From assembly GCA_013153965.1 (NCBI GenBank), contig JAADDJ010000018.1, positions 1-51,458 on the forward strand: 51,458 nucleotides of DNA. Reading direction: 5' to 3'. The notes beneath the pieces were generated by a model that was given only the letters and a program-made list of their open reading frames with translations, was not told the DNA's origin and made no database searches. Shown in pieces: positions 1 to 51,458 of the stretch (within the stretch, counting starts at the first letter, position 1; every line of letters begins with the position of its first letter). Source of the stretch: Thermotogae bacterium (GTDB taxonomy: Bacteria > Hydrothermota > Hydrothermia > LBFQ01). The position numbers were made by a program, and so were the translations under genes.

Positions 1-2
1 TC

Positions 3-113
3 CATCCCTTCGGCGGATTCAACATGTCCGGAACCGACGCCAAGGCCGGAGGCCCCGACTACCTGCTCTACTTCATGCAGGGCAAGAGCGTATCGGAGAA
101 GCTCAACTGGTAG
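3..113 (+). CDS. rocA: 1-pyrroline-5-carboxylate dehydrogenase, C-terminal end (5' part outside window)
   Basis: The last 36 residues of an aldehyde dehydrogenase, open to the left edge and ending at TAG 111-113. The segment [20 protein letters not shown] is the typical C-terminal signature of L-glutamate-gamma-semialdehyde (1-pyrroline-5-carboxylate) dehydrogenase, which oxidises the proline breakdown intermediate to glutamate with NAD+. The active-site cysteine and the cofactor domain lie outside the window. It may be the C-terminal half of a PutA-like fusion, which cannot be judged from here. The next gene starts 7 bases downstream on the same strand. Confidence 0.85.
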
Positions 114-120
114 GGAGCCT

Positions 121-714
121 TTGCCCTACCTGCTTCAGATATTCGCGGGTCTCTCCTCCTACACCTATTGGGGGGTGATGTACTGGAGGGATGGGCGACG
201 ATTCTCGCTGGACGGGAATACGGCGTGGGGGAGGGGGAGTTTCCGGGACGTCGGGGCTCTCGTCGGTTTTGGGGGAGGTTGGCTCCTCGGACTTCACTAC
301 GGTTCCGGTCGCGTGGACCGGGCTTGGCGTACGGCCGAGGGCATAATCGTGGATACGGGGAACGGAACCACCTTCCTGACGTTGGGCCTCGGCAGGATGT
401 GGGAATTCCCCCTCAACCCCCACTTCTCCTCCTACCTGACGGCCCTTCCCTACGTATCCCTATCCCACTTCCACGACACCCCCGACTTCCCCGAGGACAC
501 CTCCGAGAGTCTCATCGGCTACGGCCTCGGTCTAAGATTGACCGGCGGCCTGTACTACAGGACGGCCGGAGGTATAGGTTTCGGTGGGGAGATCCTTTGG
601 GACCTCCTTCCGATGGTTCGCTACGGAGGAGAGGGGTACTCGTGGTCCCCCACGTGGGGGCAGTTCTTGGGCGGGAACCTCTTCGTGAGATGGGAAAGGC
701 TCCCCTTAGAATAG
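121..714 (+). CDS. beta-barrel-like envelope protein, 197 aa
   Basis: I do not recognise a named family. The protein is rich in Gly, Tyr, Trp and Phe with alternating polar and hydrophobic stretches, and it ends in an aromatic strand (FVRWERLPLE), as expected of an outer-membrane beta-barrel. The start is taken as TTG 121. A GGAG at 114-117 lies only 3 bases before it, an unusually close Shine-Dalgarno, so a start a few codons either way is possible. There is no basic n-region; the N-terminus (PYLLQIFAG) is a short hydrophobic stretch. It lies 7 bases after the dehydrogenase stop and is probably co-transcribed. Its last codons contain the -10 hexamer of the next gene. Confidence 0.6.
   Translation: MPYLLQIFAGLSSYTYWGVMYWRDGRRFSLDGNTAWGRGSFRDVGALVGFGGGWLLGLHYGSGRVDRAWRTAEGIIVDTGNGTTFLTLGLGRMWEFPLNPHFSSYLTALPYVSLSHFHDTPDFPEDTSESLIGYGLGLRLTGGLYYRTAGGIGFGGEILWDLLPMVRYGGEGYSWSPTWGQFLGGNLFVRWERLPLE
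707..712 (+). promoter_or_regulatory. -10 element TAGAAT for gene at 719
   Basis: TAGAAT ends 6 bases before the GTG at 719 and overlaps the last codons and the TAG stop (712-714) of the preceding gene. Its own TAG is in frame with the GTG, so the protein cannot start further upstream. No clear -35 was found. Confidence 0.65.
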
Positions 715-718
715 TGGC

Positions 719-1720
719 GTGATCTTCCTGCCATTCTGCGAGCCCATACACCCCCTGTTCGGGGCCGAGAACTGCGAGACCTACTCCTACTCCTTTTACG
801 GCGACGCCATATACCTACAGACGGAGACGTACGTCTCCCTCCCCAACTTCTCCCGGAGGGTCAGGACGGACATATACACCTACAAGATGTTCCCGCGAGG
901 GGGCGCGCGGGATTACCAGAATGTGGGGGTCAGGTTTGAGGCCCCCAACCTCGTAGGTGAGGCCTTCTCCAGACGGAACGCCTACGGTGAGGACTACGCC
1001 TTCGGTCTCTACGGCAGGTGGAGGGGGTGGGGAGGCTACGCGTACAAGGCTCGGGAGTACCCCTACTCGGGGGAGGGGATATTCGTATCTTACGCTCGCG
1101 GATGGTTCTCGGCGACCGGAGGGTGGGCCGAGGGAGGACCATCGGCCGGATTCCAGCTGGGCGGGAAGTACTACCTGACCGGTAAGGCCTACGCGGGGAA
1201 AGATACCCTGGTGGGCGTGGGTTTGGGAACGACGGGCAGAAACTACGACATATTCGCCGTGGTGGGCAAGGGGGCACTGGTATCCGCATCCTACGTCTCC
1301 TCGTGGAGGGCCTCCCTCTCATACACGGTGAGCGGGAGGTTGAACGTGGCGAGATTGGAGATTGGAAACCGACACGTGGGGTTGGCCGGCATCTATGGGA
1401 GATGGTTGGGGCACTCCGGATACGAGATTCAGGCCTACGGCCGCTACACCTCAAGGTTCATCCGTCTGTCGGTGGCCGGGAGCCTCCGGGACGATAGTCG
1501 CTACACCTACAGGGTTGATGCGGTGCTCCTGCCATTCTCCGTGAGGGATATAGTCGTCGTGGAGCCCGAGGTGATCGCGCACGAGACGCCGGAGAACGGT
1601 TGGTACTCCGCGGGAGTTGAACTGACCTTCTACAACGACCTGACCTTGGGGGCCCACTACGACCTCGGCACGTACGGGGAGGGTGTGCGGGTTTCGGTCG
1701 TATGGACCCTGTGGGATTGA
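719..1720 (+). CDS. beta-barrel-like envelope protein, 333 aa
   Basis: This protein of unknown family is dominated by short amphipathic strands rich in Tyr, Gly and Arg (for example RWRGWGGYAYKAREYPYSGE) and ends in a strand finishing VRVSVVWTLWD. That pattern fits an outer-membrane barrel. The start is GTG 719, 6 bases after a TAGAAT -10 hexamer with no Shine-Dalgarno, so translation is probably leaderless. The N-terminus (IFLPFCEPIHPLFGAENCE) has a short hydrophobic stretch and no lysine or arginine. Its neighbours at 121 and 3535 look like the same structural class. Confidence 0.65.
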   Translation: MIFLPFCEPIHPLFGAENCETYSYSFYGDAIYLQTETYVSLPNFSRRVRTDIYTYKMFPRGGARDYQNVGVRFEAPNLVGEAFSRRNAYGEDYAFGLYGRWRGWGGYAYKAREYPYSGEGIFVSYARGWFSATGGWAEGGPSAGFQLGGKYYLTGKAYAGKDTLVGVGLGTTGRNYDIFAVVGKGALVSASYVSSWRASLSYTVSGRLNVARLEIGNRHVGLAGIYGRWLGHSGYEIQAYGRYTSRFIRLSVAGSLRDDSRYTYRVDAVLLPFSVRDIVVVEPEVIAHETPENGWYSAGVELTFYNDLTLGAHYDLGTYGEGVRVSVVWTLWD

Positions 1721-1743
1721 ACAGATTCTGCGAAAACACGGGT

Positions 1744-1771
1744 TTGACCCGGAGCACTCCCACCCTATAAT
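1744..1771 (+). promoter_or_regulatory. sigma70-type promoter TTGACC-N16-TATAAT for gene at 1780
   Basis: TTGACC at 1744-1749, a 16-base spacer and a consensus TATAAT at 1766-1771. The ATG at 1780 follows after 8 bases, so the transcript has essentially no leader. This is the clearest complete promoter in the window. Confidence 0.85.
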
Positions 1772-1779
1772 GGTCGTCT

Positions 1780-3510
1780 ATGGCTAAGGGAAAGACGTAC
1801 GATTTTAGCCGTTTTTTGATAATCGGCGGTACGGGGTTGGTGGGAAGGGCCGTTCTCCAGAGAGCGGTGGGGCGCAGCCGCCACGTCTTCGTGGTGGGAC
1901 TCAGGCGCTCGGAGGTTGAGGAGACTTTGAGCCTATTTTCCAAGAATCCCAGACCGAAGAGGCACCCGGTGCTGGGGGAGTACCTCCTCGCGGGGAAGGT
2001 GGCGGGGTTCTGGGGGGACATCTTCCTCAGCATAAAGATGAAGGATGTGAGCCGGAGGGAGATAAATGAGGATGAGAGCGTAAGGATGACGGTCATAGAG
2101 GACCTTCTGGGCCTCGTGAGGGGTCGCAAGCGCAAGCGTCAGAACTTCCTGAGGGCGCTTCTAAAATATCTCAAACCCGACGTCGTCGTGGATACGGTCA
2201 ATACCGCCACGGCCATAGCGTACAGGGACGTATTCCAGAACGCGGGGGAGATATACCGCAAGCTTAAGGAGGACGAGAGCGTCAGCGTGGAGGACCTACG
2301 CTTCGCCGTTGAGAATCTTCTACTTTCGCTGAACATCCCCATACTGCTGACCCACGTGATGAATCTCCAGCAGGGACTCAAGGAGGCCGGAACGAAGATA
2401 TACCTGAAGGTGGGCACCACCGGAACCGGTGGTATGGGCTGGAACATACCCTACACCCACGGAGAGGATAAACCCTCAAAGAAACTTCTGGACAAGTCGG
2501 CCATAGCCGGAGCCTCAACCATGCTCTTCGTCCTGATGAATAGGGACGATACCCCGACGGTCGTCAAGGAGATAAAGCCGGGGGCTATGATAGGATGGAA
2601 GCGCATAGGCAAGGGACAGATAAGGGACATCACGTTGAGGGAGCCGGCCAAGGTATCCCTGTCGCTCGGCGAGATCCCGGAGGTGAGGACGGAGGATACG
2701 GGGGTAGCGTTGGAGACCGCATACATAGACACGGGAGAGAACGGTCTGTTCTCGTTGGAGGAGTTCCGGGCCATAACCTCTCTGGACCAGATGGAGATGG
2801 TCACGCCCGAGGACATAGCAGAGATCGTCTTTCTGGAGATAGAGGGAAAGAGCACGGGCAGGGATGTGGTCGGGGCCGTTGAGGGGGCGATACTCGGTCC
2901 CTCCTACAGGGGCGGCTTCATGAGGGAGGACGCCATAGCCCTCCTGGAGAAGTACGAGAAGGATTCGCCCATGCCCAGCGTGGCCTTTGAGATACTGGGA
3001 CCTCCGAGGCTGTCAAAGCTCCTGTTTGAGGCCCACATACTCCGTAAGGCCTTCGGCACCTTCACCAAACTGTCCGAGGCATCCGCCGAGGAGATCTCCG
3101 AAGCCATGTGGAAGGTGCTGACGGAGGACCCCCAGCTGATGCGCTACATAACGTCCGTGGGCATAGGCATCCTTTCGCCCGACGGGAACCTGTACTATAC
3201 GGAGAATTTGAAGGTGCCCAAGCCGCCCGTTGAGATTCCCTCCGAGGAGGATATAGACGTCTGGGCCCACAAGGGATGGGTGGATACCCGCACGGAGAAT
3301 GCCCGCCGCTGGAAGTTCCGGGCCATGATATATCTGGACGAGCTTCACCGCAAGCAGAGGGGCCTGAAACGGTTGGAGGGTTCATCCGCCTACGACCGGA
3401 TAGGTATAGGACGCAGGAGCCTGCGCGTGGATGATAAGATAGTGCCGGGAGATATAGTCAGGTGGATCTTCATCCACGAGGATAAGGGGCGCCGGACGAG
3501 GCCCTACTGA
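1780..3510 (+). CDS. NAD(P)-binding Rossmann-fold (SDR-like) protein, 576 aa
   Basis: The N-terminus FLIIGGTGLVGRAVL carries the GxxGxxG dinucleotide-binding turn of short-chain dehydrogenases / NAD-dependent epimerases. A conserved-looking stretch near residues 205-225 (YLKVGTTGTGGMGWNIPYTHG) may form the active-site region. I cannot see a confident YxxxK motif. At 576 residues it is about twice the usual SDR length, and the C-terminal half is of unknown function. It may belong to an uncharacterised large SDR group; the substrate is unknown. The start is ATG 1780, 8 bases after a consensus promoter. A 59-base gap separates it from the preceding gene. Confidence 0.65.
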   Translation: MAKGKTYDFSRFLIIGGTGLVGRAVLQRAVGRSRHVFVVGLRRSEVEETLSLFSKNPRPKRHPVLGEYLLAGKVAGFWGDIFLSIKMKDVSRREINEDESVRMTVIEDLLGLVRGRKRKRQNFLRALLKYLKPDVVVDTVNTATAIAYRDVFQNAGEIYRKLKEDESVSVEDLRFAVENLLLSLNIPILLTHVMNLQQGLKEAGTKIYLKVGTTGTGGMGWNIPYTHGEDKPSKKLLDKSAIAGASTMLFVLMNRDDTPTVVKEIKPGAMIGWKRIGKGQIRDITLREPAKVSLSLGEIPEVRTEDTGVALETAYIDTGENGLFSLEEFRAITSLDQMEMVTPEDIAEIVFLEIEGKSTGRDVVGAVEGAILGPSYRGGFMREDAIALLEKYEKDSPMPSVAFEILGPPRLSKLLFEAHILRKAFGTFTKLSEASAEEISEAMWKVLTEDPQLMRYITSVGIGILSPDGNLYYTENLKVPKPPVEIPSEEDIDVWAHKGWVDTRTENARRWKFRAMIYLDELHRKQRGLKRLEGSSAYDRIGIGRRSLRVDDKIVPGDIVRWIFIHEDKGRRTRPY

Positions 3511-3519
3511 ATCCTCCCT

Positions 3520-3525
3520 TAGAAT
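3520..3525 (+). promoter_or_regulatory. -10 element TAGAAT for gene at 3535
   Basis: TAGAAT ends 9 bases before ATG 3535. Its TAG is in frame with the ATG and excludes an upstream start. A GGAG at 3529-3532 is only 2 bases from the ATG, too close to act as a normal Shine-Dalgarno. Confidence 0.65.
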
Positions 3526-3534
3526 ACCGGAGAT

Positions 3535-4143
3535 ATGCTGCTCTTAGTCGTTTCCCAGTACGATTGGGAGGCCGATGAGTACTACTACGAGGAGATAAGA
3601 CGCAGGGGCAAATACGTACTGTTGGCGGTAGGGTACGGCATATACACCACCGGGGACAAGCCCCAATCCGCCATGGGATACGTGGGGATAAGGACGACCC
3701 GGCTTGAGGATCCCCGAGCCTACTTCACCTTCCTCGGAGGTGGAGGGTACTCCTTCACGCACGACCTCCTCTACGGTCAGGGTGGGATCCTCTACGAGAG
3801 GAGGACCCAGAGGTTCGGGGGGAAGCTGGCTTTCCATCTCGGTATAGGCCTCATGGCGGGATACTACTCTTGGCAGGACGGCTCCACCCCCCTCGGGGAC
3901 AGCGGCATAACCAAGAGCAACGCCATAATGTTGGAGTTTCCCATAAGGGCGGCCATGAGCCTCAGACTCGGCTCCTTTGAGTTCGTTCCCGAAGTTCAGG
4001 CCGTCCCCTCCGCGAGCATAGACTTTTACAAGGCCTTCACCGTTAGGGGCCTCCTGTACGTCATGTACGGACAGGAATCGGAGTCGGAGTTCTTTGAGGC
4101 CCGGCGAAAGAAGAAGGAGATGGAGTACAAAGAGCTCAAGTGA
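3535..4143 (+). CDS. beta-barrel-like envelope protein, 202 aa
   Basis: No named family is recognised. The protein starts with seven hydrophobic or small residues (MLLLVVS) directly followed by QYDWEADEYYYEE, like a minimal signal peptide with glutamine at the first mature position. The rest is built of amphipathic strands with Gly/Tyr turns, followed by a charged C-terminal tail (EARRKKKEMEYKELK). The start cannot lie upstream, because the TAG of the -10 hexamer at 3520 is in frame. The stop overlaps the start of the next gene (GTGA), so the two are probably translated in a coupled way. Confidence 0.6.
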   Translation: MLLLVVSQYDWEADEYYYEEIRRRGKYVLLAVGYGIYTTGDKPQSAMGYVGIRTTRLEDPRAYFTFLGGGGYSFTHDLLYGQGGILYERRTQRFGGKLAFHLGIGLMAGYYSWQDGSTPLGDSGITKSNAIMLEFPIRAAMSLRLGSFEFVPEVQAVPSASIDFYKAFTVRGLLYVMYGQESESEFFEARRKKKEMEYKELK

Positions 4144-4910
4144 ATCTTCCCGGGGACTTTCTGACCCTCCTCCCCCCGCCGGTCGTTTGGGATGAGGGGA
4201 GGGTGCGCGAATATGTAGGCGAGGCGGAGGCTCTGGTATCCAACTTGGGCGGCGATGTGGCCGTGAATGTGCCGGAGGTCGTGAGGTTGAGCCGAAGGCC
4301 GAGGCCCTTCCCCTTCACGGAGAAGATGGACCTGCTGGAGTTCGGACGGCTCCTGAAGGGTAGGGGTCTGGACGTGTATCTTGATCGCCACTTCCCCCTC
4401 CTCCCGAAGGAGAAGACCTTAAGGTGGATGGAGGAGGCGAAGACCGTGGCCGATGGGGTAGTGGTCGTCGGCAGGATCCTCTCCGACTATCCCTATCCGG
4501 GGTACGACGTTGAGGAGGCCATATCCTTGGCCCGACGGATCTTCCCCCATGTGGGCGCCATCACGATAATAAACCGTCCGAACGAGGAGGTTCGCGCATG
4601 CTCAAAGGTGAGGGCGGGGGCGGATTTTCTAATATCGCAGATTACATTCATGCCCGAGGAGGTGGAGAGGTTCGTCATAAAGCTCAAGGGCGCGTGCGGC
4701 GGGAGTTTCCCGAGACTCTACGTCAGCGTGGCCCCGGTCTTCGGGGAGGAGGAGCTTCAACTCCTGCGATGGATGGAGGTACCCATCCCCAGGCGTATCC
4801 CACCTCTAAAAGCCTTGGCCGAGAGGATGAGGGAGATACCCGGCGTGGCCGGCATAAACTACGAGCATCTAAGATATTCCAACGTTGGAAGGCTCCTCGG
4901 AGGTCCTTAG
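4140..4910 (+). CDS. methylenetetrahydrofolate reductase-like (MetF-superfamily) protein, 256 aa
   Basis: The central part resembles the TIM barrel of MTHFR: a DYPYPGYDVEEAISLARRIF segment, followed by AGADFLISQITF and a downstream PVF. In the family these correspond to the repository strand and the GADFxxTQxxF motif. Family members reduce 5,10-methylene-THF with FAD; whether this short version (usual length about 290) still does so is uncertain, as the N-terminal flavin-binding residues are not clear. The start is GTG 4140, overlapping the previous stop in a GTGA. The 3' end overlaps the convergent Rrf2 gene by 42 bases. Confidence 0.5.
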   Translation: MNLPGDFLTLLPPPVVWDEGRVREYVGEAEALVSNLGGDVAVNVPEVVRLSRRPRPFPFTEKMDLLEFGRLLKGRGLDVYLDRHFPLLPKEKTLRWMEEAKTVADGVVVVGRILSDYPYPGYDVEEAISLARRIFPHVGAITIINRPNEEVRACSKVRAGADFLISQITFMPEEVERFVIKLKGACGGSFPRLYVSVAPVFGEEELQLLRWMEVPIPRRIPPLKALAERMREIPGVAGINYEHLRYSNVGRLLGGP

Positions 4911-5321
4911 ATTGGCCTCCTCAATTATCCCCTCTATGGTGATGTCCGAGAGGATGTCCGTTATCCTCTCCTGAACCTTGTTCCAGACCCCTCGGAGTAT
5001 GCAATCGGAGACGGGTATGTAGCACTCCACGTGCTCCCCCGGGACCAGACACCTCACCAATCCGTACTTGCCCTCAACCGCCTCTATCACGTCCAGAACG
5101 GTTATGCTCTCGGGAGGCTTGGCCAGAACGTATCCTCCCTTCTTCCCCCGTATGCTATTGACGAGACCCGCCCGGCGCAGTCGTACCAGTATCTGCTCCA
5201 AGAAGTTTATGGGGATCTTCTCCAACGAACTTATCTGGGGGACGCTCATGGGAGATTCGGCCAACGCCAAACGGACGAGGGCCTTTATGGCGTATTCAAC
5301 CCGAAGCGTGAATTTTAACAA
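4869..5321 (-). CDS. Rrf2/IscR-type transcriptional regulator, 150 aa
   Basis: A winged helix-turn-helix regulator of the Rrf2 family. The N-terminus LKFTLRVEYAIKALVRLA matches the family start, residues 26-60 form the HTH and wing (QISSLEKIPINFLEQILVRL, RGKKGGYVLAK), and residues 74-83 match the LDVIEAVEG linker. Cys91, Cys100 and Cys107 correspond in number and order to the three [2Fe-2S] ligands of IscR, with slightly wider spacing, so it probably senses Fe-S or cysteine status. The start must be TTG 5321, because the next ATG would remove the first helix. That TTG lies 2 bases after the 3' end of tRNA-Cys on the same strand, with no room for a promoter or a Shine-Dalgarno. Confidence 0.88.
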   Translation of the reverse strand: MLKFTLRVEYAIKALVRLALAESPMSVPQISSLEKIPINFLEQILVRLRRAGLVNSIRGKKGGYVLAKPPESITVLDVIEAVEGKYGLVRCLVPGEHVECYIPVSDCILRGVWNKVQERITDILSDITIEGIIEEANLRTSEEPSNVGIS

Positions 5322-5323
5322 AG

Positions 5324-5397
5324 AGGTGGCGCCGGGATTTGAACCCGGGAATAGCGGATTTGCAATCCGCCGCCTTAGACCGCTTGGCTACGCCACC
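5324..5397 (-). tRNA. tRNA-Cys (GCA)
   Basis: A 74-base cloverleaf: acceptor GGTGGCG / CGCCACC, anticodon stem GCGGA / TCCGC with loop TTGCAAA (anticodon GCA), T-arm CCGGG TTCAAAT CCCGG. The discriminator is U73, the usual identity base of tRNA-Cys. CCA is not encoded. The Rrf2 regulator starts 2 bases after the mature 3' end. Confidence 0.97.
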
Positions 5398-5407
5398 GCG
5401 AGTTCTT

Positions 5408-5413
5408 ATTATA
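5408..5413 (-). promoter_or_regulatory. -10 element TATAAT for tRNA-Cys
   Basis: TATAAT on the minus strand ends 10 bases before the mature tRNA 5' end. This leaves a leader of about 4 bases for RNase P. It probably also drives the Rrf2 gene behind the tRNA. Confidence 0.75.
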
Positions 5414-5422
5414 CGGTGGAAC

Positions 5423-7192
5423 CTACCTTATCAGAATAGCCTTCAGGGGGCGGCCGTTGAGCCGCAGGTAGTATATGCCTCTGTTGAGGCGTACCTTCAG
5501 GGAGCCATCGCCCTCGGCCACCTTCCGGCCGTCGGACGAGTAGAGGGTGAGTATGCCCGGGAATCCGAACGCCTCAAGGTCGCGTCCCTTCAGGAGCAGT
5601 CTGCCTCCGGCCGTTGTCCTCTCCGACACTCCCAGCTCGTCCCCATCGCCGAGGGGGTCGTATATGAAGCGAATCTCATCCAGTATGGGGCTTAGGGTTG
5701 AGTCGGAGCTGGCGTACAGGTCCACCCTGTACTGGATGTAGCGGAATCGTTGGACGGCGAAGGTGTCGGCTCCCGGAACGCTCGGGTCCGCAAGACTCCT
5801 TATGTCGCTCCCGGTGAAGACGTAGGGGCCGATCCAGTCGGTCCATACTATGCCGTACCTTGAGGCCCTGACGTAGAGGTGTATCTCCGTCCCACCGGGG
5901 TTGCAGTTGGAGAATCGTACCTCAACCTCCTGCCAGAGGCGATAGACCCCCGCATCGTAGGGGGAGGATGTGAGGGTTCCGAAGGGATAGTACCGGAGGA
6001 CCGTCTTGTACCACCAGAGCCCCTCCTTCGCGGTGAAGGTCCCGGCCCTGACGAGGATGTCGGGGGAGGCGTCGCTGTTGAGATCCCCTATACCCACACC
6101 GAAGTAGTGTCTCGGGGTTATGGGAGGCACCGTCTTGGTGAAGTTCAGGGATCCATCGTTCAGGTATATGTATATCCTCTGGGCGTACTGGTCGGCCACG
6201 GCTATGTCCAAGTCCCCGTCGGGCTCAAAGTCGGCCACCTGAATCCCCATCGGCCTCGTCGCGGCACTATCAACGGTGATGCGGCTAAAGACCAACCCAC
6301 CGTCATTCCTGTAGAGGAAGACCTTTCCGGTGATGTCGGTCAGGACCAGGTCATAGTCTCCGTCCCCGTCCATGTCCCCCTTAGTCAGGCCGTACCCGCC
6401 CGATAGGGATCCGTCTATGACTATCTGGGAGAAGGTGCCGCCGCCGAGATTGACGAACAGGCGCAGGGCACCGTAGGTGGCCATGGCTATGTCGTTGTCC
6501 CCGTCGCCATCGTAATCGCCTATTACCACGTCAAAGCTCGTCCCGAGACCCGTACCGAGGTTGTGCCCGCTCCAGCCGGAGCCGGTGTTCTCGTACCACC
6601 AGAGGGCGCCATCCAAACCCGTGGCGGCTATGTCGTTATCCCCATCCCCATCAATATCCCCCGCATCAACGCCCTCCGCCTCTCTGGTCCCTCCCATGTC
6701 GGGGTCTATCACGACGGGTGAGAAGTTCATCGCCCCGTCATTGACGTAGAGGATGACGTCCTCGTACGGCCACGCGACGGCGCACACGTCCATGTCCCCA
6801 TCCCTCTGGTAGTCAAAGGCCACCACCTCATCCACGCTCCTTATGTAGGGGTCTATGGTGTGGCGGGTGAAGCTGCCGCAACCGTCGTTCTCGTACCAAT
6901 ATATGACCATCGGCCCCGCCTCGTCGGAGACCAGAAGGTCGTTGTCCCCGTCCCCATCCATATCAACTATGTCGGGGTCGTTGTCCCAGCCACCTATGGT
7001 ACTATCAACCAGATACTCATCCAAGGACTTGAAGACTCCCTTGAGCCTTAGTTTTCCGGCGAAGAGATGGAAAATCTCGGGCGAGGCGGAGCAGTAGGTG
7101 TTGCCCCAGCTGGAAACGGGAGCGCACACCCCGCCGCCTCCAGACCAGTCGGTCTGGACAACCGTTTGCCCGATGAATAGGAGCACAAACAT
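5423..7192 (-). CDS. secreted FG-GAP/VCBS repeat protein with C-terminal sorting-type domain, 589 aa
   Basis: A very short hydrophobic N-terminus (MFVLLFIG, then QTVVQTDW) is followed by about seven beta-propeller repeats, each with a calcium-binding DxDGDGDxD loop (DMDGDGDND, DIDGDGDND, DYDGDGDND, DMDGDGDYD). A beta-sandwich region follows. The last 45 residues (LTLYSSDGRKVAEG ... GIYYLRLNGRPLKAILIR) resemble the Por/type IX secretion C-terminal sorting domain. It is likely a cell-surface or secreted calcium-stabilised propeller; its ligand is unknown. The start is ATG 7192, 8 bases after a TAAAAT hexamer. Confidence 0.8.
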   Translation of the reverse strand: MFVLLFIGQTVVQTDWSGGGGVCAPVSSWGNTYCSASPEIFHLFAGKLRLKGVFKSLDEYLVDSTIGGWDNDPDIVDMDGDGDNDLLVSDEAGPMVIYWYENDGCGSFTRHTIDPYIRSVDEVVAFDYQRDGDMDVCAVAWPYEDVILYVNDGAMNFSPVVIDPDMGGTREAEGVDAGDIDGDGDNDIAATGLDGALWWYENTGSGWSGHNLGTGLGTSFDVVIGDYDGDGDNDIAMATYGALRLFVNLGGGTFSQIVIDGSLSGGYGLTKGDMDGDGDYDLVLTDITGKVFLYRNDGGLVFSRITVDSAATRPMGIQVADFEPDGDLDIAVADQYAQRIYIYLNDGSLNFTKTVPPITPRHYFGVGIGDLNSDASPDILVRAGTFTAKEGLWWYKTVLRYYPFGTLTSSPYDAGVYRLWQEVEVRFSNCNPGGTEIHLYVRASRYGIVWTDWIGPYVFTGSDIRSLADPSVPGADTFAVQRFRYIQYRVDLYASSDSTLSPILDEIRFIYDPLGDGDELGVSERTTAGGRLLLKGRDLEAFGFPGILTLYSSDGRKVAEGDGSLKVRLNRGIYYLRLNGRPLKAILIR

Positions 7193-7200
7193 GCCACCAT

Positions 7201-7230
7201 ATTTTAAGGCAGCTGAACGTCCAAAGTCAA
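7201..7230 (-). promoter_or_regulatory. promoter TTGACT-N18-TAAAAT for gene starting at 7192
   Basis: On the minus strand TTGACT (7230-7225), an 18-base spacer and TAAAAT (7206-7201), ending 8 bases before the ATG. Confidence 0.75.
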
Positions 7231-7242
7231 ATGTCCCTTAGA

Positions 7243-8025
7243 TTACCAGCAAACTCCGAAGTCCGCCTTTTTGAAATCTTCGTCCAAATCGCTCAAAGGT
7301 ATCACGACTATCCCCCTCTCGCCCGTCATCCTCTCAACCCGAGAGGGTATCCCGAGGCGGTTATAGACGTGTCCGGAGCCGACGAGTACGATGATCCGGC
7401 GGTTGGGATTCCTCTTCATGTACTTGGCTATGGCGTAGGCCATACCCTCATCCCACACTATCATGGCTTTAAGAAAGCGCTCCAAGGTCTTATCGTCAAA
7501 CTGGGAGTGGCCCCCCATCATGCTCTTGAATTGGGCTATGTACTGGCTGTCAGGCTCCTGCAGATCCCTCGGGAGGAAGGGGGTCTTCCGGAGGCGGTCG
7601 TAGGACATATTCCTCGCCTTCTTGCGGAAGTTATCCGGAACGTTTATGGCGAGCAAGGGTATCCCCTTCTCGCGGGCGAACTTCCACGTCTCGCGATAGA
7701 GTCCTATGTCGTACTTCCAAGTCTCGTGCCAGCGGGCCTTGTACAGCATGACCACCTCGTGTATCTCCCCCTTCACGTACGCGTCCAGATAGGGTTGGGC
7801 CGGCTGCTGGAACATCTCGTACGCGATGGTTATGTTGCTGTCGCGGGCGTAGAGGGCCTCTATCACCCTCATCTGGAAATCGTGTATCTCGGGGCTGGTA
7901 TGGACCTCACCCAGATACACGACCCGGTGCCCCCCCTTGACTATACGCTCTATGAGGGTATCAAAGGGCACCCTCTGGCCGCTCTGCAGGTCGTAAAGTC
8001 CCGTCAGCGCCATAAATGCGAACAT
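7243..8025 (-). CDS. ChaN-like iron/haem-binding family protein, 260 aa
   Basis: The protein matches the ChaN/DUF399 family (Tiki/EreA superfamily). It has YLGEVHTSPEIHDFQ near residue 38, an AYEMFQQ segment, the paired motif YDIGLYRETWKFAREKGIPLLAINVP, and VLVGSGHV near the C-terminus. In the family the GEVH histidine binds haem or metal, and several members are iron-regulated surface lipoproteins. This one has no lipobox and only a short hydrophobic N-terminus (MFAFMALTGLYD). The start is ATG 8025, 7 bases after TATAAT. The -10 overlaps the stop codon of the preceding minus-strand gene. Confidence 0.8.
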   Translation of the reverse strand: MFAFMALTGLYDLQSGQRVPFDTLIERIVKGGHRVVYLGEVHTSPEIHDFQMRVIEALYARDSNITIAYEMFQQPAQPYLDAYVKGEIHEVVMLYKARWHETWKYDIGLYRETWKFAREKGIPLLAINVPDNFRKKARNMSYDRLRKTPFLPRDLQEPDSQYIAQFKSMMGGHSQFDDKTLERFLKAMIVWDEGMAYAIAKYMKRNPNRRIIVLVGSGHVYNRLGIPSRVERMTGERGIVVIPLSDLDEDFKKADFGVCW

Positions 8026-8032
8026 AGCCGGG

Positions 8033-8038
8033 ATTATA
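8033..8038 (-). promoter_or_regulatory. -10 element TATAAT for ChaN-like gene
   Basis: TATAAT ends 7 bases before the ATG at 8025. It includes the TAG-type stop at 8034-8036 of the upstream gene, so promoter and coding sequence share bases. Confidence 0.65.
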
Positions 8039-9194
8039 GACCCGAGAGCACCCGCCTACGCAGGAATAGCCCCCATTCCTCCTCGCAGTCCCGGAGGAAG
8101 GTTCCGTACTTCTTGGTTATGAGCAGGTCCATGGGGATGTGGCGTAGATTTCCCAATCTTCCCAAATATTCAATGTACCTCCTGCGGGGATTTATGCTGT
8201 CCTTGAAGATCACGTGAGCGTAGTCCCTACCCGCGTCGCCGAGGACCTTGGAGAAGACGAGGACGGCTATGGCCTTGCGATGGCGATGGAGTTTTATCTC
8301 CCTTCGGCCCTGATATAGGCGGGGTTTGCCGGCCAGCGACAGGAATGGAAGGTCCAGAATCCTCTTGTGGGCGTACCACCATATGGCCCTATAGAAGAAT
8401 AGGTCATCGTCCTTGAGGGGGAGGGGAGCCCCACTCAGGAGCGCTCCGGCCATGGTCGCCTGCTCCCGAAATCTGGGGACGTCGGGGAATTTCGGTATCC
8501 GCCTCCTGAATGGGATGAGGTATATCTCCGAGACCTTCTGGGAGAGTCTATCTCCCAGAGAGCGGGCTATCTGCCGTCCCGCCTCTATCATGGTGGGATT
8601 GAGGGCCACGAATCCGGCGAGATTAAGCATATCAATGCCCCACCCGACGTATCCACCCTCAAAGGCCTTAAAGGCCGTCTCGTTGAGCAGGGCGCTTCCC
8701 TCCTCCCAGAATCCCCCCGCCACCAGGTACATACCTCGCAGATAATCCACGTATATGCGGTTCATGCTGTAGGGTAGGAACTGCTTCAGGAATCTGGGGG
8801 GCCTGCCGGCCATTATATCCACGTATGAGGGGAGGAAGGAGGGAGAGCGGAGATTGGGGAGGATCCTCTCGGCCTCCGAAACGTACCCCAAGGTTGCCAG
8901 AACCCATCCCTTCACGATCGCCGCCACGCTCACCATGGTGCGCTCAAGGCTGTCCAAGTCCAACGTCCGGAGATTCAGGACGGCCAGATATTCCCGCCTT
9001 ATGCGGAAGAAGTAGGGATACTGCTTGAGAAGGCTCCTCAGGTCCCTCACCCTCCTCGCGCTCACCAGGGCGTTGGCCAAGGTGATGAAATCCTCCAAGG
9101 TCTCCCTCTCCTTGAAGCGACTCTTGGCGAGGACTATCGCCCTATCAACCTTCGCCTCCCTGATGAGCTCGTTTATCGCCTCGTTCAACCCCAT
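8034..9194 (-). CDS. helical-repeat (TPR-like) protein of unknown function, 386 aa
   Basis: A predominantly alpha-helical protein with a tandem-helix pattern and many basic residues (for example AINELIREAKVDRAIVLAKSRF, SARRVRDLRSLLKQYPYFFRIRREY). This suggests TPR-like repeats over roughly the first 300 residues. No catalytic motif is visible. The start is ATG 9194 (GLNEAINEL), 12 bases after TATAAT. The reading frame stays open for another 447 bases upstream, but that part is antisense to the MFS transporter and lies upstream of the promoter, so it is not part of the gene. Confidence 0.65.
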   Translation of the reverse strand: MGLNEAINELIREAKVDRAIVLAKSRFKERETLEDFITLANALVSARRVRDLRSLLKQYPYFFRIRREYLAVLNLRTLDLDSLERTMVSVAAIVKGWVLATLGYVSEAERILPNLRSPSFLPSYVDIMAGRPPRFLKQFLPYSMNRIYVDYLRGMYLVAGGFWEEGSALLNETAFKAFEGGYVGWGIDMLNLAGFVALNPTMIEAGRQIARSLGDRLSQKVSEIYLIPFRRRIPKFPDVPRFREQATMAGALLSGAPLPLKDDDLFFYRAIWWYAHKRILDLPFLSLAGKPRLYQGRREIKLHRHRKAIAVLVFSKVLGDAGRDYAHVIFKDSINPRRRYIEYLGRLGNLRHIPMDLLITKKYGTFLRDCEEEWGLFLRRRVLSGL

Positions 9195-9206
9195 AGACCG
9201 ATAAAT

Positions 9207-9212
9207 ATTATA
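9207..9212 (-). promoter_or_regulatory. -10 element TATAAT for gene starting at 9194
   Basis: TATAAT on the minus strand, 12 bases before the ATG, which is the longest gap in the set and implies a leader of about 5-6 bases. Confidence 0.6.
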
Positions 9213-9252
9213 CGGACGCCACGGAGGCCCAAAAGCCGCTCCGCTACTCCTG

Positions 9253-9258
9253 TAGAAT
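9253..9258 (+). promoter_or_regulatory. -10 element TAGAAT for MFS gene
   Basis: TAGAAT ends 9 bases before TTG 9268. Its TAG is in frame with the TTG, which rules out an upstream start. Confidence 0.65.
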
Positions 9259-9267
9259 TCCCGTCCT

Positions 9268-10515
9268 TTGCCCATCCAAGAGGTCAAACTGCTTAAGGAT
9301 AGAAACGTCGCCATACTAACGTTCTCGCAGGCGATCTCCCAGCTGGGGGACCGCATAAACAACATGGCCATACTGGGTCTTTTGGGTATCCACGCGACGG
9401 GCTCAACGGAGTACGGTTTTCTGGCCTTCTGGACCGTTATACCCGTGGCCATATTCGGGCCCATAGCCGGCGCCATATCAGACCGGTTCAACCGGAAGTA
9501 TCTGATGGCCATCGCAGACATAATGCGGGGGATCATAGTCCTGTCCATCCCCTTCCTATTCAAGGCCACGGGTAGGATGCTCTTCGTGTATATCTCGGTC
9601 TTCCTCGTCTTCACCTTCACCGTCCTCTTCAACTCCGCCAAGAACGGTGTCGTCGTTCATGTGGCCGGAAGCCGCGACCGGATAGCCGTAATAAACGGTC
9701 TGATGAGCTTCTGGGGAAGGATAGCGACGGGCGTGGGTATCCTGCTGGGGGGGATAATCTCGGACCAGCATCTCTGGAGGGGCTTCGGCGTTGAGGGATG
9801 GGAGGTAGGCCTGGCTGTGGATTCTCTCACCTTCTTCACGTCGGCCTTCCTCCTCGTATTCCTGACCGTCTCCGGCGAGTACATCAAACCCCAGAAGAGC
9901 AACGCCAGCCTGCACTACCTATCCTCCATAAAGGAGGCCATAAGCTACGTCCGGAGGCGGCGGATACTGCTGCACTCACTCATGGCCGCCGCCCTCATCT
10001 CCCTCGTGGGCGGAGCCACGTACATCCTCGGGATAGTCAAGCTCCAGAAGATAGGGCACACCTCCACGGCCCAGCTGGGCGTGGCCGGAGGGATATACGG
10101 GTTGGGTCTCTTCGTGGGATCCTACATAGCAGGGCGGATACTGCCGGCCCGGGAGTACAAGCACCTGTGGAACAGCATCTTCTTCCTCGCCCTATCCCTA
10201 TTCGGTCTGGCCGCCACCACCAACCTGTGGATCCTCCTTCCCATAGCCGCCGTCGGGGGCGTATTCACGTCCATAGGCTTCATCGCCTTGGACTCCATAT
10301 TCCAGAAGTACTCGTCCGCCACCGTTTTAGGCAGGGTTGTGATCCTCAAGGACATAGTCAATGCCATAACCTTCACATCCACGGTCCTGATACTGGGAAG
10401 GTGGAACGACATATTGGCCGCCCGGGTGGGCTTCGCCACGGCCCTAAATGCCAACCTGATAGCCGTCGGGACCTTCGTCCTGTTGGTCCTCGGAATCAGG
10501 AAGATCCTAAGATGA
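9268..10515 (+). CDS. major facilitator superfamily transporter, 415 aa
   Basis: Twelve hydrophobic segments and the MFS loop motif between TM2 and TM3 (GPIAGAISDRFNRKYLMAIAD, near residues 68-88) identify an MFS permease. The overall pattern is closest to the enterobactin-exporter/LplT-like drug-efflux branch. The substrate cannot be read from the sequence. The start is TTG 9268, 9 bases after TAGAAT, with no Shine-Dalgarno. It diverges from the helical-repeat gene at 9194. Its 3' end overlaps the convergent butyrate kinase gene by 9 bases. Confidence 0.85.
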   Translation: MPIQEVKLLKDRNVAILTFSQAISQLGDRINNMAILGLLGIHATGSTEYGFLAFWTVIPVAIFGPIAGAISDRFNRKYLMAIADIMRGIIVLSIPFLFKATGRMLFVYISVFLVFTFTVLFNSAKNGVVVHVAGSRDRIAVINGLMSFWGRIATGVGILLGGIISDQHLWRGFGVEGWEVGLAVDSLTFFTSAFLLVFLTVSGEYIKPQKSNASLHYLSSIKEAISYVRRRRILLHSLMAAALISLVGGATYILGIVKLQKIGHTSTAQLGVAGGIYGLGLFVGSYIAGRILPAREYKHLWNSIFFLALSLFGLAATTNLWILLPIAAVGGVFTSIGFIALDSIFQKYSSATVLGRVVILKDIVNAITFTSTVLILGRWNDILAARVGFATALNANLIAVGTFVLLVLGIRKILR

Positions 10516-11574
10516 CGGGTACTCCCGCGCCTCCTCCTCGCCTCTGAGAACCCTCAGGGCACCCTCCTGAAGGGCCAGCATCTCATCCTCACCGGGATAG
10601 ACGTAGTAAGGCGCCAGAAAGCCCACTCTCTCCTTCAACCCTTCAACCACGTAGGGCTCGTGGGCCATACCACCGGTGATTATTATGGCGTCCAATTTCC
10701 CCTTAAGTACGGTGGCCATGGCTCCCACATCCTTGGCTATCTGGTATATCATGGCATCCACGACCTCCTTGGCTTTGGCATCTCCACCTCTCACCCTCTC
10801 CATCACCTTGCGCAGGTCCTTCTCGCCGAGATAGGCGAGGATGCCACCCTCTCCGAATATCATCCGTCTGACGTCATCGTAGGAGTATTCGCCGGAGAAA
10901 CATAGGCGGGCCAAACTCATCACCGGGAGGGTGCCCGTGCGCTCAACGGAGAAGGGCCCTTCCTCCATAGAGTTGGTCAGGTCTATCATCCTGCCTCCCG
11001 TGTGGGCGGATACGGTTATGCCGCTCCCCAGATGTACGACGATTATGTCGCTCTCCTCGTAGCGTCTCCCATGCTCTCTGGCCCATCTTCGGGCCACGGC
11101 CTTGGTGTTGAGGGCGTGGGATAGGCTGTATCTGGGAAGTCGCGGATGGCCGGAGTACCGGGCGAGCGGCCCCATCTCATCCACGCTCACGGGATCCGTG
11201 GTGTAGGCTTTGACCTTCCATCTCTTGGCCAGTTCATACCCCAGTATGGCCGCCACGTTGGACGCGTGGAAACCTCTCTCACTCCTCCACATATCCCTAA
11301 CCATAGCCTCATTGACCTCGTAGGTCCCGCTGGGTAGGGGCTTCAGAAGCCCTCCTATCACGGCTATGGCATCCACCCCATCAACCTTGCGCCTCCTCAG
11401 GATATCCTCCACCACCTTCCTGCGGAACCTCACGTGCTCCTCCACGCTCTTTAGGGAGCGCAGCTGGGAGTGGGGATGTCTCACGACCTCCCTCCACAGC
11501 TCCCTGCCGTCCTCGTACAGGGCCACCTTGGTGGATGATGAGCCGGTGTTTATCACCAGTATCCTGTGGGCCAT
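10507..11574 (-). CDS. buk: butyrate kinase, 355 aa
   Basis: An ASKHA-fold acyl kinase. The N-terminal phosphate-binding motif ILVINTGSSSTKVALYED, the mid-protein YSLSHALNTKAVARRWA, IVVHLGSGITVSAH with the adenosine motif, and the C-terminal IIITGGMAHEP all match butyrate kinase rather than acetate kinase. It interconverts butyryl-phosphate plus ADP with butyrate plus ATP; branched or short-chain acyl substrates are common. No phosphotransbutyrylase lies in the window. The start is ATG 11574, 8 bases after TAGAAT. The length (355) is normal. Confidence 0.93.
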   Translation of the reverse strand: MAHRILVINTGSSSTKVALYEDGRELWREVVRHPHSQLRSLKSVEEHVRFRRKVVEDILRRRKVDGVDAIAVIGGLLKPLPSGTYEVNEAMVRDMWRSERGFHASNVAAILGYELAKRWKVKAYTTDPVSVDEMGPLARYSGHPRLPRYSLSHALNTKAVARRWAREHGRRYEESDIIVVHLGSGITVSAHTGGRMIDLTNSMEEGPFSVERTGTLPVMSLARLCFSGEYSYDDVRRMIFGEGGILAYLGEKDLRKVMERVRGGDAKAKEVVDAMIYQIAKDVGAMATVLKGKLDAIIITGGMAHEPYVVEGLKERVGFLAPYYVYPGEDEMLALQEGALRVLRGEEEAREYPSS

Positions 11575-11582
11575 AGATGCCG

Positions 11583-11588
11583 ATTCTA
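11583..11588 (-). promoter_or_regulatory. -10 element TAGAAT for buk, sharing TAG with an upstream stop codon
   Basis: The TAG of this TAGAAT is exactly the stop codon of the lytic transglycosylase gene (11586-11588). It ends 8 bases before the buk ATG. Confidence 0.65.
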
Positions 11589-13277
11589 CCTGCGAGAGGG
11601 GAGCTTGAGCCGCCCGTAGAGGCTCCTATATACCCCAAAGCTCCGTATCACCCTGCGCACGTAATTGCGGGTCTCGTTGTAGGGGATTATGTCTATGAAG
11701 TGGTGGAAGTCTAAAAGCTCGTATCCGTAGGTGCAGAGCCACCTGTTGAGGGCATCCTCCCCGGCGTTGTATGCGGCGGCCGCCAGATGGTGGGAGCCGT
11801 AGGCTCGGAGGGATTTGGAGAGGAGCCATGCCCCCACCCGAAGGTTGGGTAGGGGAGCGTAGCGGTTCCTTATGCGCTCTTTAAACTCCCTCTGGAACTT
11901 GTCAAAGTTATAGGGCATTATCTGGGCGAGTCCTATGGCTCCGGCCGATGATCTCGCCCTCCTCTTGAATCGGGACTCCTCCCGCACTATGGCCGTGAGG
12001 AATAGAGGATCTATGCCGAACTCCTTGGCGGCCGAGTCTATCTCCCCCCTATAGAGGTCGTAGGGGAAGGCCATCCTTCCCCACCACCGGGGTACCCCCT
12101 TCGTCCTGTCGGCCGAGGAGTATATGGCGGCGAGGACGTACGAGGCTCGCAGAAAGTTCCCGCCCTCAATCAGCTCACGCGCCTTCCTGTAGGCGGAGGG
12201 TATGTCCTTCAGATACCAGCGGGACGCCACCTTCCAGCCGAATAAACCCTCCAGCAGCCTCCCTATGCGGTAGTTGCGGAGGGATCCCGTTGTATCCCAA
12301 ACGTCCTCATCCCTCCAGGGGATGGGCACTCCCAAATCAAGGGTGTAGTAGCTGACGGGGTTGTAGGTGCGCAGGTCCCTGCGGTAGAGGGTGTCCCGGG
12401 TAATTATGTAGAGCCAGTACGTGGCCTGCGTCCAGGGGAAGGAGCCCCTCTCGGCCTTCTCCCTCGCCTCGGCGAACCAGTTGTAGGCCTCCTCAATGTA
12501 ATGGACGCCGTAGGCCGATAGGCCGAGCCACACCAGGGAGGAGGGATCCAACCCCTCGTGGGCCGTGGCCGACAGCCTCACGTAGAGGTCGGACGCCTCG
12601 TAGCGGAGAAAAGGCTTGGCCACCTCGGAGGCCATGACACGGTAGGCCCTCTCGTAATCGCCGAGGGCGACGAGGTCCAAAAGGGCCATCTCTATGGAGT
12701 CGTAATTCTCCGCCTTCAAAAATCTGACCAGGTGCTTTATCAGGGGACGTCTCCGAAACTCGGGCGGAAGCAGTAGGACCTCCCCGTAGCTCAGGCCGCG
12801 GGTCTTCCATTTTGCGAGAAGGTAGTAGGTCCGCTCCTCCGGCTTCGTTGTATCCGCCTCCTTCAGAACTCTATCGTAATCCCCGTGGAAGTAGAGGACC
12901 CGCAGCTTCAGATACTTGGGAGTGTTGTACTTCAGGACGTCCTTGGCCTCCCTGCTCCTCGGATAACGGCGAGCCAGCTCAATCAGGTACCGCCTGCCTT
13001 TGGTGCGCCCGTACAGGGCCCTCAGGACCGGATACGTGAGAGGGCAGGGGGGATGGGAGACGAGGTCGGGTCTGGAGTCGGCGAGGGAGTTGCAGGCGAG
13101 CTCACAGGGCGTTCTGTCCTTGCCGGAGCATATCCTCCTCAGGGTGGAGCGCACGAATCCGGGAGACGTACCCGGTAGGGAGACTTTGGCGGCCAGCAGG
13201 TAGGGCTTGATCTCCGGATAGAGCCGCATGAGGGAGTCAAGCTGGGCATGCGTCCATGCCAGAAGCAGCGGACCCAT
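11586..13277 (-). CDS. soluble lytic transglycosylase-like protein, 563 aa
   Basis: The C-terminal domain is a goose-lysozyme-type SLT domain. It contains DPLFLTAIVREESRFKRRARS with the catalytic Glu of the RxESRF motif, GAIGLAQIMP, and AYNAGEDALNRW. It cleaves the glycan strands of peptidoglycan. The long N-terminal part is helical, like the superhelical U-domain of Slt70. The N-terminus MGPLLLAWTHA followed by QLDS looks like a very short signal peptide without basic residues. Six cysteines sit at residues 50-80, an unusual cluster that may form disulphides. The start is ATG 13277, 8 bases after TATAAT. Confidence 0.88.
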   Translation of the reverse strand: MGPLLLAWTHAQLDSLMRLYPEIKPYLLAAKVSLPGTSPGFVRSTLRRICSGKDRTPCELACNSLADSRPDLVSHPPCPLTYPVLRALYGRTKGRRYLIELARRYPRSREAKDVLKYNTPKYLKLRVLYFHGDYDRVLKEADTTKPEERTYYLLAKWKTRGLSYGEVLLLPPEFRRRPLIKHLVRFLKAENYDSIEMALLDLVALGDYERAYRVMASEVAKPFLRYEASDLYVRLSATAHEGLDPSSLVWLGLSAYGVHYIEEAYNWFAEAREKAERGSFPWTQATYWLYIITRDTLYRRDLRTYNPVSYYTLDLGVPIPWRDEDVWDTTGSLRNYRIGRLLEGLFGWKVASRWYLKDIPSAYRKARELIEGGNFLRASYVLAAIYSSADRTKGVPRWWGRMAFPYDLYRGEIDSAAKEFGIDPLFLTAIVREESRFKRRARSSAGAIGLAQIMPYNFDKFQREFKERIRNRYAPLPNLRVGAWLLSKSLRAYGSHHLAAAAYNAGEDALNRWLCTYGYELLDFHHFIDIIPYNETRNYVRRVIRSFGVYRSLYGRLKLPSRR

Positions 13278-13285
13278 AGCAGGGT

Positions 13286-13291
13286 ATTATA
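13286..13291 (-). promoter_or_regulatory. -10 element TATAAT for lytic transglycosylase gene
   Basis: TATAAT on the minus strand ends 8 bases before the ATG at 13277. Confidence 0.7.
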
Positions 13292-13308
13292 GGGGAACGT
13301 CCCTCTCA

Positions 13309-13337
13309 AAAATTCGCAACTCCCGCTTTGCAATTTT
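13309..13337. repeat. inverted repeat AAAATTCGCAA / TTGCAATTTT
   Basis: Left arm 13309-13319 and right arm 13328-13337 are complementary except for one extra C in the left arm, around an 8-base centre. It lies between the divergent genes at 13277 and 13406, upstream of both predicted transcription starts. That position suits an operator rather than an RNA structure. Confidence 0.55.
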
Positions 13338-13341
13338 GGAG

Positions 13342-13376
13342 GTGGGGATGCCATATTTCGGCATCCGGGACCCCAC
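13342..13376. repeat. inverted repeat GGATGCC-N7-GGCATCC with flanking GTGGGG/CCCCAC
   Basis: A perfect 7-base palindromic pair, 13346-13352 and 13360-13366, is enclosed by GTGGGG (13342-13347) and CCCCAC (13371-13376). It sits just upstream of the -10 for the gene at 13406. The heptamer ATTTCGG in the second arm recurs at 13383-13389. Confidence 0.55.
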
Positions 13377-13392
13377 GGTCGCATTTCGGGGG

Positions 13393-13398
13393 TATACT
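13393..13398 (+). promoter_or_regulatory. -10 element TATACT for gene at 13406
   Basis: TATACT ends 7 bases before ATG 13406, immediately downstream of the two inverted repeats. Confidence 0.55.
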
Positions 13399-13405
13399 TC
13401 CCGTT

Positions 13406-14542
13406 ATGGCCCATGCATACACACCCGGTTTGAAAGTCACGGAGAAAACCCTAATAGTTAAAGAACGCCGTCTTCCACTCTGGGGCGATGTCCTGGTGAA
13501 GGAGGGACAGACGGTCAAGGCGGAGGATGTGGTGGCCAAGGCCCTCCTTCCCGGTCCCGTTTATCCTAAGAATCTGGCGGGAGAGCTGGGAATATCCCCC
13601 CAAGACCTTCCGAAGGTCCTGCTCGTAAAGAAGGGTGAGAAGGTGAAGGCCGGTCAGGTTATAGCCCGCGCGAGGGTGTTCTTTGGCCTATTCAAGGTGG
13701 AGGCCACGGCTCCCGTGGATGGGGTGTTAGAGGATTACTCCACCATAACGGGGCAGGTCATATTCCGCGGGGAGCCCATCCCCATAGAGGTCAAGGCTTA
13801 CTTGGACGGCGTCGTTGAGAAGGTTCTACCCCGGGAGGGCGTGGTTGTCAGGACCGTCGCCGCTCTGGTTCAGGGGATCTTCGGAGTCGGCGGCGAGAGG
13901 GTGGGGGGCAAGGTTAAGGTGGCCGTCTCCTCCCCGGATGAGGAGCTGACTCCGGATAAGGTGGGGGAGCATCTGAAAGATGCGGTGGTGATAGGAGGGA
14001 GGACAGCCAAGATAGAGACCCTAAGGAAGTTGGCGGACGTGGGTATAAACACCCTCGTGATAGGCTCAATAGATGACGCCGACCTCCGGGAGTACGTGGG
14101 GTACGATATAGGGGTGGCCATCACGGGGAACGAGGACGTTCCCTTCACCCTGATAATCACCGAGGGTTTCGGCTCCCTCCCGATGGCAAACCGCACATTT
14201 GAGCTCTTTAAGAAGTTTGAAGGCCTCAAGGCCTCAACCAACGGGGCCACCCAGATAAGGGCGGGGGTCCAGAGGCCCGAGGTCATAATCTTCCGTAAGG
14301 ACGTGGATATCAACGAGGTGATAGAGGCCGAGCCGCCCGCCGAGAGCGGACACTTGGACGTTGGGACCGTCGTTCGTATAATCCGCGAACCCTACTTCGG
14401 GGAGATAGGCGTGGTGGTTGATTTGCCCAACGAGCCGGTGAAGATAGAGACGGAATCCGTCGTTAGGGTCCTGAAGGTCAAGCTCAAGGACGGCAGGATC
14501 GTGGTCGTGCCAAGGGCCAACGTGGAGCTCATAGAGGAGTAA
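13406..14542 (+). CDS. barrel-sandwich (lipoyl-like) hybrid-domain protein of unknown function, 378 aa
   Basis: The N-terminal third shows two hammerhead-like segments of the biotinyl/lipoyl type (WGDVLVKEGQTVKAEDVVAKA and VLLVKKGEKVKAGQVIARA), but no lysine in a modified-lysine loop. The middle part (ELTPDKVGEHLKDAVVIGGRTAKIETLRKLADVGINTLVIGSIDDADLREYV) looks like an alpha/beta domain. The C-terminal 60 residues resemble a KOW/SH3-like barrel. Similar layouts occur in RnfC-like proteins, but the cysteine motifs for Fe-S clusters are missing. I give no function. The start is ATG 13406, 7 bases after TATACT; an in-frame ATG at 13328 lies inside the inverted repeats and was rejected. It is probably an operon with the exchanger that follows 9 bases later. 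Confidence 0.6.
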   Translation: MAHAYTPGLKVTEKTLIVKERRLPLWGDVLVKEGQTVKAEDVVAKALLPGPVYPKNLAGELGISPQDLPKVLLVKKGEKVKAGQVIARARVFFGLFKVEATAPVDGVLEDYSTITGQVIFRGEPIPIEVKAYLDGVVEKVLPREGVVVRTVAALVQGIFGVGGERVGGKVKVAVSSPDEELTPDKVGEHLKDAVVIGGRTAKIETLRKLADVGINTLVIGSIDDADLREYVGYDIGVAITGNEDVPFTLIITEGFGSLPMANRTFELFKKFEGLKASTNGATQIRAGVQRPEVIIFRKDVDINEVIEAEPPAESGHLDVGTVVRIIREPYFGEIGVVVDLPNEPVKIETESVVRVLKVKLKDGRIVVVPRANVELIEE

Positions 14543-14551
14543 GGGCGGCGG

Positions 14552-15727
14552 ATGCTCCTGCTCATCTTCATCTCCGCGGTGGGAGTGGGGGCCGCGGCTC
14601 TGCTGAATCTTATGAGCTGGCCCCCGTACTACGAGGCCCTCCTCGGAGGTGTGGCCATAATGGCGGCCGGCTACGTGCTATCGGTGGCGGTGGAGGCCGC
14701 TCAGAAGGACGTCTCCCGAGCCTTGGCGACCATAATCCTCGCCCTGCTGGCCGTCCTGCCGGAGTACGCCGTGGATATCTATCTGGCCTACATGGGAGGG
14801 TCCCATCCCCACTACGTGCATTACGCTACGGCCAACATGACGGGGGCCAACCGTATGCTTCTGGGCCTCTTCTGGCCTATAGTGGGATTCGTGGGTCTCT
14901 ACCTCGGGCGGGGCAGGAAGACCGTCAGGGGTAAGGCTATAATCCTTGACAGGTCCTTTCGCCTTGAGGTCTTCTTCCTTCTGCTGGCGACCCTGTACTC
15001 CTTCAAGCTCCCCCTCTTTGGGAGGATAACCATCTTTGATTCGTTGGTCCTCGTGTCCATATTCGGCGCCTACGCGTGGATAGCCTCCTCCTCCCACCTG
15101 CGTGAGGAGGAGTTTGAGGGGGTGGTTGAGAGCATCGTGCATCTTAGAAAACCTCTGCGCATAACCATAGTATCCTTCCTCTTCCTCATGGCGGGGGCCG
15201 TCATATTCCTATCGGTTGAGCGATTCACGGAGGGCCTTATAAGGACTGGGGAGCTCTTCGGTATAAGCGAGTTCCTCCTGATCCAGTGGGTCGCGCCCGT
15301 GGCGTCGGAGATGCCCGAGCTGGTCGTGGCCGTTCTTCTCGCGCTGAAGGGGAAGACGACGACGGCGATAGGGGCTCTCGTATCCAGCAAAGTCAATCAA
15401 TGGACCCTACTGGTGGGGGCACTCCCTCTGGCCTACTCGTTGGGCTCCGGCCGTCTGACCTCCATGCCCCTTGACCCCCTCCAGAGGGAGGAGCTCTTCC
15501 TGACCGCGGCCCAATCGCTGTTCGGAAGCATCCTCATAGCAGATCTCAAGCTCAGTCGCGGCGATGCCCTCCTCCTCTTCACCCTCTTCTGGTTGCAGTG
15601 GCTGATACCCATACCCTCGGTGCGGATGGTCGTGGGGGTCATATACATAGTCCTCTCGGTCGTCCTGATCTTCAAGGATAGGGGACGGATGATCTCGCTG
15701 CTCCGATACGCCAGAGACCTACTTTAG
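14552..15727 (+). CDS. sodium/calcium exchanger family protein (CaCA), 391 aa
   Basis: Two homologous halves of hydrophobic segments carry the alpha-repeats of the CaCA family. The first has LPEYAVDIYLAY and ANMTGANRMLLGLFWP; the second has APVASEMPELVVAVLLALKGKTTTAIGALVSSKVNQWTLL. The acidic Glu within each repeat (PEY, SEMPE) is the ion-binding position. It probably exchanges Ca2+ or another cation for Na+ or H+ across the inner membrane. The start is ATG 14552, 9 bases after the previous stop, with a loose AGAGGAG at 14533-14539 as possible ribosome site. Its 3' end overlaps the convergent gene by 9 bases. Confidence 0.85.
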   Translation: MLLLIFISAVGVGAAALLNLMSWPPYYEALLGGVAIMAAGYVLSVAVEAAQKDVSRALATIILALLAVLPEYAVDIYLAYMGGSHPHYVHYATANMTGANRMLLGLFWPIVGFVGLYLGRGRKTVRGKAIILDRSFRLEVFFLLLATLYSFKLPLFGRITIFDSLVLVSIFGAYAWIASSSHLREEEFEGVVESIVHLRKPLRITIVSFLFLMAGAVIFLSVERFTEGLIRTGELFGISEFLLIQWVAPVASEMPELVVAVLLALKGKTTTAIGALVSSKVNQWTLLVGALPLAYSLGSGRLTSMPLDPLQREELFLTAAQSLFGSILIADLKLSRGDALLLFTLFWLQWLIPIPSVRMVVGVIYIVLSVVLIFKDRGRMISLLRYARDLL

Positions 15728-16306
15728 GGCGGCGAAACCCCATCCCCACCTCTCCACCGTGTAGGCCCGCATCTTCCTCTCCCTACCCATCGTCATAAGC
15801 TTGAGCCTCCAAGCCCCTCCCAAAACGTCCGGCAGGAGACGGAACTTCTCCGGCTTCCATCCCTCGGCCCCTATGGAACCCTCACCCACCTCCTCAAAGG
15901 AGGGGCCGTCGCCCTTCAGGGTCAAGCGTACCCTCCCGCCTATCCTGCGGGTATCCTTCAGCGGCACCAGCCTCCCGTCATCCCCCTCCTCTATGAATCT
16001 TCGGCAAGCCCCGATGTCAAGGGGAACGCCGACGGCCACCAGAGCCGCGGGAGCATCGGAGAAGAATCCTCCCTCGCTGATGAAGAGGGGAGCTTCGGTC
16101 TCCACAACCACGCCACCATCCACCGGCTCATAGTCCGAGTAGAGTAGGGCGAATCCCGAGAATCCGTGTATGAGGCCCATCACCCGCCGAAGCAGAAGGA
16201 AACGTCCCCCTCCGAATAGGGCCACGGCCCTCGGCTCGGGCAGGAAGGAAACCACCGACAGGTCAACCCCCTCCTCCTCGGCCCTGTAGAAGCCGAACAC
16301 TCTCAT
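15719..16306 (-). CDS. hypothetical protein, 195 aa
   Basis: No family is recognised. The protein is soluble, with alternating beta segments and many Glu/Gly residues; there is no signal peptide, membrane segment, metal motif or nucleotide-binding motif. The N-terminus MRVFGFYRAEEEGVDLSVVS looks like a small alpha/beta domain. The start is ATG 16306, 9 bases after TAAAAT, whose TAA is in frame and fixes the start. It is divergent from rtcB with only 41 bases between start codons, and convergent with the exchanger. Confidence 0.6.
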   Translation of the reverse strand: MRVFGFYRAEEEGVDLSVVSFLPEPRAVALFGGGRFLLLRRVMGLIHGFSGFALLYSDYEPVDGGVVVETEAPLFISEGGFFSDAPAALVAVGVPLDIGACRRFIEEGDDGRLVPLKDTRRIGGRVRLTLKGDGPSFEEVGEGSIGAEGWKPEKFRLLPDVLGGAWRLKLMTMGRERKMRAYTVERWGWGFAALK

Positions 16307-16315
16307 GGACAGCGA

Positions 16316-16321
16316 ATTTTA
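16316..16321 (-). promoter_or_regulatory. -10 element TAAAAT for gene starting at 16306
   Basis: TAAAAT on the minus strand ends 9 bases before the ATG. It lies only 14 bases from the opposing rtcB -10, so both promoters compete for the same DNA. Confidence 0.65.
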
Positions 16322-16335
16322 AACGGGATCCACCG

Positions 16336-16341
16336 TACAAT
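16336..16341 (+). promoter_or_regulatory. -10 element TACAAT for rtcB
   Basis: TACAAT ends 6 bases before GTG 16348. The expected -35 position (about 16313-16318) overlaps the opposing -10. Confidence 0.65.
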
Positions 16342-16347
16342 TTCGGC

Positions 16348-17793
16348 GTGGGAGCTCGCCAGCACCTGCGTAGGATAGGCCGTTTCATGTACGAGTTGCC
16401 CATCACCTACAGACCCGGTATGAGGGTCCCGGGCCTCATATTCACCAGCCCCTCCATAATGCCCGAGGATGAGGCTCTTGAGCAGGTGGCCAACGTGGCC
16501 ACCCTCCCCGGCATAGTGAAGTACTCCATAGGGATGCCCGACATACACTGGGGATACGGATTCCCCGTCGGAGGCGTGGCGGCCTTTCGGGTGGAGGATG
16601 GGATAGTTTCACCCGGGGGCATAGGCTTTGATATAAACTGCGGCGTGCGCCTCATAAGGACCAACATCTTTCAGGAGGAGCTCCGGAGTGTGGCGGACCG
16701 CTTGGCCAACAAACTCTACTCCTACGTTCCATCGGGTGTAGGCGTAGGGGGCCCCTTCAGGGCATCCAAGAGGGATCTGGAGAGGGTGTCCCACGAGGGA
16801 GCCCACTATATGGTGGACCTGGGATACGGTTGGGAGGAGGACCTGCAGTTCATTGAGGAGAACGGGAGGATGAGGGGGGCGGACTTCTCCAAGGTGTCCC
16901 GTCGGGCCCGCCAGAGGGGAGCGGATCAGCTCGGGACGCTGGGCTCGGGAAACCACTTTCTGGAAGTTCAGGTGGTGGATAAGATTTACGACAGCGAAGT
17001 TGCCCGGAGATTCGGCCTCTACAGGGGACAGGTGGTGGTCATGGTGCATTGTGGGAGCAGGGGTTTTGGGCATCAGATAGCAGACGATTACATATCCGTG
17101 ATGCTCTCGGTGATGGAGAGCAAGTACAAGATAAAGGTCCCGGACAAACAGCTGGCATGCGCCCCCATTACCAGCAAGGAGGGGCGGGATTACCTCAAGG
17201 CGATGGCGGCGGCCGCCAACTACGCCTTCGCCAACCGGCAGCTCATAACCTTCAACGTGCGCAGAGCCTTTGAGGAGGTCTTCAAGAAGCCGGCGGATGA
17301 GCTCGGTATGAGCATCCTCTACGATGTGGCCCACAACATAGCCAAGTTTGAGACCTACGAGATAGACGGGCGTAAGGTTGATGTTCTGGTGCATCGCAAG
17401 GGAGCGACGAGGGCCTTTCCGGCGGGGAGGCCTGAGATACCCGAAGCCTATCGGGACGTGGGACAGCCCGTCATCATCCCCGGAGATATGGGAAGGTACT
17501 CCTTCGTTCTGGTGGGACAGCCCGGCTCCATCGCCAAGAGCTTCGGGTCAACCTGCCACGGGGCGGGCAGGGTCCTCTCACGTCGCAAGGCCAAGAAACT
17601 CTACTCCGTATCCGAAGTCAAGAGGAGGTTGAAGGAGAGGGGTGTGATAGTACGGGCGAGCAGCCGAGCCACGATCTTGGAGGAGATACCGGAAGCCTAC
17701 AAGGATGCGGAGGAGGTCGTAAAGGTGGTGGAGGGTGCGGGTCTGTCCAAGATAGTGAGCCGCAACCGCCCGGTTATCGTCGTTAAGGGTTAG
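16348..17793 (+). CDS. rtcB: RNA-splicing ligase RtcB, 481 aa
   Basis: RtcB joins RNA 2',3'-cyclic phosphate or 3'-phosphate ends to 5'-OH ends with GTP and Mn2+. Visible family motifs: PDIHWGYGFPVGGVAAF, GGIGFDINCGVRL with the metal-binding Asp and Cys, GTLGSGNHFLEVQ, VHCGSRGFGHQ, VAHNIAK, RAFPAGRPEIP, and STCHGAGRVLSRRKAKK with the guanylated-histidine region. The length fits the family. The start is GTG 16348, 6 bases after TACAAT. No archease (activator) gene is adjacent. The stop codon interleaves with that of the convergent phosphomannomutase (4-base overlap, 17790-17793). Confidence 0.96.
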   Translation: MGARQHLRRIGRFMYELPITYRPGMRVPGLIFTSPSIMPEDEALEQVANVATLPGIVKYSIGMPDIHWGYGFPVGGVAAFRVEDGIVSPGGIGFDINCGVRLIRTNIFQEELRSVADRLANKLYSYVPSGVGVGGPFRASKRDLERVSHEGAHYMVDLGYGWEEDLQFIEENGRMRGADFSKVSRRARQRGADQLGTLGSGNHFLEVQVVDKIYDSEVARRFGLYRGQVVVMVHCGSRGFGHQIADDYISVMLSVMESKYKIKVPDKQLACAPITSKEGRDYLKAMAAAANYAFANRQLITFNVRRAFEEVFKKPADELGMSILYDVAHNIAKFETYEIDGRKVDVLVHRKGATRAFPAGRPEIPEAYRDVGQPVIIPGDMGRYSFVLVGQPGSIAKSFGSTCHGAGRVLSRRKAKKLYSVSEVKRRLKERGVIVRASSRATILEEIPEAYKDAEEVVKVVEGAGLSKIVSRNRPVIVVKG

Positions 17794-19193
17794 TGGGCGA
17801 CCTCATCCAACCGCACCTCCGGGTACTTGCGCAGCTGCGAGTATATGAGATCCTTCAGCTCCTCCAGACGCTCGGGCGTCTTCGCCTCAAACCTCATCAC
17901 GAGGACGCTCTGGGTGTTGGAGGCCCTCACGAGGGCGAAGCCGTCGGGGAACTCTATCCTCGCCCCGTCAATATCTATCACCGGTAGTCCCATGGCCTTG
18001 AACTTCTCCACCAACTCCTGAACGATGCGGAACTTGACCTCGTCGTTGGATACGGGGACCCTTATCTCCGGCGTGGATATGTAGGAGGGTATCTCCGCCA
18101 GCAGCTCCTCAAGGGACCTCTCCTCCTGCGAGAGCATCTCCAAGAAGCGTAGGGAGGCGTATATAGCGTCGTCGTGGCCGAAGAAACGGTACTTGAAGAA
18201 GATGTGCCCCGACATCTCGCCGGCTATGGGGGCGTTCAACTCCTTCATCTTGGCCTTTATCAGCGAATGTCCCGTCTTCCACATGACCACCTTGGCTCCC
18301 AATCTCTCCAGATACTCCACGACCCCCTTTGAGCACTTCACATCCAGTATCACGGGGGCACCCGGTATCTCCCGCAGGACGGGGCGAGCGAGTAGGGCCA
18401 GTATCTTGTCGGCGAAGACCATCTTGCCCCTTGAATCCACCAGACCTATCCTGTCCGCGTCGCCGTCAAATCCGAATCCCAAATCCAACCCCTTCCTCAC
18501 CACGAGGGCCGACAGGTCCTTCATGTACTCGGGGACGGTGGGATCCGGTATGTGGTTGGGGAACGTCCCGTCAGGCTCCATGTAGAGGCCCTCGTACTCT
18601 ATCCCCTTCTTCGGATAGATGGCCTCAACGACGGGACCGGCGGTTCCGTTGCCCGCATCAACGCCCACACGGAAGCTCTTGGTTATGCTCACGTTCTTCC
18701 TGACCCAAGAGACGTAATCATGGACGGCATCGTGGGGAGCGATCTTGCCGTGGGGGTAGGGGTACTTGGGCGACAGATGAGGCGAGGAGAAGATCTCGTA
18801 TAGGCGCTCTATGTCGTCGCCGTAGAAAGGCTCCCCGCCGAGGACTATCTTGAATCCGTTGAACTCCGGAGGATTGTGGCTCGCCGTTATTTGGACGCCG
18901 GCATGTACGTTCAACGTCTTGGAGGCGAAGTACATTATGGGCGTCGGAACCGTACCTATGTCAATCACCTGAAGGCCCATGTGCATCAGTCCCCTTATGA
19001 AGGAGTCCTTGATGGGAGGGGTGTGGGTACGCACGTCCCCCCCCACGACCACGGTATTCGCCCCCATATCCTCAAGGATCTTCCCGAAGGCGATCGCCAG
19101 CCGGTAGGCGAATCCCTCGTTTATCTCGTCGGGGTATATTCCACGGATGTCGTACTTGCGGAACACGTGTCTCAAGGCCTCAAAGCTCCTCAT
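17790..19193 (-). CDS. manB: phosphomannomutase / phosphoglucomutase, 467 aa
   Basis: An alpha-D-phosphohexomutase. It has FRKYDIRGIYPDEI at the N-terminus, the phosphoserine loop GVQITASHNPPEFNGFKIV, the Mg-binding GFDGDADRIGLVD, the sugar-binding GEMSGHIFFKY, and a C-terminal phosphate-binding domain ending in RASNTQSVLVMRFEA. It interconverts the 1- and 6-phosphates of mannose and/or glucose, feeding nucleotide-sugar synthesis; PGI/PMI and RfbD in this window fit the same pathway. The start is ATG 19193, 7 bases after TAGAAT. It is divergent from the protease gene, with start codons only 38 bases apart. Confidence 0.93.
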   Translation of the reverse strand: MRSFEALRHVFRKYDIRGIYPDEINEGFAYRLAIAFGKILEDMGANTVVVGGDVRTHTPPIKDSFIRGLMHMGLQVIDIGTVPTPIMYFASKTLNVHAGVQITASHNPPEFNGFKIVLGGEPFYGDDIERLYEIFSSPHLSPKYPYPHGKIAPHDAVHDYVSWVRKNVSITKSFRVGVDAGNGTAGPVVEAIYPKKGIEYEGLYMEPDGTFPNHIPDPTVPEYMKDLSALVVRKGLDLGFGFDGDADRIGLVDSRGKMVFADKILALLARPVLREIPGAPVILDVKCSKGVVEYLERLGAKVVMWKTGHSLIKAKMKELNAPIAGEMSGHIFFKYRFFGHDDAIYASLRFLEMLSQEERSLEELLAEIPSYISTPEIRVPVSNDEVKFRIVQELVEKFKAMGLPVIDIDGARIEFPDGFALVRASNTQSVLVMRFEAKTPERLEELKDLIYSQLRKYPEVRLDEVAH

Positions 19194-19200
19194 AGAGGCT

Positions 19201-19206
19201 ATTCTA
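19201..19206 (-). promoter_or_regulatory. -10 element TAGAAT for phosphomannomutase gene
   Basis: TAGAAT on the minus strand ends 7 bases before the ATG and lies 10 bases from the opposing protease -10. Confidence 0.65.
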
Positions 19207-19216
19207 TCCCCGACTT

Positions 19217-19222
19217 TAAAAT
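19217..19222 (+). promoter_or_regulatory. -10 element TAAAAT for protease gene
   Basis: TAAAAT ends 9 bases before ATG 19232. Its TAA is in frame with the ATG, so the protease cannot start further upstream. Confidence 0.65.
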
Positions 19223-19231
19223 ATCGGTGTC

Positions 19232-21388
19232 ATGATAAGTTTGATAGTAGGCGGTTGGGTGCTTCTGAAGGTCGGGGACGATGTGGGTGCTCAGGAGCTC
19301 AAGATGGCTGGAGTGCGCATATTCCAGTACGTTCCCGGCTACGGATACGTGGCAGACGTTCCCGATGGCCTGAAGCTTCCCGGCATGAGCGTGCAACCTG
19401 TCCCGATGGAGCTCAAGATGGACCTGCGTCTATGGGAGGGCTCCCTTGAGGACGCCATGTACGACGGCAAGGTCCGTCTGGAGGTGTGGGGTTATCCCGG
19501 GGGGGATGCGGATGGGCTGTTCAACGCCTTGGCCTCGCTGGGGTTGAACCCACAGGAGATTCCGGGTAAGTTGATGCCCCGCTTCAAGGTAGCAGTGGAG
19601 CCGGAGGATGCCCTGAACGTCGCCCTCCGCTTGGCCGATATGGACGTGGTATCCCACGTTGAGCCCGATTTCCGCAAGTACCTGCTAAACTCCCGCACCC
19701 GCTGGTACGTTCAAACCCACGTCACGGGGGATTCTCTGGTGTGGTCCCACGGGATCCACGGGGAGAATGAGATAGCCGGCGTGATGGATACGGGGCTTGA
19801 TTATTACTCCTGCTTCTTCAGGGACTCCACCGTGATAGTTCCCGGTCCCGCCCACCGGAAGGTTCTGGCCTACATGGTCTTGGGCGACAACGCCGACGAC
19901 TTCGCCACCTGCTCCTACTCCCACGGGACCCACGTGACGGGAACCGTTCTGGGCTATCCCGATTCGGCGAGTACAGCCTTCTACTGGTTTAAGGGGATGG
20001 CCTACATGGCGAAGGTGGTCTTCGGAGATGTGGGCGGTCCCGACTGCGGAAGCTGCAGCAGCGTGTGCTACGATGGCTCCCTCTACGACATACTTGAGAG
20101 GTTCTACACCAACGGCGCGCGGGTGATAAACTTCTCCTGGGGGACCTTCTTCAACGCCTATCTGAGCGCCGCCTACGACTCCGACGCCTTCATGTGGGAT
20201 TATCCGGACGCCCTGATAGTCGCCGCATCCGGAAACTCCAGCAGTGCGGACAACTCCGAGGATGGGAGCGTCTCCTCCCCCGCGACGGCTAAGAACGTCC
20301 TGACCGTTGGGGCCACGGGAGCCTTTGATGAGGATTCCAAACCTCATGAGCATAGAGCCTATTACTCCTCCCAAGGACCCACATACGACGGCCGCATAAA
20401 GCCTGAAGTTATGGTACCGGGAGGGGATTATCATTACACTCCCTCCTTCATCGCTTCAGCGCTCAATAACACCGACAGGACCTACTCATGCTTAATAGTG
20501 AGTACCGGCTTCCAAGGTACGTCCATGGCAGCCCCCGCCGTCACCGGCTCCGCCCTGCTGGTCAGGCAGTACTTCCGCGAGGGTTGGTATCCCAACGGCG
20601 AGAGGGATTCGGCCAACGGTTGGATACCGCAGGGCTCCCTACTTAAGGCGGCCCTCATAGCCTCATCGCAGCCTCTGGAGTACGAGCCTCTGCCTCCAAA
20701 CAGCGAGATAGGTTTCGGCGGCATAAATCTGAGTCGGGTCCTATACTTCGCGGATGCTCCCCCCGAGTACAAGCACCGCCTCTTCGTGGTTGATGACTCC
20801 GTGGGTCTTCAGCTGGGGGATACGGCCGTCTTTGACGTGACCGTGGGTTGCAACGAGTCCATGTACACCGATTACGTGAAGATAGTCCTAAGTTGGACGG
20901 ATGCTCCCGGTAGCACCCTCCAGAATGATCTGGACCTGGTGGTTGAGGGGGCCGATGGAAACACCTACCACGGCAACATCTTCAGCGAAGGCGTCTCCGT
21001 CCCCAATCCCTCCAGCAGGGATTATCTGAATCCCACCGAGGTGGTGTATGTGGCCCCGGCCAAGAGGGGTACGTGGAGGGTCAAGGTAATCGCCCGCGCT
21101 CTCAACAATCCGAAGCCCGGGGGCTATCAGCCCTACAGCCTGGTGGTGGTAGATGCGGGTCCGTGCGGGAACGATGAGGGATTGAGCGTGGCGGAGCGGT
21201 CTTCTACCCTGTCGCACCTGCCCTATAGGATAGAGGGCAGGAAGGTCTCCTTCCTCACCGAAACCTCGCTGTACTCGGCCGACGGCCGTTTGGTCGGCAG
21301 ATTCTCCGACGGTGAGACGACCACGTTGAAGTCCGGCATATACTTCGCCGTCTCCGGAGGAAGGAGCTACAGGCTTCTGATCCGCTGA
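19232..21388 (+). CDS. secreted subtilisin-like serine protease (S8) with C-terminal sorting-type domain, 718 aa
   Basis: The catalytic triad is complete: Asp186 in GVMDTGLD, His231 in HGTHVTGT and Ser431 in GTSMAAP, with the oxyanion Asn in AASGNSS. Residues 1-160 form an inhibitor-like propeptide. The N-terminus MISLIVGGWVLLKVGDD is a short hydrophobic stretch without an early basic residue. After the protease domain come a P/proprotein-convertase-like beta-sandwich (DYVKIVLSWTDAPGST, NDLDLVVEGADG) and a final segment (SLYSADGRLVGRF ... LKSGIYFAVSGGRSYRLLIR) like a Por/T9SS sorting domain. It probably acts outside the cell in peptide scavenging. An intrinsic terminator follows the stop. Confidence 0.92.
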   Translation: MISLIVGGWVLLKVGDDVGAQELKMAGVRIFQYVPGYGYVADVPDGLKLPGMSVQPVPMELKMDLRLWEGSLEDAMYDGKVRLEVWGYPGGDADGLFNALASLGLNPQEIPGKLMPRFKVAVEPEDALNVALRLADMDVVSHVEPDFRKYLLNSRTRWYVQTHVTGDSLVWSHGIHGENEIAGVMDTGLDYYSCFFRDSTVIVPGPAHRKVLAYMVLGDNADDFATCSYSHGTHVTGTVLGYPDSASTAFYWFKGMAYMAKVVFGDVGGPDCGSCSSVCYDGSLYDILERFYTNGARVINFSWGTFFNAYLSAAYDSDAFMWDYPDALIVAASGNSSSADNSEDGSVSSPATAKNVLTVGATGAFDEDSKPHEHRAYYSSQGPTYDGRIKPEVMVPGGDYHYTPSFIASALNNTDRTYSCLIVSTGFQGTSMAAPAVTGSALLVRQYFREGWYPNGERDSANGWIPQGSLLKAALIASSQPLEYEPLPPNSEIGFGGINLSRVLYFADAPPEYKHRLFVVDDSVGLQLGDTAVFDVTVGCNESMYTDYVKIVLSWTDAPGSTLQNDLDLVVEGADGNTYHGNIFSEGVSVPNPSSRDYLNPTEVVYVAPAKRGTWRVKVIARALNNPKPGGYQPYSLVVVDAGPCGNDEGLSVAERSSTLSHLPYRIEGRKVSFLTETSLYSADGRLVGRFSDGETTTLKSGIYFAVSGGRSYRLLIR

Positions 21389-21408
21389 TATCCAATCCGC
21401 ACATAGTT

Positions 21409-21432
21409 GGGGGGCTTCGGCCCCCCTCTTTT
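21409..21432 (+). terminator. intrinsic terminator after the subtilase gene
   Basis: A seven-pair GC stem, GGGGGGC (21409-21415) with GCCCCCC (21420-21426), closes on a TTCG tetraloop and is followed by TCTTTT. The orientation suits the plus strand. It is the only clear intrinsic terminator I see in the window. Confidence 0.9.
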
Positions 21433-21435
21433 CAT

Positions 21436-22794
21436 TCAAAGGTGCAGGATGACCTTTGAGAGGGTGAAGTAGAGGGTGAGGGTGAGAGCGTCGTTCAGGG
21501 TGGCGTTGAGGGGGGCGGAGATGCTCGCCGGGTCTATACCCACCCTCTTCGCCATTATCGGCAGGAAGAAACCTATACTGTTGGCCACCAGAACGGCCAC
21601 CACCATCGTGAGAGCCACCGCCGACGTTATGAGGATGTCCCCCGTCCGCAGATAGGCGCTCCCACCGGCTATGGCCGAGAGCGGAACGGCCAAGCCCATA
21701 AGAACTCCCGCCATCTCCCTTATCCAAACCTTCAGAACGTCCGTTATCTTCGGGGATATCTCGCCGGTCGCCAGGGCCCGTATGACGAAGCTGGCACATT
21801 GAGAGCCCGTGTTTCCGGCGGTGCCGTTGAGTATGGGTATGAAGGCGGCCAGAATAACGGCCTCCTTGAGGACATCCTCGTAGGCTCCGATGATCATGGA
21901 CGATATGTTGGCCAGAAGGGCCAATCCCGCGAGCCAAGGCAGTCTCTTCTTTATGCGCTCCAGAGGCGGCAGGAGGAAGTAGTTATCCTCGGGGTCGCTG
22001 ACGGCGGCGAACTTCAGGAAGTCCTCGGCGCTCTCCTCGTATATGACATCAACCACATCGTCTATGGTTATGACGCCGAGCATGCGGTTGGCATTATCAA
22101 CCACGGGTATTGAGAGCAGGTCATAGTCGGCCATTATCTTGGCGGCCTTCCAGGCTGGATCGTACGCCGATACGAAGGGCACCTTCTCCGCGAGACGACC
22201 GATGGGAACGTCGTCGGAGGCCTTTATTATGTCCGTGAGCTTGACCTGCCCCCGCAGTCTCTGGGCGTTGTCTATGGCGTATATGGTCAGGAGGACCTCC
22301 TCCGAGTAGTCGGATCGGCGAAGGAATTGCAAGGTCTCCCTTACGGTGGTGCTACGGTTCAGAGCTATGAACTCCGTATTCATCAGGCGGCCGCAGGAGT
22401 CCTCGGGATAGTTGAGGAGCGTCAGAGCCACCTCCCGCTCCTCCTCCGGAAGCAGGGACAGGATCCTACGAACGAGCTCGGGAGGCAACTCCTCAAACAG
22501 GGCCACCCGGTCGTCGTCGTCCATCTCCTCAATTATCTCCAGAAGCTGCCTGTCGGAGAAGGCGGAGACTATCCTATCAACGTGGTGGCCGCTAAGGTTG
22601 GAGAGCACCTCCGCAGCCTTTTCGGGCGGGAGAAGCTTCAGGAGCAGGACCGCCTCCGAAGGTTTAAGCTCGGATATTATGTCCTCAATCTCGGCCGGAT
22701 GGAGCTCCAACAGGAGAGCCTTCAACGCCCTAAACTCCCTCCCCTTGAGGAGGTCCCGTATCTCCGGGAGGAGGGCATGGGCCGCGCGGAACAA
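21436..22794 (-). CDS. mgtE: magnesium transporter MgtE, 452 aa
   Basis: The full MgtE architecture is present. Residues 1-130 form the helical MgtE_N superhelix (LHPAEIEDIISELKPSEAVLLLKLLPPEKAAEVLSNL). Two CBS domains follow (about 135-255; GVITIDDVVDVIYEE). The five-helix membrane domain contains the signature GTAGNTGSQCASFVIRALATGEI and the pore Asp region GIDPASISAPLNATLNDA. It is a Mg2+-gated Mg2+ channel of the inner membrane. The start is TTG 22794, 6 bases after a TACAAT formed by the last two codons of dnaE, so it may have its own leaderless promoter although it lies 3 bases behind dnaE. Confidence 0.95.
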   Translation of the reverse strand: MFRAAHALLPEIRDLLKGREFRALKALLLELHPAEIEDIISELKPSEAVLLLKLLPPEKAAEVLSNLSGHHVDRIVSAFSDRQLLEIIEEMDDDDRVALFEELPPELVRRILSLLPEEEREVALTLLNYPEDSCGRLMNTEFIALNRSTTVRETLQFLRRSDYSEEVLLTIYAIDNAQRLRGQVKLTDIIKASDDVPIGRLAEKVPFVSAYDPAWKAAKIMADYDLLSIPVVDNANRMLGVITIDDVVDVIYEESAEDFLKFAAVSDPEDNYFLLPPLERIKKRLPWLAGLALLANISSMIIGAYEDVLKEAVILAAFIPILNGTAGNTGSQCASFVIRALATGEISPKITDVLKVWIREMAGVLMGLAVPLSAIAGGSAYLRTGDILITSAVALTMVVAVLVANSIGFFLPIMAKRVGIDPASISAPLNATLNDALTLTLYFTLSKVILHL

Positions 22795-22797
22795 CCG

Positions 22798-25700
22798 CTA
22801 ATTGTACGGCAGAAGCCTTTTCAGGGCATCGCCCCAGGCGTCCATATCTCTCATCAGCAGCGCGTAGGCTGCGCGGTCGTAGTCGTCCTTGCGATTGAAG
22901 AGGAGGTCCGAATCTTTGGTTATCAGTCTCTTTAGGATCCTCAAGCCCACCTCGTAAGGGATGCCGTCGGCGAACTCCTCCCCTGCCAAATCCTTTATCC
23001 AGAACCTGACGAAGGCGTCCTTCACCTCCCCCCTGCTGCGGAGTCCGTTGAGGCCCAGAATCTCAAACTTCCTCCACATCTCCTCCAGAGCCTTGTCGGG
23101 ATGGGGAAACTTCCTGTTCTTCCGGATGAACTCCTCAATCGGTACTATGTCCCCCACGTCCCTTATGCGCACCTCGTACCTCTCCTCCTCCCCGCCCTCT
23201 CCCGACGAGCTTCTGACCGTTCCCCTCACCACGAAGACAAGATTGTTCTCCAGTCTATCCAGCAGCTCCGTGAGGCCCTCCGATATGAACATGGATGCCT
23301 CAACCGTGCCCGTATCATCCTCAAAGATGAGACTGACCTTCGTTCCACTGCGGAATTTCCTCTTGTCGTAGTAGAGTAGGGAGGCCACGAAGGTTATCTC
23401 CCTGTTCAGGTGATTCTCCAACTCCTCTATCTTCGGGAATCCGTAGAATCGGCTCACGTGCGCGTAATCCTCGTAGGGTTTTCCCGATATATACAGGCCG
23501 AGAGCCTGACGCTCCATGTGCAGGAGGGTACCCTTGGACTCCTTGGCCTCCTCAACCTTCTTTTCCATCAGCTCCCCGAATAGGCTTCCCCTCATCCTCC
23601 GGGCCACCTTACCCGAGCGGATGTCCCGAAGGAGTTGGCTCCTCGTCATCCCCGATATGCCATCCAGAGCGCCCGCCTTCGTCAGGGTCTCCAAGACCTT
23701 CTTGTTGGCCTTGGTCCTCCGTATGAAATCTACCACATCCCTGTAGGGGCCATTCTTGCGCCTCTCGGCCACTATCCGGTTGGCCATCTCCAGACCCACG
23801 TCCTTCAAGAACCCGAGTCCCCAGATTATGGCGTTCTCCTCCACGTCCATGTGGAAATCCACCTCGCTACGATTGACGTCCGGTGGCACCACCTTTATAC
23901 CCCTCTCCCTCATCTCCGCGATGAAGAGGGGGGCATTCTTGAAGAATCTCTGCTGCTGGGAGCCCTTGAATGAGGATAGGGATGCCGTGTAGAAGGCGAG
24001 GGGATAGTGCGCCTTTATGTAGGCCGTCCAGTAGGCCATAAGGCCGTAGGCGGCCGAGTGGGACTTGTTGAAGGAGTAGGAGGCGAACTTCTCTATATCC
24101 TCCCAGAGTTTCTTTATCTTGTCCTCCGGATAACCCCTCTCCACGGCCCCCTTTATGAACTTGTCCCGCATCTTCTCCATCAGGGCCCTCTTCTTCTTTC
24201 CGATGGCCTTGCGAAGCGTGTCGGCCTCACCCGGTGTGAATCCCGCCAGCACCTGAGACATCAGCATCACCTGCTCCTGATAGACGAAGAGGCCGTAGGT
24301 ACTCTTGAGGATGGACTCCAGCTCCGGAAAGTCGTAGGTGAAGGCTTTACCGTGCTTCCTCTCAATGTACTCATCCACCATTCCGCTCTGGATGGGACCG
24401 GGCCGGTAGAGGGCGTTGAGGGCTATTATATCCTCCAGCGACGTGGGCTTGAGGCGGATGAGGATGCGGCGCATGTTTGCCCCCTCCAACTGGAAGACTC
24501 CCATCGTCTTGCCCTCCTGCAGAAGCTTGAAGGTGGGGGCATCGTCGGTCGGTATATCCTCAAGGCGGAAGTCGGGGTCGTAGTAGCCTCTCACTAGCTC
24601 CTCCGCGTGGGCCAGCATGGATAGGGTTCGCAATCCCAGAACGTCTATCTTGAGCATGCCCAGAAGCTCCAGCGAACCCATATCGTACTGGGTTATCCTC
24701 TGGTTGTCCTTGCTGAGGGCGAGGGGTACGTAGTTGGTGAGCTCGTCGGGGGAGACGACGACCCCAGCCGCATGCACGCTGGTTCCCCGGGTGAAGCCCT
24801 CCAGTCTTATGGCCTTCTCCACGACGGTCTTCCAAGGCTCCTTACTTACAGCCTTCCTAAAGTCTTCAACGCTCTCGTAGGCTTCGGCCAAGGTTATGGG
24901 GTCCGTGGGGACGTTGGGTATCAGCTGGGATATGCGGTTGGCCTGCTCAAAGGGGGTATCGTAGTAGCGGGCCACGTCCTTGAAGGCGGCCCTCGCCTTG
25001 AGTTTGTTGAAGGTGATTATCTGGGCGACCCTATCCTCGCCGTAAGTCTCACGCAGGTAATCTATCACCTCCTCCCGCCTGTTATCCTGAAAGTCTATAT
25101 CCACGTCGGGAGGGGATATTCGCTCGGGGTTCAGGAACCGCTCAAACAGCAGGTCGTACTTGAGGGGATCAAGTTGGGTTATCCCCAAAGCGAAGAGGAC
25201 GAGGGAGCCGGCGGCAGAGCCCCTTCCGGGACCCACCTTTATACCCTTGCCCCGCGCGCTGGCAACCAGGTCCCGGATTATCAGGAAGTATCCGGCGAAG
25301 CCGGTGCGCTCTATGACCGAAAGCTCGTAGTTGAGCCTCTCCCAGTATCTTCCGTGGGCGTCCCGAGGGACCCTCACCAGGTACTCCCTGAGCCCCTCGT
25401 GGGCCAGATGCCGCAGGTACTCCATCTCGTCGCGGTAGCCTTCCGGAAGGGGAAATTTGGGGAGGTGTAGGCGGGTCGGATCCAACGTCAGCTCCACGTT
25501 GGCCATCTCCGCCACCAGAAGGGTATTCCTCACGGCGTCGGGGATCCACGAGAACCGCTCGTACATCTCCTCGGCGCTGCGCATGTACAGCTCTCTGGTG
25601 CTCAGGGTGAAGCGTCCCTTATCGCTTATCTTCTTGCCCTGCGATATGGCTATGAGGATCTCCTGCAGCTCGTAATCCTCGGGGGCTATGTAATGGACGT

Positions 25701-26307
25701 CGTTGGTGGCCACGAGAGGTATCCCGAATCTCCTTGAGTACTCAACCAGACGCTTGTTTATCGCCTCGTTCTCCGGTATCCCCACATCCTGAACTTCCAG
25801 AAAGAATCTCTCGCCGAAGATGTCCTTGAACCACGCGACCCATCGCTCCGCCTCCTCGTCCCTTCCCTGAAGTATGCTCTCGGCTATCACCCCCTTGGGG
25901 CATCCCGAGAGTACTATCAGTCCCTTTGAGTGTTTCTCCAGCAGGTCCCAATCTATACGGGGTTTTCCGTAGAAGCCGCTTAGAAATCCCTCCGAGGACA
26001 ACTTCATCAGATTTATCCATCCCTCGTTGTCGGCGGCCAAGAGGGTCAGGTGATTATACTCCTTGTGCTCCTTGTCCTTCTTTGACCGCTCCCTCACGAC
26101 GTACGCCTCCATCCCGAGGATGGGCTTTATGTCCATCTCACGGGCCGCCTTGTAGAATTCCACCGTACCGTAGAGGTTGCCATGGTCGGTCAGGGCGATG
26201 GCCGGAAAACCCAGCTCCTTCGCCCTCTTCACCAGATCCCGTATTCGGGCGGCCCCATCCAAGAGGCTGTACTCGCTATGCACATGCAGATGAACGAAGT
26301 CCGACAT
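22798..26307 (-). CDS. dnaE: DNA polymerase III subunit alpha, 1169 aa
   Basis: The replicative polymerase of the DnaE1 type. The N-terminal PHP domain keeps all nine metal ligands of active PHP domains (H8, H10, D17, H42, E67, H86, C136, D203, H205), so it may have a Mn/Zn-dependent 3'-5' exonuclease. The palm carries PDVDIDFQDNRREEVIDYL with the catalytic aspartates, followed by KIDVLGLRTLSML, NALYRPGPIQSGMVDEYI, the helix-hairpin-helix region, and a C-terminal OB fold. The start is ATG 26307, 7 bases after TAGAAT. A TTG at 26313 would lie 1 base from the hexamer and was rejected. Confidence 0.97.
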   Translation of the reverse strand: MSDFVHLHVHSEYSLLDGAARIRDLVKRAKELGFPAIALTDHGNLYGTVEFYKAAREMDIKPILGMEAYVVRERSKKDKEHKEYNHLTLLAADNEGWINLMKLSSEGFLSGFYGKPRIDWDLLEKHSKGLIVLSGCPKGVIAESILQGRDEEAERWVAWFKDIFGERFFLEVQDVGIPENEAINKRLVEYSRRFGIPLVATNDVHYIAPEDYELQEILIAISQGKKISDKGRFTLSTRELYMRSAEEMYERFSWIPDAVRNTLLVAEMANVELTLDPTRLHLPKFPLPEGYRDEMEYLRHLAHEGLREYLVRVPRDAHGRYWERLNYELSVIERTGFAGYFLIIRDLVASARGKGIKVGPGRGSAAGSLVLFALGITQLDPLKYDLLFERFLNPERISPPDVDIDFQDNRREEVIDYLRETYGEDRVAQIITFNKLKARAAFKDVARYYDTPFEQANRISQLIPNVPTDPITLAEAYESVEDFRKAVSKEPWKTVVEKAIRLEGFTRGTSVHAAGVVVSPDELTNYVPLALSKDNQRITQYDMGSLELLGMLKIDVLGLRTLSMLAHAEELVRGYYDPDFRLEDIPTDDAPTFKLLQEGKTMGVFQLEGANMRRILIRLKPTSLEDIIALNALYRPGPIQSGMVDEYIERKHGKAFTYDFPELESILKSTYGLFVYQEQVMLMSQVLAGFTPGEADTLRKAIGKKKRALMEKMRDKFIKGAVERGYPEDKIKKLWEDIEKFASYSFNKSHSAAYGLMAYWTAYIKAHYPLAFYTASLSSFKGSQQQRFFKNAPLFIAEMRERGIKVVPPDVNRSEVDFHMDVEENAIIWGLGFLKDVGLEMANRIVAERRKNGPYRDVVDFIRRTKANKKVLETLTKAGALDGISGMTRSQLLRDIRSGKVARRMRGSLFGELMEKKVEEAKESKGTLLHMERQALGLYISGKPYEDYAHVSRFYGFPKIEELENHLNREITFVASLLYYDKRKFRSGTKVSLIFEDDTGTVEASMFISEGLTELLDRLENNLVFVVRGTVRSSSGEGGEEERYEVRIRDVGDIVPIEEFIRKNRKFPHPDKALEEMWRKFEILGLNGLRSRGEVKDAFVRFWIKDLAGEEFADGIPYEVGLRILKRLITKDSDLLFNRKDDYDRAAYALLMRDMDAWGDALKRLLPYN
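22801..22806 (-). promoter_or_regulatory. -10 element TACAAT for mgtE, inside the end of dnaE
   Basis: TACAAT encodes the final Tyr-Asn of DnaE and is followed directly by its TAG stop. It ends 6 bases before the mgtE TTG. Confidence 0.5.
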
Positions 26308-26314
26308 TCTCAAA

Positions 26315-26320
26315 ATTCTA
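26315..26320 (-). promoter_or_regulatory. -10 element TAGAAT for dnaE
   Basis: TAGAAT on the minus strand ends 7 bases before ATG 26307. The -35 position is poor, and the AT-rich imperfect palindrome begins about 20 bases further upstream. Confidence 0.65.
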
Positions 26321-26339
26321 CGGCGGGTTCGGAGGGTAA

Positions 26340-26382
26340 TTTGTGAGGCTAAAGTTTATAAAAACAAAACTTACGCCACAAA
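26340..26382. repeat. imperfect palindrome upstream of dnaE
   Basis: The outer arms TTTGTG (26340-26345) and CACAAA (26377-26382) and the inner arms AAGTTT (26352-26357) and AAACTT (26367-26372) pair around an A-rich centre, with a near-match GGC/GCC between them. It fills most of the gap between tRNA-Arg and the dnaE promoter and is much more AT-rich than its surroundings. It could be an operator or a UP-like element for dnaE, or a processing or termination hairpin behind the tRNA. Confidence 0.6.
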
Positions 26383-26403
26383 ATTGAACACGTCAGGGCT
26401 AAG

Positions 26404-26477
<74 letters not shown>

Positions 26478-26487
26478 TTAGGCGGCA

Positions 26488-26493
26488 ATTATA
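26488..26493 (-). promoter_or_regulatory. -10 element TATAAT for tRNA-Arg
   Basis: TATAAT on the minus strand ends 10 bases before the mature 5' end of the tRNA. Confidence 0.75.
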
Positions 26494-26521
26494 GGGTGGA
26501 ATGGGCCGCCGATAACGACCT

Positions 26522-26527
26522 TAGAAT
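26522..26527 (+). promoter_or_regulatory. -10 element TAGAAT for glycosyltransferase gene
   Basis: TAGAAT ends 8 bases before TTG 26536; it is divergent from the tRNA-Arg promoter 28 bases away. Confidence 0.65.
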
Positions 26528-26535
26528 ACTCCGCC

Positions 26536-27453
26536 TTGAAGGTCTCCGTTATCGTACCAGCCTACAACGAGAGGGAGAACGTCCTTCCACTCTACGAGGA
26601 GTTCAAGGAGCTCTTTAAAAGACACGGCATAGACGATTGGGAGGTCATATACGTTGATGATGGCTCAACCGACGGCACCTACGAGGAGGCCGTGAGATTG
26701 GCTCCCAGGTATCCCTTCGTTAGGGTCCTCAAGCACGGGCGGAATCTGGGCAAGACGGCGGCCATCCTGACCGGATTCGGGGTGGCCCGAGGCAAGTACA
26801 TAGCCATATACGATGCGGACCTGCAGTTCAAGGCCGAGGATATACTGAGGATGGTTCGGGAGATGGAGGAGAAGGGCTATGATCTCATAACGGGAAAGAA
26901 GGTGGGCAAGTACGAGAAGGCGTTCGTATCCAAGGTCTATAACACCCTCAACCGCTGGCTGTTCGGAGTCCCCGTCTCCGATATGAACTCCATGAAGGTG
27001 ATGAGGAGGGAGGTCCTTGAGGATATACCCCTTCGTAAGGAGTGGCACCGCTACATGGTGGCCCTCGCTTGGATATACGGATATTCGGTCGGTGAGACGG
27101 AGATCACCCTACGCCCCAGAAAGTTCGGTGTATCCAAGTACCGGGGGATAGGGAGGGTCTTCGTTGGGGTGGCGGACCTGCTGGCCGTGTGGCTCTACAC
27201 CACCTTCATCCGCAAACCCCTCCTAACCTTCGGGAGCGTTGGTCTCCTCCTCTGGATAGCCGGCCTGATAGTGGGAGGGGTGGGGGTGGCCTTGAGGCTC
27301 GCCGGCCACGGGTACCGGCCCATACTCTTTCTGGTCGTGCTCCTCCTGATCATGGGAACCATATTCTGGGTTCTGGCACTTCTCGGCGAGGTCGTCGCCT
27401 CCGTGTATGACGAGGTGAGGAAGCTGCGCCGCATAGTGCGCGCGCGCAGATGA
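26536..27453 (+). CDS. family 2 glycosyltransferase (dolichyl/undecaprenyl-phosphate sugar synthase type), 305 aa
   Basis: A GT-A fold transferase. It begins KVSVIVPAYNERENVLPLYEEF, carries VDDGSTDGTYEEA, and has the metal-binding IYDADLQ. The NRWLFGVPVSDMNSMKVMRREV segment resembles the DPM1/ArnC group. Two C-terminal transmembrane helices (about 225-290) place it in the inner membrane, where it probably transfers a sugar from a nucleotide donor to a polyprenyl phosphate for glycolipid, polysaccharide or protein glycosylation. The start is TTG 26536, 8 bases after TAGAAT, without a Shine-Dalgarno. Confidence 0.88.
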   Translation: MKVSVIVPAYNERENVLPLYEEFKELFKRHGIDDWEVIYVDDGSTDGTYEEAVRLAPRYPFVRVLKHGRNLGKTAAILTGFGVARGKYIAIYDADLQFKAEDILRMVREMEEKGYDLITGKKVGKYEKAFVSKVYNTLNRWLFGVPVSDMNSMKVMRREVLEDIPLRKEWHRYMVALAWIYGYSVGETEITLRPRKFGVSKYRGIGRVFVGVADLLAVWLYTTFIRKPLLTFGSVGLLLWIAGLIVGGVGVALRLAGHGYRPILFLVVLLLIMGTIFWVLALLGEVVASVYDEVRKLRRIVRARR

Positions 27454-27480
27454 CAAATATTAGTTGTTCGCCCTTATAAT
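27451..27480 (+). promoter_or_regulatory. promoter TGACAA-N18-TATAAT for lamin-tail gene
   Basis: TATAAT at 27475-27480 ends 9 bases before GTG 27490. A moderate -35 (TGACAA, 27451-27456) overlaps the stop of the preceding gene. Confidence 0.65.
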
Positions 27481-27489
27481 ATACGTCCA

Positions 27490-27912
27490 GTGATTTGGGT
27501 CGTCGCCCTCGTCGTAAATGAGATAGCCGCGGTGGATAGGGATTCCGGTTGGGTGGAGCTGTACAACGGGAGCGGCGACGTGGTGGACCTCTCCAGATAC
27601 ACTCTAACCACCTCTTTCGGGACCTTCCAGTTGAGCGGTGTGATGGCGGGAGGGGAGCATAGGGTCTTTTACATCAGGCTCAAGGAGGACGGAGACAGCG
27701 TCGTTCTCCGGATGGATGGGAGCACCGTTGATTCTTACAGCTGGAGCAGCCTCCCCAGCAGCGGCAGTCTGGGACGCATACCCGATGGCACCGGCGATTT
27801 CCGATTCTTGGTGGTGGCCACACCCAATCGCCCCAACGAGCTCCCCGCCTCCCTTGACGAGCAATCTTGGGGTCGTATAAAGGCTCTCTTCGGTCCCGGT
27901 AAAAGGCGTTAG
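27490..27912 (+). CDS. lamin-tail domain (LTD) protein, 140 aa
   Basis: After a minimal hydrophobic N-terminus (MIWVVALVV) the protein is a single lamin-tail Ig-like domain: NEIAAVDRDSGWVELYNGSGDVVDLSRYTL, then SVVLRMDGSTVDSYSWSS, SLGRIPDGTGDFRF and TPNRPN. Bacterial LTDs occur in secreted or surface proteins and probably bind DNA, carbohydrate or protein, but the role is unproven. The short C-terminal tail ends in GKRR. The start is GTG 27490. The next gene starts 2 bases after the stop. Confidence 0.8.
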   Translation: MIWVVALVVNEIAAVDRDSGWVELYNGSGDVVDLSRYTLTTSFGTFQLSGVMAGGEHRVFYIRLKEDGDSVVLRMDGSTVDSYSWSSLPSSGSLGRIPDGTGDFRFLVVATPNRPNELPASLDEQSWGRIKALFGPGKRR

Positions 27913-27914
27913 TC

Positions 27915-28928
27915 TTGGCCTTCTGCAAATTCTTCGGGGAATGTCCGGTATGTAAGTTTCAGCATCTCCCCTACGACGACACTCTCAGATTGAAGGCCGA
28001 GGAGGTTGAGAGACTCTTCGGTCTGAAACCCCGGATCGTGCCGTCGCCTAAGGATAGAGCCTACAGGAGCAGGGTGATCTTCCATCTGCGGCGGCCCCAT
28101 CCCACGAATCTCATAATAGGATACACCTTGGAGAGGGGTTTCGTCTTCGGGGTGGATTCGTGCCCCCTGCTGGATCCGGCCTTGGAGGAGCTCATAAGGC
28201 CCCTCAACGGCATCCTCGCGTCCGCCCCCCTAAGCGTATGGGACGTTGAGAAGGGTAAGGGGAAGCTGGTGAGCCTCACGCTGGTGGGGGATGGGAACGG
28301 CGTGGTGTTGAGCCTCAACCTGCGCAAACCCCTATTCGTTAAGAGGCTCACGTTTGAGCTTATGGATAAACTTCCGTCCGTGGTGGGGGTTTGGTGGTCG
28401 GTGGGAACCTTCGGGGAGTACATCACGGGGGGCAGGGGGGAGATGTTCCGCACGCTCCGGAGAGGCAGATACGTCTTCAAGGTGTCGCCGTACGGCGACT
28501 ATCCCGACAACCTCCACATCCTCTCGGAGCTATGGAGGTATCTTGAGGGGCTCCTGGAGGGTAGGGTGGTGGCGTTCATGACGGGTCTCCACGTTCCCCC
28601 CTTCAAGATGAGCACCTACGTTGACCTTCGCGGCATGCCCGTAAGGGAGGTCAGGGAGACGGCCGAGGCCGTCGGGGTCAGTCCGGATGTACGTCAGATG
28701 GAGCCGGGAGCCTTCCTCCTCGTGAATCCCGAGCCTTACGATTTCGCCGTGATACACACGGACAGGGTGAAGGATAGGAGGGTGATGGATGTGGCGAGGC
28801 GGACGGTCCTCATAGGTGAATCCCCGCGAAGGTTGAGGGACTTCCTAACCGACGGGAAGCCCCGCGAGATGCTCCTGTTTGATCTCTACCCTTACACCGA
28901 TAAGTCCCTGCTGGTAGCCCTCTTGTAA
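27915..28928 (+). CDS. RlmD/TrmA-family protein with Fe-S cysteines but degenerate catalytic site, 337 aa
   Basis: The N-terminus CKFFGECPVCKFQHLPYDD and a later VDSCPLLDPALEEL reproduce the four-cysteine [4Fe-4S] pattern of RlmD-type 23S rRNA uracil methyltransferases (C4-x5-C10-x2-C13-x69-C83). The final FDLYPYTDKSLLVALL matches the family C-terminus (DMFPHT..VE.VALL). The catalytic SCNP is replaced by GESP (Glu302 at the cysteine position), the DPPR motif is absent, and the S-adenosylmethionine-binding glycine loop cannot be found. It also lacks a TRAM domain. It is therefore likely an inactive relative with a binding or regulatory role. The TTG start 2 bases after the lamin-tail stop suggests coupled translation. 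Confidence 0.75.
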   Translation: MAFCKFFGECPVCKFQHLPYDDTLRLKAEEVERLFGLKPRIVPSPKDRAYRSRVIFHLRRPHPTNLIIGYTLERGFVFGVDSCPLLDPALEELIRPLNGILASAPLSVWDVEKGKGKLVSLTLVGDGNGVVLSLNLRKPLFVKRLTFELMDKLPSVVGVWWSVGTFGEYITGGRGEMFRTLRRGRYVFKVSPYGDYPDNLHILSELWRYLEGLLEGRVVAFMTGLHVPPFKMSTYVDLRGMPVREVRETAEAVGVSPDVRQMEPGAFLLVNPEPYDFAVIHTDRVKDRRVMDVARRTVLIGESPRRLRDFLTDGKPREMLLFDLYPYTDKSLLVALL

Positions 28929-28952
28929 TTCCACCCTTCGCTTCTTTATAAT
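28923..28952 (+). promoter_or_regulatory. promoter TTGTAA-N18-TATAAT for gene at 28961
   Basis: TTGTAA at 28923-28928 contains the TAA stop of the preceding gene. The 18-base spacer leads to TATAAT at 28947-28952, which ends 8 bases before ATG 28961. Confidence 0.75.
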
Positions 28953-28960
28953 CCCGGTCC

Positions 28961-30571
28961 ATGGCGATGGGATTTCTGTTTTGGAATATCGGCAGCGGCT
29001 CGGAATACCTACGGATAGTTCCGAGAAGCCTCTCCATACTTCACAGGGAGCATATGTACGGTTATCGTCAGGAGGAAACTTACGTTTATTTTGATCGCTT
29101 TGGCCTCGTATCCAAGGTGGGATACATCACGCAGATGGAGCTGCGGGATGAGGACGGGGAGCAGGTCGGTACGTACTCCGCATCGTTCGTAGGTTTGAGT
29201 GGGATATACACCACGGCGCCCTTGGGGACCGAGGGCTGGACCTTCGGGGCCGGGCCGGGTCTCCTGCTCTCCAAGATACACTCCTACTCCGACTGGGCCC
29301 TAACCCTCAACGTCCTCGCGTACGGCTCCTTTGAGAGGGGCAGGCTTCTCCTGCGGGTGAATAATCTGGGAATCGGCTCGCTCGTACCGATACCGGAGAC
29401 CTTCGCCGGTGGATACGCGTACCTGCCCGGTGGAGTGAGATTGGGCGGCTTCCTCCGGCTCTTCGGCGATGTAGATGTTGATGGGGGGCTGTACATGGCC
29501 AAGCGCGTATCCGTGCTGGACCTTGAGGTGGTTCCGGCATACAGGTACATAACCTTCGGGGTCCATCTGGGCGTGGGTCCCCTGAAGTTCCGCTACAACT
29601 TCACCCATTCGTACTACGGTCTCAGCTCGCATCTGGTGGGTATAACGTACTTCTGGGGCGAGCAGAGGGGCATAGAGGAGCGTATAGGTCGGTTGGAGGT
29701 GCAGGTGGCCGAGCACGAGGAGAAGATAGCCTCCCTGCGCGACAGGATAAGGGCCATGGAGATAGAGGCCGAGAGGAGGGCGCAGGAGCTCATCAGAAAG
29801 GCCCGAAGGGAGAAAGACCCGGAGAAGGCGCTGGCTCTGGTGGAGATGGCGGCGGTCTTCCACTCCTCGCCGGAGATAGACCTCCTTCTGGACAGCCTGA
29901 AGAGGGAGTACGTGGAGAGCAAAAGGGCCCGCTACATAAAGAGGATAAACGCCTTCCTCCGCAACCGGATGTACGCGGACGCGTACGCCGAGGCTCTTGA
30001 ATTCGTGAAGGAGTTCCCCGACGACCCGAGGGCCGTGAAACTCTTCAAGGAGATAGAGGCGAGGATAAACCGCAGGGTGAGGAAGAGAGAGCAGGTGAAA
30101 CGGATAAAGGACAGCGCTCTGGACATATACTCCAACCGGAACATCCGGAAGGCCGACAGTCTGATAAACTCCGGCGAATACCTGAAGGCTCTGGAGATAC
30201 TGAAGGTGCTGCCCGACTCTCCGGAGAAGGTGGCCCTTCTGACCCGGATAAAGGAGAAGGCCAAGGATTACCTTGACTCGGCACGGGTGTATATGCGCAA
30301 GAGGGAGTGGGCCAAGGCCCGAACCTATCTGGAGGCTTACCTTGACCTGACGCAGGATCCCAAGGGGGTCAGCCTGCTCCAGAAGATAAACGAGAATATA
30401 CGCAAGCAGGCGGAGTATCATTACATGAAGGCTTTGGAGATGTATCAGAAGGGCGATATACTCGGCGCCTACGCTCACGCCGAGGTAGCCCACGAGCTTC
30501 AGCCCAACAACGAGAAGTACCGCAGGGTATTTCAGAGATTGTCCTCCATCTACAGGAGGTACGGTAGATGA
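28961..30571 (+). CDS. envelope protein: N-terminal beta-barrel-like part fused to coiled coil and TPR-like helices, 536 aa
   Basis: Residues 1-235 are Gly/Tyr-rich amphipathic strands like an outer-membrane barrel (for example KVGYITQMELRDEDGEQVGTY, RYNFTHSYYGLSSHLVGITYFW). At about residue 238 the character changes sharply to a charged heptad-like coiled coil (GRLEVQVAEHEEKIASLRDRIRAMEIEAERR). Paired helices resembling TPR units follow to the C-terminus. The TPR half is probably periplasmic and tethered to the outer membrane. The start is ATG 28961. The stop overlaps the next start as ATGA. I know no named family for the fusion. Confidence 0.7.
   Translation: MAMGFLFWNIGSGSEYLRIVPRSLSILHREHMYGYRQEETYVYFDRFGLVSKVGYITQMELRDEDGEQVGTYSASFVGLSGIYTTAPLGTEGWTFGAGPGLLLSKIHSYSDWALTLNVLAYGSFERGRLLLRVNNLGIGSLVPIPETFAGGYAYLPGGVRLGGFLRLFGDVDVDGGLYMAKRVSVLDLEVVPAYRYITFGVHLGVGPLKFRYNFTHSYYGLSSHLVGITYFWGEQRGIEERIGRLEVQVAEHEEKIASLRDRIRAMEIEAERRAQELIRKARREKDPEKALALVEMAAVFHSSPEIDLLLDSLKREYVESKRARYIKRINAFLRNRMYADAYAEALEFVKEFPDDPRAVKLFKEIEARINRRVRKREQVKRIKDSALDIYSNRNIRKADSLINSGEYLKALEILKVLPDSPEKVALLTRIKEKAKDYLDSARVYMRKREWAKARTYLEAYLDLTQDPKGVSLLQKINENIRKQAEYHYMKALEMYQKGDILGAYAHAEVAHELQPNNEKYRRVFQRLSSIYRRYGR
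30554..30560 (+). promoter_or_regulatory. strong Shine-Dalgarno AGGAGGT for gene at 30568
   Basis: A full AGGAGGT lies 7 bases before ATG 30568, inside the preceding gene. It shows that the organism uses canonical ribosome binding for operon-internal genes, in contrast to promoter-proximal ones. Confidence 0.8.
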
Positions 30572-33500
30572 GAAAACTTTTGGCAACTTTATCCCTTTTG
30601 ACGCTCGCCCTCCCTCTGGAGGGCTACGTTTCCACGTATAACCTAACGTCCTCCTCGCTCTTTAGGTACGCGGGTTCCGATATTGAGGTCCTACCCTCCG
30701 GCCTACTTCTGGGCTACACCTACGACGATTCCTCCGGCCAGCACGTCCTCTTTAAGATGGGGGCCGGTTATCCCCCCATAGCCTGCGGATTATCGCACAG
30801 CACCACGGCACCCCATCCCTCCGTCCATCTCGGCGTAGCCAACTCCATAATATACGTCTCGTCGGGATCCAATCTCATCGTGGTGGATACGGGACTGGGC
30901 GGTGCGATGATAGTCCCGGCGATGGGAGGGGTGGGTGCCACGGTCCATAGGGACGATACCCTGGCGCTGGTGTGGAGGATGGCCGATAGCGTAATCGTGG
31001 CACTGGGATATCCGGATGCGGGGGGACTCACACTTCTGACGACCTCCTCGCTGGGAGTGGGGACGACGATGGACGTGTCCTACGGTATAACCTCCACGTC
31101 CGACGGGAACTTTCTGGTCGCATTCCCCAACCGTACGGCCGACAGCCTCAACCTCGTTTTCGTCAGGCCCTCCTCATCCTTCTTCGTCCTTGATAGCGCG
31201 AGGGCCGTGGGTCTCCCGGGAGGATATACGGTGGATTCCATAGCCACCATCAAGGCCTTACGCACGTCCTTCGGCCCCATCATCGGTCTCACCTTAAGGT
31301 ACGGGGGATACAGATTCCCCGCGCTCCTACTCGGAGGGGATTCCTACCGGATGTTCGTGATGGATACCGTGGGTCTGCTGACCGACATTCACACCTCCTC
31401 CGACGGCCTGGTGGTGAGCATAGCAGAGGACGACAGGTCCTACGTTCAGGTCGTACCCCTGCCCATAGACTCCGGCCCCAGTCCGAAGGGGGCGGCATTT
31501 TGGGACGTTGAGATAGGAGGAAGTGCGGAGTTCTCGGTGGGGCATTACGTATCGCTGGGGATTCTGGATGGGGACTCCATCCTGCGCCTCGTGAAGTCCG
31601 ACCTCATCACGATACCCTCCGACGGATACGCCGACCGTCGCATATGGAATCCGTTGGACATTACGCTGGCATCGTCCTCGCCTTCCGTCCTCCCCACGTC
31701 CGCCTCCCTGGCTCCGACGATGGTATCGTGCTCGCCCCTGCCCATAACGGCGACCCCCGTATCCGCCGCGGATACGACGCAGCCCACCCTCGTGTCCTAT
31801 CCGACCGACGACGTCATCAGGGCCTACGATACTCTGGTATATGTGTTCTCCGAGGATATTGACCCCCCGACCTTCCAGTACGGCGTCAGCGTCTCCGCCC
31901 TCGGCGCCTCTCGCGCCCCGCTCTCATACACCTCCCTCTGCACGGGCGCGACCTGCTACCTCATCATCAGCGCGTACGGTGCCGAGAGCGTGGCCGTTAG
32001 CCTAACGGCCTTCATCACCGACACCGTAGGCAACCCTCTGGCTCCGGCCTCGCGGAGGAGCGACACCTTCAGCCTCCTACCCGCGGGTCCCCGCGTCGTC
32101 TTCACCCAGCCCGACAGCGGTGAGATAGACGTACCCTTGAACGCGAGTATAGGCGTGTGGTTCTCAACGGATATCAACCCGGCGACGATAAACTCCTACA
32201 CGGTTGATATAACCGACGGCTCCATATCCTACCCCTTCACCGTCACGTGTCCTCTGGCCAACATGTGCGTTCTGGATCCGCTGCGCGACTTCCCACCCGG
32301 AGGCGAGATAAGGGTCAGCTTCACGTCCGGCGTGCGCGACACCTACGATCAACCCTTGGAGCCCAAGGTCATAACCTTCCTCACCGTTCAGGCGGACACC
32401 TTGGCCCCACGGGTGAGCATGACCGTTCCCGACAGCGGAGCGATAAACGTCCCCCGCAACTTCTCCCTGAGCGTCCTATTCTCCAAGCCGATGGATACGA
32501 CCACGGTGGCGTCGGGAATAAGCCTGATGGGCTCGTCCTCCGGCGCCCACACCTTCAGCGTCTTCTGTCCCACCCTCCAGAACTGCGTGGTCAGACCTCT
32601 CAGCGCCTTTCTCTCCATGGAGGTAGTCACGGTCCGTTTCAACGCCTCAATCCTTGACACCACCGGCCGCTCCCTCATCCCCAAGAATGTTATCTTTCAG
32701 GTGGGTACCACGTACGATAACACCCCTCCCAACGTTCGGATAATCGCCCCCGACAACGATACGTTGGAGGTCTATCACCCCATAACGGAGCCCGTGAAGG
32801 CGGCCGTCTGGGACAATACGGGCATCCTGATGTCCTCGTGGGTCCTCGGCAGCCAAACCTACCACGCCCCCCTCTCCTGCAGGGGGCTTCCCTACGTGGC
32901 CTCGGATACCACCTGCTTGGACGTGTCCGAGACGCCATCCGGAGCCTACGTCCTGCGCGCCATAACCTACGACCTCGTGGGAACCCAGAGCGTGGATACG
33001 GTGATTCTTATCGTGCATGACACCGTGGCACCGAGGGTCTCATTCACCGAGCCCGCAAACGGCGAGATGGCCGTATCCCCCTACACGGACGTCTCCATCA
33101 CATTCACCGAGCCCATGGATACGACGTGGGTTCCTACGTCCGCCGTAAGCGTGGTCGTGGGCGGGACATCCGTCCCCTTCTCCCACGTCTGGAACACCCC
33201 CTACGTTCTGAGAATCACCTTCTCCGACGCCCTCCCTTGGGACTCCTCCGTAATCGTCTCCCTAAGCTCCCTGCGGGACCTCTCCGGGAACGAGATGGTG
33301 CCCTACACATTCTCCTTCAGGGTGGTGGGGGAAACGCAGGTTGATGTCAGATGGGTGAGACTGGAGAACGACTCGGTCTTCGCCGGTAAGAGCGATAGCA
33401 CCCTGGTGGTGGCCGTCGCCCGCTCCGACCACTCCATAACCAAGGCCTTCGTGATGATAGGGGACGGGGACAGCATTCCGATGCTCCCGGCGGATGGGTC

Positions 33501-33912
33501 CTACGACGAGCCGGAGGAGACCCTACAGGTCTATGTGGGTACGGCCTCTCTGGAGCCCGGGACCTATCCCCTGCGCGTGAAGGCTTGGAATCCCTACGTC
33601 TTCGGCGTATCCGACCCCAAGGAGCTCTACGTTCTGGACGTTCCCCTCCTGTCGCCGGAGAACGTTTCGGTCTATCCGAGTCCGGTTAGGACGTCCGGGA
33701 GGGTGAGGGTGGTCGTCGGGGAGCCCACAACCCTGACGGTTGAGGTGTTTGACCTCAAGTTCCGGCGGGTGATGTACGACAGGAGGACCTACGAGACTCC
33801 GGCCATATACGAGGAGCCTCTGCCGGACCTGCCGGCGGGCGTCTATCTCCTGCGGGTCAGGGCGGGGGATATGGTGGTCAAGAAGTGGTTCGCCGTCGTG
33901 AAGGGGGAGTAG
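30568..33912 (+). CDS. secreted surface protein with SbsA/Big_5-type Ig-like domains and C-terminal sorting-type domain, 1114 aa
   Basis: A conventional signal peptide (MRKLLATLSLLTLALPLEG) is followed by about 370 residues of beta-propeller-like sequence. Four Ig-like repeats come next, starting near residues 405 (PTLVSYPTDD), 510 (PRVVFTQPDSGEIDVPL), 612 (PRVSMTVPDSGAINVPR) and 825 (PRVSFTEPANGEMAVSP); each has the xPxxGexxVxxxxxIxVxFSxPMD pattern of SbsA-type domains. The C-terminal 85 residues (VSVYPSPVRTSGRVRVVV ... LPAGVYLLRVRAG) match T9SS type A-like sorting domains. It is likely a large adhesin or S-layer-associated protein. It is operon-coupled to the barrel/TPR gene by a 4-base overlap. 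Confidence 0.82.
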   Translation: MRKLLATLSLLTLALPLEGYVSTYNLTSSSLFRYAGSDIEVLPSGLLLGYTYDDSSGQHVLFKMGAGYPPIACGLSHSTTAPHPSVHLGVANSIIYVSSGSNLIVVDTGLGGAMIVPAMGGVGATVHRDDTLALVWRMADSVIVALGYPDAGGLTLLTTSSLGVGTTMDVSYGITSTSDGNFLVAFPNRTADSLNLVFVRPSSSFFVLDSARAVGLPGGYTVDSIATIKALRTSFGPIIGLTLRYGGYRFPALLLGGDSYRMFVMDTVGLLTDIHTSSDGLVVSIAEDDRSYVQVVPLPIDSGPSPKGAAFWDVEIGGSAEFSVGHYVSLGILDGDSILRLVKSDLITIPSDGYADRRIWNPLDITLASSSPSVLPTSASLAPTMVSCSPLPITATPVSAADTTQPTLVSYPTDDVIRAYDTLVYVFSEDIDPPTFQYGVSVSALGASRAPLSYTSLCTGATCYLIISAYGAESVAVSLTAFITDTVGNPLAPASRRSDTFSLLPAGPRVVFTQPDSGEIDVPLNASIGVWFSTDINPATINSYTVDITDGSISYPFTVTCPLANMCVLDPLRDFPPGGEIRVSFTSGVRDTYDQPLEPKVITFLTVQADTLAPRVSMTVPDSGAINVPRNFSLSVLFSKPMDTTTVASGISLMGSSSGAHTFSVFCPTLQNCVVRPLSAFLSMEVVTVRFNASILDTTGRSLIPKNVIFQVGTTYDNTPPNVRIIAPDNDTLEVYHPITEPVKAAVWDNTGILMSSWVLGSQTYHAPLSCRGLPYVASDTTCLDVSETPSGAYVLRAITYDLVGTQSVDTVILIVHDTVAPRVSFTEPANGEMAVSPYTDVSITFTEPMDTTWVPTSAVSVVVGGTSVPFSHVWNTPYVLRITFSDALPWDSSVIVSLSSLRDLSGNEMVPYTFSFRVVGETQVDVRWVRLENDSVFAGKSDSTLVVAVARSDHSITKAFVMIGDGDSIPMLPADGSYDEPEETLQVYVGTASLEPGTYPLRVKAWNPYVFGVSDPKELYVLDVPLLSPENVSVYPSPVRTSGRVRVVVGEPTTLTVEVFDLKFRRVMYDRRTYETPAIYEEPLPDLPAGVYLLRVRAGDMVVKKWFAVVKGE

Positions 33913-33920
33913 TTCCTCCG

Positions 33921-33926
33921 TAGAAT
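33921..33926 (+). promoter_or_regulatory. -10 element TAGAAT for rlmI-like gene
   Basis: TAGAAT ends 5 bases before GTG 33932, in the 19-base gap after the surface protein gene. Confidence 0.6.
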
Positions 33927-33931
33927 TTGCC

Positions 33932-35092
33932 GTGCCACGCATAAGGGTGAATCTGAAAGGCAGGCCCTCCGACTACGGCCTCCATCCTTGGATCTTCAAG
34001 GATAAGGTCAAGGGGGTGATAGGGCAGGGGTTTGAGGCGGCCGTCTATGTGAAGGGGAAATTCTTCGGCAGCGCCTTCTACAACCCGGAGGGCAAGCTCG
34101 CCCTCCGCTTCTACAGTAGGGAGGAGGAGGATTTCACGGCCGGACTCGTATATTCCCGTATCCAGAGGGCCCGGCACGAGAGAGAGGATATCCTCGGTTT
34201 CCGGGGGGCGTACCGTCTCTTCTTCGCCGAGGCCGACAACATGCCCGGTATAATCGCGGACGTCTATGGGGACGGCGTGGTGCTTCAGATATCGTCCTAC
34301 GGGGCCGAGCGCCTGAAGAGGGAGATAGTGGAGGGTTTTAGGATGGCGGGCTACAGATGGCTCTACGAGAAGAGCGACTCCTACGCCCGGAGGCAGGAGG
34401 GTCTGGAGCCCTACGAGGGTTGGCACTTCTACGACGAGGAGAGGGAACACGTTTGGGTGGAGATAAACGGCCTAAAGTTCAAGGTCCCCATAGGGGGGCA
34501 GAAGACGGGCCTCTATCTGGATCAACGGCTGAATTGGGAGGTGGTCGCCCGCACGATGAGGGGCCGCAGGAGGGTGTTGGACGCCTTCTCCTACACGGGA
34601 GGATTCACCCTGCACCTGCTCAAGTACGGCGTTGAGAAGGTGGTGGCCATAGATGAGGACGGCGACGCCTTGGAGCTCCTCAGGGAGAACGTGGCGGCCA
34701 ACGGTTTCCCCAGAAGGGCCGTGGATACGTTCTCGGCCAACGTCTTTGACATGTTGGACAGCTTCCTACTCGCCCACGAGAGGTACGATGGGATAATCTT
34801 GGATCCGCCGGCCTTCGCCAAGGGTAGGAACGTCTCCGGAGCCCGCAGGGGATACTTCACCCTCTTTGACAGGGCGCTGCGACTTTTGGAGCCGGGGGGC
34901 ATTCTGGCGGCCTTCTCATGCTCAAGGCACATAACGTTTGAGCTCCTGCGGGAGGAGATGACTCGGGCGGCGAAGAGGCTGCTCCGAGAGGTGAAGGTGC
35001 TCTACTGGCTCCACCAATCGCCCGACCATCCGGTCCCCGTCTATTTTCCGGATGCCGAGTATCTGAGGGGCTTTTTGGCCTTAGTATATTGA
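33932..35092 (+). CDS. rlmI: RlmI-type 23S rRNA (cytosine-5) methyltransferase, 386 aa
   Basis: An N-terminal PUA-like domain (residues 1-75, HPWIFKDKVK) is followed by the EEHD-like linker and a class I Rossmann methyltransferase. It shows the SAM loop VLDAFSYTGGFTLHLLKYG, acidic AIDEDGDAL, catalytic ILDPPAFAKGR, and AFSCSRHITFELL with the nucleophilic cysteine. Family members methylate C1962 of 23S rRNA with S-adenosylmethionine. The length (386) fits RlmI. The start is GTG 33932, 5 bases after TAGAAT. The ABC permease follows at once. Confidence 0.9.
   Translation: MPRIRVNLKGRPSDYGLHPWIFKDKVKGVIGQGFEAAVYVKGKFFGSAFYNPEGKLALRFYSREEEDFTAGLVYSRIQRARHEREDILGFRGAYRLFFAEADNMPGIIADVYGDGVVLQISSYGAERLKREIVEGFRMAGYRWLYEKSDSYARRQEGLEPYEGWHFYDEEREHVWVEINGLKFKVPIGGQKTGLYLDQRLNWEVVARTMRGRRRVLDAFSYTGGFTLHLLKYGVEKVVAIDEDGDALELLRENVAANGFPRRAVDTFSANVFDMLDSFLLAHERYDGIILDPPAFAKGRNVSGARRGYFTLFDRALRLLEPGGILAAFSCSRHITFELLREEMTRAAKRLLREVKVLYWLHQSPDHPVPVYFPDAEYLRGFLALVY
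35082..35087 (+). promoter_or_regulatory. -10-like element TAGTAT for permease gene
   Basis: TAGTAT lies in the last codons of rlmI and ends 7 bases before ATG 35095. It is one base off the usual set, so less certain. Confidence 0.4.
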
Positions 35093-35094
35093 CC

Positions 35095-35793
35095 ATGGGT
35101 CGTCTGAAGGCGCTCTTTCTTAAGGATGTGAGGCTCTCCCTCTCGTGGTTCCTGACGAATGTCGGTATCATCCTCCTGTTCAACGGAATAGCCCTGTACA
35201 ACGCCATCAAAGGGAACGACATAGCCCTCCTATTTCTGGGTATGATGGTCGTAGGTCTCCTCATCTGGAGCGTGTTCGCCGGTATAGCCACGTACTTCTC
35301 CGAGAGGGACGGGAGGCTCTACGAGTTCATAAACACCCTTCCCGTAAGTCGTCATACGGTCCTCGTGTCCAAGGCCCTGTGGTTATGCCTTCAGGCCCTG
35401 ATATACGTCGCCCTCTTCGTCGCGGGGGTCATCCTCGTCGTGAAGCTCGGCAAGTTGAACATAGTGGAGGGACCCATGAGCTTCCAGCTGGGACTCATGG
35501 GAACCTTGAACTTCTACCTGCGTATAACCACGATGCTCCTCGTGGGCCTGTTCTCGGCCGCCCTCGTCAAGGATATACCCTTCAAGTGGCTCATGGCCGT
35601 CATCATGCTCTTCGTGATAGTGTGGATACTCGGTTGGGTGGATACCCTCATAAATCCGAACATCCGGAATCTATCTCTGGAGTCGGCGGACAGGCTCCTG
35701 AAGGTCCAGACCTTGGCCGAGGGGTTGAAATTCGCCGGAGCGTGGCTCCTGGTGGGTTTGGGAGGTCTGTGGATAGAGAGGAGGGGCTACTGA
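35095..35793 (+). CDS. ABC-2 type transporter permease, 232 aa
   Basis: Six hydrophobic segments begin after LKALFLKDVRLSLSWFLTN. The segment FSERDGRLYEFINTLPVSRHTVLVSKALW between TM2 and TM3 is the typical ABC-2 permease motif (the TLPVSR region). No ATP-binding partner is adjacent; the only ABC ATPase in the window (47378-48409) is a MalK-type sugar importer ATPase and is not an obvious match. The substrate is unknown. I take ATG 35095 as start; a TTG at 35089 overlapping the rlmI stop is the alternative. It overlaps the convergent cca gene by 7 bases. Confidence 0.8.
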   Translation: MGRLKALFLKDVRLSLSWFLTNVGIILLFNGIALYNAIKGNDIALLFLGMMVVGLLIWSVFAGIATYFSERDGRLYEFINTLPVSRHTVLVSKALWLCLQALIYVALFVAGVILVVKLGKLNIVEGPMSFQLGLMGTLNFYLRITTMLLVGLFSAALVKDIPFKWLMAVIMLFVIVWILGWVDTLINPNIRNLSLESADRLLKVQTLAEGLKFAGAWLLVGLGGLWIERRGY

Positions 35794-37157
35794 ATCTCCT
35801 CAACGAGCTTCTTGAGCATCTCCAGAGCCTCCTCCCGGGTCCTTATAACGCCCTCGGCCCTCAGCTCCTCTATCTCATTCAGGAGTTTCTTGTATATGGG
35901 GCCGGGGGGTACCCCGAGGGCCTTTATGTCGTGGCCGGTTATCAGGCGCGGGGGGCGCTTGGCCTCCGCCTCCAGATCCCTCAGAAGACCTTCCAGCTTG
36001 CGCGCCAATCGGAGCTGGCCGGCAACTCCCTCCGCCCGCAGGGGTGTGGCGAGGGCATCGGCGTAGGCCATCAGGATTATGGGGAACGCCCACTCCCCGG
36101 TCCTACGGTAGTACCTGAAGAGGGCCCTCCTCGTTACGTCCGGCGTGGCCAGAAGGTGGGGATGCATATGCTCGGCTATGAGGAGAGCCACCGTATCTAT
36201 GAGGTCGTTGCTCATCCGCAACCTCCGTCCGACGCGCTTGAATATCTTTGAGCCCACGTAATCGTGCCCGTGGAAGGAGATGTTGCCATCCTCATCCACC
36301 CTGTAGGTGGTGGGCTTCGCCACGTCGTGGAACATGGTACCCAGAACCAGGGCGAACCGTCCCTCCCGGCTGCGTATGGCCTCCATCCTGTGCAGGTAGT
36401 ATGTGAAGGGGCCATCCTCCAAGGTGTTCAACGCCACGTTCAGGCGACGCAGCGCCAGAAGGGTGTGGCTCCAAACGTCCGTCTCAAGGCCGCTCAAGGG
36501 CTTCCGCAGGGTGTCAAGCTCGGGAAATATCACGAAGAGGATGCCGGTGTCGGCCATGGCGGATACGTGCTCGTGGAAAGTTTCGGAGGAGAGGATATGG
36601 CGAAGCTCGTAGGTTATACGCTCGGGGGCCACCCCCTCCACGAGGTGGGCGTTCCCCCTGACGGCGAACAGGGTCCGGGGCTCTATTGAGAATCCCAGCG
36701 TGGCGGCGAATCGGAAGACCCTGAGCATCCGCAGGGGGTCGGATTTGAGATTCTCCTCGGAGGTCATGCGCACTATACCGGAACGCACGTCCCTCTCGCC
36801 GAAGAGGGGATCTATCATCTCCCACGTGTTGAGGGAGACGGCGATGGCGTTTATGGTGAGGTCCCGCTTGAGGAGATCGTCGTATATGCTCCCATCTATC
36901 CGGGTCAGGTCTATCTGCTCACCCTCCACGACCACCCGGTATATGCCGAATTCCTCACCGAGAGGGACGAACGCACCTCCGAGGTGCCGGGCTATGAGCT
37001 TGCCCACCTTCTCCGGCTCCCACACGGCTATATCCCAATCCTTGGGGACCCTTCCCATGAGCAGGTCCCGCACGCTTCCCCCCACCAGGTAGGCATCCCT
37101 CGGTATCCACTGGAACCAAGGCTTTGAGGAGATGACGGAGCGGATCACCTCAACCAT
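35787..37157 (-). CDS. cca: CCA tRNA nucleotidyltransferase / poly(A) polymerase family with HD domain, 456 aa
   Basis: A class II nucleotidyltransferase. It has the flexible loop and catalytic motif YLVGGSVRDLLMGRVPKDWDIAVW with two Asp ligands, the RRDLTINAIAV-type motif (KRDLTINAIAVSL), and the ribose-selecting DPLRMLRVFRFAATLGF motif. An HD phosphohydrolase domain follows (MFHDVAKPTTY, GHDYVGSKIFKRVGRRL). The enzyme adds or repairs the CCA end of tRNAs, which fits all three tRNA genes here lacking an encoded CCA. The start is ATG 37157, 13 bases inside the end of the preceding gene, 11 bases after TACAAT. Confidence 0.93.
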   Translation of the reverse strand: MVEVIRSVISSKPWFQWIPRDAYLVGGSVRDLLMGRVPKDWDIAVWEPEKVGKLIARHLGGAFVPLGEEFGIYRVVVEGEQIDLTRIDGSIYDDLLKRDLTINAIAVSLNTWEMIDPLFGERDVRSGIVRMTSEENLKSDPLRMLRVFRFAATLGFSIEPRTLFAVRGNAHLVEGVAPERITYELRHILSSETFHEHVSAMADTGILFVIFPELDTLRKPLSGLETDVWSHTLLALRRLNVALNTLEDGPFTYYLHRMEAIRSREGRFALVLGTMFHDVAKPTTYRVDEDGNISFHGHDYVGSKIFKRVGRRLRMSNDLIDTVALLIAEHMHPHLLATPDVTRRALFRYYRRTGEWAFPIILMAYADALATPLRAEGVAGQLRLARKLEGLLRDLEAEAKRPPRLITGHDIKALGVPPGPIYKKLLNEIEELRAEGVIRTREEALEMLKKLVEEIQ

Positions 37158-38386
37158 ATGAACCGCTTATTGTACAACCTGCCGTTTATCTTGACCCTCA
37201 CGAAATAGACCCCCCTACGTGCCCTCTTCCCTCCGGCCACGCTCCCGTCCCAGTAGAGTTTGAAGGAGGAGGCTTTGGTTCCCGAGTACAGATGTCTGAC
37301 GACCTTCCCCGTGAAGCTGACGATTGAGACATCAACGAAGGAGGGAGTGTCCAACTTCACGTATATCTCCACGCGCCCGGGCTGATAGGATACGGATACG
37401 GGATCATCCCCCATCATGTGGGCCGTGAGATCATACCTCTCCGCCTTGGAGACCTGAAGCTTGAAACTCTTTCCGGCCATCTCAACCACGTACTCGCCGG
37501 GACTCACCGGTATCAGGCCCACGACGAGGGAGTTTAGGAGATACAGGTCGTGTATCCGCGTGGAGCGGTTGCCCATCTTGAGGATGAAGGGTAGGGTGGA
37601 TGTGAGGAAGGGGCGATATATGGGATGGGCGTGCAACGAGAATCGTCCGTATATGAGGTAGAGGTGCCCCCTGTGGGCCGCGAAGGCGACGGAGCGACTC
37701 TCCCCCCTCGGCGAGCCATTAACGCTCAGAAGATTACCCCTCAGCTTCAGGGAGACCCCATCAACCGTGGTGTGGGGCTCGTAGGCGAAATCCATGAATC
37801 GGGGCTCCAGCCTCCCGCCGTTCAGGATTAGGGAGCCGTACTCCGTGAAGACGGCCGTATCGCCGCACACGACGAAGGAGGAGCCGAGATTCAGGGTATC
37901 CACGACTCCGGCGGGTCCGACGGTCATGGTCATCCTGTCGGACGAGGCGAAGAGGCGACGCTCCCCACCCACTCCGCACACGGTCACGTCGCGAGCTTGG
38001 GGTAGCAGGAGGCTCAGGGTATCGCCCTCAAGGATGAATAGGCCACTCTCCGAGAGGAGGTACAGGGCATCGTTGAAGCGGTAGGCCTTGGTGTATCGGC
38101 CGGTGAGGTTGGGGGACTCCATGGACAGGAGATCCGTGGAGACTATCACCAGCGGAGATGCGAAGTTGTCCAACGTCAGAAGGAGGTTGCGGTCATCGTA
38201 GTAGGATATGTGGAGGACGGGGGAGTATATGCCCTCAACCTTCTCCGGCGTGGAGAAGGGGCCGTCGCGAAGGAGGAATAGCCCCTCGGAGGTTCCGAGG
38301 AATATCTCGGAGTTTCCGTCCCCGTCAATATCAACGGTGGCCAAGGTGTTTATCTCTCCGACGTTCAGGAGAAGGAGCCAGAGCAT
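37145..38386 (-). CDS. secreted beta-propeller-like protein with C-terminal FlgD-like sorting domain, 413 aa
   Basis: A short hydrophobic N-terminus (MLWLLLLNVGE) is followed by one clear FG-GAP/VCBS unit (TLATVDIDGDGNSEIFLGTSEGLF) and weaker propeller-like blades. The last 95 residues form an Ig-like domain ending in FKLYWDGSVAGGKRARRGVYFVRVKINGRLYNKRFIWLR, close to FlgD-Ig / T9SS type A sorting domains. It is likely surface-exposed; the ligand is unknown. The start ATG 38386 is 2 bases after the preceding stop, with a weak GGTGG as ribosome site, so it forms an operon with the TPR protein. Confidence 0.75.
   Translation of the reverse strand: MLWLLLLNVGEINTLATVDIDGDGNSEIFLGTSEGLFLLRDGPFSTPEKVEGIYSPVLHISYYDDRNLLLTLDNFASPLVIVSTDLLSMESPNLTGRYTKAYRFNDALYLLSESGLFILEGDTLSLLLPQARDVTVCGVGGERRLFASSDRMTMTVGPAGVVDTLNLGSSFVVCGDTAVFTEYGSLILNGGRLEPRFMDFAYEPHTTVDGVSLKLRGNLLSVNGSPRGESRSVAFAAHRGHLYLIYGRFSLHAHPIYRPFLTSTLPFILKMGNRSTRIHDLYLLNSLVVGLIPVSPGEYVVEMAGKSFKLQVSKAERYDLTAHMMGDDPVSVSYQPGRVEIYVKLDTPSFVDVSIVSFTGKVVRHLYSGTKASSFKLYWDGSVAGGKRARRGVYFVRVKINGRLYNKRFIWLR
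37169..37174 (-). promoter_or_regulatory. -10 element TACAAT for cca
   Basis: TACAAT on the minus strand, 11 bases before ATG 37157, inside the end of the upstream gene. AAGCGG between them could be a weak ribosome site, so operon read-through is an alternative. Confidence 0.45.
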
Positions 38387-38388
38387 AC

Positions 38389-40149
38389 CTAACCACCCAG
38401 CTGCTTTATAAGCTGCTCCATCTGCTGGGCCTTATCGGTCTTCCCCATGGCCCTGTAGAGCTTGGCGGCATTTTGGAAGGCCGCCAGCGCGTTGGCCTTG
38501 GCCGCCTCATCCCCGGCCTCGTACTTCTTATAGTGCGCGAAGCCGAGGAATCTGTAGGCATCGGCCAGCTTGTCCGACTTCTGGAAGGTCTGAACGAACT
38601 GCGTCAGGTAGGTTATGGCGTTGTCGTAGTCCTTCTTGGCGAAGTAAGCCAATCCCAGCAGGTAGAGGGCGTTCTCCGCATCCTCACCGTTGGGATACTT
38701 CTGGATGTACTGGCCCAGATACTTTATGGCCGTGTCGTACTCCTTCATCTGATAGGCTATGTACCCGGCGTTGAACATGGCCTTCGGCGTATATTGGCTG
38801 TTGGGGAAGAGCTCGGTAAATTGGGCGAAGAGCTTGAGGGCCTTGGGATAGGCGCCCTGATTGTAGGCGGCCAGGGCCTTGTTGAAGACGGCCTCGGCCC
38901 CCACCTCGGATTTGACGTACCGGGCCACCTCCGGCCTCTCGGCGATGAGCGCCTGAAGGAGCTTTTTAACGTTCTCGGCGTTCTTGTGGCCGGGATACTC
39001 GCGCAGGAACTGGTCCCAGACCTCCGCTGCCCTGCGATAGTCCTTCAGCCGGTAATACACCTTACCCAGAAGCTCCAAGACGGCGGGCCTGTCCTCACCC
39101 TCGGGATACTTCTTGAGGTAGTACTCCAATTTCTCCTTGGCCTTCTCATAACTACCCGCTTGGAATAGGAGCTGCCCCAGATAGGCCACCAGTTTGGCCG
39201 ACCTCGGATCGTCCGGGAAGAACTGTATGAACCTCTCAAACCTCTGCTGGGCCTTCGTCATCTGACCCTTCTTGTAGGCCTCCATGCCCGGCTTGTAGAA
39301 GAGTATCTCGCCGACGAGGGGGTTGGTCACCTTGAGGTTGGGGGCGAGTGCTATGTTATCGCCGTACTTCTTCTCAACGTAGGCGAGCGAGGCGAGGATG
39401 GTGTCCTTGAGGAAGGGATAGTTGGCCAGAGCCTTCTCGTACTGGGCTATCGCCTTGGGATAGTCGCCGTACTCGGCGTACCACTCCGCGAGGATTATCT
39501 CAAACTTGGGTTTCTTGGGATGTCCCCTCTCTATCAGCCGCTTCAGCTCCGTTATGGCCTTGTACAGCTCTCCCTTCTTGCGGTAGGCGAAGACCTTCAG
39601 GATGGCGGCGTCGTTCGCCTCCTTCGTGTTCGGGAATTTCCTCTCCAGCTGATTGACCAGCGATATCACCTCGTCGTAGGAGCCGTTCATGTAAGCGGAG
39701 AGGGCGGCGAAGTACAGGGCGTCGCGATATACGTCCTCGTACTCCGGATAGCGGGTGAGGGCCTTGAAGTACCTGTACGCGTCCAGATACCGTCCGATGT
39801 TGTAGTACGCGATGCCCAAGCCCATGTACAGGGGGATGACGGCCGGCTTCCTACCTCCGCTCAACACCTCCGCCTTCTTGAAGGTATCTATGGCCTCCCC
39901 GTAGCGGCCCATGTGTATCAGGCACCAACCGTTGCCTATGTATCCGACGAGGCGCTTTCCGGGGGCGTCGGTGTTGTTTATGAGGTCCTCGTAGTAGCTC
40001 TTGGCTCTCTGGTAGTCTCCGGAGTAGTACAGCCTCTCCGCCTTGGCCACGAGCGAGGAGTACTTGGTGGCGAAGGCGTCGGGTAGGGGTTTCTTATATC
40101 CCGTTATCTTGGAAGGTATCAACGCACCGAACAAGAGGGCAACGAACAT
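38389..40149 (-). CDS. tetratricopeptide repeat protein, probably periplasmic, 586 aa
   Basis: At least twelve TPR-type helix pairs run along the protein. Units include YYSGDYQRAKSYYEDLIN, YNIGRYLDAYRYFKALTRYPEYED, YRLKDYRRAAEVWDQFLREYPGHKNA, YQMKEYDTAIKYLGQYIQKYPNGED and FAKKDYDNAITYLTQFVQTF; several have the F-P-spacing of YbgF/BamD-like repeats. A short hydrophobic N-terminus (MFVALLFGALIP) suggests export. Such proteins often serve as envelope assembly scaffolds; the partner here may be the downstream surface protein. The start is ATG 40149, 10 bases after TAGAAT. Confidence 0.85.
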   Translation of the reverse strand: MFVALLFGALIPSKITGYKKPLPDAFATKYSSLVAKAERLYYSGDYQRAKSYYEDLINNTDAPGKRLVGYIGNGWCLIHMGRYGEAIDTFKKAEVLSGGRKPAVIPLYMGLGIAYYNIGRYLDAYRYFKALTRYPEYEDVYRDALYFAALSAYMNGSYDEVISLVNQLERKFPNTKEANDAAILKVFAYRKKGELYKAITELKRLIERGHPKKPKFEIILAEWYAEYGDYPKAIAQYEKALANYPFLKDTILASLAYVEKKYGDNIALAPNLKVTNPLVGEILFYKPGMEAYKKGQMTKAQQRFERFIQFFPDDPRSAKLVAYLGQLLFQAGSYEKAKEKLEYYLKKYPEGEDRPAVLELLGKVYYRLKDYRRAAEVWDQFLREYPGHKNAENVKKLLQALIAERPEVARYVKSEVGAEAVFNKALAAYNQGAYPKALKLFAQFTELFPNSQYTPKAMFNAGYIAYQMKEYDTAIKYLGQYIQKYPNGEDAENALYLLGLAYFAKKDYDNAITYLTQFVQTFQKSDKLADAYRFLGFAHYKKYEAGDEAAKANALAAFQNAAKLYRAMGKTDKAQQMEQLIKQLGG

Positions 40150-40159
40150 ACCGCTAACA

Positions 40160-40165
40160 ATTCTA
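40160..40165 (-). promoter_or_regulatory. -10 element TAGAAT for TPR gene
   Basis: TAGAAT on the minus strand ends 10 bases before ATG 40149, in the 27-base gap behind the CYTH gene. Confidence 0.6.
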
Positions 40166-40176
40166 AGGGTGAAACC

Positions 40177-40698
40177 TCAAACCGAAGTGCCACCCCTCAT
40201 GGCGAGGCCTATGGCCAACTTTGAGCGGCTCTCAACCCGGAAGCCACCGCCTCGGAGGATGCTCGCCGCTCGCTCAACGACCTCTCCATCCCCCTCAACC
40301 TCCAAGAAGGTCATCTGGGTTGAGTCGTCGTACCACACCACGTCGTAGGTGAGTTTGAGGTTCTCTCCCCCGTACGTCCTGCGCATCACCATGAGCTCAA
40401 GGAGGGGGGCGACGCATCGTGTCTCCGAGGCCATCTCCTCACGCGATACCTCCCTCTCGCATTCCCTGCGCCGCACCACCCCACCTTCGGAGGATATGTC
40501 CCGCTTGTAGGTGCGCACTATGCGACCCCCGGGATATATGCGGAAGCGCAGGGCGCCACCGTCCCCCGGGTCGTAGTACCTGTCGGTGTAGCGCTCCTCA
40601 CCCTCGTACCGCAGACTGAAACCCTCCCTCCTTAGAAGCTCCAGAGCCCTCCTAAGATCCTCCTCGCCGCCTACGACGAACTTGGCCTCAATCTCCAT
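40177..40698 (-). CDS. CYTH-domain protein (triphosphate tunnel / class IV adenylate cyclase-like), 173 aa
   Basis: The N-terminus MEIEAKFVV carries the ExExK signature of the CYTH superfamily. It is followed by alternating charged strands (TDRYYDPGDGGALRFRIYPGGRIVRTYKRD, KLTYDVVWYDD, FLEVEGDGE) that form the triphosphate tunnel. Members hydrolyse triphosphates such as thiamine triphosphate or make cAMP; which applies here is unknown. The start is ATG 40698, with GGAGGT 8 bases upstream. It overlaps the end of the MBL-fold gene by 11 bases. An earlier in-frame start at 40737 would add 13 residues before the ExExK motif and was rejected. Confidence 0.85.
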   Translation of the reverse strand: MEIEAKFVVGGEEDLRRALELLRREGFSLRYEGEERYTDRYYDPGDGGALRFRIYPGGRIVRTYKRDISSEGGVVRRRECEREVSREEMASETRCVAPLLELMVMRRTYGGENLKLTYDVVWYDDSTQMTFLEVEGDGEVVERAASILRGGGFRVESRSKLAIGLAMRGGTSV

Positions 40699-41515
40699 CC
40701 GGAGGGACCTCCATGAGGCGGTGCTTTCCCTTCTCATCCACGTACATCCGACCGGCGAAGGCCTCCCTGTCGTGGGGGGTGAATAGGATGGCCTCCTCCC
40801 TGATGAAGAGGTCGTACCAGTACTTGCGGGAGAATAGCATCTCCTCGGGATAAAGGTCGTAGCCCATCACGTAGGGTAGGGGGGAGTGGTGACGGGTGGG
40901 AAGGAGATCCCCGGTGAATACGAACAGACGGTCCGTGTCCCGTATCAGGACTATCTGATGGCCTCGGGTGTGTCCCCCGGTGCGATGCACGTATATGCCC
41001 GGCCATACCTCCCCGCTCCCGGATATGAGGCGCACGTTCCCCTCAAGGGCCCTAAGACGCTCCCTTACGTAGCTCGCCCGACTCCTCTCGTGGGGGAAGT
41101 GCGCGTCCGCCCACTCCATGGCCTGAACGACCACCGGAGCCCTGTACCTGAAGCGTCCGTCGGGGGTGGCCAACTCGCCCATGTGGTCAAAGTGCAGGTG
41201 GGTCTGAACTATCAGAGAGACCTCGTCCCGACCCACGGGGGCGTCGGCGAAGGGATCCTCCTCATGAACGTCGTATATCCTCTTGAACTTCTCATCCCAG
41301 CCGGTGCCGAGGCCACTCTCTATGAGGACCCAACCCCGCTCGGTCTTCACGAGGAGGGGATGGGTGGCCATGGGTATGCGATTCTGCTCGTCCGCCGGTA
41401 TGAGCCTGCTCCAGAGGACCTTGGGGACCACGCCGAACATGGCCCCACCGTCCAGAGCGAACTTCCCCGAATCCAGCTGGTAGATGGTTATCCTCCGGCC
41501 TCTGAAGATCCTCAT
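40688..41515 (-). CDS. metallo-beta-lactamase fold hydrolase (lactonase-like), 275 aa
   Basis: The MBL signature THLHFDHMG (HxHxDH) near residue 105 binds two metal ions. Further ligands are the His in TGGHTRGHQIVLI, the Asp in FTGDLLP, and His in LFTPHDREAFAG. The overall pattern is closest to the AttM/AiiA N-acyl-homoserine-lactonase branch, but the branch contains many other hydrolases, so the substrate is open. The start is ATG 41515, 7 bases after TAGAAT. It heads a two-gene operon with the CYTH gene. Confidence 0.87.
   Translation of the reverse strand: MRIFRGRRITIYQLDSGKFALDGGAMFGVVPKVLWSRLIPADEQNRIPMATHPLLVKTERGWVLIESGLGTGWDEKFKRIYDVHEEDPFADAPVGRDEVSLIVQTHLHFDHMGELATPDGRFRYRAPVVVQAMEWADAHFPHERSRASYVRERLRALEGNVRLISGSGEVWPGIYVHRTGGHTRGHQIVLIRDTDRLFVFTGDLLPTRHHSPLPYVMGYDLYPEEMLFSRKYWYDLFIREEAILFTPHDREAFAGRMYVDEKGKHRLMEVPPDGD
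40707..40712 (-). promoter_or_regulatory. Shine-Dalgarno GGAGGT for CYTH gene
   Basis: GGAGGT on the minus strand lies 8 bases before ATG 40698 and decides that start over the one at 40737. Confidence 0.75.
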
Positions 41516-41522
41516 GGGGCCT

Positions 41523-41528
41523 ATTCTA
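41523..41528 (-). promoter_or_regulatory. -10 element TAGAAT for MBL-fold gene
   Basis: TAGAAT on the minus strand ends 7 bases before ATG 41515. Confidence 0.65.
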
Positions 41529-41536
41529 CCCCCGAG

Positions 41537-41842
41537 TCATAGGCGGAGCCTGTCCGCCCAACGGCCAACTATCGGCAGAGGCTCAACGTGGCCGCTCGCC
41601 GCCTTCACCATGCCGAATATGGTCAGATATATGAGGAATATGAGACCCACGGGGGCGAGCAGGGCCCATCCCACCAAGGGGACGAACCTCCAAACGAAGA
41701 GCCAGAGCAACCAGAGGGTTGATAGGACGAATCCCTGCCTTATGTGGAAGATGACGAACTTGTCCTTCGGCAAAAAGAGGATGAGGATGAAGAGGAAGGG
41801 GAGGTAGGCCATGGCCCCGAGGATGCGACTTCTCAAGCTCAA
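41537..41842 (-). CDS. small membrane protein, DUF4870-like, 101 aa
   Basis: Three hydrophobic helices (residues 9-24, 37-55, 58-78) and the segment FVIFHIRQGFVLSTLWLLW match the pattern of DUF4870/Tic20-like small membrane proteins. Their function is not known. The start is TTG 41842, overlapping the gatC stop by 4 bases (TTGA). A GGGAG 6 bases upstream serves as ribosome site, so it is co-translated with gatC. Confidence 0.72.
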   Translation of the reverse strand: MSLRSRILGAMAYLPFLFILILFLPKDKFVIFHIRQGFVLSTLWLLWLFVWRFVPLVGWALLAPVGLIFLIYLTIFGMVKAASGHVEPLPIVGRWADRLRL

Positions 41843-42099
41843 GTCTTTCTCCCTATGGGGGATATGAAGCGGATGAATCTGCCCTCCGTGTCCGGAGCGA
41901 GGGCGTAGATGTCCGGATAGGTGTCGCCCGGCTCATCCTCACGGAGGGGAGCGGCCCTCTCAACGACCGAGAGCATGGGCTCCACGTCGTCCGGAATACG
42001 AGACAGGATGGCTATGAAATCCAAAATCTTCAGGAGATCCTCCTCCATCTCGTCATCGGCCTCCACACGGGCAAGGGCGGCTATCCTGCTGACGTCCAA
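41839..42099 (-). CDS. gatC: Asp/Glu-tRNA amidotransferase subunit GatC, 86 aa
   Basis: GatC is the small scaffold of the GatCAB complex, which converts Glu-tRNA(Gln) to Gln-tRNA(Gln). Visible family features are DVSRIAALARVEADDEMEEDLLKILDFIAIL at the N-terminus, then VEPMLSV, PLREDEP, and a C-terminal APDTEGRFIRFISPIG. The start is TTG 42099, because the family match begins at the next codon and the sequence just before it is tRNA-Gln. The TTG follows the discriminator base of the tRNA with no base between. gatA and gatB are not in the window. Confidence 0.9.
   Translation of the reverse strand: MDVSRIAALARVEADDEMEEDLLKILDFIAILSRIPDDVEPMLSVVERAAPLREDEPGDTYPDIYALAPDTEGRFIRFISPIGRKT
41849..41853 (-). 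promoter_or_regulatory. Shine-Dalgarno GGGAG for DUF4870-like gene
   Basis: GGGAG on the minus strand lies 6 bases before TTG 41842, inside gatC, and supports the TTG as start. Confidence 0.65.
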
Positions 42100-42171
42100 C
42101 TGGGGCGGGAGGACTCGAACCTCCACTACCAGATCCAAAGTCTGGCGTGCTACCGATTACACCACGCCCCA
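42100..42171 (-). tRNA. tRNA-Gln (TTG)
   Basis: A 72-base cloverleaf: acceptor TGGGGCG / CGCCCCA, anticodon stem CCAGA / TCTGG with loop CTTTGGA (anticodon TTG), T-arm GGAGG TTCGAGT CCTCC, discriminator G73. It has the U1-A72 pair that bacterial GatCAB uses to recognise tRNA-Gln. CCA is not encoded. gatC begins at the base after G73. Confidence 0.97.
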
Positions 42172-42182
42172 GTGAGGAGGAA

Positions 42183-42188
42183 ATTATA
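42183..42188 (-). promoter_or_regulatory. -10 element TATAAT for tRNA-Gln and gatC
   Basis: TATAAT on the minus strand ends 11 bases before the mature tRNA 5' end. No other promoter precedes gatC, so the tRNA and gatC probably share it. Confidence 0.75.
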
Positions 42189-42212
42189 CGTCCGATTTAC
42201 GCTCGCCGCCTT

Positions 42213-42218
42213 TAGAAT
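42213..42218 (+). promoter_or_regulatory. -10 element TAGAAT for pdxS
   Basis: TAGAAT ends 5 bases before GTG 42224 and 11 bases before the alternative ATG 42230. It is divergent from the tRNA-Gln promoter 24 bases away. Confidence 0.65.
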
Positions 42219-42223
42219 ATCCC

Positions 42224-43111
42224 GTGAGTATGCTTAGGGGCACCTGGCGAGTAAAGGTCGGATTGGCACGCATGTTGAAGGGTGGGGTGATAATGGACGT
42301 CACCACTCCGGAGCAGGCGAAGATAGCGGAGGAGGCCGGTGCGGTGGCCGTGATGGCGCTGGAGAGGGTTCCGGCCGACATCCGCAAGCAGGGGGGAGTG
42401 GCCCGGATGGCCGACCCCGAGATAATCCTCCGCATTATGGACGCGGTGAGCATTCCGGTGATGGCGAAGGTGCGCATAGGACACTTCGTTGAGGCGCAGA
42501 TCCTTGAGGAGTTGGGCGTAGATTTCATTGACGAGAGCGAGGTCCTAACTCCGGCCGATGAGGAGAATCACATATACAAGCATCCCTTCGGTGTCCCCTT
42601 CGTGTGTGGCGCCAGGGATCTGGGGGAGGCCCTCCGTCGCATCGCCGAGGGGGCGGCGATGATCCGCACAAAGGGTGAGGCCGGGACCGGGAATGTGGTT
42701 GAGGCCGTCAGGCACATGCGCCGGATACAGCGCCAGATACGGGAGCTGACCACCAAGGACCCCGAGGAGCTATACACCGCGGCCAAGGAGTTGCGGGCCC
42801 CGTACGAGCTCGTCAAGTACGTGGCCGAGCATGGCCGCCTTCCCGTCCCCAACTTCGCCGCCGGAGGTATAGCCACGCCGGCCGACGCGGCCCTGATGAT
42901 GCAGCTGGGTGCGGAGGCGGTATTCGTGGGTAGCGGGATATTCAAGTCCTCGGACCCCAAGAGGATGGCGGCGGCCATAGTGGAGGCCGTGGCATACTAC
43001 GACAATCCCAAGGTTCTGGCCCGCATCTCCAGAGGTCTCGGCGAGCCCATGAGGGGTATAGACATTCACGAGCTCAACGAGGGAGAGCTCCTTCAGACCA
43101 GAGGATGGTGA
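42224..43111 (+). CDS. pdxS: pyridoxal 5'-phosphate synthase lyase subunit PdxS, 295 aa
   Basis: PdxS makes pyridoxal 5'-phosphate from ribose 5-phosphate, glyceraldehyde 3-phosphate and ammonia supplied by PdxT. Family motifs: [36 protein letters not shown] with the catalytic Asp, [16 protein letters not shown] with the Schiff-base lysine, [18 protein letters not shown] with the second lysine, and [19 protein letters not shown] with the phosphate site. Normal length. The glutaminase pdxT is not adjacent; ParA/ParB follow instead. The start is GTG 42224 or ATG 42230; the family tolerates either. Confidence 0.96.
43101..43104 (+). promoter_or_regulatory. Shine-Dalgarno GAGG for parA
   Basis: GAGG lies 6 bases before ATG 43111 and favours that start over the ATG at 43105. 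Confidence 0.55.
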
Positions 43112-43869
43112 TGCGGATAGTCATCGCCAACCAGAAGGGAGGGGTCGGAAAGACCACGACGGCGGTGAATCTCGCCGCCGCCCTCGCCCTGATGGGCGAC
43201 CGGGTCCTGCTGGTTGATGCCGACGCCCAGGCCAACGCCAGCATAGGTGTCGGACTGATTAACCGGGAGCCTAACCTCTACCACGTCCTCATAGGGACGG
43301 CCTCGCTGAGTGAGGCCGTGTATCCTACGGAGGTTGAGGGTCTATACTGTCTCCCATCCTCTCCGGACCTCATCGGCGTTGATGCGGAGATAAAGGGAAC
43401 TCCGGGGTGGGAGTACAGGTTGAGGGATGTGCTCCGGGGTACCGACTACGACTGGGTGATCATAGATACCCCCCCTTCGCTCGGGACCTTGACCATACTC
43501 GCCCTGACGGCCGCCGACAAGGTGATAATCCCCGTTCAGGCGGAGTACTACGCCCTTGAGGGGCTCGGACAGCTGCTGGAAACCCTCAAGTACGTGGTGA
43601 ATCTCCTCAATCCAAGGTTGGAGCTGCTGGGTGTCCTCGTGGCCATGTACGACCGGCGCATCAGACTCTCGCGCGAGGTCTATGCCGAGCTCAGGCGGTA
43701 CTTCGGCGACAAGCTCTTCAAGGCCGTCATCCCCCGAAACGTCAAGTTGGCGGAGGCCCCGAGTTTCGGGAAACCCGGGGTCATATACGACCCCACATCC
43801 CGTGGAGCGCGGGCTTACATGGAGTTAGCGAAGGAGATAAGACATGCCAAGGTCAAGTCGCTTAGGTAG
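43111..43869 (+). CDS. parA: chromosome-partitioning ATPase ParA (Soj), 252 aa
   Basis: A deviant Walker-A ATPase. It has IANQKGGVGKTTTAVNLAAALA, the switch motif LLVDADAQANAS, the Walker B YDWVIIDTPPSLGTLT, and PVQAEYYALEGLGQL. It acts with ParB on parS sites in segregating or positioning the chromosome origin. The length matches chromosomal Soj rather than larger plasmid ParAs. ATG 43111 overlaps the pdxS stop by one base (TGATG). parB overlaps its 3' end by 26 bases. Confidence 0.95.
   Translation: MRIVIANQKGGVGKTTTAVNLAAALALMGDRVLLVDADAQANASIGVGLINREPNLYHVLIGTASLSEAVYPTEVEGLYCLPSSPDLIGVDAEIKGTPGWEYRLRDVLRGTDYDWVIIDTPPSLGTLTILALTAADKVIIPVQAEYYALEGLGQLLETLKYVVNLLNPRLELLGVLVAMYDRRIRLSREVYAELRRYFGDKLFKAVIPRNVKLAEAPSFGKPGVIYDPTSRGARAYMELAKEIRHAKVKSLR
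43831..43836 (+). promoter_or_regulatory. Shine-Dalgarno AAGGAG for parB
   Basis: AAGGAG lies 7 bases before ATG 43844, inside the end of parA. Confidence 0.75.
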
Positions 43870-44656
43870 AGGTTTGGGGGCCATATTCGGCCAGCAGGAG
43901 GGGCCGTCCCTCCAGCGCTATCTGCCCATAGACGAGCTGGTGCCTAACCCCTACCAGCCACGGAGGGACTTCAAGGAGGAGGAGTTGAGGGAGCTCGCCG
44001 AGTCCATAAGGCTTCACGGGATGCTCCAACCCATAGTGGTGCGCGAGAGGAATGGCAGGTACGAGATAATAGCCGGCGAGAGGCGTTGGCGGGCGGCCAA
44101 GTTGGCCGGCCTTGATAGGGTTCCCGTCATCATAAGGGAGGTGGAGGACGAGAGGGAGATGCTTGTCTTCGCCCTCGTGGAGAATCTCCAGAGGGAGGAT
44201 CTCAATCCGGTGGAGAGGGCCTTGGCCCTGAAGCGGCTGAAGGAGGAGTTCAACGCCACGGACGCTGAGATCGGGAGCGTGATAAAGAAGAGCAGGAGCG
44301 CCGTGACGAACACCCTGCGTCTTCTGGAGCTTCCGGAGGAGGTTCTGACCCTTCTGGCCGAGGGGAGGATCAGCGAGGGGCACGCCCGCGTCCTTCTGCG
44401 TCTCAAGGACCCCAGAAGGCAGATAGAGTGGGCGAATAGGGTGGTGGCCGAAGGTATAAGCGTCCGTCAGCTGGAGAGGCTCTTCTCCGGCGGGAGAGAG
44501 GATGACGGTTGGGTCAAGGAGTACGAGTCCCGCCTCAAGATGAACGGTCTCAAGGGCAGGCTGAAAGTGGGAAAGAGAAGTCTGACACTTGAGCTGAAAT
44601 TCAAGAGCCGTGAGGAGTTGGACGAATTCCTGAGCAGGATAGGTCAGGTGGAGTAG
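43844..44656 (+). CDS. parB: chromosome-partitioning protein ParB (Spo0J), 270 aa
   Basis: ParB is a CTPase clamp that loads at parS. The N-terminal SRLGRGLGAIF interacts with ParA. Next come the ParB/sulfiredoxin-like CTP-binding motifs VPNPYQPRRDF, HGMLQPIVVRE, IIAGERRWRAAKLAG and FALVENLQREDLNPVERA. The helix-turn-helix is near residues 130-160 (IGSVIKKSRSAVTNTLRLLELP), with a C-terminal dimerisation domain. I found no parS-like TGTTTCACGTGAAACA in the window. Its 3' end overlaps the convergent holB by 13 bases. Confidence 0.95.
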   Translation: MPRSSRLGRGLGAIFGQQEGPSLQRYLPIDELVPNPYQPRRDFKEEELRELAESIRLHGMLQPIVVRERNGRYEIIAGERRWRAAKLAGLDRVPVIIREVEDEREMLVFALVENLQREDLNPVERALALKRLKEEFNATDAEIGSVIKKSRSAVTNTLRLLELPEEVLTLLAEGRISEGHARVLLRLKDPRRQIEWANRVVAEGISVRQLERLFSGGREDDGWVKEYESRLKMNGLKGRLKVGKRSLTLELKFKSREELDEFLSRIGQVE

Positions 44657-45564
44657 GCTTGGGATGAGCCGGGATGCGGATTCCAAGCGGCCAGCACGTG
44701 GAGGAAGGGTTCGGGAAGGCGACGTCTGTAGCCCTCTTCGGCATCATAGAGGGCCTCGTACAATCTCCTGAACCGCTCGTAGGATAGGGCACCGTCTCCG
44801 TGCATCTCCCTCAGGACGTAGTATCCGAGCCGGATTATGGGTATCCCGTACTTCTGGAAGGCGTCCAACAGGGTGAGGGTGGCCGTCTTACTGCCGAATA
44901 CGAACTCCTTCCAAGCGTTTATTACGCGCCGTATCTCCTCCATCCTCCCCATCCTCATCAGCAGGTACTTGGCCACCCCCGCGCTGTGGCCCGATACCTC
45001 GTACAGGATGGGCTCCTCAACACCCACCACCTCGGCGAACTCCTCCCGCGTGAGGGGTGAGAATCTGATAATCAGCGACCTTGACCTTATCGTCGGGAGG
45101 ACACGGTGGGGGTTGGAGGATATGAGGATGAAGAGGGTGCGCCTCCATCCCTCCTCAAGGAGTTTGAGCATGGAGTTCTGGGCCTCCGTCGTGGAGTTCT
45201 CCACGTTCATCACTATGACCAGCTTGTAGGGGAGGACTATGGGGGGTTTCACGACCTCCGCCTTTATCCTCCTTATGGCCGATATGCCTATGGTGGCCGT
45301 GCTACCGTAGAACTCCAGAGGGCGGGGGCCTCGGGGGATAGGGGGTACGGGGGAGAGGATATGCACGTCCTGACAGGTCAGGTTCCTCACCTTCTCCCCG
45401 AAACCGCTCTCCTCCGCGAGGGCCTCGGCGAACTCGTGAGCCAGGGTGGCCTTGCCCACACCCTCCGGACCCACGAACATGACGGTGGGGACCTTGGGAT
45501 CCCTAAGGAGTTTCCGGAGGATTCTCTTCGGGTGGCGTTGGCCTACGGTCCTGACGAAGGTCAT
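44644..45564 (-). CDS. holB: DNA polymerase III subunit delta' (HolB), 306 aa
   Basis: A clamp-loader AAA+ protein. It has MFVGPEGVGKATLAHEFAEALA (P-loop), IRRIKAEVVKPPIVLPYKLVIVMNVENSTTEAQNSMLKLLEE with the Walker B-like region, ILISSNPHRVLPTIRSRSLIIRF with the sensor and the RxRS motif, and a C-terminal helical collar. The zinc-finger cysteines of typical delta' are reduced to a single Cys (LTCQD), so the zinc module seems lost. It is co-transcribed with the preceding PGI/PMI gene by a 4-base overlap at 45561-45564. Confidence 0.88.
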   Translation of the reverse strand: MTFVRTVGQRHPKRILRKLLRDPKVPTVMFVGPEGVGKATLAHEFAEALAEESGFGEKVRNLTCQDVHILSPVPPIPRGPRPLEFYGSTATIGISAIRRIKAEVVKPPIVLPYKLVIVMNVENSTTEAQNSMLKLLEEGWRRTLFILISSNPHRVLPTIRSRSLIIRFSPLTREEFAEVVGVEEPILYEVSGHSAGVAKYLLMRMGRMEEIRRVINAWKEFVFGSKTATLTLLDAFQKYGIPIIRLGYYVLREMHGDGALSYERFRRLYEALYDAEEGYRRRLPEPFLHVLAAWNPHPGSSQAYST

Positions 45565-46538
45565 CTCTTGGCCAGTATCTCCTTCAGGTTCCTTATGCGG
45601 TCTATCCGGTACGGGTCCCCTCCGTACTCCACGGTTAGCCAGTAGCTGACGAAATCCCCGAACCAGATGAGATAGAGCATCTGCTCCAGAAGGCTCTCGC
45701 CTCTGGCGACCACGCTCTCGGCCCCCATCACGTAGTCGCGCAGCAGGTCCTCAACCACCTCCATCCTCAGACGCACCCTCGGATGGTCGTAGTCGGTCTT
45801 GAGGAACAGGAGCCAAGCCTTGGTCTCAAGGAACTCCGGATGGTCAAACCCCTCAATCTCGTTGTGGTTGTGCTCGGGGAAGAGGGATACGTGGGCGAAG
45901 GCGTTGGCGTTCTCGTTAATTTGGTTCTTCCATCTGGTGGCCACGGAGCCTATCTTGGCGTCGGCGTATATCAGGGGTAGCCTCCTGTACAGCATCGTGG
46001 CCACCTCGTAGGTGGGGGAATCCATGCCGTCCAGCTCAGAGGCGTAGGCGTCCAGATTCTCGGCGGCCTTCAGGGACAGCTCATGGAGGGCGTCGTCTAT
46101 GATTCCGGAGCGGTGCGCTCCGAAGACCAGAGCCCTAAACAGGTATCCGAAGGCCTCACGGGGCTGGTAGCCGGAGGGCACCTCCACGACGGGGACCCCA
46201 TCCCTCTCGGCCATGGCGCCGAGCTTCCCGCCCGTCGTTATCACGAATCCCCTCATACCCCTCTCAATAGCCTCCCCGTAGGCGGATAGGGTCTCCTCGG
46301 TGTTTCCGGAGTAGCTGATGGCTACGAAGAAATCTCCCTTTCCGTAGAATGGGGGTAGGTTGTAGTGTCTGACGGTGCGCACGTCCATCCCGGTCCAATC
46401 GGCGAATAGGTCTCCGGCGGCGGCGGAGCCCCCCATTCCTATCACGGCTATCCTCCCGCCCTCGTATCCGGGAAAGTCTCCCCGCCACGATGGGGAGTAC
46501 CTCAGCATCTCAGGGAACTTTCTGATGTTGTCAATCAT
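45561..46538 (-). CDS. bifunctional phosphoglucose/phosphomannose isomerase (SIS domain), 325 aa
   Basis: The protein matches the archaeal/bacterial PGI/PMI family. It contains IAVIGMGGSAAAGDLFADW, VAISYSGNTEETLSAYGEAIERG, GVPVVEVPSGYQPREAFGYLF, and the active-site region FPEHNHNEIEGFDHPEF with Glu and His. It interconverts fructose 6-phosphate with glucose 6-phosphate and mannose 6-phosphate, which links to the phosphomannomutase at 17790-19193. The start is ATG 46538. It overlaps rfbD by 4 bases and also has a TAAAAT 7 bases upstream, so it may have its own promoter within the operon. Confidence 0.9.
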   Translation of the reverse strand: MIDNIRKFPEMLRYSPSWRGDFPGYEGGRIAVIGMGGSAAAGDLFADWTGMDVRTVRHYNLPPFYGKGDFFVAISYSGNTEETLSAYGEAIERGMRGFVITTGGKLGAMAERDGVPVVEVPSGYQPREAFGYLFRALVFGAHRSGIIDDALHELSLKAAENLDAYASELDGMDSPTYEVATMLYRRLPLIYADAKIGSVATRWKNQINENANAFAHVSLFPEHNHNEIEGFDHPEFLETKAWLLFLKTDYDHPRVRLRMEVVEDLLRDYVMGAESVVARGESLLEQMLYLIWFGDFVSYWLTVEYGGDPYRIDRIRNLKEILAKR

Positions 46539-47359
46539 GGGAGGGATTTTACCGTTGCCAGATAGTCCCTCACGCTATCTATGAAGGAAGGCATGGGGTA
46601 GGCGTACCTTGAGGACAGGAGAACGGAGGAGCGGGGCCTTATGTCCATGAATCCCTCCGGTACGGACCGGACTATCCGGGAGGTGGAGTTCAACTCGTCC
46701 GCCAGAAGTATGGCGCCGTCAAAGGGGGTCAGGGGTAGTTTCCCGGTGATGTGGTATATGCCCCCGGGAAGGTCCTCTTCCAGCATCCGCAGGAGGATGC
46801 GGGCCAAGAAGGGGGCGTATGTGGGCGATGACGTCTGAAGGTCGTGGGCGAATACGGTCTCGCCGGCGAGGAGTTTCAGGGGCAGGCGGCTGAAGAAGTT
46901 CCGCCCTCCCTCCCCGAATATCCACGATGTGCGCACGACCATGGCCTCCGGGTACTCCTCAAGGACGTACATCTCACCCAGCAGCTTGCTCTTCCCATAG
47001 ACGCTGCGAGGTTGGGGAGGGTCGTCCTCGTAGTAGTATCCCACCTCGCCGTCAAATACGTAATCGGTGGAGAGGTGTATGAGTTTGACGTTGGCCTCCC
47101 TGCACACCTGTGCGAGCACCTTGGGGAATTGGGCGTTTATGCGGAATGCCAGAACGGGCTCCCTCTCGGCCCCATCTACGTCCGTGTAGGCGGCGGCGTT
47201 AATCACGGCCTCACTCCCCTCAAGGAAATCGTGGAGGAATCGGCGTATGCCTCTGAGAGTGCGAAGGTCCCAGTCTTCGCGCGTGTGGAATTTACCCTCG
47301 CCTACGAGTCTCCTGATGGCTCTTCCCAACGTTCCACTGGAGCCGAACACTGCTATCAC
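46535..47359 (-). CDS. rfbD: dTDP-4-dehydrorhamnose reductase, 274 aa
   Basis: An extended SDR of the RmlD family. It has the N-terminal MIAVFGSSGTLGRAI, AVINAAAYTDVDGAE, HLSTDYVFDGEVGYYYEDDPPQPRSVYGKSKLLGE with the catalytic YxxxK (YGKSK), VVRTSWIFGEGGRNF, and GGIYHITG. It reduces dTDP-4-keto-rhamnose with NAD(P)H in dTDP-L-rhamnose synthesis. The rfbA, rfbB and rfbC genes are not in the window. The start is GTG 47359, 6 bases after TAGAAT, whose TAG is in frame. Confidence 0.9.
   Translation of the reverse strand: MIAVFGSSGTLGRAIRRLVGEGKFHTREDWDLRTLRGIRRFLHDFLEGSEAVINAAAYTDVDGAEREPVLAFRINAQFPKVLAQVCREANVKLIHLSTDYVFDGEVGYYYEDDPPQPRSVYGKSKLLGEMYVLEEYPEAMVVRTSWIFGEGGRNFFSRLPLKLLAGETVFAHDLQTSSPTYAPFLARILLRMLEEDLPGGIYHITGKLPLTPFDGAILLADELNSTSRIVRSVPEGFMDIRPRSSVLLSSRYAYPMPSFIDSVRDYLATVKSLP
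46546..46551 (-). promoter_or_regulatory. -10 element TAAAAT for PGI/PMI gene, inside rfbD
   Basis: TAAAAT on the minus strand ends 7 bases before ATG 46538 and lies within the last codons of rfbD. Confidence 0.5.
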
Positions 47360-47365
47360 GGGTCT

Positions 47366-47371
47366 ATTCTA
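47366..47371 (-). promoter_or_regulatory. -10 element TAGAAT for rfbD
   Basis: TAGAAT on the minus strand ends 6 bases before GTG 47359, in the 18-base gap behind the MalK-type gene. Confidence 0.65.
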
Positions 47372-47377
47372 CCCTCG

Positions 47378-48409
47378 TCATATGAGTCTCTTGCCCTCCG
47401 CGTCAAACAGGTAGTACCTATCCACCCACACGGCCACCTTGCTTCCCACCTTGGGAGGGGTATCGTAGTGCTTGACGCTCACGACTATGTCGCCGCCTAT
47501 ATCCACATACACGATGCTCTCGTGCCCGAATATCTCACGATGCACGACGGTACCGGATATTCCCCTCTCGCTCAACCTCGCTCCCTCCGGCCTGAAGCCC
47601 AAGAGGGCGGAGCCCTCGTAGTCGGTATCAACGGCGACCCACCATCCGGCCGGCGCGTGGAATTTCCTCCCTCTAACCTCCCCCTCTATGAGATTCATGG
47701 GCGGGGAGCCCACGAAGGAGGCGACGAAGGCGGAGGCGGGCTCGTGATACACCGTGAGGGGGTCCGCGAACTGCTCTATCTTACCCCGGTTGAGTATTAG
47801 GACCCTGTCCGCCAAGCTCATCGCCTCAACCTGGTCATGCGTCACGTATATGCTGGTGGTTTGGAATTCTCTGTGGAGGCGACCTATCTCCGCCCGCATC
47901 TCCGTACGAAGGTTGGCGTCCAAGTTGGAGAGCGGCTCGTCAAACAGGAAGAGGCTCGGACGCTTTATCAGGGCCCTGCCGAGGGCCACCCGCTGCCTCT
48001 GCCCCCCGGAGAGCTGGCGCGGCTTCTTGTGGAGGTGCCTCTCTATCTTGAGGATGGAGGCGATTTTCTTGACCCTACGGTCTATCTCGTCCTTGGGGAC
48101 CTTCTTGAGCTTGAGGGGGAAGGCGAGATTCTCATAGACGGTCATGTGGGGATATAAGGCGTAGTTCTGGAATACCATGCCCACGTCCCTCTTGGAGGGG
48201 GGAAGGTCGGTGATATCCTCGCCGTCAAAGTATATCCTGCCCGATGTGGGTCGCTCAAGTCCCGCTATTATCCGCAGCAGCGTGGTCTTGCCGCATCCGG
48301 AGGGGCCGAGTATCACCACGAACTCCCCATCCTCTATGCTGAAGTTCAAGTTTTCAAGGACTACGAAGTTCCCGAAGGATTTGCTAAGGTTCCTGACCTC
48401 TATCCTCAA
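47378..48409 (-). CDS. sugar ABC transporter ATP-binding protein (MalK/UgpC/MsmK type), 343 aa
   Basis: A complete ABC ATPase. It has Walker A GPSGCGKTTLLRIIAGL, Q-loop VFQNYALYPHM, signature LSGGQRQRVALGRAL, Walker B LFLFDEPLSNLDA, H-loop VTHDQ, and a C-terminal TOBE/regulatory domain from about residue 240. The MalK/MsmK branch energises carbohydrate importers. No permease or binding protein is adjacent, so it may serve several importers, as MsmK does. The start is TTG 48409, 7 bases after TATAAT. A GH99-like gene lies upstream. Confidence 0.9.
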   Translation of the reverse strand: MRIEVRNLSKSFGNFVVLENLNFSIEDGEFVVILGPSGCGKTTLLRIIAGLERPTSGRIYFDGEDITDLPPSKRDVGMVFQNYALYPHMTVYENLAFPLKLKKVPKDEIDRRVKKIASILKIERHLHKKPRQLSGGQRQRVALGRALIKRPSLFLFDEPLSNLDANLRTEMRAEIGRLHREFQTTSIYVTHDQVEAMSLADRVLILNRGKIEQFADPLTVYHEPASAFVASFVGSPPMNLIEGEVRGRKFHAPAGWWVAVDTDYEGSALLGFRPEGARLSERGISGTVVHREIFGHESIVYVDIGGDIVVSVKHYDTPPKVGSKVAVWVDRYYLFDAEGKRLI

Positions 48410-48416
48410 GGATGAG

Positions 48417-48422
48417 ATTATA
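48417..48422 (-). promoter_or_regulatory. -10 element TATAAT for MalK-type gene
   Basis: TATAAT on the minus strand ends 7 bases before TTG 48409. Confidence 0.7.
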
Positions 48423-48430
48423 GGGGAGGG

Positions 48431-49819
48431 TCATCGCAGTATTTCCCGGAGAATCTCGGGAAGGTACGGCTGCTCCCCGACGCCCCTCCACAGGTACATC
48501 ACCTTACCGCCGCCGAATCCCCGCTCCCCGACCACCGTTCCCAACGGCTTACCCGCCAGATAGAGCCCGTAAAGAGACACATCCGGATTCTCCAGCGTCC
48601 GGAGGCGGGTCTCTCCCACCGCGTAGTACCTGTAGGTGCGATACCTACCCTTCACGGATGCCGTCCGGTACTTCCCCCTCAGGTCCGGCCCGAATCCGAT
48701 TCTCAGGCCGAATCTTCCCACAGCCGGCTCCGCCTTACCTCCGCCCTTCCTGTACATGGGAAAGGGGCCCCCGGCGAGGAGTAAGGTCCCTCCCCGGCGC
48801 ACGTACCGAAGCAGCACATACACGTCGTTGGGGAAGTATTTTTCGCCGAAGTCGTAGATTACGACGTCGCATCCGGACGGGTACTGACCGGATGACAGCT
48901 CTCTTCCCGGAAGTACGAGGTAGGTGGGGGATCTGGGGGCACGGGCGGGCATGTAGCACACGCTCTTGGACGTGCGCACCTTGGGCGGGGAGAAGGTGCT
49001 TCTAAGAGGCCCCCTTACGGCGGCCTTGAACCTCTCGGCCATCATGCGCGTTAGATTCAGATAGTGGGAGCCGTAGGATTCGGAGGGCTCTATCTGGGTG
49101 CCCTCCTCCCACTCGTTGAAGGAGGTTATGAGGACGATGTCGGCGCCGGAGTAAAGGGCCCTACGCCACTGGGATAGGTAGGTCTCTCCACCCCTGCGGG
49201 GTACCTTCGCCTTGGGCCGGGTTTTGAGGTTGAAGCCGGGGGAAACGGGGACGGCGCAGAGGCCTCCGAAGGCGTGGGTGTAGTCGCACATCTCCCGGAA
49301 GTATTCCCCGTCATTCTTGAAGTCTATGTAGGTGTGCATGCTGCCGGATGTGAAGCCGTTTAGGCCGTTGAAATCGTGCAGGGAGATGACGGCCACGTCG
49401 GATAAAGATTGAAGTTTTAGACGTCTTTTTACATCCACGAGTTGCGGATTTATCCGGCTGTAGATGAATATCAGGGGTTTCCCGCCCACGCGCAGGAGAT
49501 TCCTCCTCTCGCCGAACACCCGGAGGATCTCCTTCACCCTCTCAACCACGTCGCCATTCTCAACGTAGAAGGTATATTTCAGTCCGCACTCCTCCAGAAT
49601 CTCGGTTATTTGCCTCGCCCTGTTGATTCCGCCGAAGACCTCCTCCTGCCACAGGGATACGATGAATCCGTCTATCCCGGCCTCCTTGGCCATCCGGCAG
49701 TGCTCCCGCACAACGTGCGCGTCGGTTGATACGTACGCCCCCATCGTCGGTTTATCCGCCGAGACTTTCCAACGGCTCCCATCCTCGCCGAACCATATGT
49801 AGTAGAAGGCCAGAACCAT
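48431..49819 (-). CDS. glycoside hydrolase family 99-like (WbsX/GH71-type) protein with extra C-terminal domain, 462 aa
   Basis: The N-terminal domain (about 1-270) starts LAFYYIWFGEDG and carries AGIDGFIVSLW, FSPGFN-like VSPGFNLKT, and the hallmark ITSFNEWEEGTQIEPSESYG with paired glutamates, as in GH99/GH71-like and WbsX proteins that act on mannose-containing glycans. Residues 300-460 form a second alpha/beta domain (CDVVIYDFGEKYFPNDVYVLLRYVRRGGTLLLAGG) resembling a glutamine-amidotransferase-like domain without catalytic cysteine. There is no signal peptide, so it may be cytosolic. The start is ATG 49819, 8 bases after TAAAAT; it is divergent from gltX. Confidence 0.8.
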   Translation of the reverse strand: MVLAFYYIWFGEDGSRWKVSADKPTMGAYVSTDAHVVREHCRMAKEAGIDGFIVSLWQEEVFGGINRARQITEILEECGLKYTFYVENGDVVERVKEILRVFGERRNLLRVGGKPLIFIYSRINPQLVDVKRRLKLQSLSDVAVISLHDFNGLNGFTSGSMHTYIDFKNDGEYFREMCDYTHAFGGLCAVPVSPGFNLKTRPKAKVPRRGGETYLSQWRRALYSGADIVLITSFNEWEEGTQIEPSESYGSHYLNLTRMMAERFKAAVRGPLRSTFSPPKVRTSKSVCYMPARAPRSPTYLVLPGRELSSGQYPSGCDVVIYDFGEKYFPNDVYVLLRYVRRGGTLLLAGGPFPMYRKGGGKAEPAVGRFGLRIGFGPDLRGKYRTASVKGRYRTYRYYAVGETRLRTLENPDVSLYGLYLAGKPLGTVVGERGFGGGKVMYLWRGVGEQPYLPEILREILR

Positions 49820-49827
49820 ACGGGACG

Positions 49828-49833
49828 ATTTTA
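49828..49833 (-). promoter_or_regulatory. -10 element TAAAAT for GH99-like gene
   Basis: TAAAAT on the minus strand ends 8 bases before the ATG. It occupies the position expected for the -35 of the opposing gltX promoter. Confidence 0.65.
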
Positions 49834-49850
49834 AAGACGAACTTCCCCAG

Positions 49851-49856
49851 TAGAAT
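49851..49856 (+). promoter_or_regulatory. -10 element TAGAAT for gltX
   Basis: TAGAAT ends 7 bases before ATG 49864, 17 bases from the opposing -10 at 49828-49833. Confidence 0.65.
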
Positions 49857-49863
49857 AACGCCC

Positions 49864-51297
49864 ATGGTTAGGACGAGATTCGCCCCCTCTCCCACGGGGT
49901 ACCTGCACGTGGGGGGAGCGAGGACTGCAATCTTCAACTATCTGTACTCCCGCCACACTGGGGGGAAATTCCTCCTGAGGATAGAGGACACGGATCGCCA
50001 GCGCTTCCGTCCCGAGTGGGTTGATGCCATACTCAACGGTCTGAGGTGGCTGGGCTTGGATTGGGATGAGGATGTCGTGTTCCAGAGTCGGCGTTTGGAG
50101 CGCTACCGTGAGGTGGCGGAGGAGCTCATCCGGAGGGGTAAGGCCTACAGATGCTATTGCACCCCCGAGGAGTTGGAGGCGGAGAGGGAGGAGGCACGGC
50201 GCCGGGGAGTCCCCTACAGGTATTCCCGAAAGTGCCTCCATCTGACGGATGAGCAGCGCAGGAGGTACGAGGCGGAGGGTCGCAAGCCCTCCATAAGGTT
50301 CTACGTGCCCGACGATAGGGAGGTCGTATTTCGGGATCTCGTCCATGGGGAGATAACCTACAACACCAACGACCTTGGAGGGGACTTCATCATCGTCAGG
50401 TCCGACGGTTTCCCCACGTATAACTTCGCGGTCGTGGTTGATGACCACGATATGGGCATAACCCACGTGATACGCGGGGATGATCACATACCCAACACCC
50501 CCAAGCAGATTTTAATCTACGAGGCGATGGGATGGGAGGTGCCGCAGTTCGCCCATCTGCCCATGATACTCGGACCGGACCGCCAGAAGCTCTCCAAGAG
50601 GCACGGCTCAACGTCCCTTGAGGAGTTCAGACTTCAGGGGATACTTCCGGAGGCTCTCTTTAACTACCTGCTGCTGCTGGGGTGGTCGCCGGGCGATAAC
50701 CGGGAGATCATAAGTCGCGAGGAGGCCATACGTCTGTTTGACATAAGGGATGTTCATAAGTCGGCCGCCGTGTTTGACCACAACAAACTCCACTGGATGA
50801 ATTCGGAGTACATCCGCTCCTTGGACGACGAGGAGCTTGTGCGCAGGCTAAAGGAGTATAACGACTATCTGAAGAGGAAAGGTGAGGGCTACGACGTGTC
50901 CGACGAGCATCTGCGAACTTTGGTGAGGCTCTTCAAGGAGCGGGCGAAGACTCTGCGGGACTTCTTCACCTATGGGGTCTTCGTGTATAGAGAGGACTTC
51001 CCCTATGACCCGAAGGCTGTGAAGAAGCGCCTGAAGGACCCCAACATCTTCGCCTACCTTAGGGAGTTGGCTGACAGGTTTGAGGCTCTGGACGACTGGA
51101 GGGAGGAGAGGATAGAGGAGGTCCTACGCTCCTACGCCGATGAGCTGGGGGTCAAGCACGCCCTACTCATACACGCGACGCGTGTCGCCGTCTCCGGCAT
51201 GGCCGTGGGGCCGAGCCTGTTCTTCATGCTGGAGGTTTTGGGGAAGGATAGGGTGGTCCGTCGCCTGCGGGAGGTGGAGAGGAGGGCAACCCTGTAG
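49864..51297 (+). CDS. gltX: glutamyl-tRNA synthetase, 477 aa
   Basis: A class I synthetase. It starts VRTRFAPSPTGYLHVGGARTAIFNYLYSRH with the HIGH-type HVGG motif, then RIEDTDRQR and YNFAVVVDDHDMGITHVIRGDDH, with the KMSKS-type motif KLSKRHGSTSL near residue 245. An anticodon-binding helical domain follows. It charges tRNA-Glu. With GatC and a U1-A72 tRNA-Gln in the window it is probably the non-discriminating type that also mischarges tRNA-Gln, but this is an inference. The start is ATG 49864; the frame stays open upstream, but that region is antisense to the GH99-like gene. Confidence 0.96.
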   Translation: MVRTRFAPSPTGYLHVGGARTAIFNYLYSRHTGGKFLLRIEDTDRQRFRPEWVDAILNGLRWLGLDWDEDVVFQSRRLERYREVAEELIRRGKAYRCYCTPEELEAEREEARRRGVPYRYSRKCLHLTDEQRRRYEAEGRKPSIRFYVPDDREVVFRDLVHGEITYNTNDLGGDFIIVRSDGFPTYNFAVVVDDHDMGITHVIRGDDHIPNTPKQILIYEAMGWEVPQFAHLPMILGPDRQKLSKRHGSTSLEEFRLQGILPEALFNYLLLLGWSPGDNREIISREEAIRLFDIRDVHKSAAVFDHNKLHWMNSEYIRSLDDEELVRRLKEYNDYLKRKGEGYDVSDEHLRTLVRLFKERAKTLRDFFTYGVFVYREDFPYDPKAVKKRLKDPNIFAYLRELADRFEALDDWREERIEEVLRSYADELGVKHALLIHATRVAVSGMAVGPSLFFMLEVLGKDRVVRRLREVERRATL

Positions 51298-51318
51298 AAT
51301 CGTTAAACGTTCTTGCTT

Positions 51319-51324
51319 TAAAAT
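51319..51324 (+). promoter_or_regulatory. -10 element TAAAAT for gene at 51332
   Basis: TAAAAT ends 7 bases before ATG 51332. Confidence 0.65.
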
Positions 51325-51331
51325 ATCGCCG

Positions 51332-51458
51332 ATGCTCTGGGTAATAGCACAACTTCCCGACACTCTATGGGTGAGGACCTACCCCCGTCCGGGGGAGCAG
51401 AGGATCTTCGGAGTCGCAAAGTCCCACAGCGGTCTGGTAGTAGTGGGCTACACCACCG
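51332..51458 (+). CDS. beta-propeller-like secreted protein, N-terminal end (3' part outside window)
   Basis: The first 42 residues are open to the right edge. A minimal hydrophobic N-terminus (MLWVIA) is followed by QLPDTLWVRTYPRPGEQRIFGVAKSHSGLVVVGYTT. This resembles the first blade of propeller-like surface proteins (the xGxxVxGYT pattern) found in FCB and WOR-3-like genomes. Glutamine directly after the short hydrophobic stretch repeats the pattern at 3535, 7192 and 13277. The full domain structure cannot be judged. Confidence 0.55.
   Translation, partial: MLWVIAQLPDTLWVRTYPRPGEQRIFGVAKSHSGLVVVGYTT

Follow-up and report, generated by a model that had tools for sequence, protein, structure and literature searches.

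tRNA-Cys directly before an Rrf2 regulator gene: a probable case of tRNA punctuation with leaderless mRNAs in the Caldipriscus lineage

In animal mitochondria the tRNAs punctuate the transcripts: the mRNAs are leaderless, and excision of the tRNAs is taken to make the mRNA 5' ends. Bacteria have operons of the type of E. coli tRNA-tufB, where a tRNA and a protein gene lie on one transcript and the protein gene keeps a leader and a Shine-Dalgarno (SD) sequence. Deinococcus-Thermus and Actinobacteria are known to have leaderless genes with a start-adjacent -10 box (PMC12340547, PMC3160421), the leaderless share in Deinococcus-Thermus being about 30% on average (PMC12340547); neither of the two papers mentions tRNA. 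Our literature search on bacterial tRNA punctuation or tRNA-derived leaderless mRNAs, outside which the subscription literature lay, yielded papers on mitochondria, on archaeal snoRNAs and on leaderless genes in general, and no others. In it we met no earlier account of bacterial leaderless mRNAs made by tRNA excision, though this does not prove that none exists.

The window analysed here is a stretch of 51,458 nucleotides from a genome (G000) of 1.53 Mb in 63 contigs. The named relatives of this genome that a protein search finds belong to candidate division WOR-3 and Candidatus Caldipriscus, apart from one record labelled Thermotogota. An earlier note on this DNA had remarked on a tRNA-Cys two bases before the TTG of a three-cysteine Rrf2 gene and, adding tRNA-Gln and gatC as a second case, had suspected a principle rather than chance. 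We consider it quite likely, on comparative grounds, that the pair is an instance of lineage-wide tRNA punctuation, in which tRNA and gene would share a transcript and maturation of the tRNA 3' end would yield a leaderless mRNA.

The tRNA-Cys/Rrf2 pair

The elements of the locus are as follows.

5408..5413, minus strand: -10 box TATAAT of the putative tRNA-Cys/Rrf2 transcription unit, invariant before the tRNA in 8 of 8 family genomes
5324..5397, minus strand: tRNA-Cys(GCA) without encoded CCA, discriminator U73 at 5324 (Rfam RF00005, 67.6 bits; ARAGORN)
5322..5323, minus strand: two-base spacer, C5323 and T5322, between discriminator and start codon (from the sequence)
4869..5321, minus strand: Rrf2-family regulator of 150 aa with a TTG start and three conserved cysteines, predicted to be read as a leaderless mRNA (ORF, family models)

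ARAGORN bounds the tRNA at 5323-5397 on the minus strand, versus 5324-5397 by the Rfam model. The regulator's TTG (5321-5319, minus strand) is the first start codon past the upstream in-frame stop, and the same holds at the five relatives' loci listed. Between the tRNA and this TTG there is no -10 box, the nearest being the TATAAT upstream of the tRNA. The pair, TTG included, is present in all eight genomes of the family (candidate division WOR-3 / Caldipriscus), and in each of the seven besides G000 the closest Rrf2 (54-74% identity) stands behind tRNA-Cys with a TTG start. Coordinates, family models and conservation all bear out the adjacency first remarked on. The gap from discriminator to TTG is 1 or 2 bases across the eight genomes; a variation by one base puts the tRNA in different frames, and hence outside the Rrf2 reading frame. 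No tRNA was found close to Rrf2 at 22 loci of more distantly related members of the phylum. Some Rrf2 genes of other families of the class (L010, L012, L013, L014), all tRNA-free, have by eye a TTGAC...GTCA-like repeat beside the start, possibly an autoregulatory operator; no such repeat was seen at the tRNA-Cys of the window's family.

What kind of regulator is it? By its scores it appears to be an ordinary Rrf2 member, well above the cut-offs of PF02082 (E 7.5e-37, 126.9 against 30) and TIGR00738 (128.1 bits against 73.3), and it is the sole Rrf2 detected in G000. It shares with the Rrf2/IscR regulators the fold family, the domain and three conserved cysteines (C91, C100 and C107, invariant in 7 aligned members), and among solved structures its sequence comes closest to a BadM/Rrf2 protein (4cic), followed by IscR (4chu, 4hf1) and CymR. 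It differs from IscR and CymR in scoring far under both equivalog cut-offs (TIGR02010, 94 bits against 207.55; NF047409, 75 bits against 195) and in having its own cysteine spacing, C-X8-C-X6-C. Fe-S sensing is a putative function, suggested by the three conserved cysteines.

The five relatives' loci inspected have no conserved genes downstream of Rrf2. Its neighbours there are a convergent MTHFR-like gene in three, and nuoH, an isochorismatase-like or a subtilase-like gene in the others (names by eye). We note that the window too has an MTHFR-like gene, just under the Pfam cut-off, at 4140-4910 on the plus strand, with a 42-base convergent overlap with the Rrf2 3' end; a similar gene converges on Rrf2 at loci L076 and L079.

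Abutting genes and leaderless signals in the order

Is the arrangement peculiar to tRNA-Cys? We compared four genomes of the order (G000, G004, G006, G009) with two outgroups of the phylum (G018, G052). A coding start lies within 4 nt of the tRNA 3' end for 58 of 171 tRNAs in the order versus 2 of 90 in the outgroups (Fisher P 2.6e-10), so that, as in mitochondrial punctuation, many genes have coding starts directly at tRNA 3' ends. The counts by genome are 11/41, 11/47, 21/41 and 15/42 in the order, and 0/45 and 2/45 in the outgroups. Elsewhere the samples are small: no such start was seen among the few tRNAs of eight further families of the class, G011 (same order) has one, and in G010 (also of the order) a -10 box and an ATG sometimes follow the tRNA instead. 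A second class of genes has a T-run and then an ATG at a gap of 6-10 from the tRNA. The layout recurs at other tRNAs of G000 and of its relatives, at about a third of the tRNAs in the four genomes; it looks like a lineage trait, and the suspicion of a principle rather than chance is supported. The window itself holds the second case and a contrasting one.

42183..42188, minus strand: -10 box TATAAT of tRNA-Gln and gatC (from the sequence)
42100..42172, minus strand: tRNA-Gln(TTG), discriminator G73 at 42100 (ARAGORN, Rfam)
41839..42099, minus strand: gatC, TTG start at 42099 right after the discriminator, gap 0 (TIGR00135, 39.6 bits against a cut-off of 47.1, aligned from residue 2)
26404..26477, minus strand: tRNA-Arg(TCT), the contrast case, with the next gene about 90 nt off and having its own -10 box (ARAGORN)
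26315..26320, minus strand: TAGAAT -10 box; the ATG (26307) of a DnaE-like gene, so named by eye, follows 7 bases on

The tRNA-Gln/gatC abutment is real and is kept in G004 and G006. The DnaE-like gene behind tRNA-Arg reads as a leaderless gene with a promoter of its own.

The start codon of the abutting genes is TTG in 41 of 58 cases versus 80 of 750 elsewhere (P 6e-24), an excess that is overstated by start choice, as the background favoured ATG and abutting genes took the first start. One might think, the trailers being T-rich, that these TTGs are chance codons and that the real starts lie downstream. Yet of the start codons that fall in the first 5 trailer bases, 66 of 76 in the order open an ORF of 50 aa or longer, versus 3 of 25 in the outgroups (P 1e-11), and only 8 of the 66 ORFs have an in-frame ATG in codons 2-12. 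Homology also reaches the proposed N-termini: MurA, L33, L28, GatC, PRPP synthetase and MnmA align to orthologues or family models from residue 1-5, and in G004 and G006 the orthologues that follow the same tRNA match from residue 1 on, despite an altered gap and start codon. In the case of purB, an ATG at gap 7 in G000 and G004 is replaced by a TTG at gap 0 in G006. We give chance TTGs almost no credence.

How, then, are these genes expressed? Across 451 kb of G000, TANWAT boxes are most frequent 15 to 12 bases before the start codon. When all genomes are scored in one way, the fraction of genes that have TANWAT at -17..-11 is 0.39 in G000, 0.31 in G004, 0.36 in G006 and 0.36 in G009; it is 0.15 in G018 and 0.06 in G052. 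SD sites are weak in the order's genomes, and the outgroups have an SD excess far above the order's (G018 0.41 versus 0.06 in the control, G052 0.35 versus 0.09). The genome at large combines a start-adjacent -10 box with little SD; because this combination is widespread, the order would rely heavily on leaderless initiation, and leaderless mRNAs are predicted to be common in it.

In a leaderless mode, a gene that follows a tRNA has two options: a -10 box of its own, or a 5' end made by a cut exactly at the tRNA. An independent start site in or past the tRNA is conceivable, since a -10 box is enough for a leaderless promoter (PMC12340547), and closeness would then be mere genome compaction, CDS-CDS gaps being likewise short in the order's genomes. 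But TANWAT occurs at the required place in 0 of the 58 abutting genes versus 31-39% of genes at large, and the layout is missing from outgroups whose genomes are about as large, so that we regard separate promoters as very improbable. A -10 box does stand upstream of the tRNA for 53 of the 58; here also, with 0/58 versus 53/58, the genes behind tRNAs resemble those of mitochondria in lacking a separate promoter. The claim that the layout leaves no room for a promoter or a ribosome site, and implies one transcript, gains support from these counts.

A route through tRNA 3' maturation

None of the 45 tRNA genes of G000 encodes CCA, which makes an endonucleolytic cut after the discriminator the expected route of 3' maturation. 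In the order, 163 of 171 trailers have a U (T in the gene) at +1 or +2. In B. subtilis, a U no more than 2 nt from the discriminator stimulates RNase Z about 200-fold (PMC10100781), and the tRNA-Cys spacer has a U of this type. From the comparative evidence we infer cotranscription, an exact cut and leaderless translation from UUG, in the following manner. The tRNA-Cys and Rrf2 genes would be transcribed as one unit from the tRNA's TATAAT promoter. An endonucleolytic cut directly after discriminator U73, aided by the U at trailer +1/+2, would release an Rrf2 mRNA with the 5' end CU-UUG, to be translated as a leaderless message, the initiation mode that the lineage seems to use widely. The UUG start codon might use the same U residues that help the 3' cut. 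The tRNA would in effect stand in for the following gene's promoter and 5' leader; which tRNA is joined to which gene would be incidental at first and then inherited.

Three points go against this route. No RNase Z scores above the family cut-off in the 8 genomes; the relatives have only sub-cut-off metallo-beta-lactamase matches to it, and in G000 none was detected. P. acnes, we note, is without an obvious tRNase Z, yet tRNA 3' cuts are seen there (PMC3848588). The second point is that leaderless mRNAs elsewhere seldom begin with UUG (3% in P. acnes; PMC3848588), yet it is the start in 41 of 58 abutting genes here. The third is the class of genes with a T-run before the ATG, at which transcription may either terminate or read through. 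As to candidate enzymes, the best is a 237-aa metallo-beta-lactamase, which we rejected, as it is equally like Apyc1 and other hydrolases and is absent from G000.

With no processing enzyme found above cut-off, one may ask whether the transcript stays uncut, the tRNA fold serving as a structured 5' leader of a translated, tRNA-capped mRNA. With the start codon lying 0-2 bases past the acceptor stem, and no SD, a ribosome has no landing room, and each tRNA so kept would be lost to translation, yet this tRNA-Cys is the only one found in the genome. We think an uncut message unlikely, and prefer release of the mRNA by the 3' cut.

Partner genes and relation to described systems

Does the pairing of tRNA-Cys with this regulator matter? 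The earlier note proposed that a shared transcript would link cysteine decoding to Fe-S or cysteine regulation; on such a reading, decoding and Fe-S or cysteine supply would be controlled together. Conservation of the pair throughout the family, the three invariant cysteines and the lack of a second detected Rrf2 would fit such a coupling. However, at least 12 other tRNA-gene pairs are equally conserved, mostly without an amino-acid theme. Abutting pairs in G000 are Lys-murA, Val-nuoH, Ser-prs, Gln-gatC, Trp-rpmG, Gly-rpmB, Pro-cmk, Leu-DUF4321, Thr-DUF192 and Pro-GIY-YIG, to which Gly-mnmA, Thr-pdxT and Glu-purB add pairs with a T-run before the ATG; partner products include MurA, NuoH, L33, L28, Cmk, PRPP synthetase, PdxT, PurB and MurI, among others. 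Partners also appear exchangeable: PRPP synthetase stands behind tRNA-Ser in the window's family and behind tRNA-Ala in the sister family, nuoH behind tRNA-Val(CAC) in the window's family and behind tRNA-Val(GAC) in G006, and in the sister-family genome G009 it is an HMG-CoA-lyase-like (HMGL-like) gene that tRNA-Cys abuts. Nor does the tRNA-Cys promoter hold a conserved operator (across the 8 sequences nothing but TATAAT and two C is invariant), and the five relatives' loci inspected have no Fe-S or cysteine genes close to Rrf2. Functionally matching pairs are not enriched: among 20 own-genome pairs, 2 theme matches, defined generously and after the fact, compare with 0.70 expected by permutation (P 0.13). 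We have dropped the amino-acid theme, and the coupling of cysteine decoding to Fe-S or cysteine regulation, left unsupported, strikes us as decidedly unlikely.

One pair calls for a separate remark. At G000:C46:12564-13073 (locus L052) there are three tandem tRNA-Pro(TGG) genes, the second right before the GIY-YIG nuclease gene; these are possibly integration traces at a tRNA 3' end.

We think it likely, from the genome comparisons, that the Caldipriscus lineage of candidate division WOR-3, a free-living, heat-loving order, uses tRNA punctuation as a general mode of expression, about a third of its tRNAs supplying both the promoter and the 5' end of a leaderless mRNA, mostly with a UUG start, and that this is a bacterial counterpart of the mitochondrial system. 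If so, tRNA punctuation is not an organelle peculiarity: given widespread leaderless initiation, it can evolve on a bacterial chromosome too. A link between leaderless translation and tRNA processing would become testable, with cases where the rate of tRNA maturation sets mRNA output. Gene starts would be corrected as well, as TTG starts abutting tRNAs are likely miscalled by annotation that expects a ribosome site.

How does the proposed system compare with those described? With E. coli operons of the tRNA-tufB type it would have the shared transcript in common, and it differs in having no leader at all. The leaderless genes of Deinococcus-Thermus and Actinobacteria resemble about a third of the genes here, with a -10 box a few bases before the start; at the abutting genes a tRNA stands in the promoter's place. 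The likeness to animal mitochondrial DNA is that tRNAs directly abut coding starts. The differences are that the units lie dispersed on a bacterial chromosome of about 1.5-2 Mb and have a -10 box each before the tRNA, that only about a third of the tRNAs in the order take part, and that the start codon is mostly UUG.

Follow-up and report, generated by a model that had tools for sequence, protein, structure and literature searches.

A conserved RlmD descendant that lost its catalytic residues and kept the iron–sulphur cluster cysteines in an order of uncultured bacteria

Gene and protein at the locus

The window, which is the whole 51,458-nucleotide stretch of DNA that was analysed, contained a gene for a shortened relative of the m5U1939 methyltransferase RlmD/RumA, here called pseudo-RlmD, directly behind a gene for a lamin-tail domain (LTD) protein.

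27490–27912, forward strand: LTD gene, directly 5′ of the pseudo-RlmD gene (PF00932, E 1.3e-9)
27915–28928, forward strand: pseudo-RlmD gene (337 residues, TTG start, TAA stop)

The LTD gene ended 2 nt upstream of the pseudo-RlmD start, as expected from the sequence-only reading, in which the frame was translated behind a lamin-tail gene, and the two genes were neighbours in each of the eight genomes of family f1, to which the window belongs. A GA-rich stretch was located a few bases 5′ of the start, which was AAAAGGCG here and GAGGCG in most orthologues, and most orthologues of genus g1 carried it. Further downstream (28961–33912), a gene for a TPR-repeat protein with an N-terminal barrel-like part was followed by a gene for a 1114-residue repeat protein with a C-terminal sorting-like tail, and these two genes came after the pseudo-RlmD gene in four of the six genus g1 genomes.

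The protein matched the NCBIfam RlmD model TIGR00479 only over residues 3–123, with an E value of 1.1e-8, and its score of 34.4 bits did not reach the curated cut-off of 183.55 bits. A PDB sequence search found the archaeal TrmU54 (PDB code 2jjq) over residues 4–122 with an E value of 1.4e-13, and a Pfam search gave no match over threshold. The calculated pI was 8.95–9.88; active RlmDs were mostly basic as well. No other RlmD was found in the source genome, which encoded a SufB/D protein.

Predicted structure

The AlphaFold2 models, built from five to six sequences, had mean pLDDT values of 61.8 and 63.2 (moderate confidence), with values below 50 for the cluster loop (residues 1–12). When the first model was searched with Foldseek, the top ranks contained only RlmD, RlmCD, TrmU54, and TrmA, which were matched over the whole length with E values of 1.8e-17 to 7.8e-12, and the next family followed at 9.9e-6. 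VIA-align gave Z scores of 12.9–11.3 for nine entries of the RlmD/RlmCD/TrmA type, and 6.4 for the best other chain. These full-length matches identify the C-terminal half as what is left of the methyltransferase domain.

28497–28925, forward strand: remnant of the SAM-methyltransferase domain (residues ~195–337), with the core strand order still predicted (models of mean pLDDT 62–63)

No helix was predicted between the first two strands (residues ~218–221 and 234–236), the site of the SAM loop and helix in active enzymes, and both models had low confidence there.

The full-length structural matches, together with the TIGR00479 and 2jjq matches within residues 3–123, confirmed the earlier description of the protein as RlmD-like. 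The protein is a descendant of RlmD/RumA by shared fold and common ancestry, and it is vertically related to the RlmDs found in its class. It resembled RlmD/RumA (TIGR00479; E. coli, PDB codes 1uwv and 2bh2) in the fold, the domain order (central, then methyltransferase), the spacing of four cysteines, and the FDxxP motif. The best match in both sequence and structure was P. abyssi TrmU54 (PAB0719-type, PDB codes 2jjq and 2vs1), which has the four cluster cysteines as well but is an active archaeal SAM methyltransferase with intact motifs.

Loss of the catalytic features

Pseudo-RlmD was compared with 20 full-length RlmDs from its class, each of which had the DPPR motif, the SCxP motif, and the general-base Glu. 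The corresponding regions of the remnant were assigned by alignment.

28563–28625, forward strand: former SAM motif I region (residues 217–237), in which D-x-Y-x-G-V-G is replaced by A-F-M-T-G-L-H, six residues shorter and with no helix predicted between the two strands
28755–28766, forward strand: HTDR (residues 281–284) in place of DPPR
28815–28826, forward strand: GESP (residues 301–304), the counterpart of SCNP in the sequence-only reading, variable in orthologues
28878–28898, forward strand: FDLYPYT (residues 322–328), the half of the C-terminal motif that is still present; active enzymes have the catalytic Glu after it, where Leu332 (28908–28910) stands here

Unlike RlmD/RumA, the f1 proteins lacked the TRAM domain, SAM motif I, the DPPR motif, the nucleophile Cys, and the general-base Glu; judged by these function-defining features, the protein descends from the RlmD enzyme family without belonging to it. 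The five residues that act on the uracil (Phe263, Gln265, Asp363, Cys389, and Glu424 in RumA; equivalents between RlmCD and RumA were taken from PMC6235398) were all lost in f1 and in genus g3, and four of the five were lost in genus g4. The uracil-contacting Phe and Gln were gone in f1, where SFFQ was changed to GDYP or GEYP.

Several claims made from the sequence could be examined here. The DPPR motif was indeed gone, with HTDR at its place, and the SAM loop was unrecognisable in the alignment, in keeping with the helix-free modelled region of low confidence. The replacement of SCNP by GESP was right as to the loss of the nucleophile Cys, whereas the pairing itself depended on the alignment, the nucleophile column of MAFFT being a few residues earlier. 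The loss is independent of the alignment because no Cys was present after residue 83, and an alternative Cys nucleophile, named beforehand as a refuting result, was ruled out by the total of four cysteines, none of them past that residue. Glu302, which had been singled out, was not conserved, and the orthologues read GESP, GTDA, GKDP, GKNP, GGDV, and GSRM, which gives no support to a special role for this residue. Nor was the C-terminal motif intact as described, since only F-D-x-x-P-[YH]-T was left and the general-base Glu (RumA Glu424) was Leu or Thr in f1. The claim of an intact C-terminal motif therefore failed at its catalytically important residue.

An enzyme that is still active with altered chemistry, which modifies rRNA by methylation or in another way with none of the canonical Cys, Asp, and Glu residues, could draw on the Rossmann-like core that is still predicted, and on genus g3, which keeps part of motif I (DAFGSVG) and gives weak matches to methyltransferase Pfam profiles. 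However, the disappearance of all five uracil-acting residues in f1, the shortening of motif I by six residues with no predicted helix, and the lack of any Cys in the C-terminal part make continued catalysis very unlikely.

Retention of the cluster cysteines

The four presumed cluster ligands were assigned by alignment with RumA, using the ligand numbers of PMC5614603.

27924–27926, forward strand: Cys4 codon, presumed cluster ligand 1 (RumA Cys81)
27942–27944, forward strand: Cys10 codon, presumed cluster ligand 2 (RumA Cys87)
27951–27953, forward strand: Cys13 codon, presumed cluster ligand 3 (RumA Cys90)
28161–28163, forward strand: Cys83 codon, presumed cluster ligand 4 (RumA Cys161)

Residues Cys4, Cys10, Cys13, and Cys83 aligned with the RumA ligands in the pattern CX5CX2C ... 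C, and the RlmD spacing that had been read from the sequence was thus correct. These residues were the sole cysteines of the protein. Exactly four cysteines were present in all seven full f1 proteins and in both g3 proteins, and the four cluster cysteines were invariant in every degenerate copy of the order (f1, g3, and g4). Retention was evaluated over 70 columns outside TRAM that were near-invariant in the 20 active RlmDs from the class, namely the four cluster cysteines and 66 others. The cysteines were kept at 4/4, and the other near-invariant residues were kept in all members at 15/66 in f1, 31/66 in g3, and 18/66 in g4. The Fisher p values for cysteine retention were 0.004, 0.057, and 0.008, respectively, and the three tests are non-independent if the dead form arose once. 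The position of the RNA-contacting Gly89 of RumA was not Gly in f1 and g3 (CPVC, CPHC, and CPYC).

The cluster of RumA stabilises the fold, and the neighbouring Gly89 makes a water-mediated RNA contact, while RlmCD methylates without a cluster (PMC5614603). Because RlmCD is active without it, the cluster is not catalytic. The preservation of its ligands in proteins without the catalytic residues suggests that the cluster and RNA binding serve a role apart from methylation. A metal cluster, probably [4Fe-4S] and not Zn, would still be bound by the four cysteines.

Distribution and forms in the order

The order consists of uncultured WOR-3-type bacteria, of which 12 genomes were examined. Every one of them encoded a single degenerate RlmD relative and no intact RlmD, as no protein in any of the 12 reached the RlmD HMM cut-off. 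The shortened form was found in all eight f1 genomes. In genus g3 of family f2 (n = 2), a 388-residue form without TRAM kept most of the methyltransferase domain (DAFGSVG, SPPE, and SRN). In genus g4 (n = 2), a form of 374–380 residues matched the N-terminal (TRAM) end of RlmD models and had no SAM loop. Judged by their sequences, the forms of g4, g3, and f1 are three stages of degeneration, and the pseudoenzyme is more widespread and more varied than was first described.

Outside the order, an intact RlmD was found in 23 of the 28 class genomes, and none was found in family f10 and in one incomplete genome. In f10 (G029, G031, G033, and G037), RlmD was apparently lost altogether. When 147 genomes from the phylum were scanned, many proved to have lost the gene, and no comparable degenerate form was found in other lineages among the matches listed. 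Four genomes (G099, G100, G101, and G103) encoded a second RlmD-like protein of ~375 residues without the N-terminal TRAM part (165–191 bits) beside an ordinary RlmD. In a tree of the central region, limited by long branches, a single clade of dead copies was not rejected (p-AU 0.45) and was recovered with a bootstrap agreement of 62%; a single origin of the dead form is compatible with this tree but not proven.

The gene neighbourhoods were different in the two families. In f2, the degenerate gene was always directly 3′ of an LptE-like lipoprotein gene (L084 9753–10295, L085 2040–2528, L082 4167–4637, and L083 6787–7257), which in one of three tested cases matched Pfam LptE with an E value of only 0.005, below the cut-off. 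A shared operon was rejected as a functional clue, the LTD adjacency being kept within f1 and the LptE-like adjacency within f2, with nothing common to both. Ribosomal genes were absent from the f1 and f2 neighbourhoods.

This difference in neighbourhoods, the loss of TRAM, and the many near-invariant positions of f1 that are absent from active RlmDs would all fit a protein that was neofunctionalised for another RNA (e.g. tRNA) or a non-RNA partner, in which the invariant, f1-specific motifs GVWW, GGRGEMFR, SPYGxYPDN, and TGLYVPP would provide a novel surface for binding, with Zn as a possible metal at the cysteines. The g3 and g4 proteins, however, keep the cluster cysteines without the f1 motifs, which indicates a shared constraint older than the f1 surface, and a new partner of this kind is considered possible but rather unlikely.

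Selection on the gene

Codon models for genus g1 gave an omega of 0.084 for the whole gene, 0.064 for residues 3–185, and 0.094 for residues 186–337, and fixing omega at 1 was worse by 411 lnL units. Both halves are constrained, and thus the whole protein is in use. The least diverged pair (L006 and L007, dS 0.51) gave a dN/dS of 0.077; since sites were near saturation in more distant pairs, this close-pair figure is the safest. The dN/dS values of the g3 and g4 pairs were 0.10 and 0.27, respectively. No in-frame stop, set beforehand as a sign of decay, was found in any orthologue.

Gene decay or a binning artefact could be read from the absence of RlmD from several lineages of the phylum, which marks it as dispensable, and from a single frameshift in one copy (G007). 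That copy comes from a metagenome-assembled genome with a completeness of only 57%, and the next frame still encodes the C-terminal end of the protein with FFFDVEPYT. The gene was intact in the other 11 of the 12 genomes, the identity across genus g1 was 66–53%, and the position behind the LTD gene was conserved in f1. The strong purifying selection in g1 (dN/dS 0.08) in the main rules out decay, which is hardly credible as an explanation. The view that the gene is not decaying was accordingly sustained by the dN/dS of 0.084, the orthologue in 8/8 f1 genomes, and the degenerate relative in 12/12 genomes of the order. The proposal of an RlmD-derived pseudoenzyme was likewise upheld by the loss of the catalytic residues under purifying selection, from which the absence of activity is deduced. 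A conserved, non-methylating RlmD pseudoenzyme is thus very probable.

The modification target and possible replacement

Target loss was rejected, as the U1939 context CCTAAGGTAGCGAAATTCCTTG was unchanged in G002, G008, G009, and G010, whose 23S genes are contiguous (G002 carries some contamination). The source genome has no assembled 23S gene and was outside this comparison. Substitution of the RlmFO type was also rejected. Each complete genome of the order had one full-length TrmFO and no second full copy, and the other matches of the search were MnmG-type proteins of 580–670 residues; hence no paralogue of the RlmFO type is available for m5U1939. A dual-specific TrmFO might still cover m5U1939. 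On the simplest reading of these genes, the order would lack m5U1939 yet have kept the protein. SAM-dependent m5U1939 methylation was also lost in Mollicutes (PMC7226160), in which the RlmD gene is lost, a pseudogene, or replaced by RlmFO, whereas the order keeps a dead but constrained protein and has no second full TrmFO.

Group I introns (RF00028) were found in the 23S genes at L072 3411–4121 (G011) and L074 2474–3208 (G007), at the L1931 site, which lies ~8 nt before U1939, and an interruption at the same place near position 880 of L073 (G001) had no passing Rfam match. A general link between the protein and these introns was rejected, as introns or interruptions were present only in G001, G007, and G011 and the protein in all 12 genomes.

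Possible function of the pseudoenzyme

The favoured function of pseudo-RlmD, with about an even chance of being right, is that of an assembly factor or chaperone that binds rRNA independently of methylation, through an RNA-binding domain braced by the cluster. The metal cluster would brace the cluster loop and the central domain, the parts that touch RNA in RumA. The basic protein would still bind 23S rRNA while the large subunit is assembled, most likely near U1939 in domain IV, and would act as a folding or assembly factor and not as a methylase. The retained RNA-binding fold and the basic pI support RNA binding indirectly. With catalysis lost, binding would be the sole selected function; f1 and g3 may then have lost the TRAM domain, and the SAM pocket may have eroded in f1 and g4.

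Several known proteins make such a role plausible. The Q283A and D381A mutants of RlmCD still bind RNA, and active-site losses leave binding largely intact (PMC6235398). RlmB and RlmL continue to promote assembly of the 50S subunit when they are catalytically dead (PMC11194073), and TrmA is a tRNA chaperone (PMC11301382). TrmA, RlmB, and RlmKL resemble pseudo-RlmD in having roles that need no catalysis (PMC11301382 and PMC11194073), but they are still active enzymes in nature, whereas catalysis appears to be lost across the order. Several points are against an assembly role. Both f1 and g3 lack the RNA-contacting Gly89 and also TRAM, which is an RNA-binding module in this family. No ribosomal genes are neighbours, f1 and f2 have different neighbour genes, and the models are of limited confidence (mean pLDDT 62–63). 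A literature search of partial coverage found no paper on a dead RlmD homologue.

The retained ligands could also belong to an iron–sulphur checkpoint or sensor, in which the state of the cluster controls binding to the ribosome or another RNA and couples translation to iron or redox conditions, as proposed for the mitochondrial ribosome assembly factor METTL17/Rsm22. METTL17 has a methyltransferase fold with [4Fe-4S] ligands that are more conserved than the SAM motif (PMC11046306), and the same pattern was found in the degenerate RlmDs. METTL17/Rsm22 is of another family, acts on the small subunit, and has another cysteine arrangement, so that the likeness is a functional parallel and not common membership. 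The conservation of the ligands would be just as well explained by a cluster with a purely structural role, and neither a regulatory partner nor conserved redox-linked neighbour genes were found in the f1 and f2 neighbourhoods; a sensor is unlikely. Its full form, in which the order turned RlmD, independently of METTL17, into a non-methylating assembly checkpoint whose cluster gates rRNA binding so that large-subunit assembly senses iron or redox state, is decidedly doubtful.

The reason for the cluster of RlmD has so far been unclear, as RlmCD does the same reaction without one (PMC5614603). In a natural lineage that dropped catalysis but retained the cluster ligands, the two functions come apart, and a non-catalytic role of the cluster and of RlmD becomes directly testable. 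The order may also provide a bacterial parallel to METTL17, in which the SAM site is lost before the metal ligands. If an entire order has preserved an rRNA methylase that is naturally dead, binding by itself can be what selection maintains.

Follow-up and report, generated by a model that had tools for sequence, protein, structure and literature searches.

tRNA genes joined to protein genes in an order of candidate division WOR-3: a probable tRNA-led route to leaderless gatC mRNA

In an order of candidate division WOR-3, about half of the tRNA genes are joined at their 3' end to a protein gene that follows immediately, and release of the tRNA is probably how these genes obtain a translatable message, much as in mitochondria. 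One such pair, tRNA-Gln(UUG) and gatC, lies in the window, i.e., the whole 51,458-nt stretch of DNA analyzed here. We observed the junction itself, its conservation, its TTG start codon, the absence of an SD sequence and of a separate promoter, and the recurrence of the arrangement across the genome; from these we infer co-transcription, cleavage, and leaderless initiation of gatC, a reading to which we assign a probability of about 0.68. Judged by sequence, the host is a member of candidate division WOR-3, as GTDB records with a related GatC are so named, one of them being filed under Thermotogota.

The tRNA-Gln/gatC junction

The locus comprises the following features:

42183 to 42188, minus strand: putative -10 box (TATAAT) of the tRNA-Gln/gatC transcript, read from the sequence, with TATAAT similarly placed in all seven genomes
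42100 to 42171, minus strand: tRNA-Gln(UUG) with U1-A72 and G73 (Rfam RF00005, 69.4 bits; ARAGORN)
41839 to 42099, minus strand: gatC, 86 aa, TTG start (PF02686; TIGR00135; aligned with six relatives from residue 1)
41537 to 41842, minus strand: gene for a small membrane protein, 101 aa, overlapping the end of gatC

Rfam RF00005 placed the tRNA at 42171-42100 (minus strand) with a U1-A72 pair and G73 as its last base, whereas ARAGORN placed it at 42172-42099 with anticodon TTG, each end being one base off. On the Rfam boundary, the spacer between tRNA-Gln(UUG) and gatC is 0 nt; the TTG at 42099-42097 adjoins G73 at 42100, and TTG GAC follows the discriminator directly without an encoded CCA. 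The ORF at 42099 matched PF02686 (GatC) with E=7.7e-11 and 42.5 bits (cut-off 23) and TIGR00135 (gatC) with E=4.9e-10 and 39.6 bits (cut-off 47.1), and this 86-aa ORF was the only GatC match in the genome. Residue 2 aligned with position 5 of the TIGR00135 model, indicating that no N-terminal part is missing. The zero gap, the TTG start, and the U1-A72 pair, all named in the first-pass annotation of this DNA, were borne out.

The TATAAT at 42188-42183 leads us to expect transcription to start approximately 4-5 nt ahead of tRNA-Gln. Beside the tRNA, the divergent pdxS has TAGAAT at 42213-42218, followed by 5 nt and GTG at 42224, and the promoters of the two transcripts overlap within approximately 40 bp (42183-42224 of the window). 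The small membrane-protein gene (41537 to 41842) stays behind gatC across the genus; its 101-aa product had no match in Pfam. RNA folding of the junction gave no useful signal (z=-0.44), and the predicted minimum was not the cloverleaf.

Conservation of the junction

Besides this genome (G000), the comparison covered GatC loci of five congeneric species (G001-G005) and of one species from another genus of the same family (G006). In 6/6 relatives, tRNA-Gln(UUG) lay directly upstream of gatC; the gap was 0 nt in four of them and 1 nt in the other two, which answers the question of conservation that the first-pass annotation had posed. The junction varied only in G002 and G003, where a single T separates G73 from TTG. 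This extra T puts the tRNA and gatC out of frame, and an in-frame stop lies inside the tRNA; with the frame shifted and no start codon in the tRNA, TTG is the only possible upstream start, and a longer GatC is excluded in these two species. An N-terminal extension of GatC into the tRNA, which would have contradicted the proposed junction, was ruled out, as the frame varies among relatives.

The seven GatC proteins aligned from residue 1, with M1, D2, L9, and A10 invariant. The junction was kept in 7/7 family genomes although GatC identity falls to 35% and the upstream genes vary; among the ORFs compared, an upstream gene was held in common only between two near-identical species. TATAAT was present ahead of tRNA-Gln in 7/7 genomes. 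On this comparison, the junction is more than chance, being kept in all six relatives in which a family-level GatC was found. The GatC loci of three genomes from the second family of the order had no tRNA nearby, nor did those of eight class-level genomes.

tRNA-gene abutments across the genome

Rfam gave 46 tRNA matches in this genome, 41 of which had enough flanking sequence. Counting same-strand starts of ORFs of at least 50 aa, a protein gene began within 10 nt of the tRNA in 20/41 cases and within 3 nt in 12/41. As a control, ORFs diverging from the 5' side of the tRNA gave counts of 5/41 and 2/41, so a few of the twenty abutments may be chance. CCA was encoded in none of the tRNAs (0/41), in line with the first-pass annotation, and 35/41 tRNAs had a -10 box within 28 nt upstream.

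Most of the downstream proteins could be recognized; they include MurA, NuoH, MnmA, L33, cytidylate kinase, L28, a DUF192 protein, a GIY-YIG protein, an Rrf2 regulator, PdxT, an aldo/keto reductase, PurB, Prs, a DUF4321 protein, and a MurI-like racemase just under its cut-off; MurA, MurI, and PurB belong to broader Pfam families, in which their sequences served to name them. The predicted N-terminus of several of these tRNA-led proteins is that of the family; in Prs, for example, the match to the N-terminal domain begins at residue 3 with profile position 1. The window holds a second such fusion, which is also present in G004 and G006:

5324 to 5397, minus strand: tRNA-Cys
4869 to 5321, minus strand: gene for an Rrf2-family regulator, with TTG 2 nt after tRNA-Cys (PF02082, E=7.5e-37)

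TTG opened 9/12 of the closest tRNA-led genes as against 6/46 genes with an ordinary leaderless promoter (p=7e-5). Next to the discriminator, the sequence is nearly always C/T-T-T, which accounts for the TTG excess at tRNA ends, since TT followed by G makes a start codon. In some tRNA-led genes, namely purB, mnmA, the aldo/keto reductase gene, and others (e.g., L048, L024, L043, L054), a run of 6-9 T lies between the tRNA and ATG; these T-runs resemble those after tRNAs that have no close gene. Partial termination there could set the ratio of tRNA to mRNA.

The habit extends beyond this genome. A start lay within 10 nt of the tRNA in 21/47 cases in G004 (same genus) and in 16/34 in G009 (the other family of the order), and G006 had 22/41 tRNAs within 3 nt and 27/41 within 10 nt. 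In tRNA samples from four more distant WOR-3 genomes, the counts were 2/62 within 10 nt and 0/62 within 3 nt. The comparison of the order with the distant WOR-3 genomes at 3 nt (58/163 vs. 0/62) gave a Fisher p of 3e-10, a value to be read with the fact that tRNAs of related genomes are not independent of one another. The downstream gene was the same for 15 of the 20 pairs in G004 and for 13 in G006; one pair is counted although its gap is 11 nt, and nuoH is counted although it follows a different tRNA-Val isoacceptor. In G009, prs lies behind tRNA-Ala, not tRNA-Ser. This recurrence indicates that the habit is common to the order and that particular pairs are common to the family.

Start signals and leaderless translation

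Start signals were checked in pairs with a gap of at most 3 nt in G000, G004, and G006 (47 listed, one of them with insufficient upstream sequence). Among the evaluable pairs, gatC included, none had an SD core in the 15 nt before the start, and none had a TAnnnT box 5-10 nt before it. A joint transcript, as the first-pass annotation had supposed, accordingly agrees with what is present (in each of the seven genomes, a TATAAT shortly before the tRNA) and what is absent (a promoter or SD before the TTG).

In 146 kb of this genome, TA[TAG]AAT followed by 6-9 nt and a start codon led into an ORF of 100 aa or longer in 46/53 cases, against a background of 27% for any start-like triplet and with a sharp peak at the 6-9 nt spacing, indicating that the genome clearly uses leaderless mRNAs. 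Such promoters precede, for example, the divergent pdxS (GTG at 42224) and, at 49864, the GluRS gene. Promoters of this kind, with TAGAAT, TATAAT, or TAAAAT at 6-9 nt from an ATG, GTG, or TTG, are very common in this genome (both strands of the window; L020-L062), so that start calls based on SD will often be wrong. On leaderless mRNAs of the bacteria studied, a UUG start is uncommon, amounting to 3% in P. acnes (PMC3848588), which speaks against leaderless initiation of gatC.

Processing enzymes

Both this genome and its relatives within the family have RNase P RNA, in fragmentary form in G001. In G004, rnpB adjoins tRNA-Lys(CUU) without a spacer (contig C55 72900-74300, L231), as it does tRNA-Leu(CAA) in G006 (contig C53 8000-9300, L232); an RNase P cut at the 5' end of that tRNA would also make the 3' end of RNase P's own RNA. 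In G000 and G002, what follows rnpB is a T-run instead of a tRNA.

RNase Z was not recognized in this assembly (approximately 90% complete, so that a gene may have been missed) with TIGR02651, TIGR02650, PF12706, or the RNase-Z-like protein of a relative; the PF12706 proteins that turned up resemble other kinds. Nor was it recognized in G002, and G003 and G005 had weak partial matches only. The RNase-Z-like protein is a metallo-beta-lactamase protein of approximately 231-236 aa that occurs in G006 (L192 1492-2187), G004 (L233), and G001 (L234), with a TIGR02651 match of E=1.4e-16, far under the cut-off, and the motif HPHGDHxLGLP; remote homologs were present in G008 and G010. The metallo-beta-lactamase protein downstream of the locus (40688-41515) was rejected as the tRNA 3' nuclease, since it resembles YtnP lactonase and is served by a leaderless promoter of its own. 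By inspection, the other metallo-beta-lactamase proteins of this genome resemble beta-CASP, glyoxalase-like, or UPF0173-like proteins rather than RNase Z. The earlier proposal of an RNase Z-type cut that frees the tRNA and a leaderless gatC mRNA together thus stands in part: the cut is retained as the probable reading of the junction, and the named enzyme is not recognized in this genome.

Is the tRNA-Gln/gatC pairing functional?

No GlnRS was found over the curated cut-off in ten genomes, the match in this genome being the GluRS gene at 49864; tRNA-Gln would therefore depend on GatCAB, in agreement with the first-pass annotation. That dependence, together with the retention of the pair in 7/7 family genomes, is what could be said for selection for a matched supply of the tRNA and the enzyme that charges it, an idea that is compatible with tRNA-led leaderless expression of gatC. 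Yet gatB is found on a different contig, where it follows a ribD-like gene; a second tRNA-Gln(CUG) lies elsewhere and precedes the aldo/keto reductase gene; and no tRNA stands before gatC in the second family of the order. Moreover, twelve other pairs with no such logic are equally kept in the second genus, and with approximately 20 pairs and 1,500 genes, one functional match is, by rough estimate, a chance event of a few percent. We consider selection for matched supply doubtful. The functional match is probably mostly fortuitous and the pairing incidental, because nearly all of the approximately 20 abutments join functionally unrelated partners (murA, nuoH, purB, prs, rpmB); the functional pairing that had been proposed is weakened by the same fact. 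The fixed ratio proposed with it is likewise weakly supported, as the unlinked gatB and the second tRNA-Gln(CUG) fall outside the putative transcript of tRNA-Gln(UUG) and gatC.

A model for gatC expression and its alternatives

We propose that one promoter, with its -10 box at 42188-42183, would drive a transcript from a few bases before tRNA-Gln through gatC and the small membrane-protein gene. RNase P would cut the 5' end of tRNA-Gln, and an endonuclease would cut its 3' side, either at the discriminator or very close to it. The downstream fragment would then have its 5' end at the UUG of gatC or a base or so before it, and would be translated as a leaderless mRNA, the tRNA gene serving as both promoter and processed leader. 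As the close starts have neither SD nor promoter and the genome uses leaderless mRNAs, a tRNA cut that leaves a leaderless gatC mRNA is the simplest account.

The joint RNA might instead be translated uncut from the UUG behind the folded tRNA, which would be freed later by 3'-5' exonucleases removing the mRNA. The failure to recognize RNase Z in this genome would fit this course of events, as would the lack of an encoded CCA, which is therefore added afterwards in any case. However, no SD lies ahead of the start, the GC-rich acceptor stem, which ends immediately before the start codon, would be expected to impede binding of the 30S subunit, and mature tRNA would hinge on mRNA decay; we regard uncut translation as unlikely. 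A gatC transcript of its own, starting in or near the tRNA gene, would reduce the abutment to mere compactness. Leaderless promoters are indeed common in the genome, but the closest starts have no TAnnnT hexamer 5-10 nt before them and the conserved TATAAT sits upstream of the tRNA, which makes a separate gatC transcript very improbable.

Discussion

We lean slightly towards a wider claim, namely that throughout a whole order of free-living bacteria tRNA 3' maturation is a general route to leaderless mRNAs, with up to half of the tRNA genes acting as promoter and processed leader. If so, the supply of cell-wall, respiratory, nucleotide, ribosomal, and tRNA-charging mRNAs would be tied to tRNA processing. 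If cleavage does take place, it would account for the expression of genes that have no promoter or ribosome-binding site of their own, and it would bind unrelated genes to tRNA maturation. The annotation of start sites in WOR-3 would also change, as UUG starts at tRNA ends are easily missed. The arrangement raises the question of which nuclease makes tRNA 3' ends in species without a recognizable RNase Z.

tRNA punctuation is a known arrangement in mitochondria. There, too, tRNAs abut coding sequences with almost no spacer at many genes, and start codons are often non-AUG; in both systems, the message would begin leaderless at the tRNA 3' end. Mitochondrial punctuation works with few promoters and long polycistronic RNAs that are cut at the tRNAs, RNase Z cleavage behind a tRNA giving the mRNA its 5' end, whereas here 35/41 tRNAs have their own -10 box. 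The absence of tRNA punctuation in octocorals has been treated elsewhere (PMC5474008). In contrast to mitochondria, the tRNAs here are scattered singly over a 1.5 Mb bacterial genome, and the cleavage is putative. If it does occur, then tRNA punctuation, familiar as an economy of mitochondria, has arisen in bacteria as well, atop leaderless translation.

In bacteria, operons of a tRNA and a protein gene are known, such as thrT-tufB of E. coli, in which one transcript is split by tRNA processing. The thrT-tufB mRNA retains a long leader with an SD, whereas here the gap is 0-3 nt, no SD is present, and the arrangement takes in a large part of the tRNA genes. Leaderless (TA-led) bacterial genes are also known, with a TA-like signal approximately 10 bp upstream of the start (PMC3160421). 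Like them, gatC and the other tRNA-led genes have no SD, and the start codon is expected at or beside the RNA 5' end; unlike them, they have no TA signal, and the 5' end would come from processing. In the open-access literature, we found no paper on a link between tRNA-Gln and gatC or on bacterial leaderless genes led by a tRNA, and no account of a bacterial lineage in which a large share of the tRNA genes directly adjoins coding sequences lacking both an SD and a promoter. Set beside mitochondrial punctuation, tRNA-mRNA operons, and TA-led genes, the tRNA-led arrangement is a new combination of known elements.
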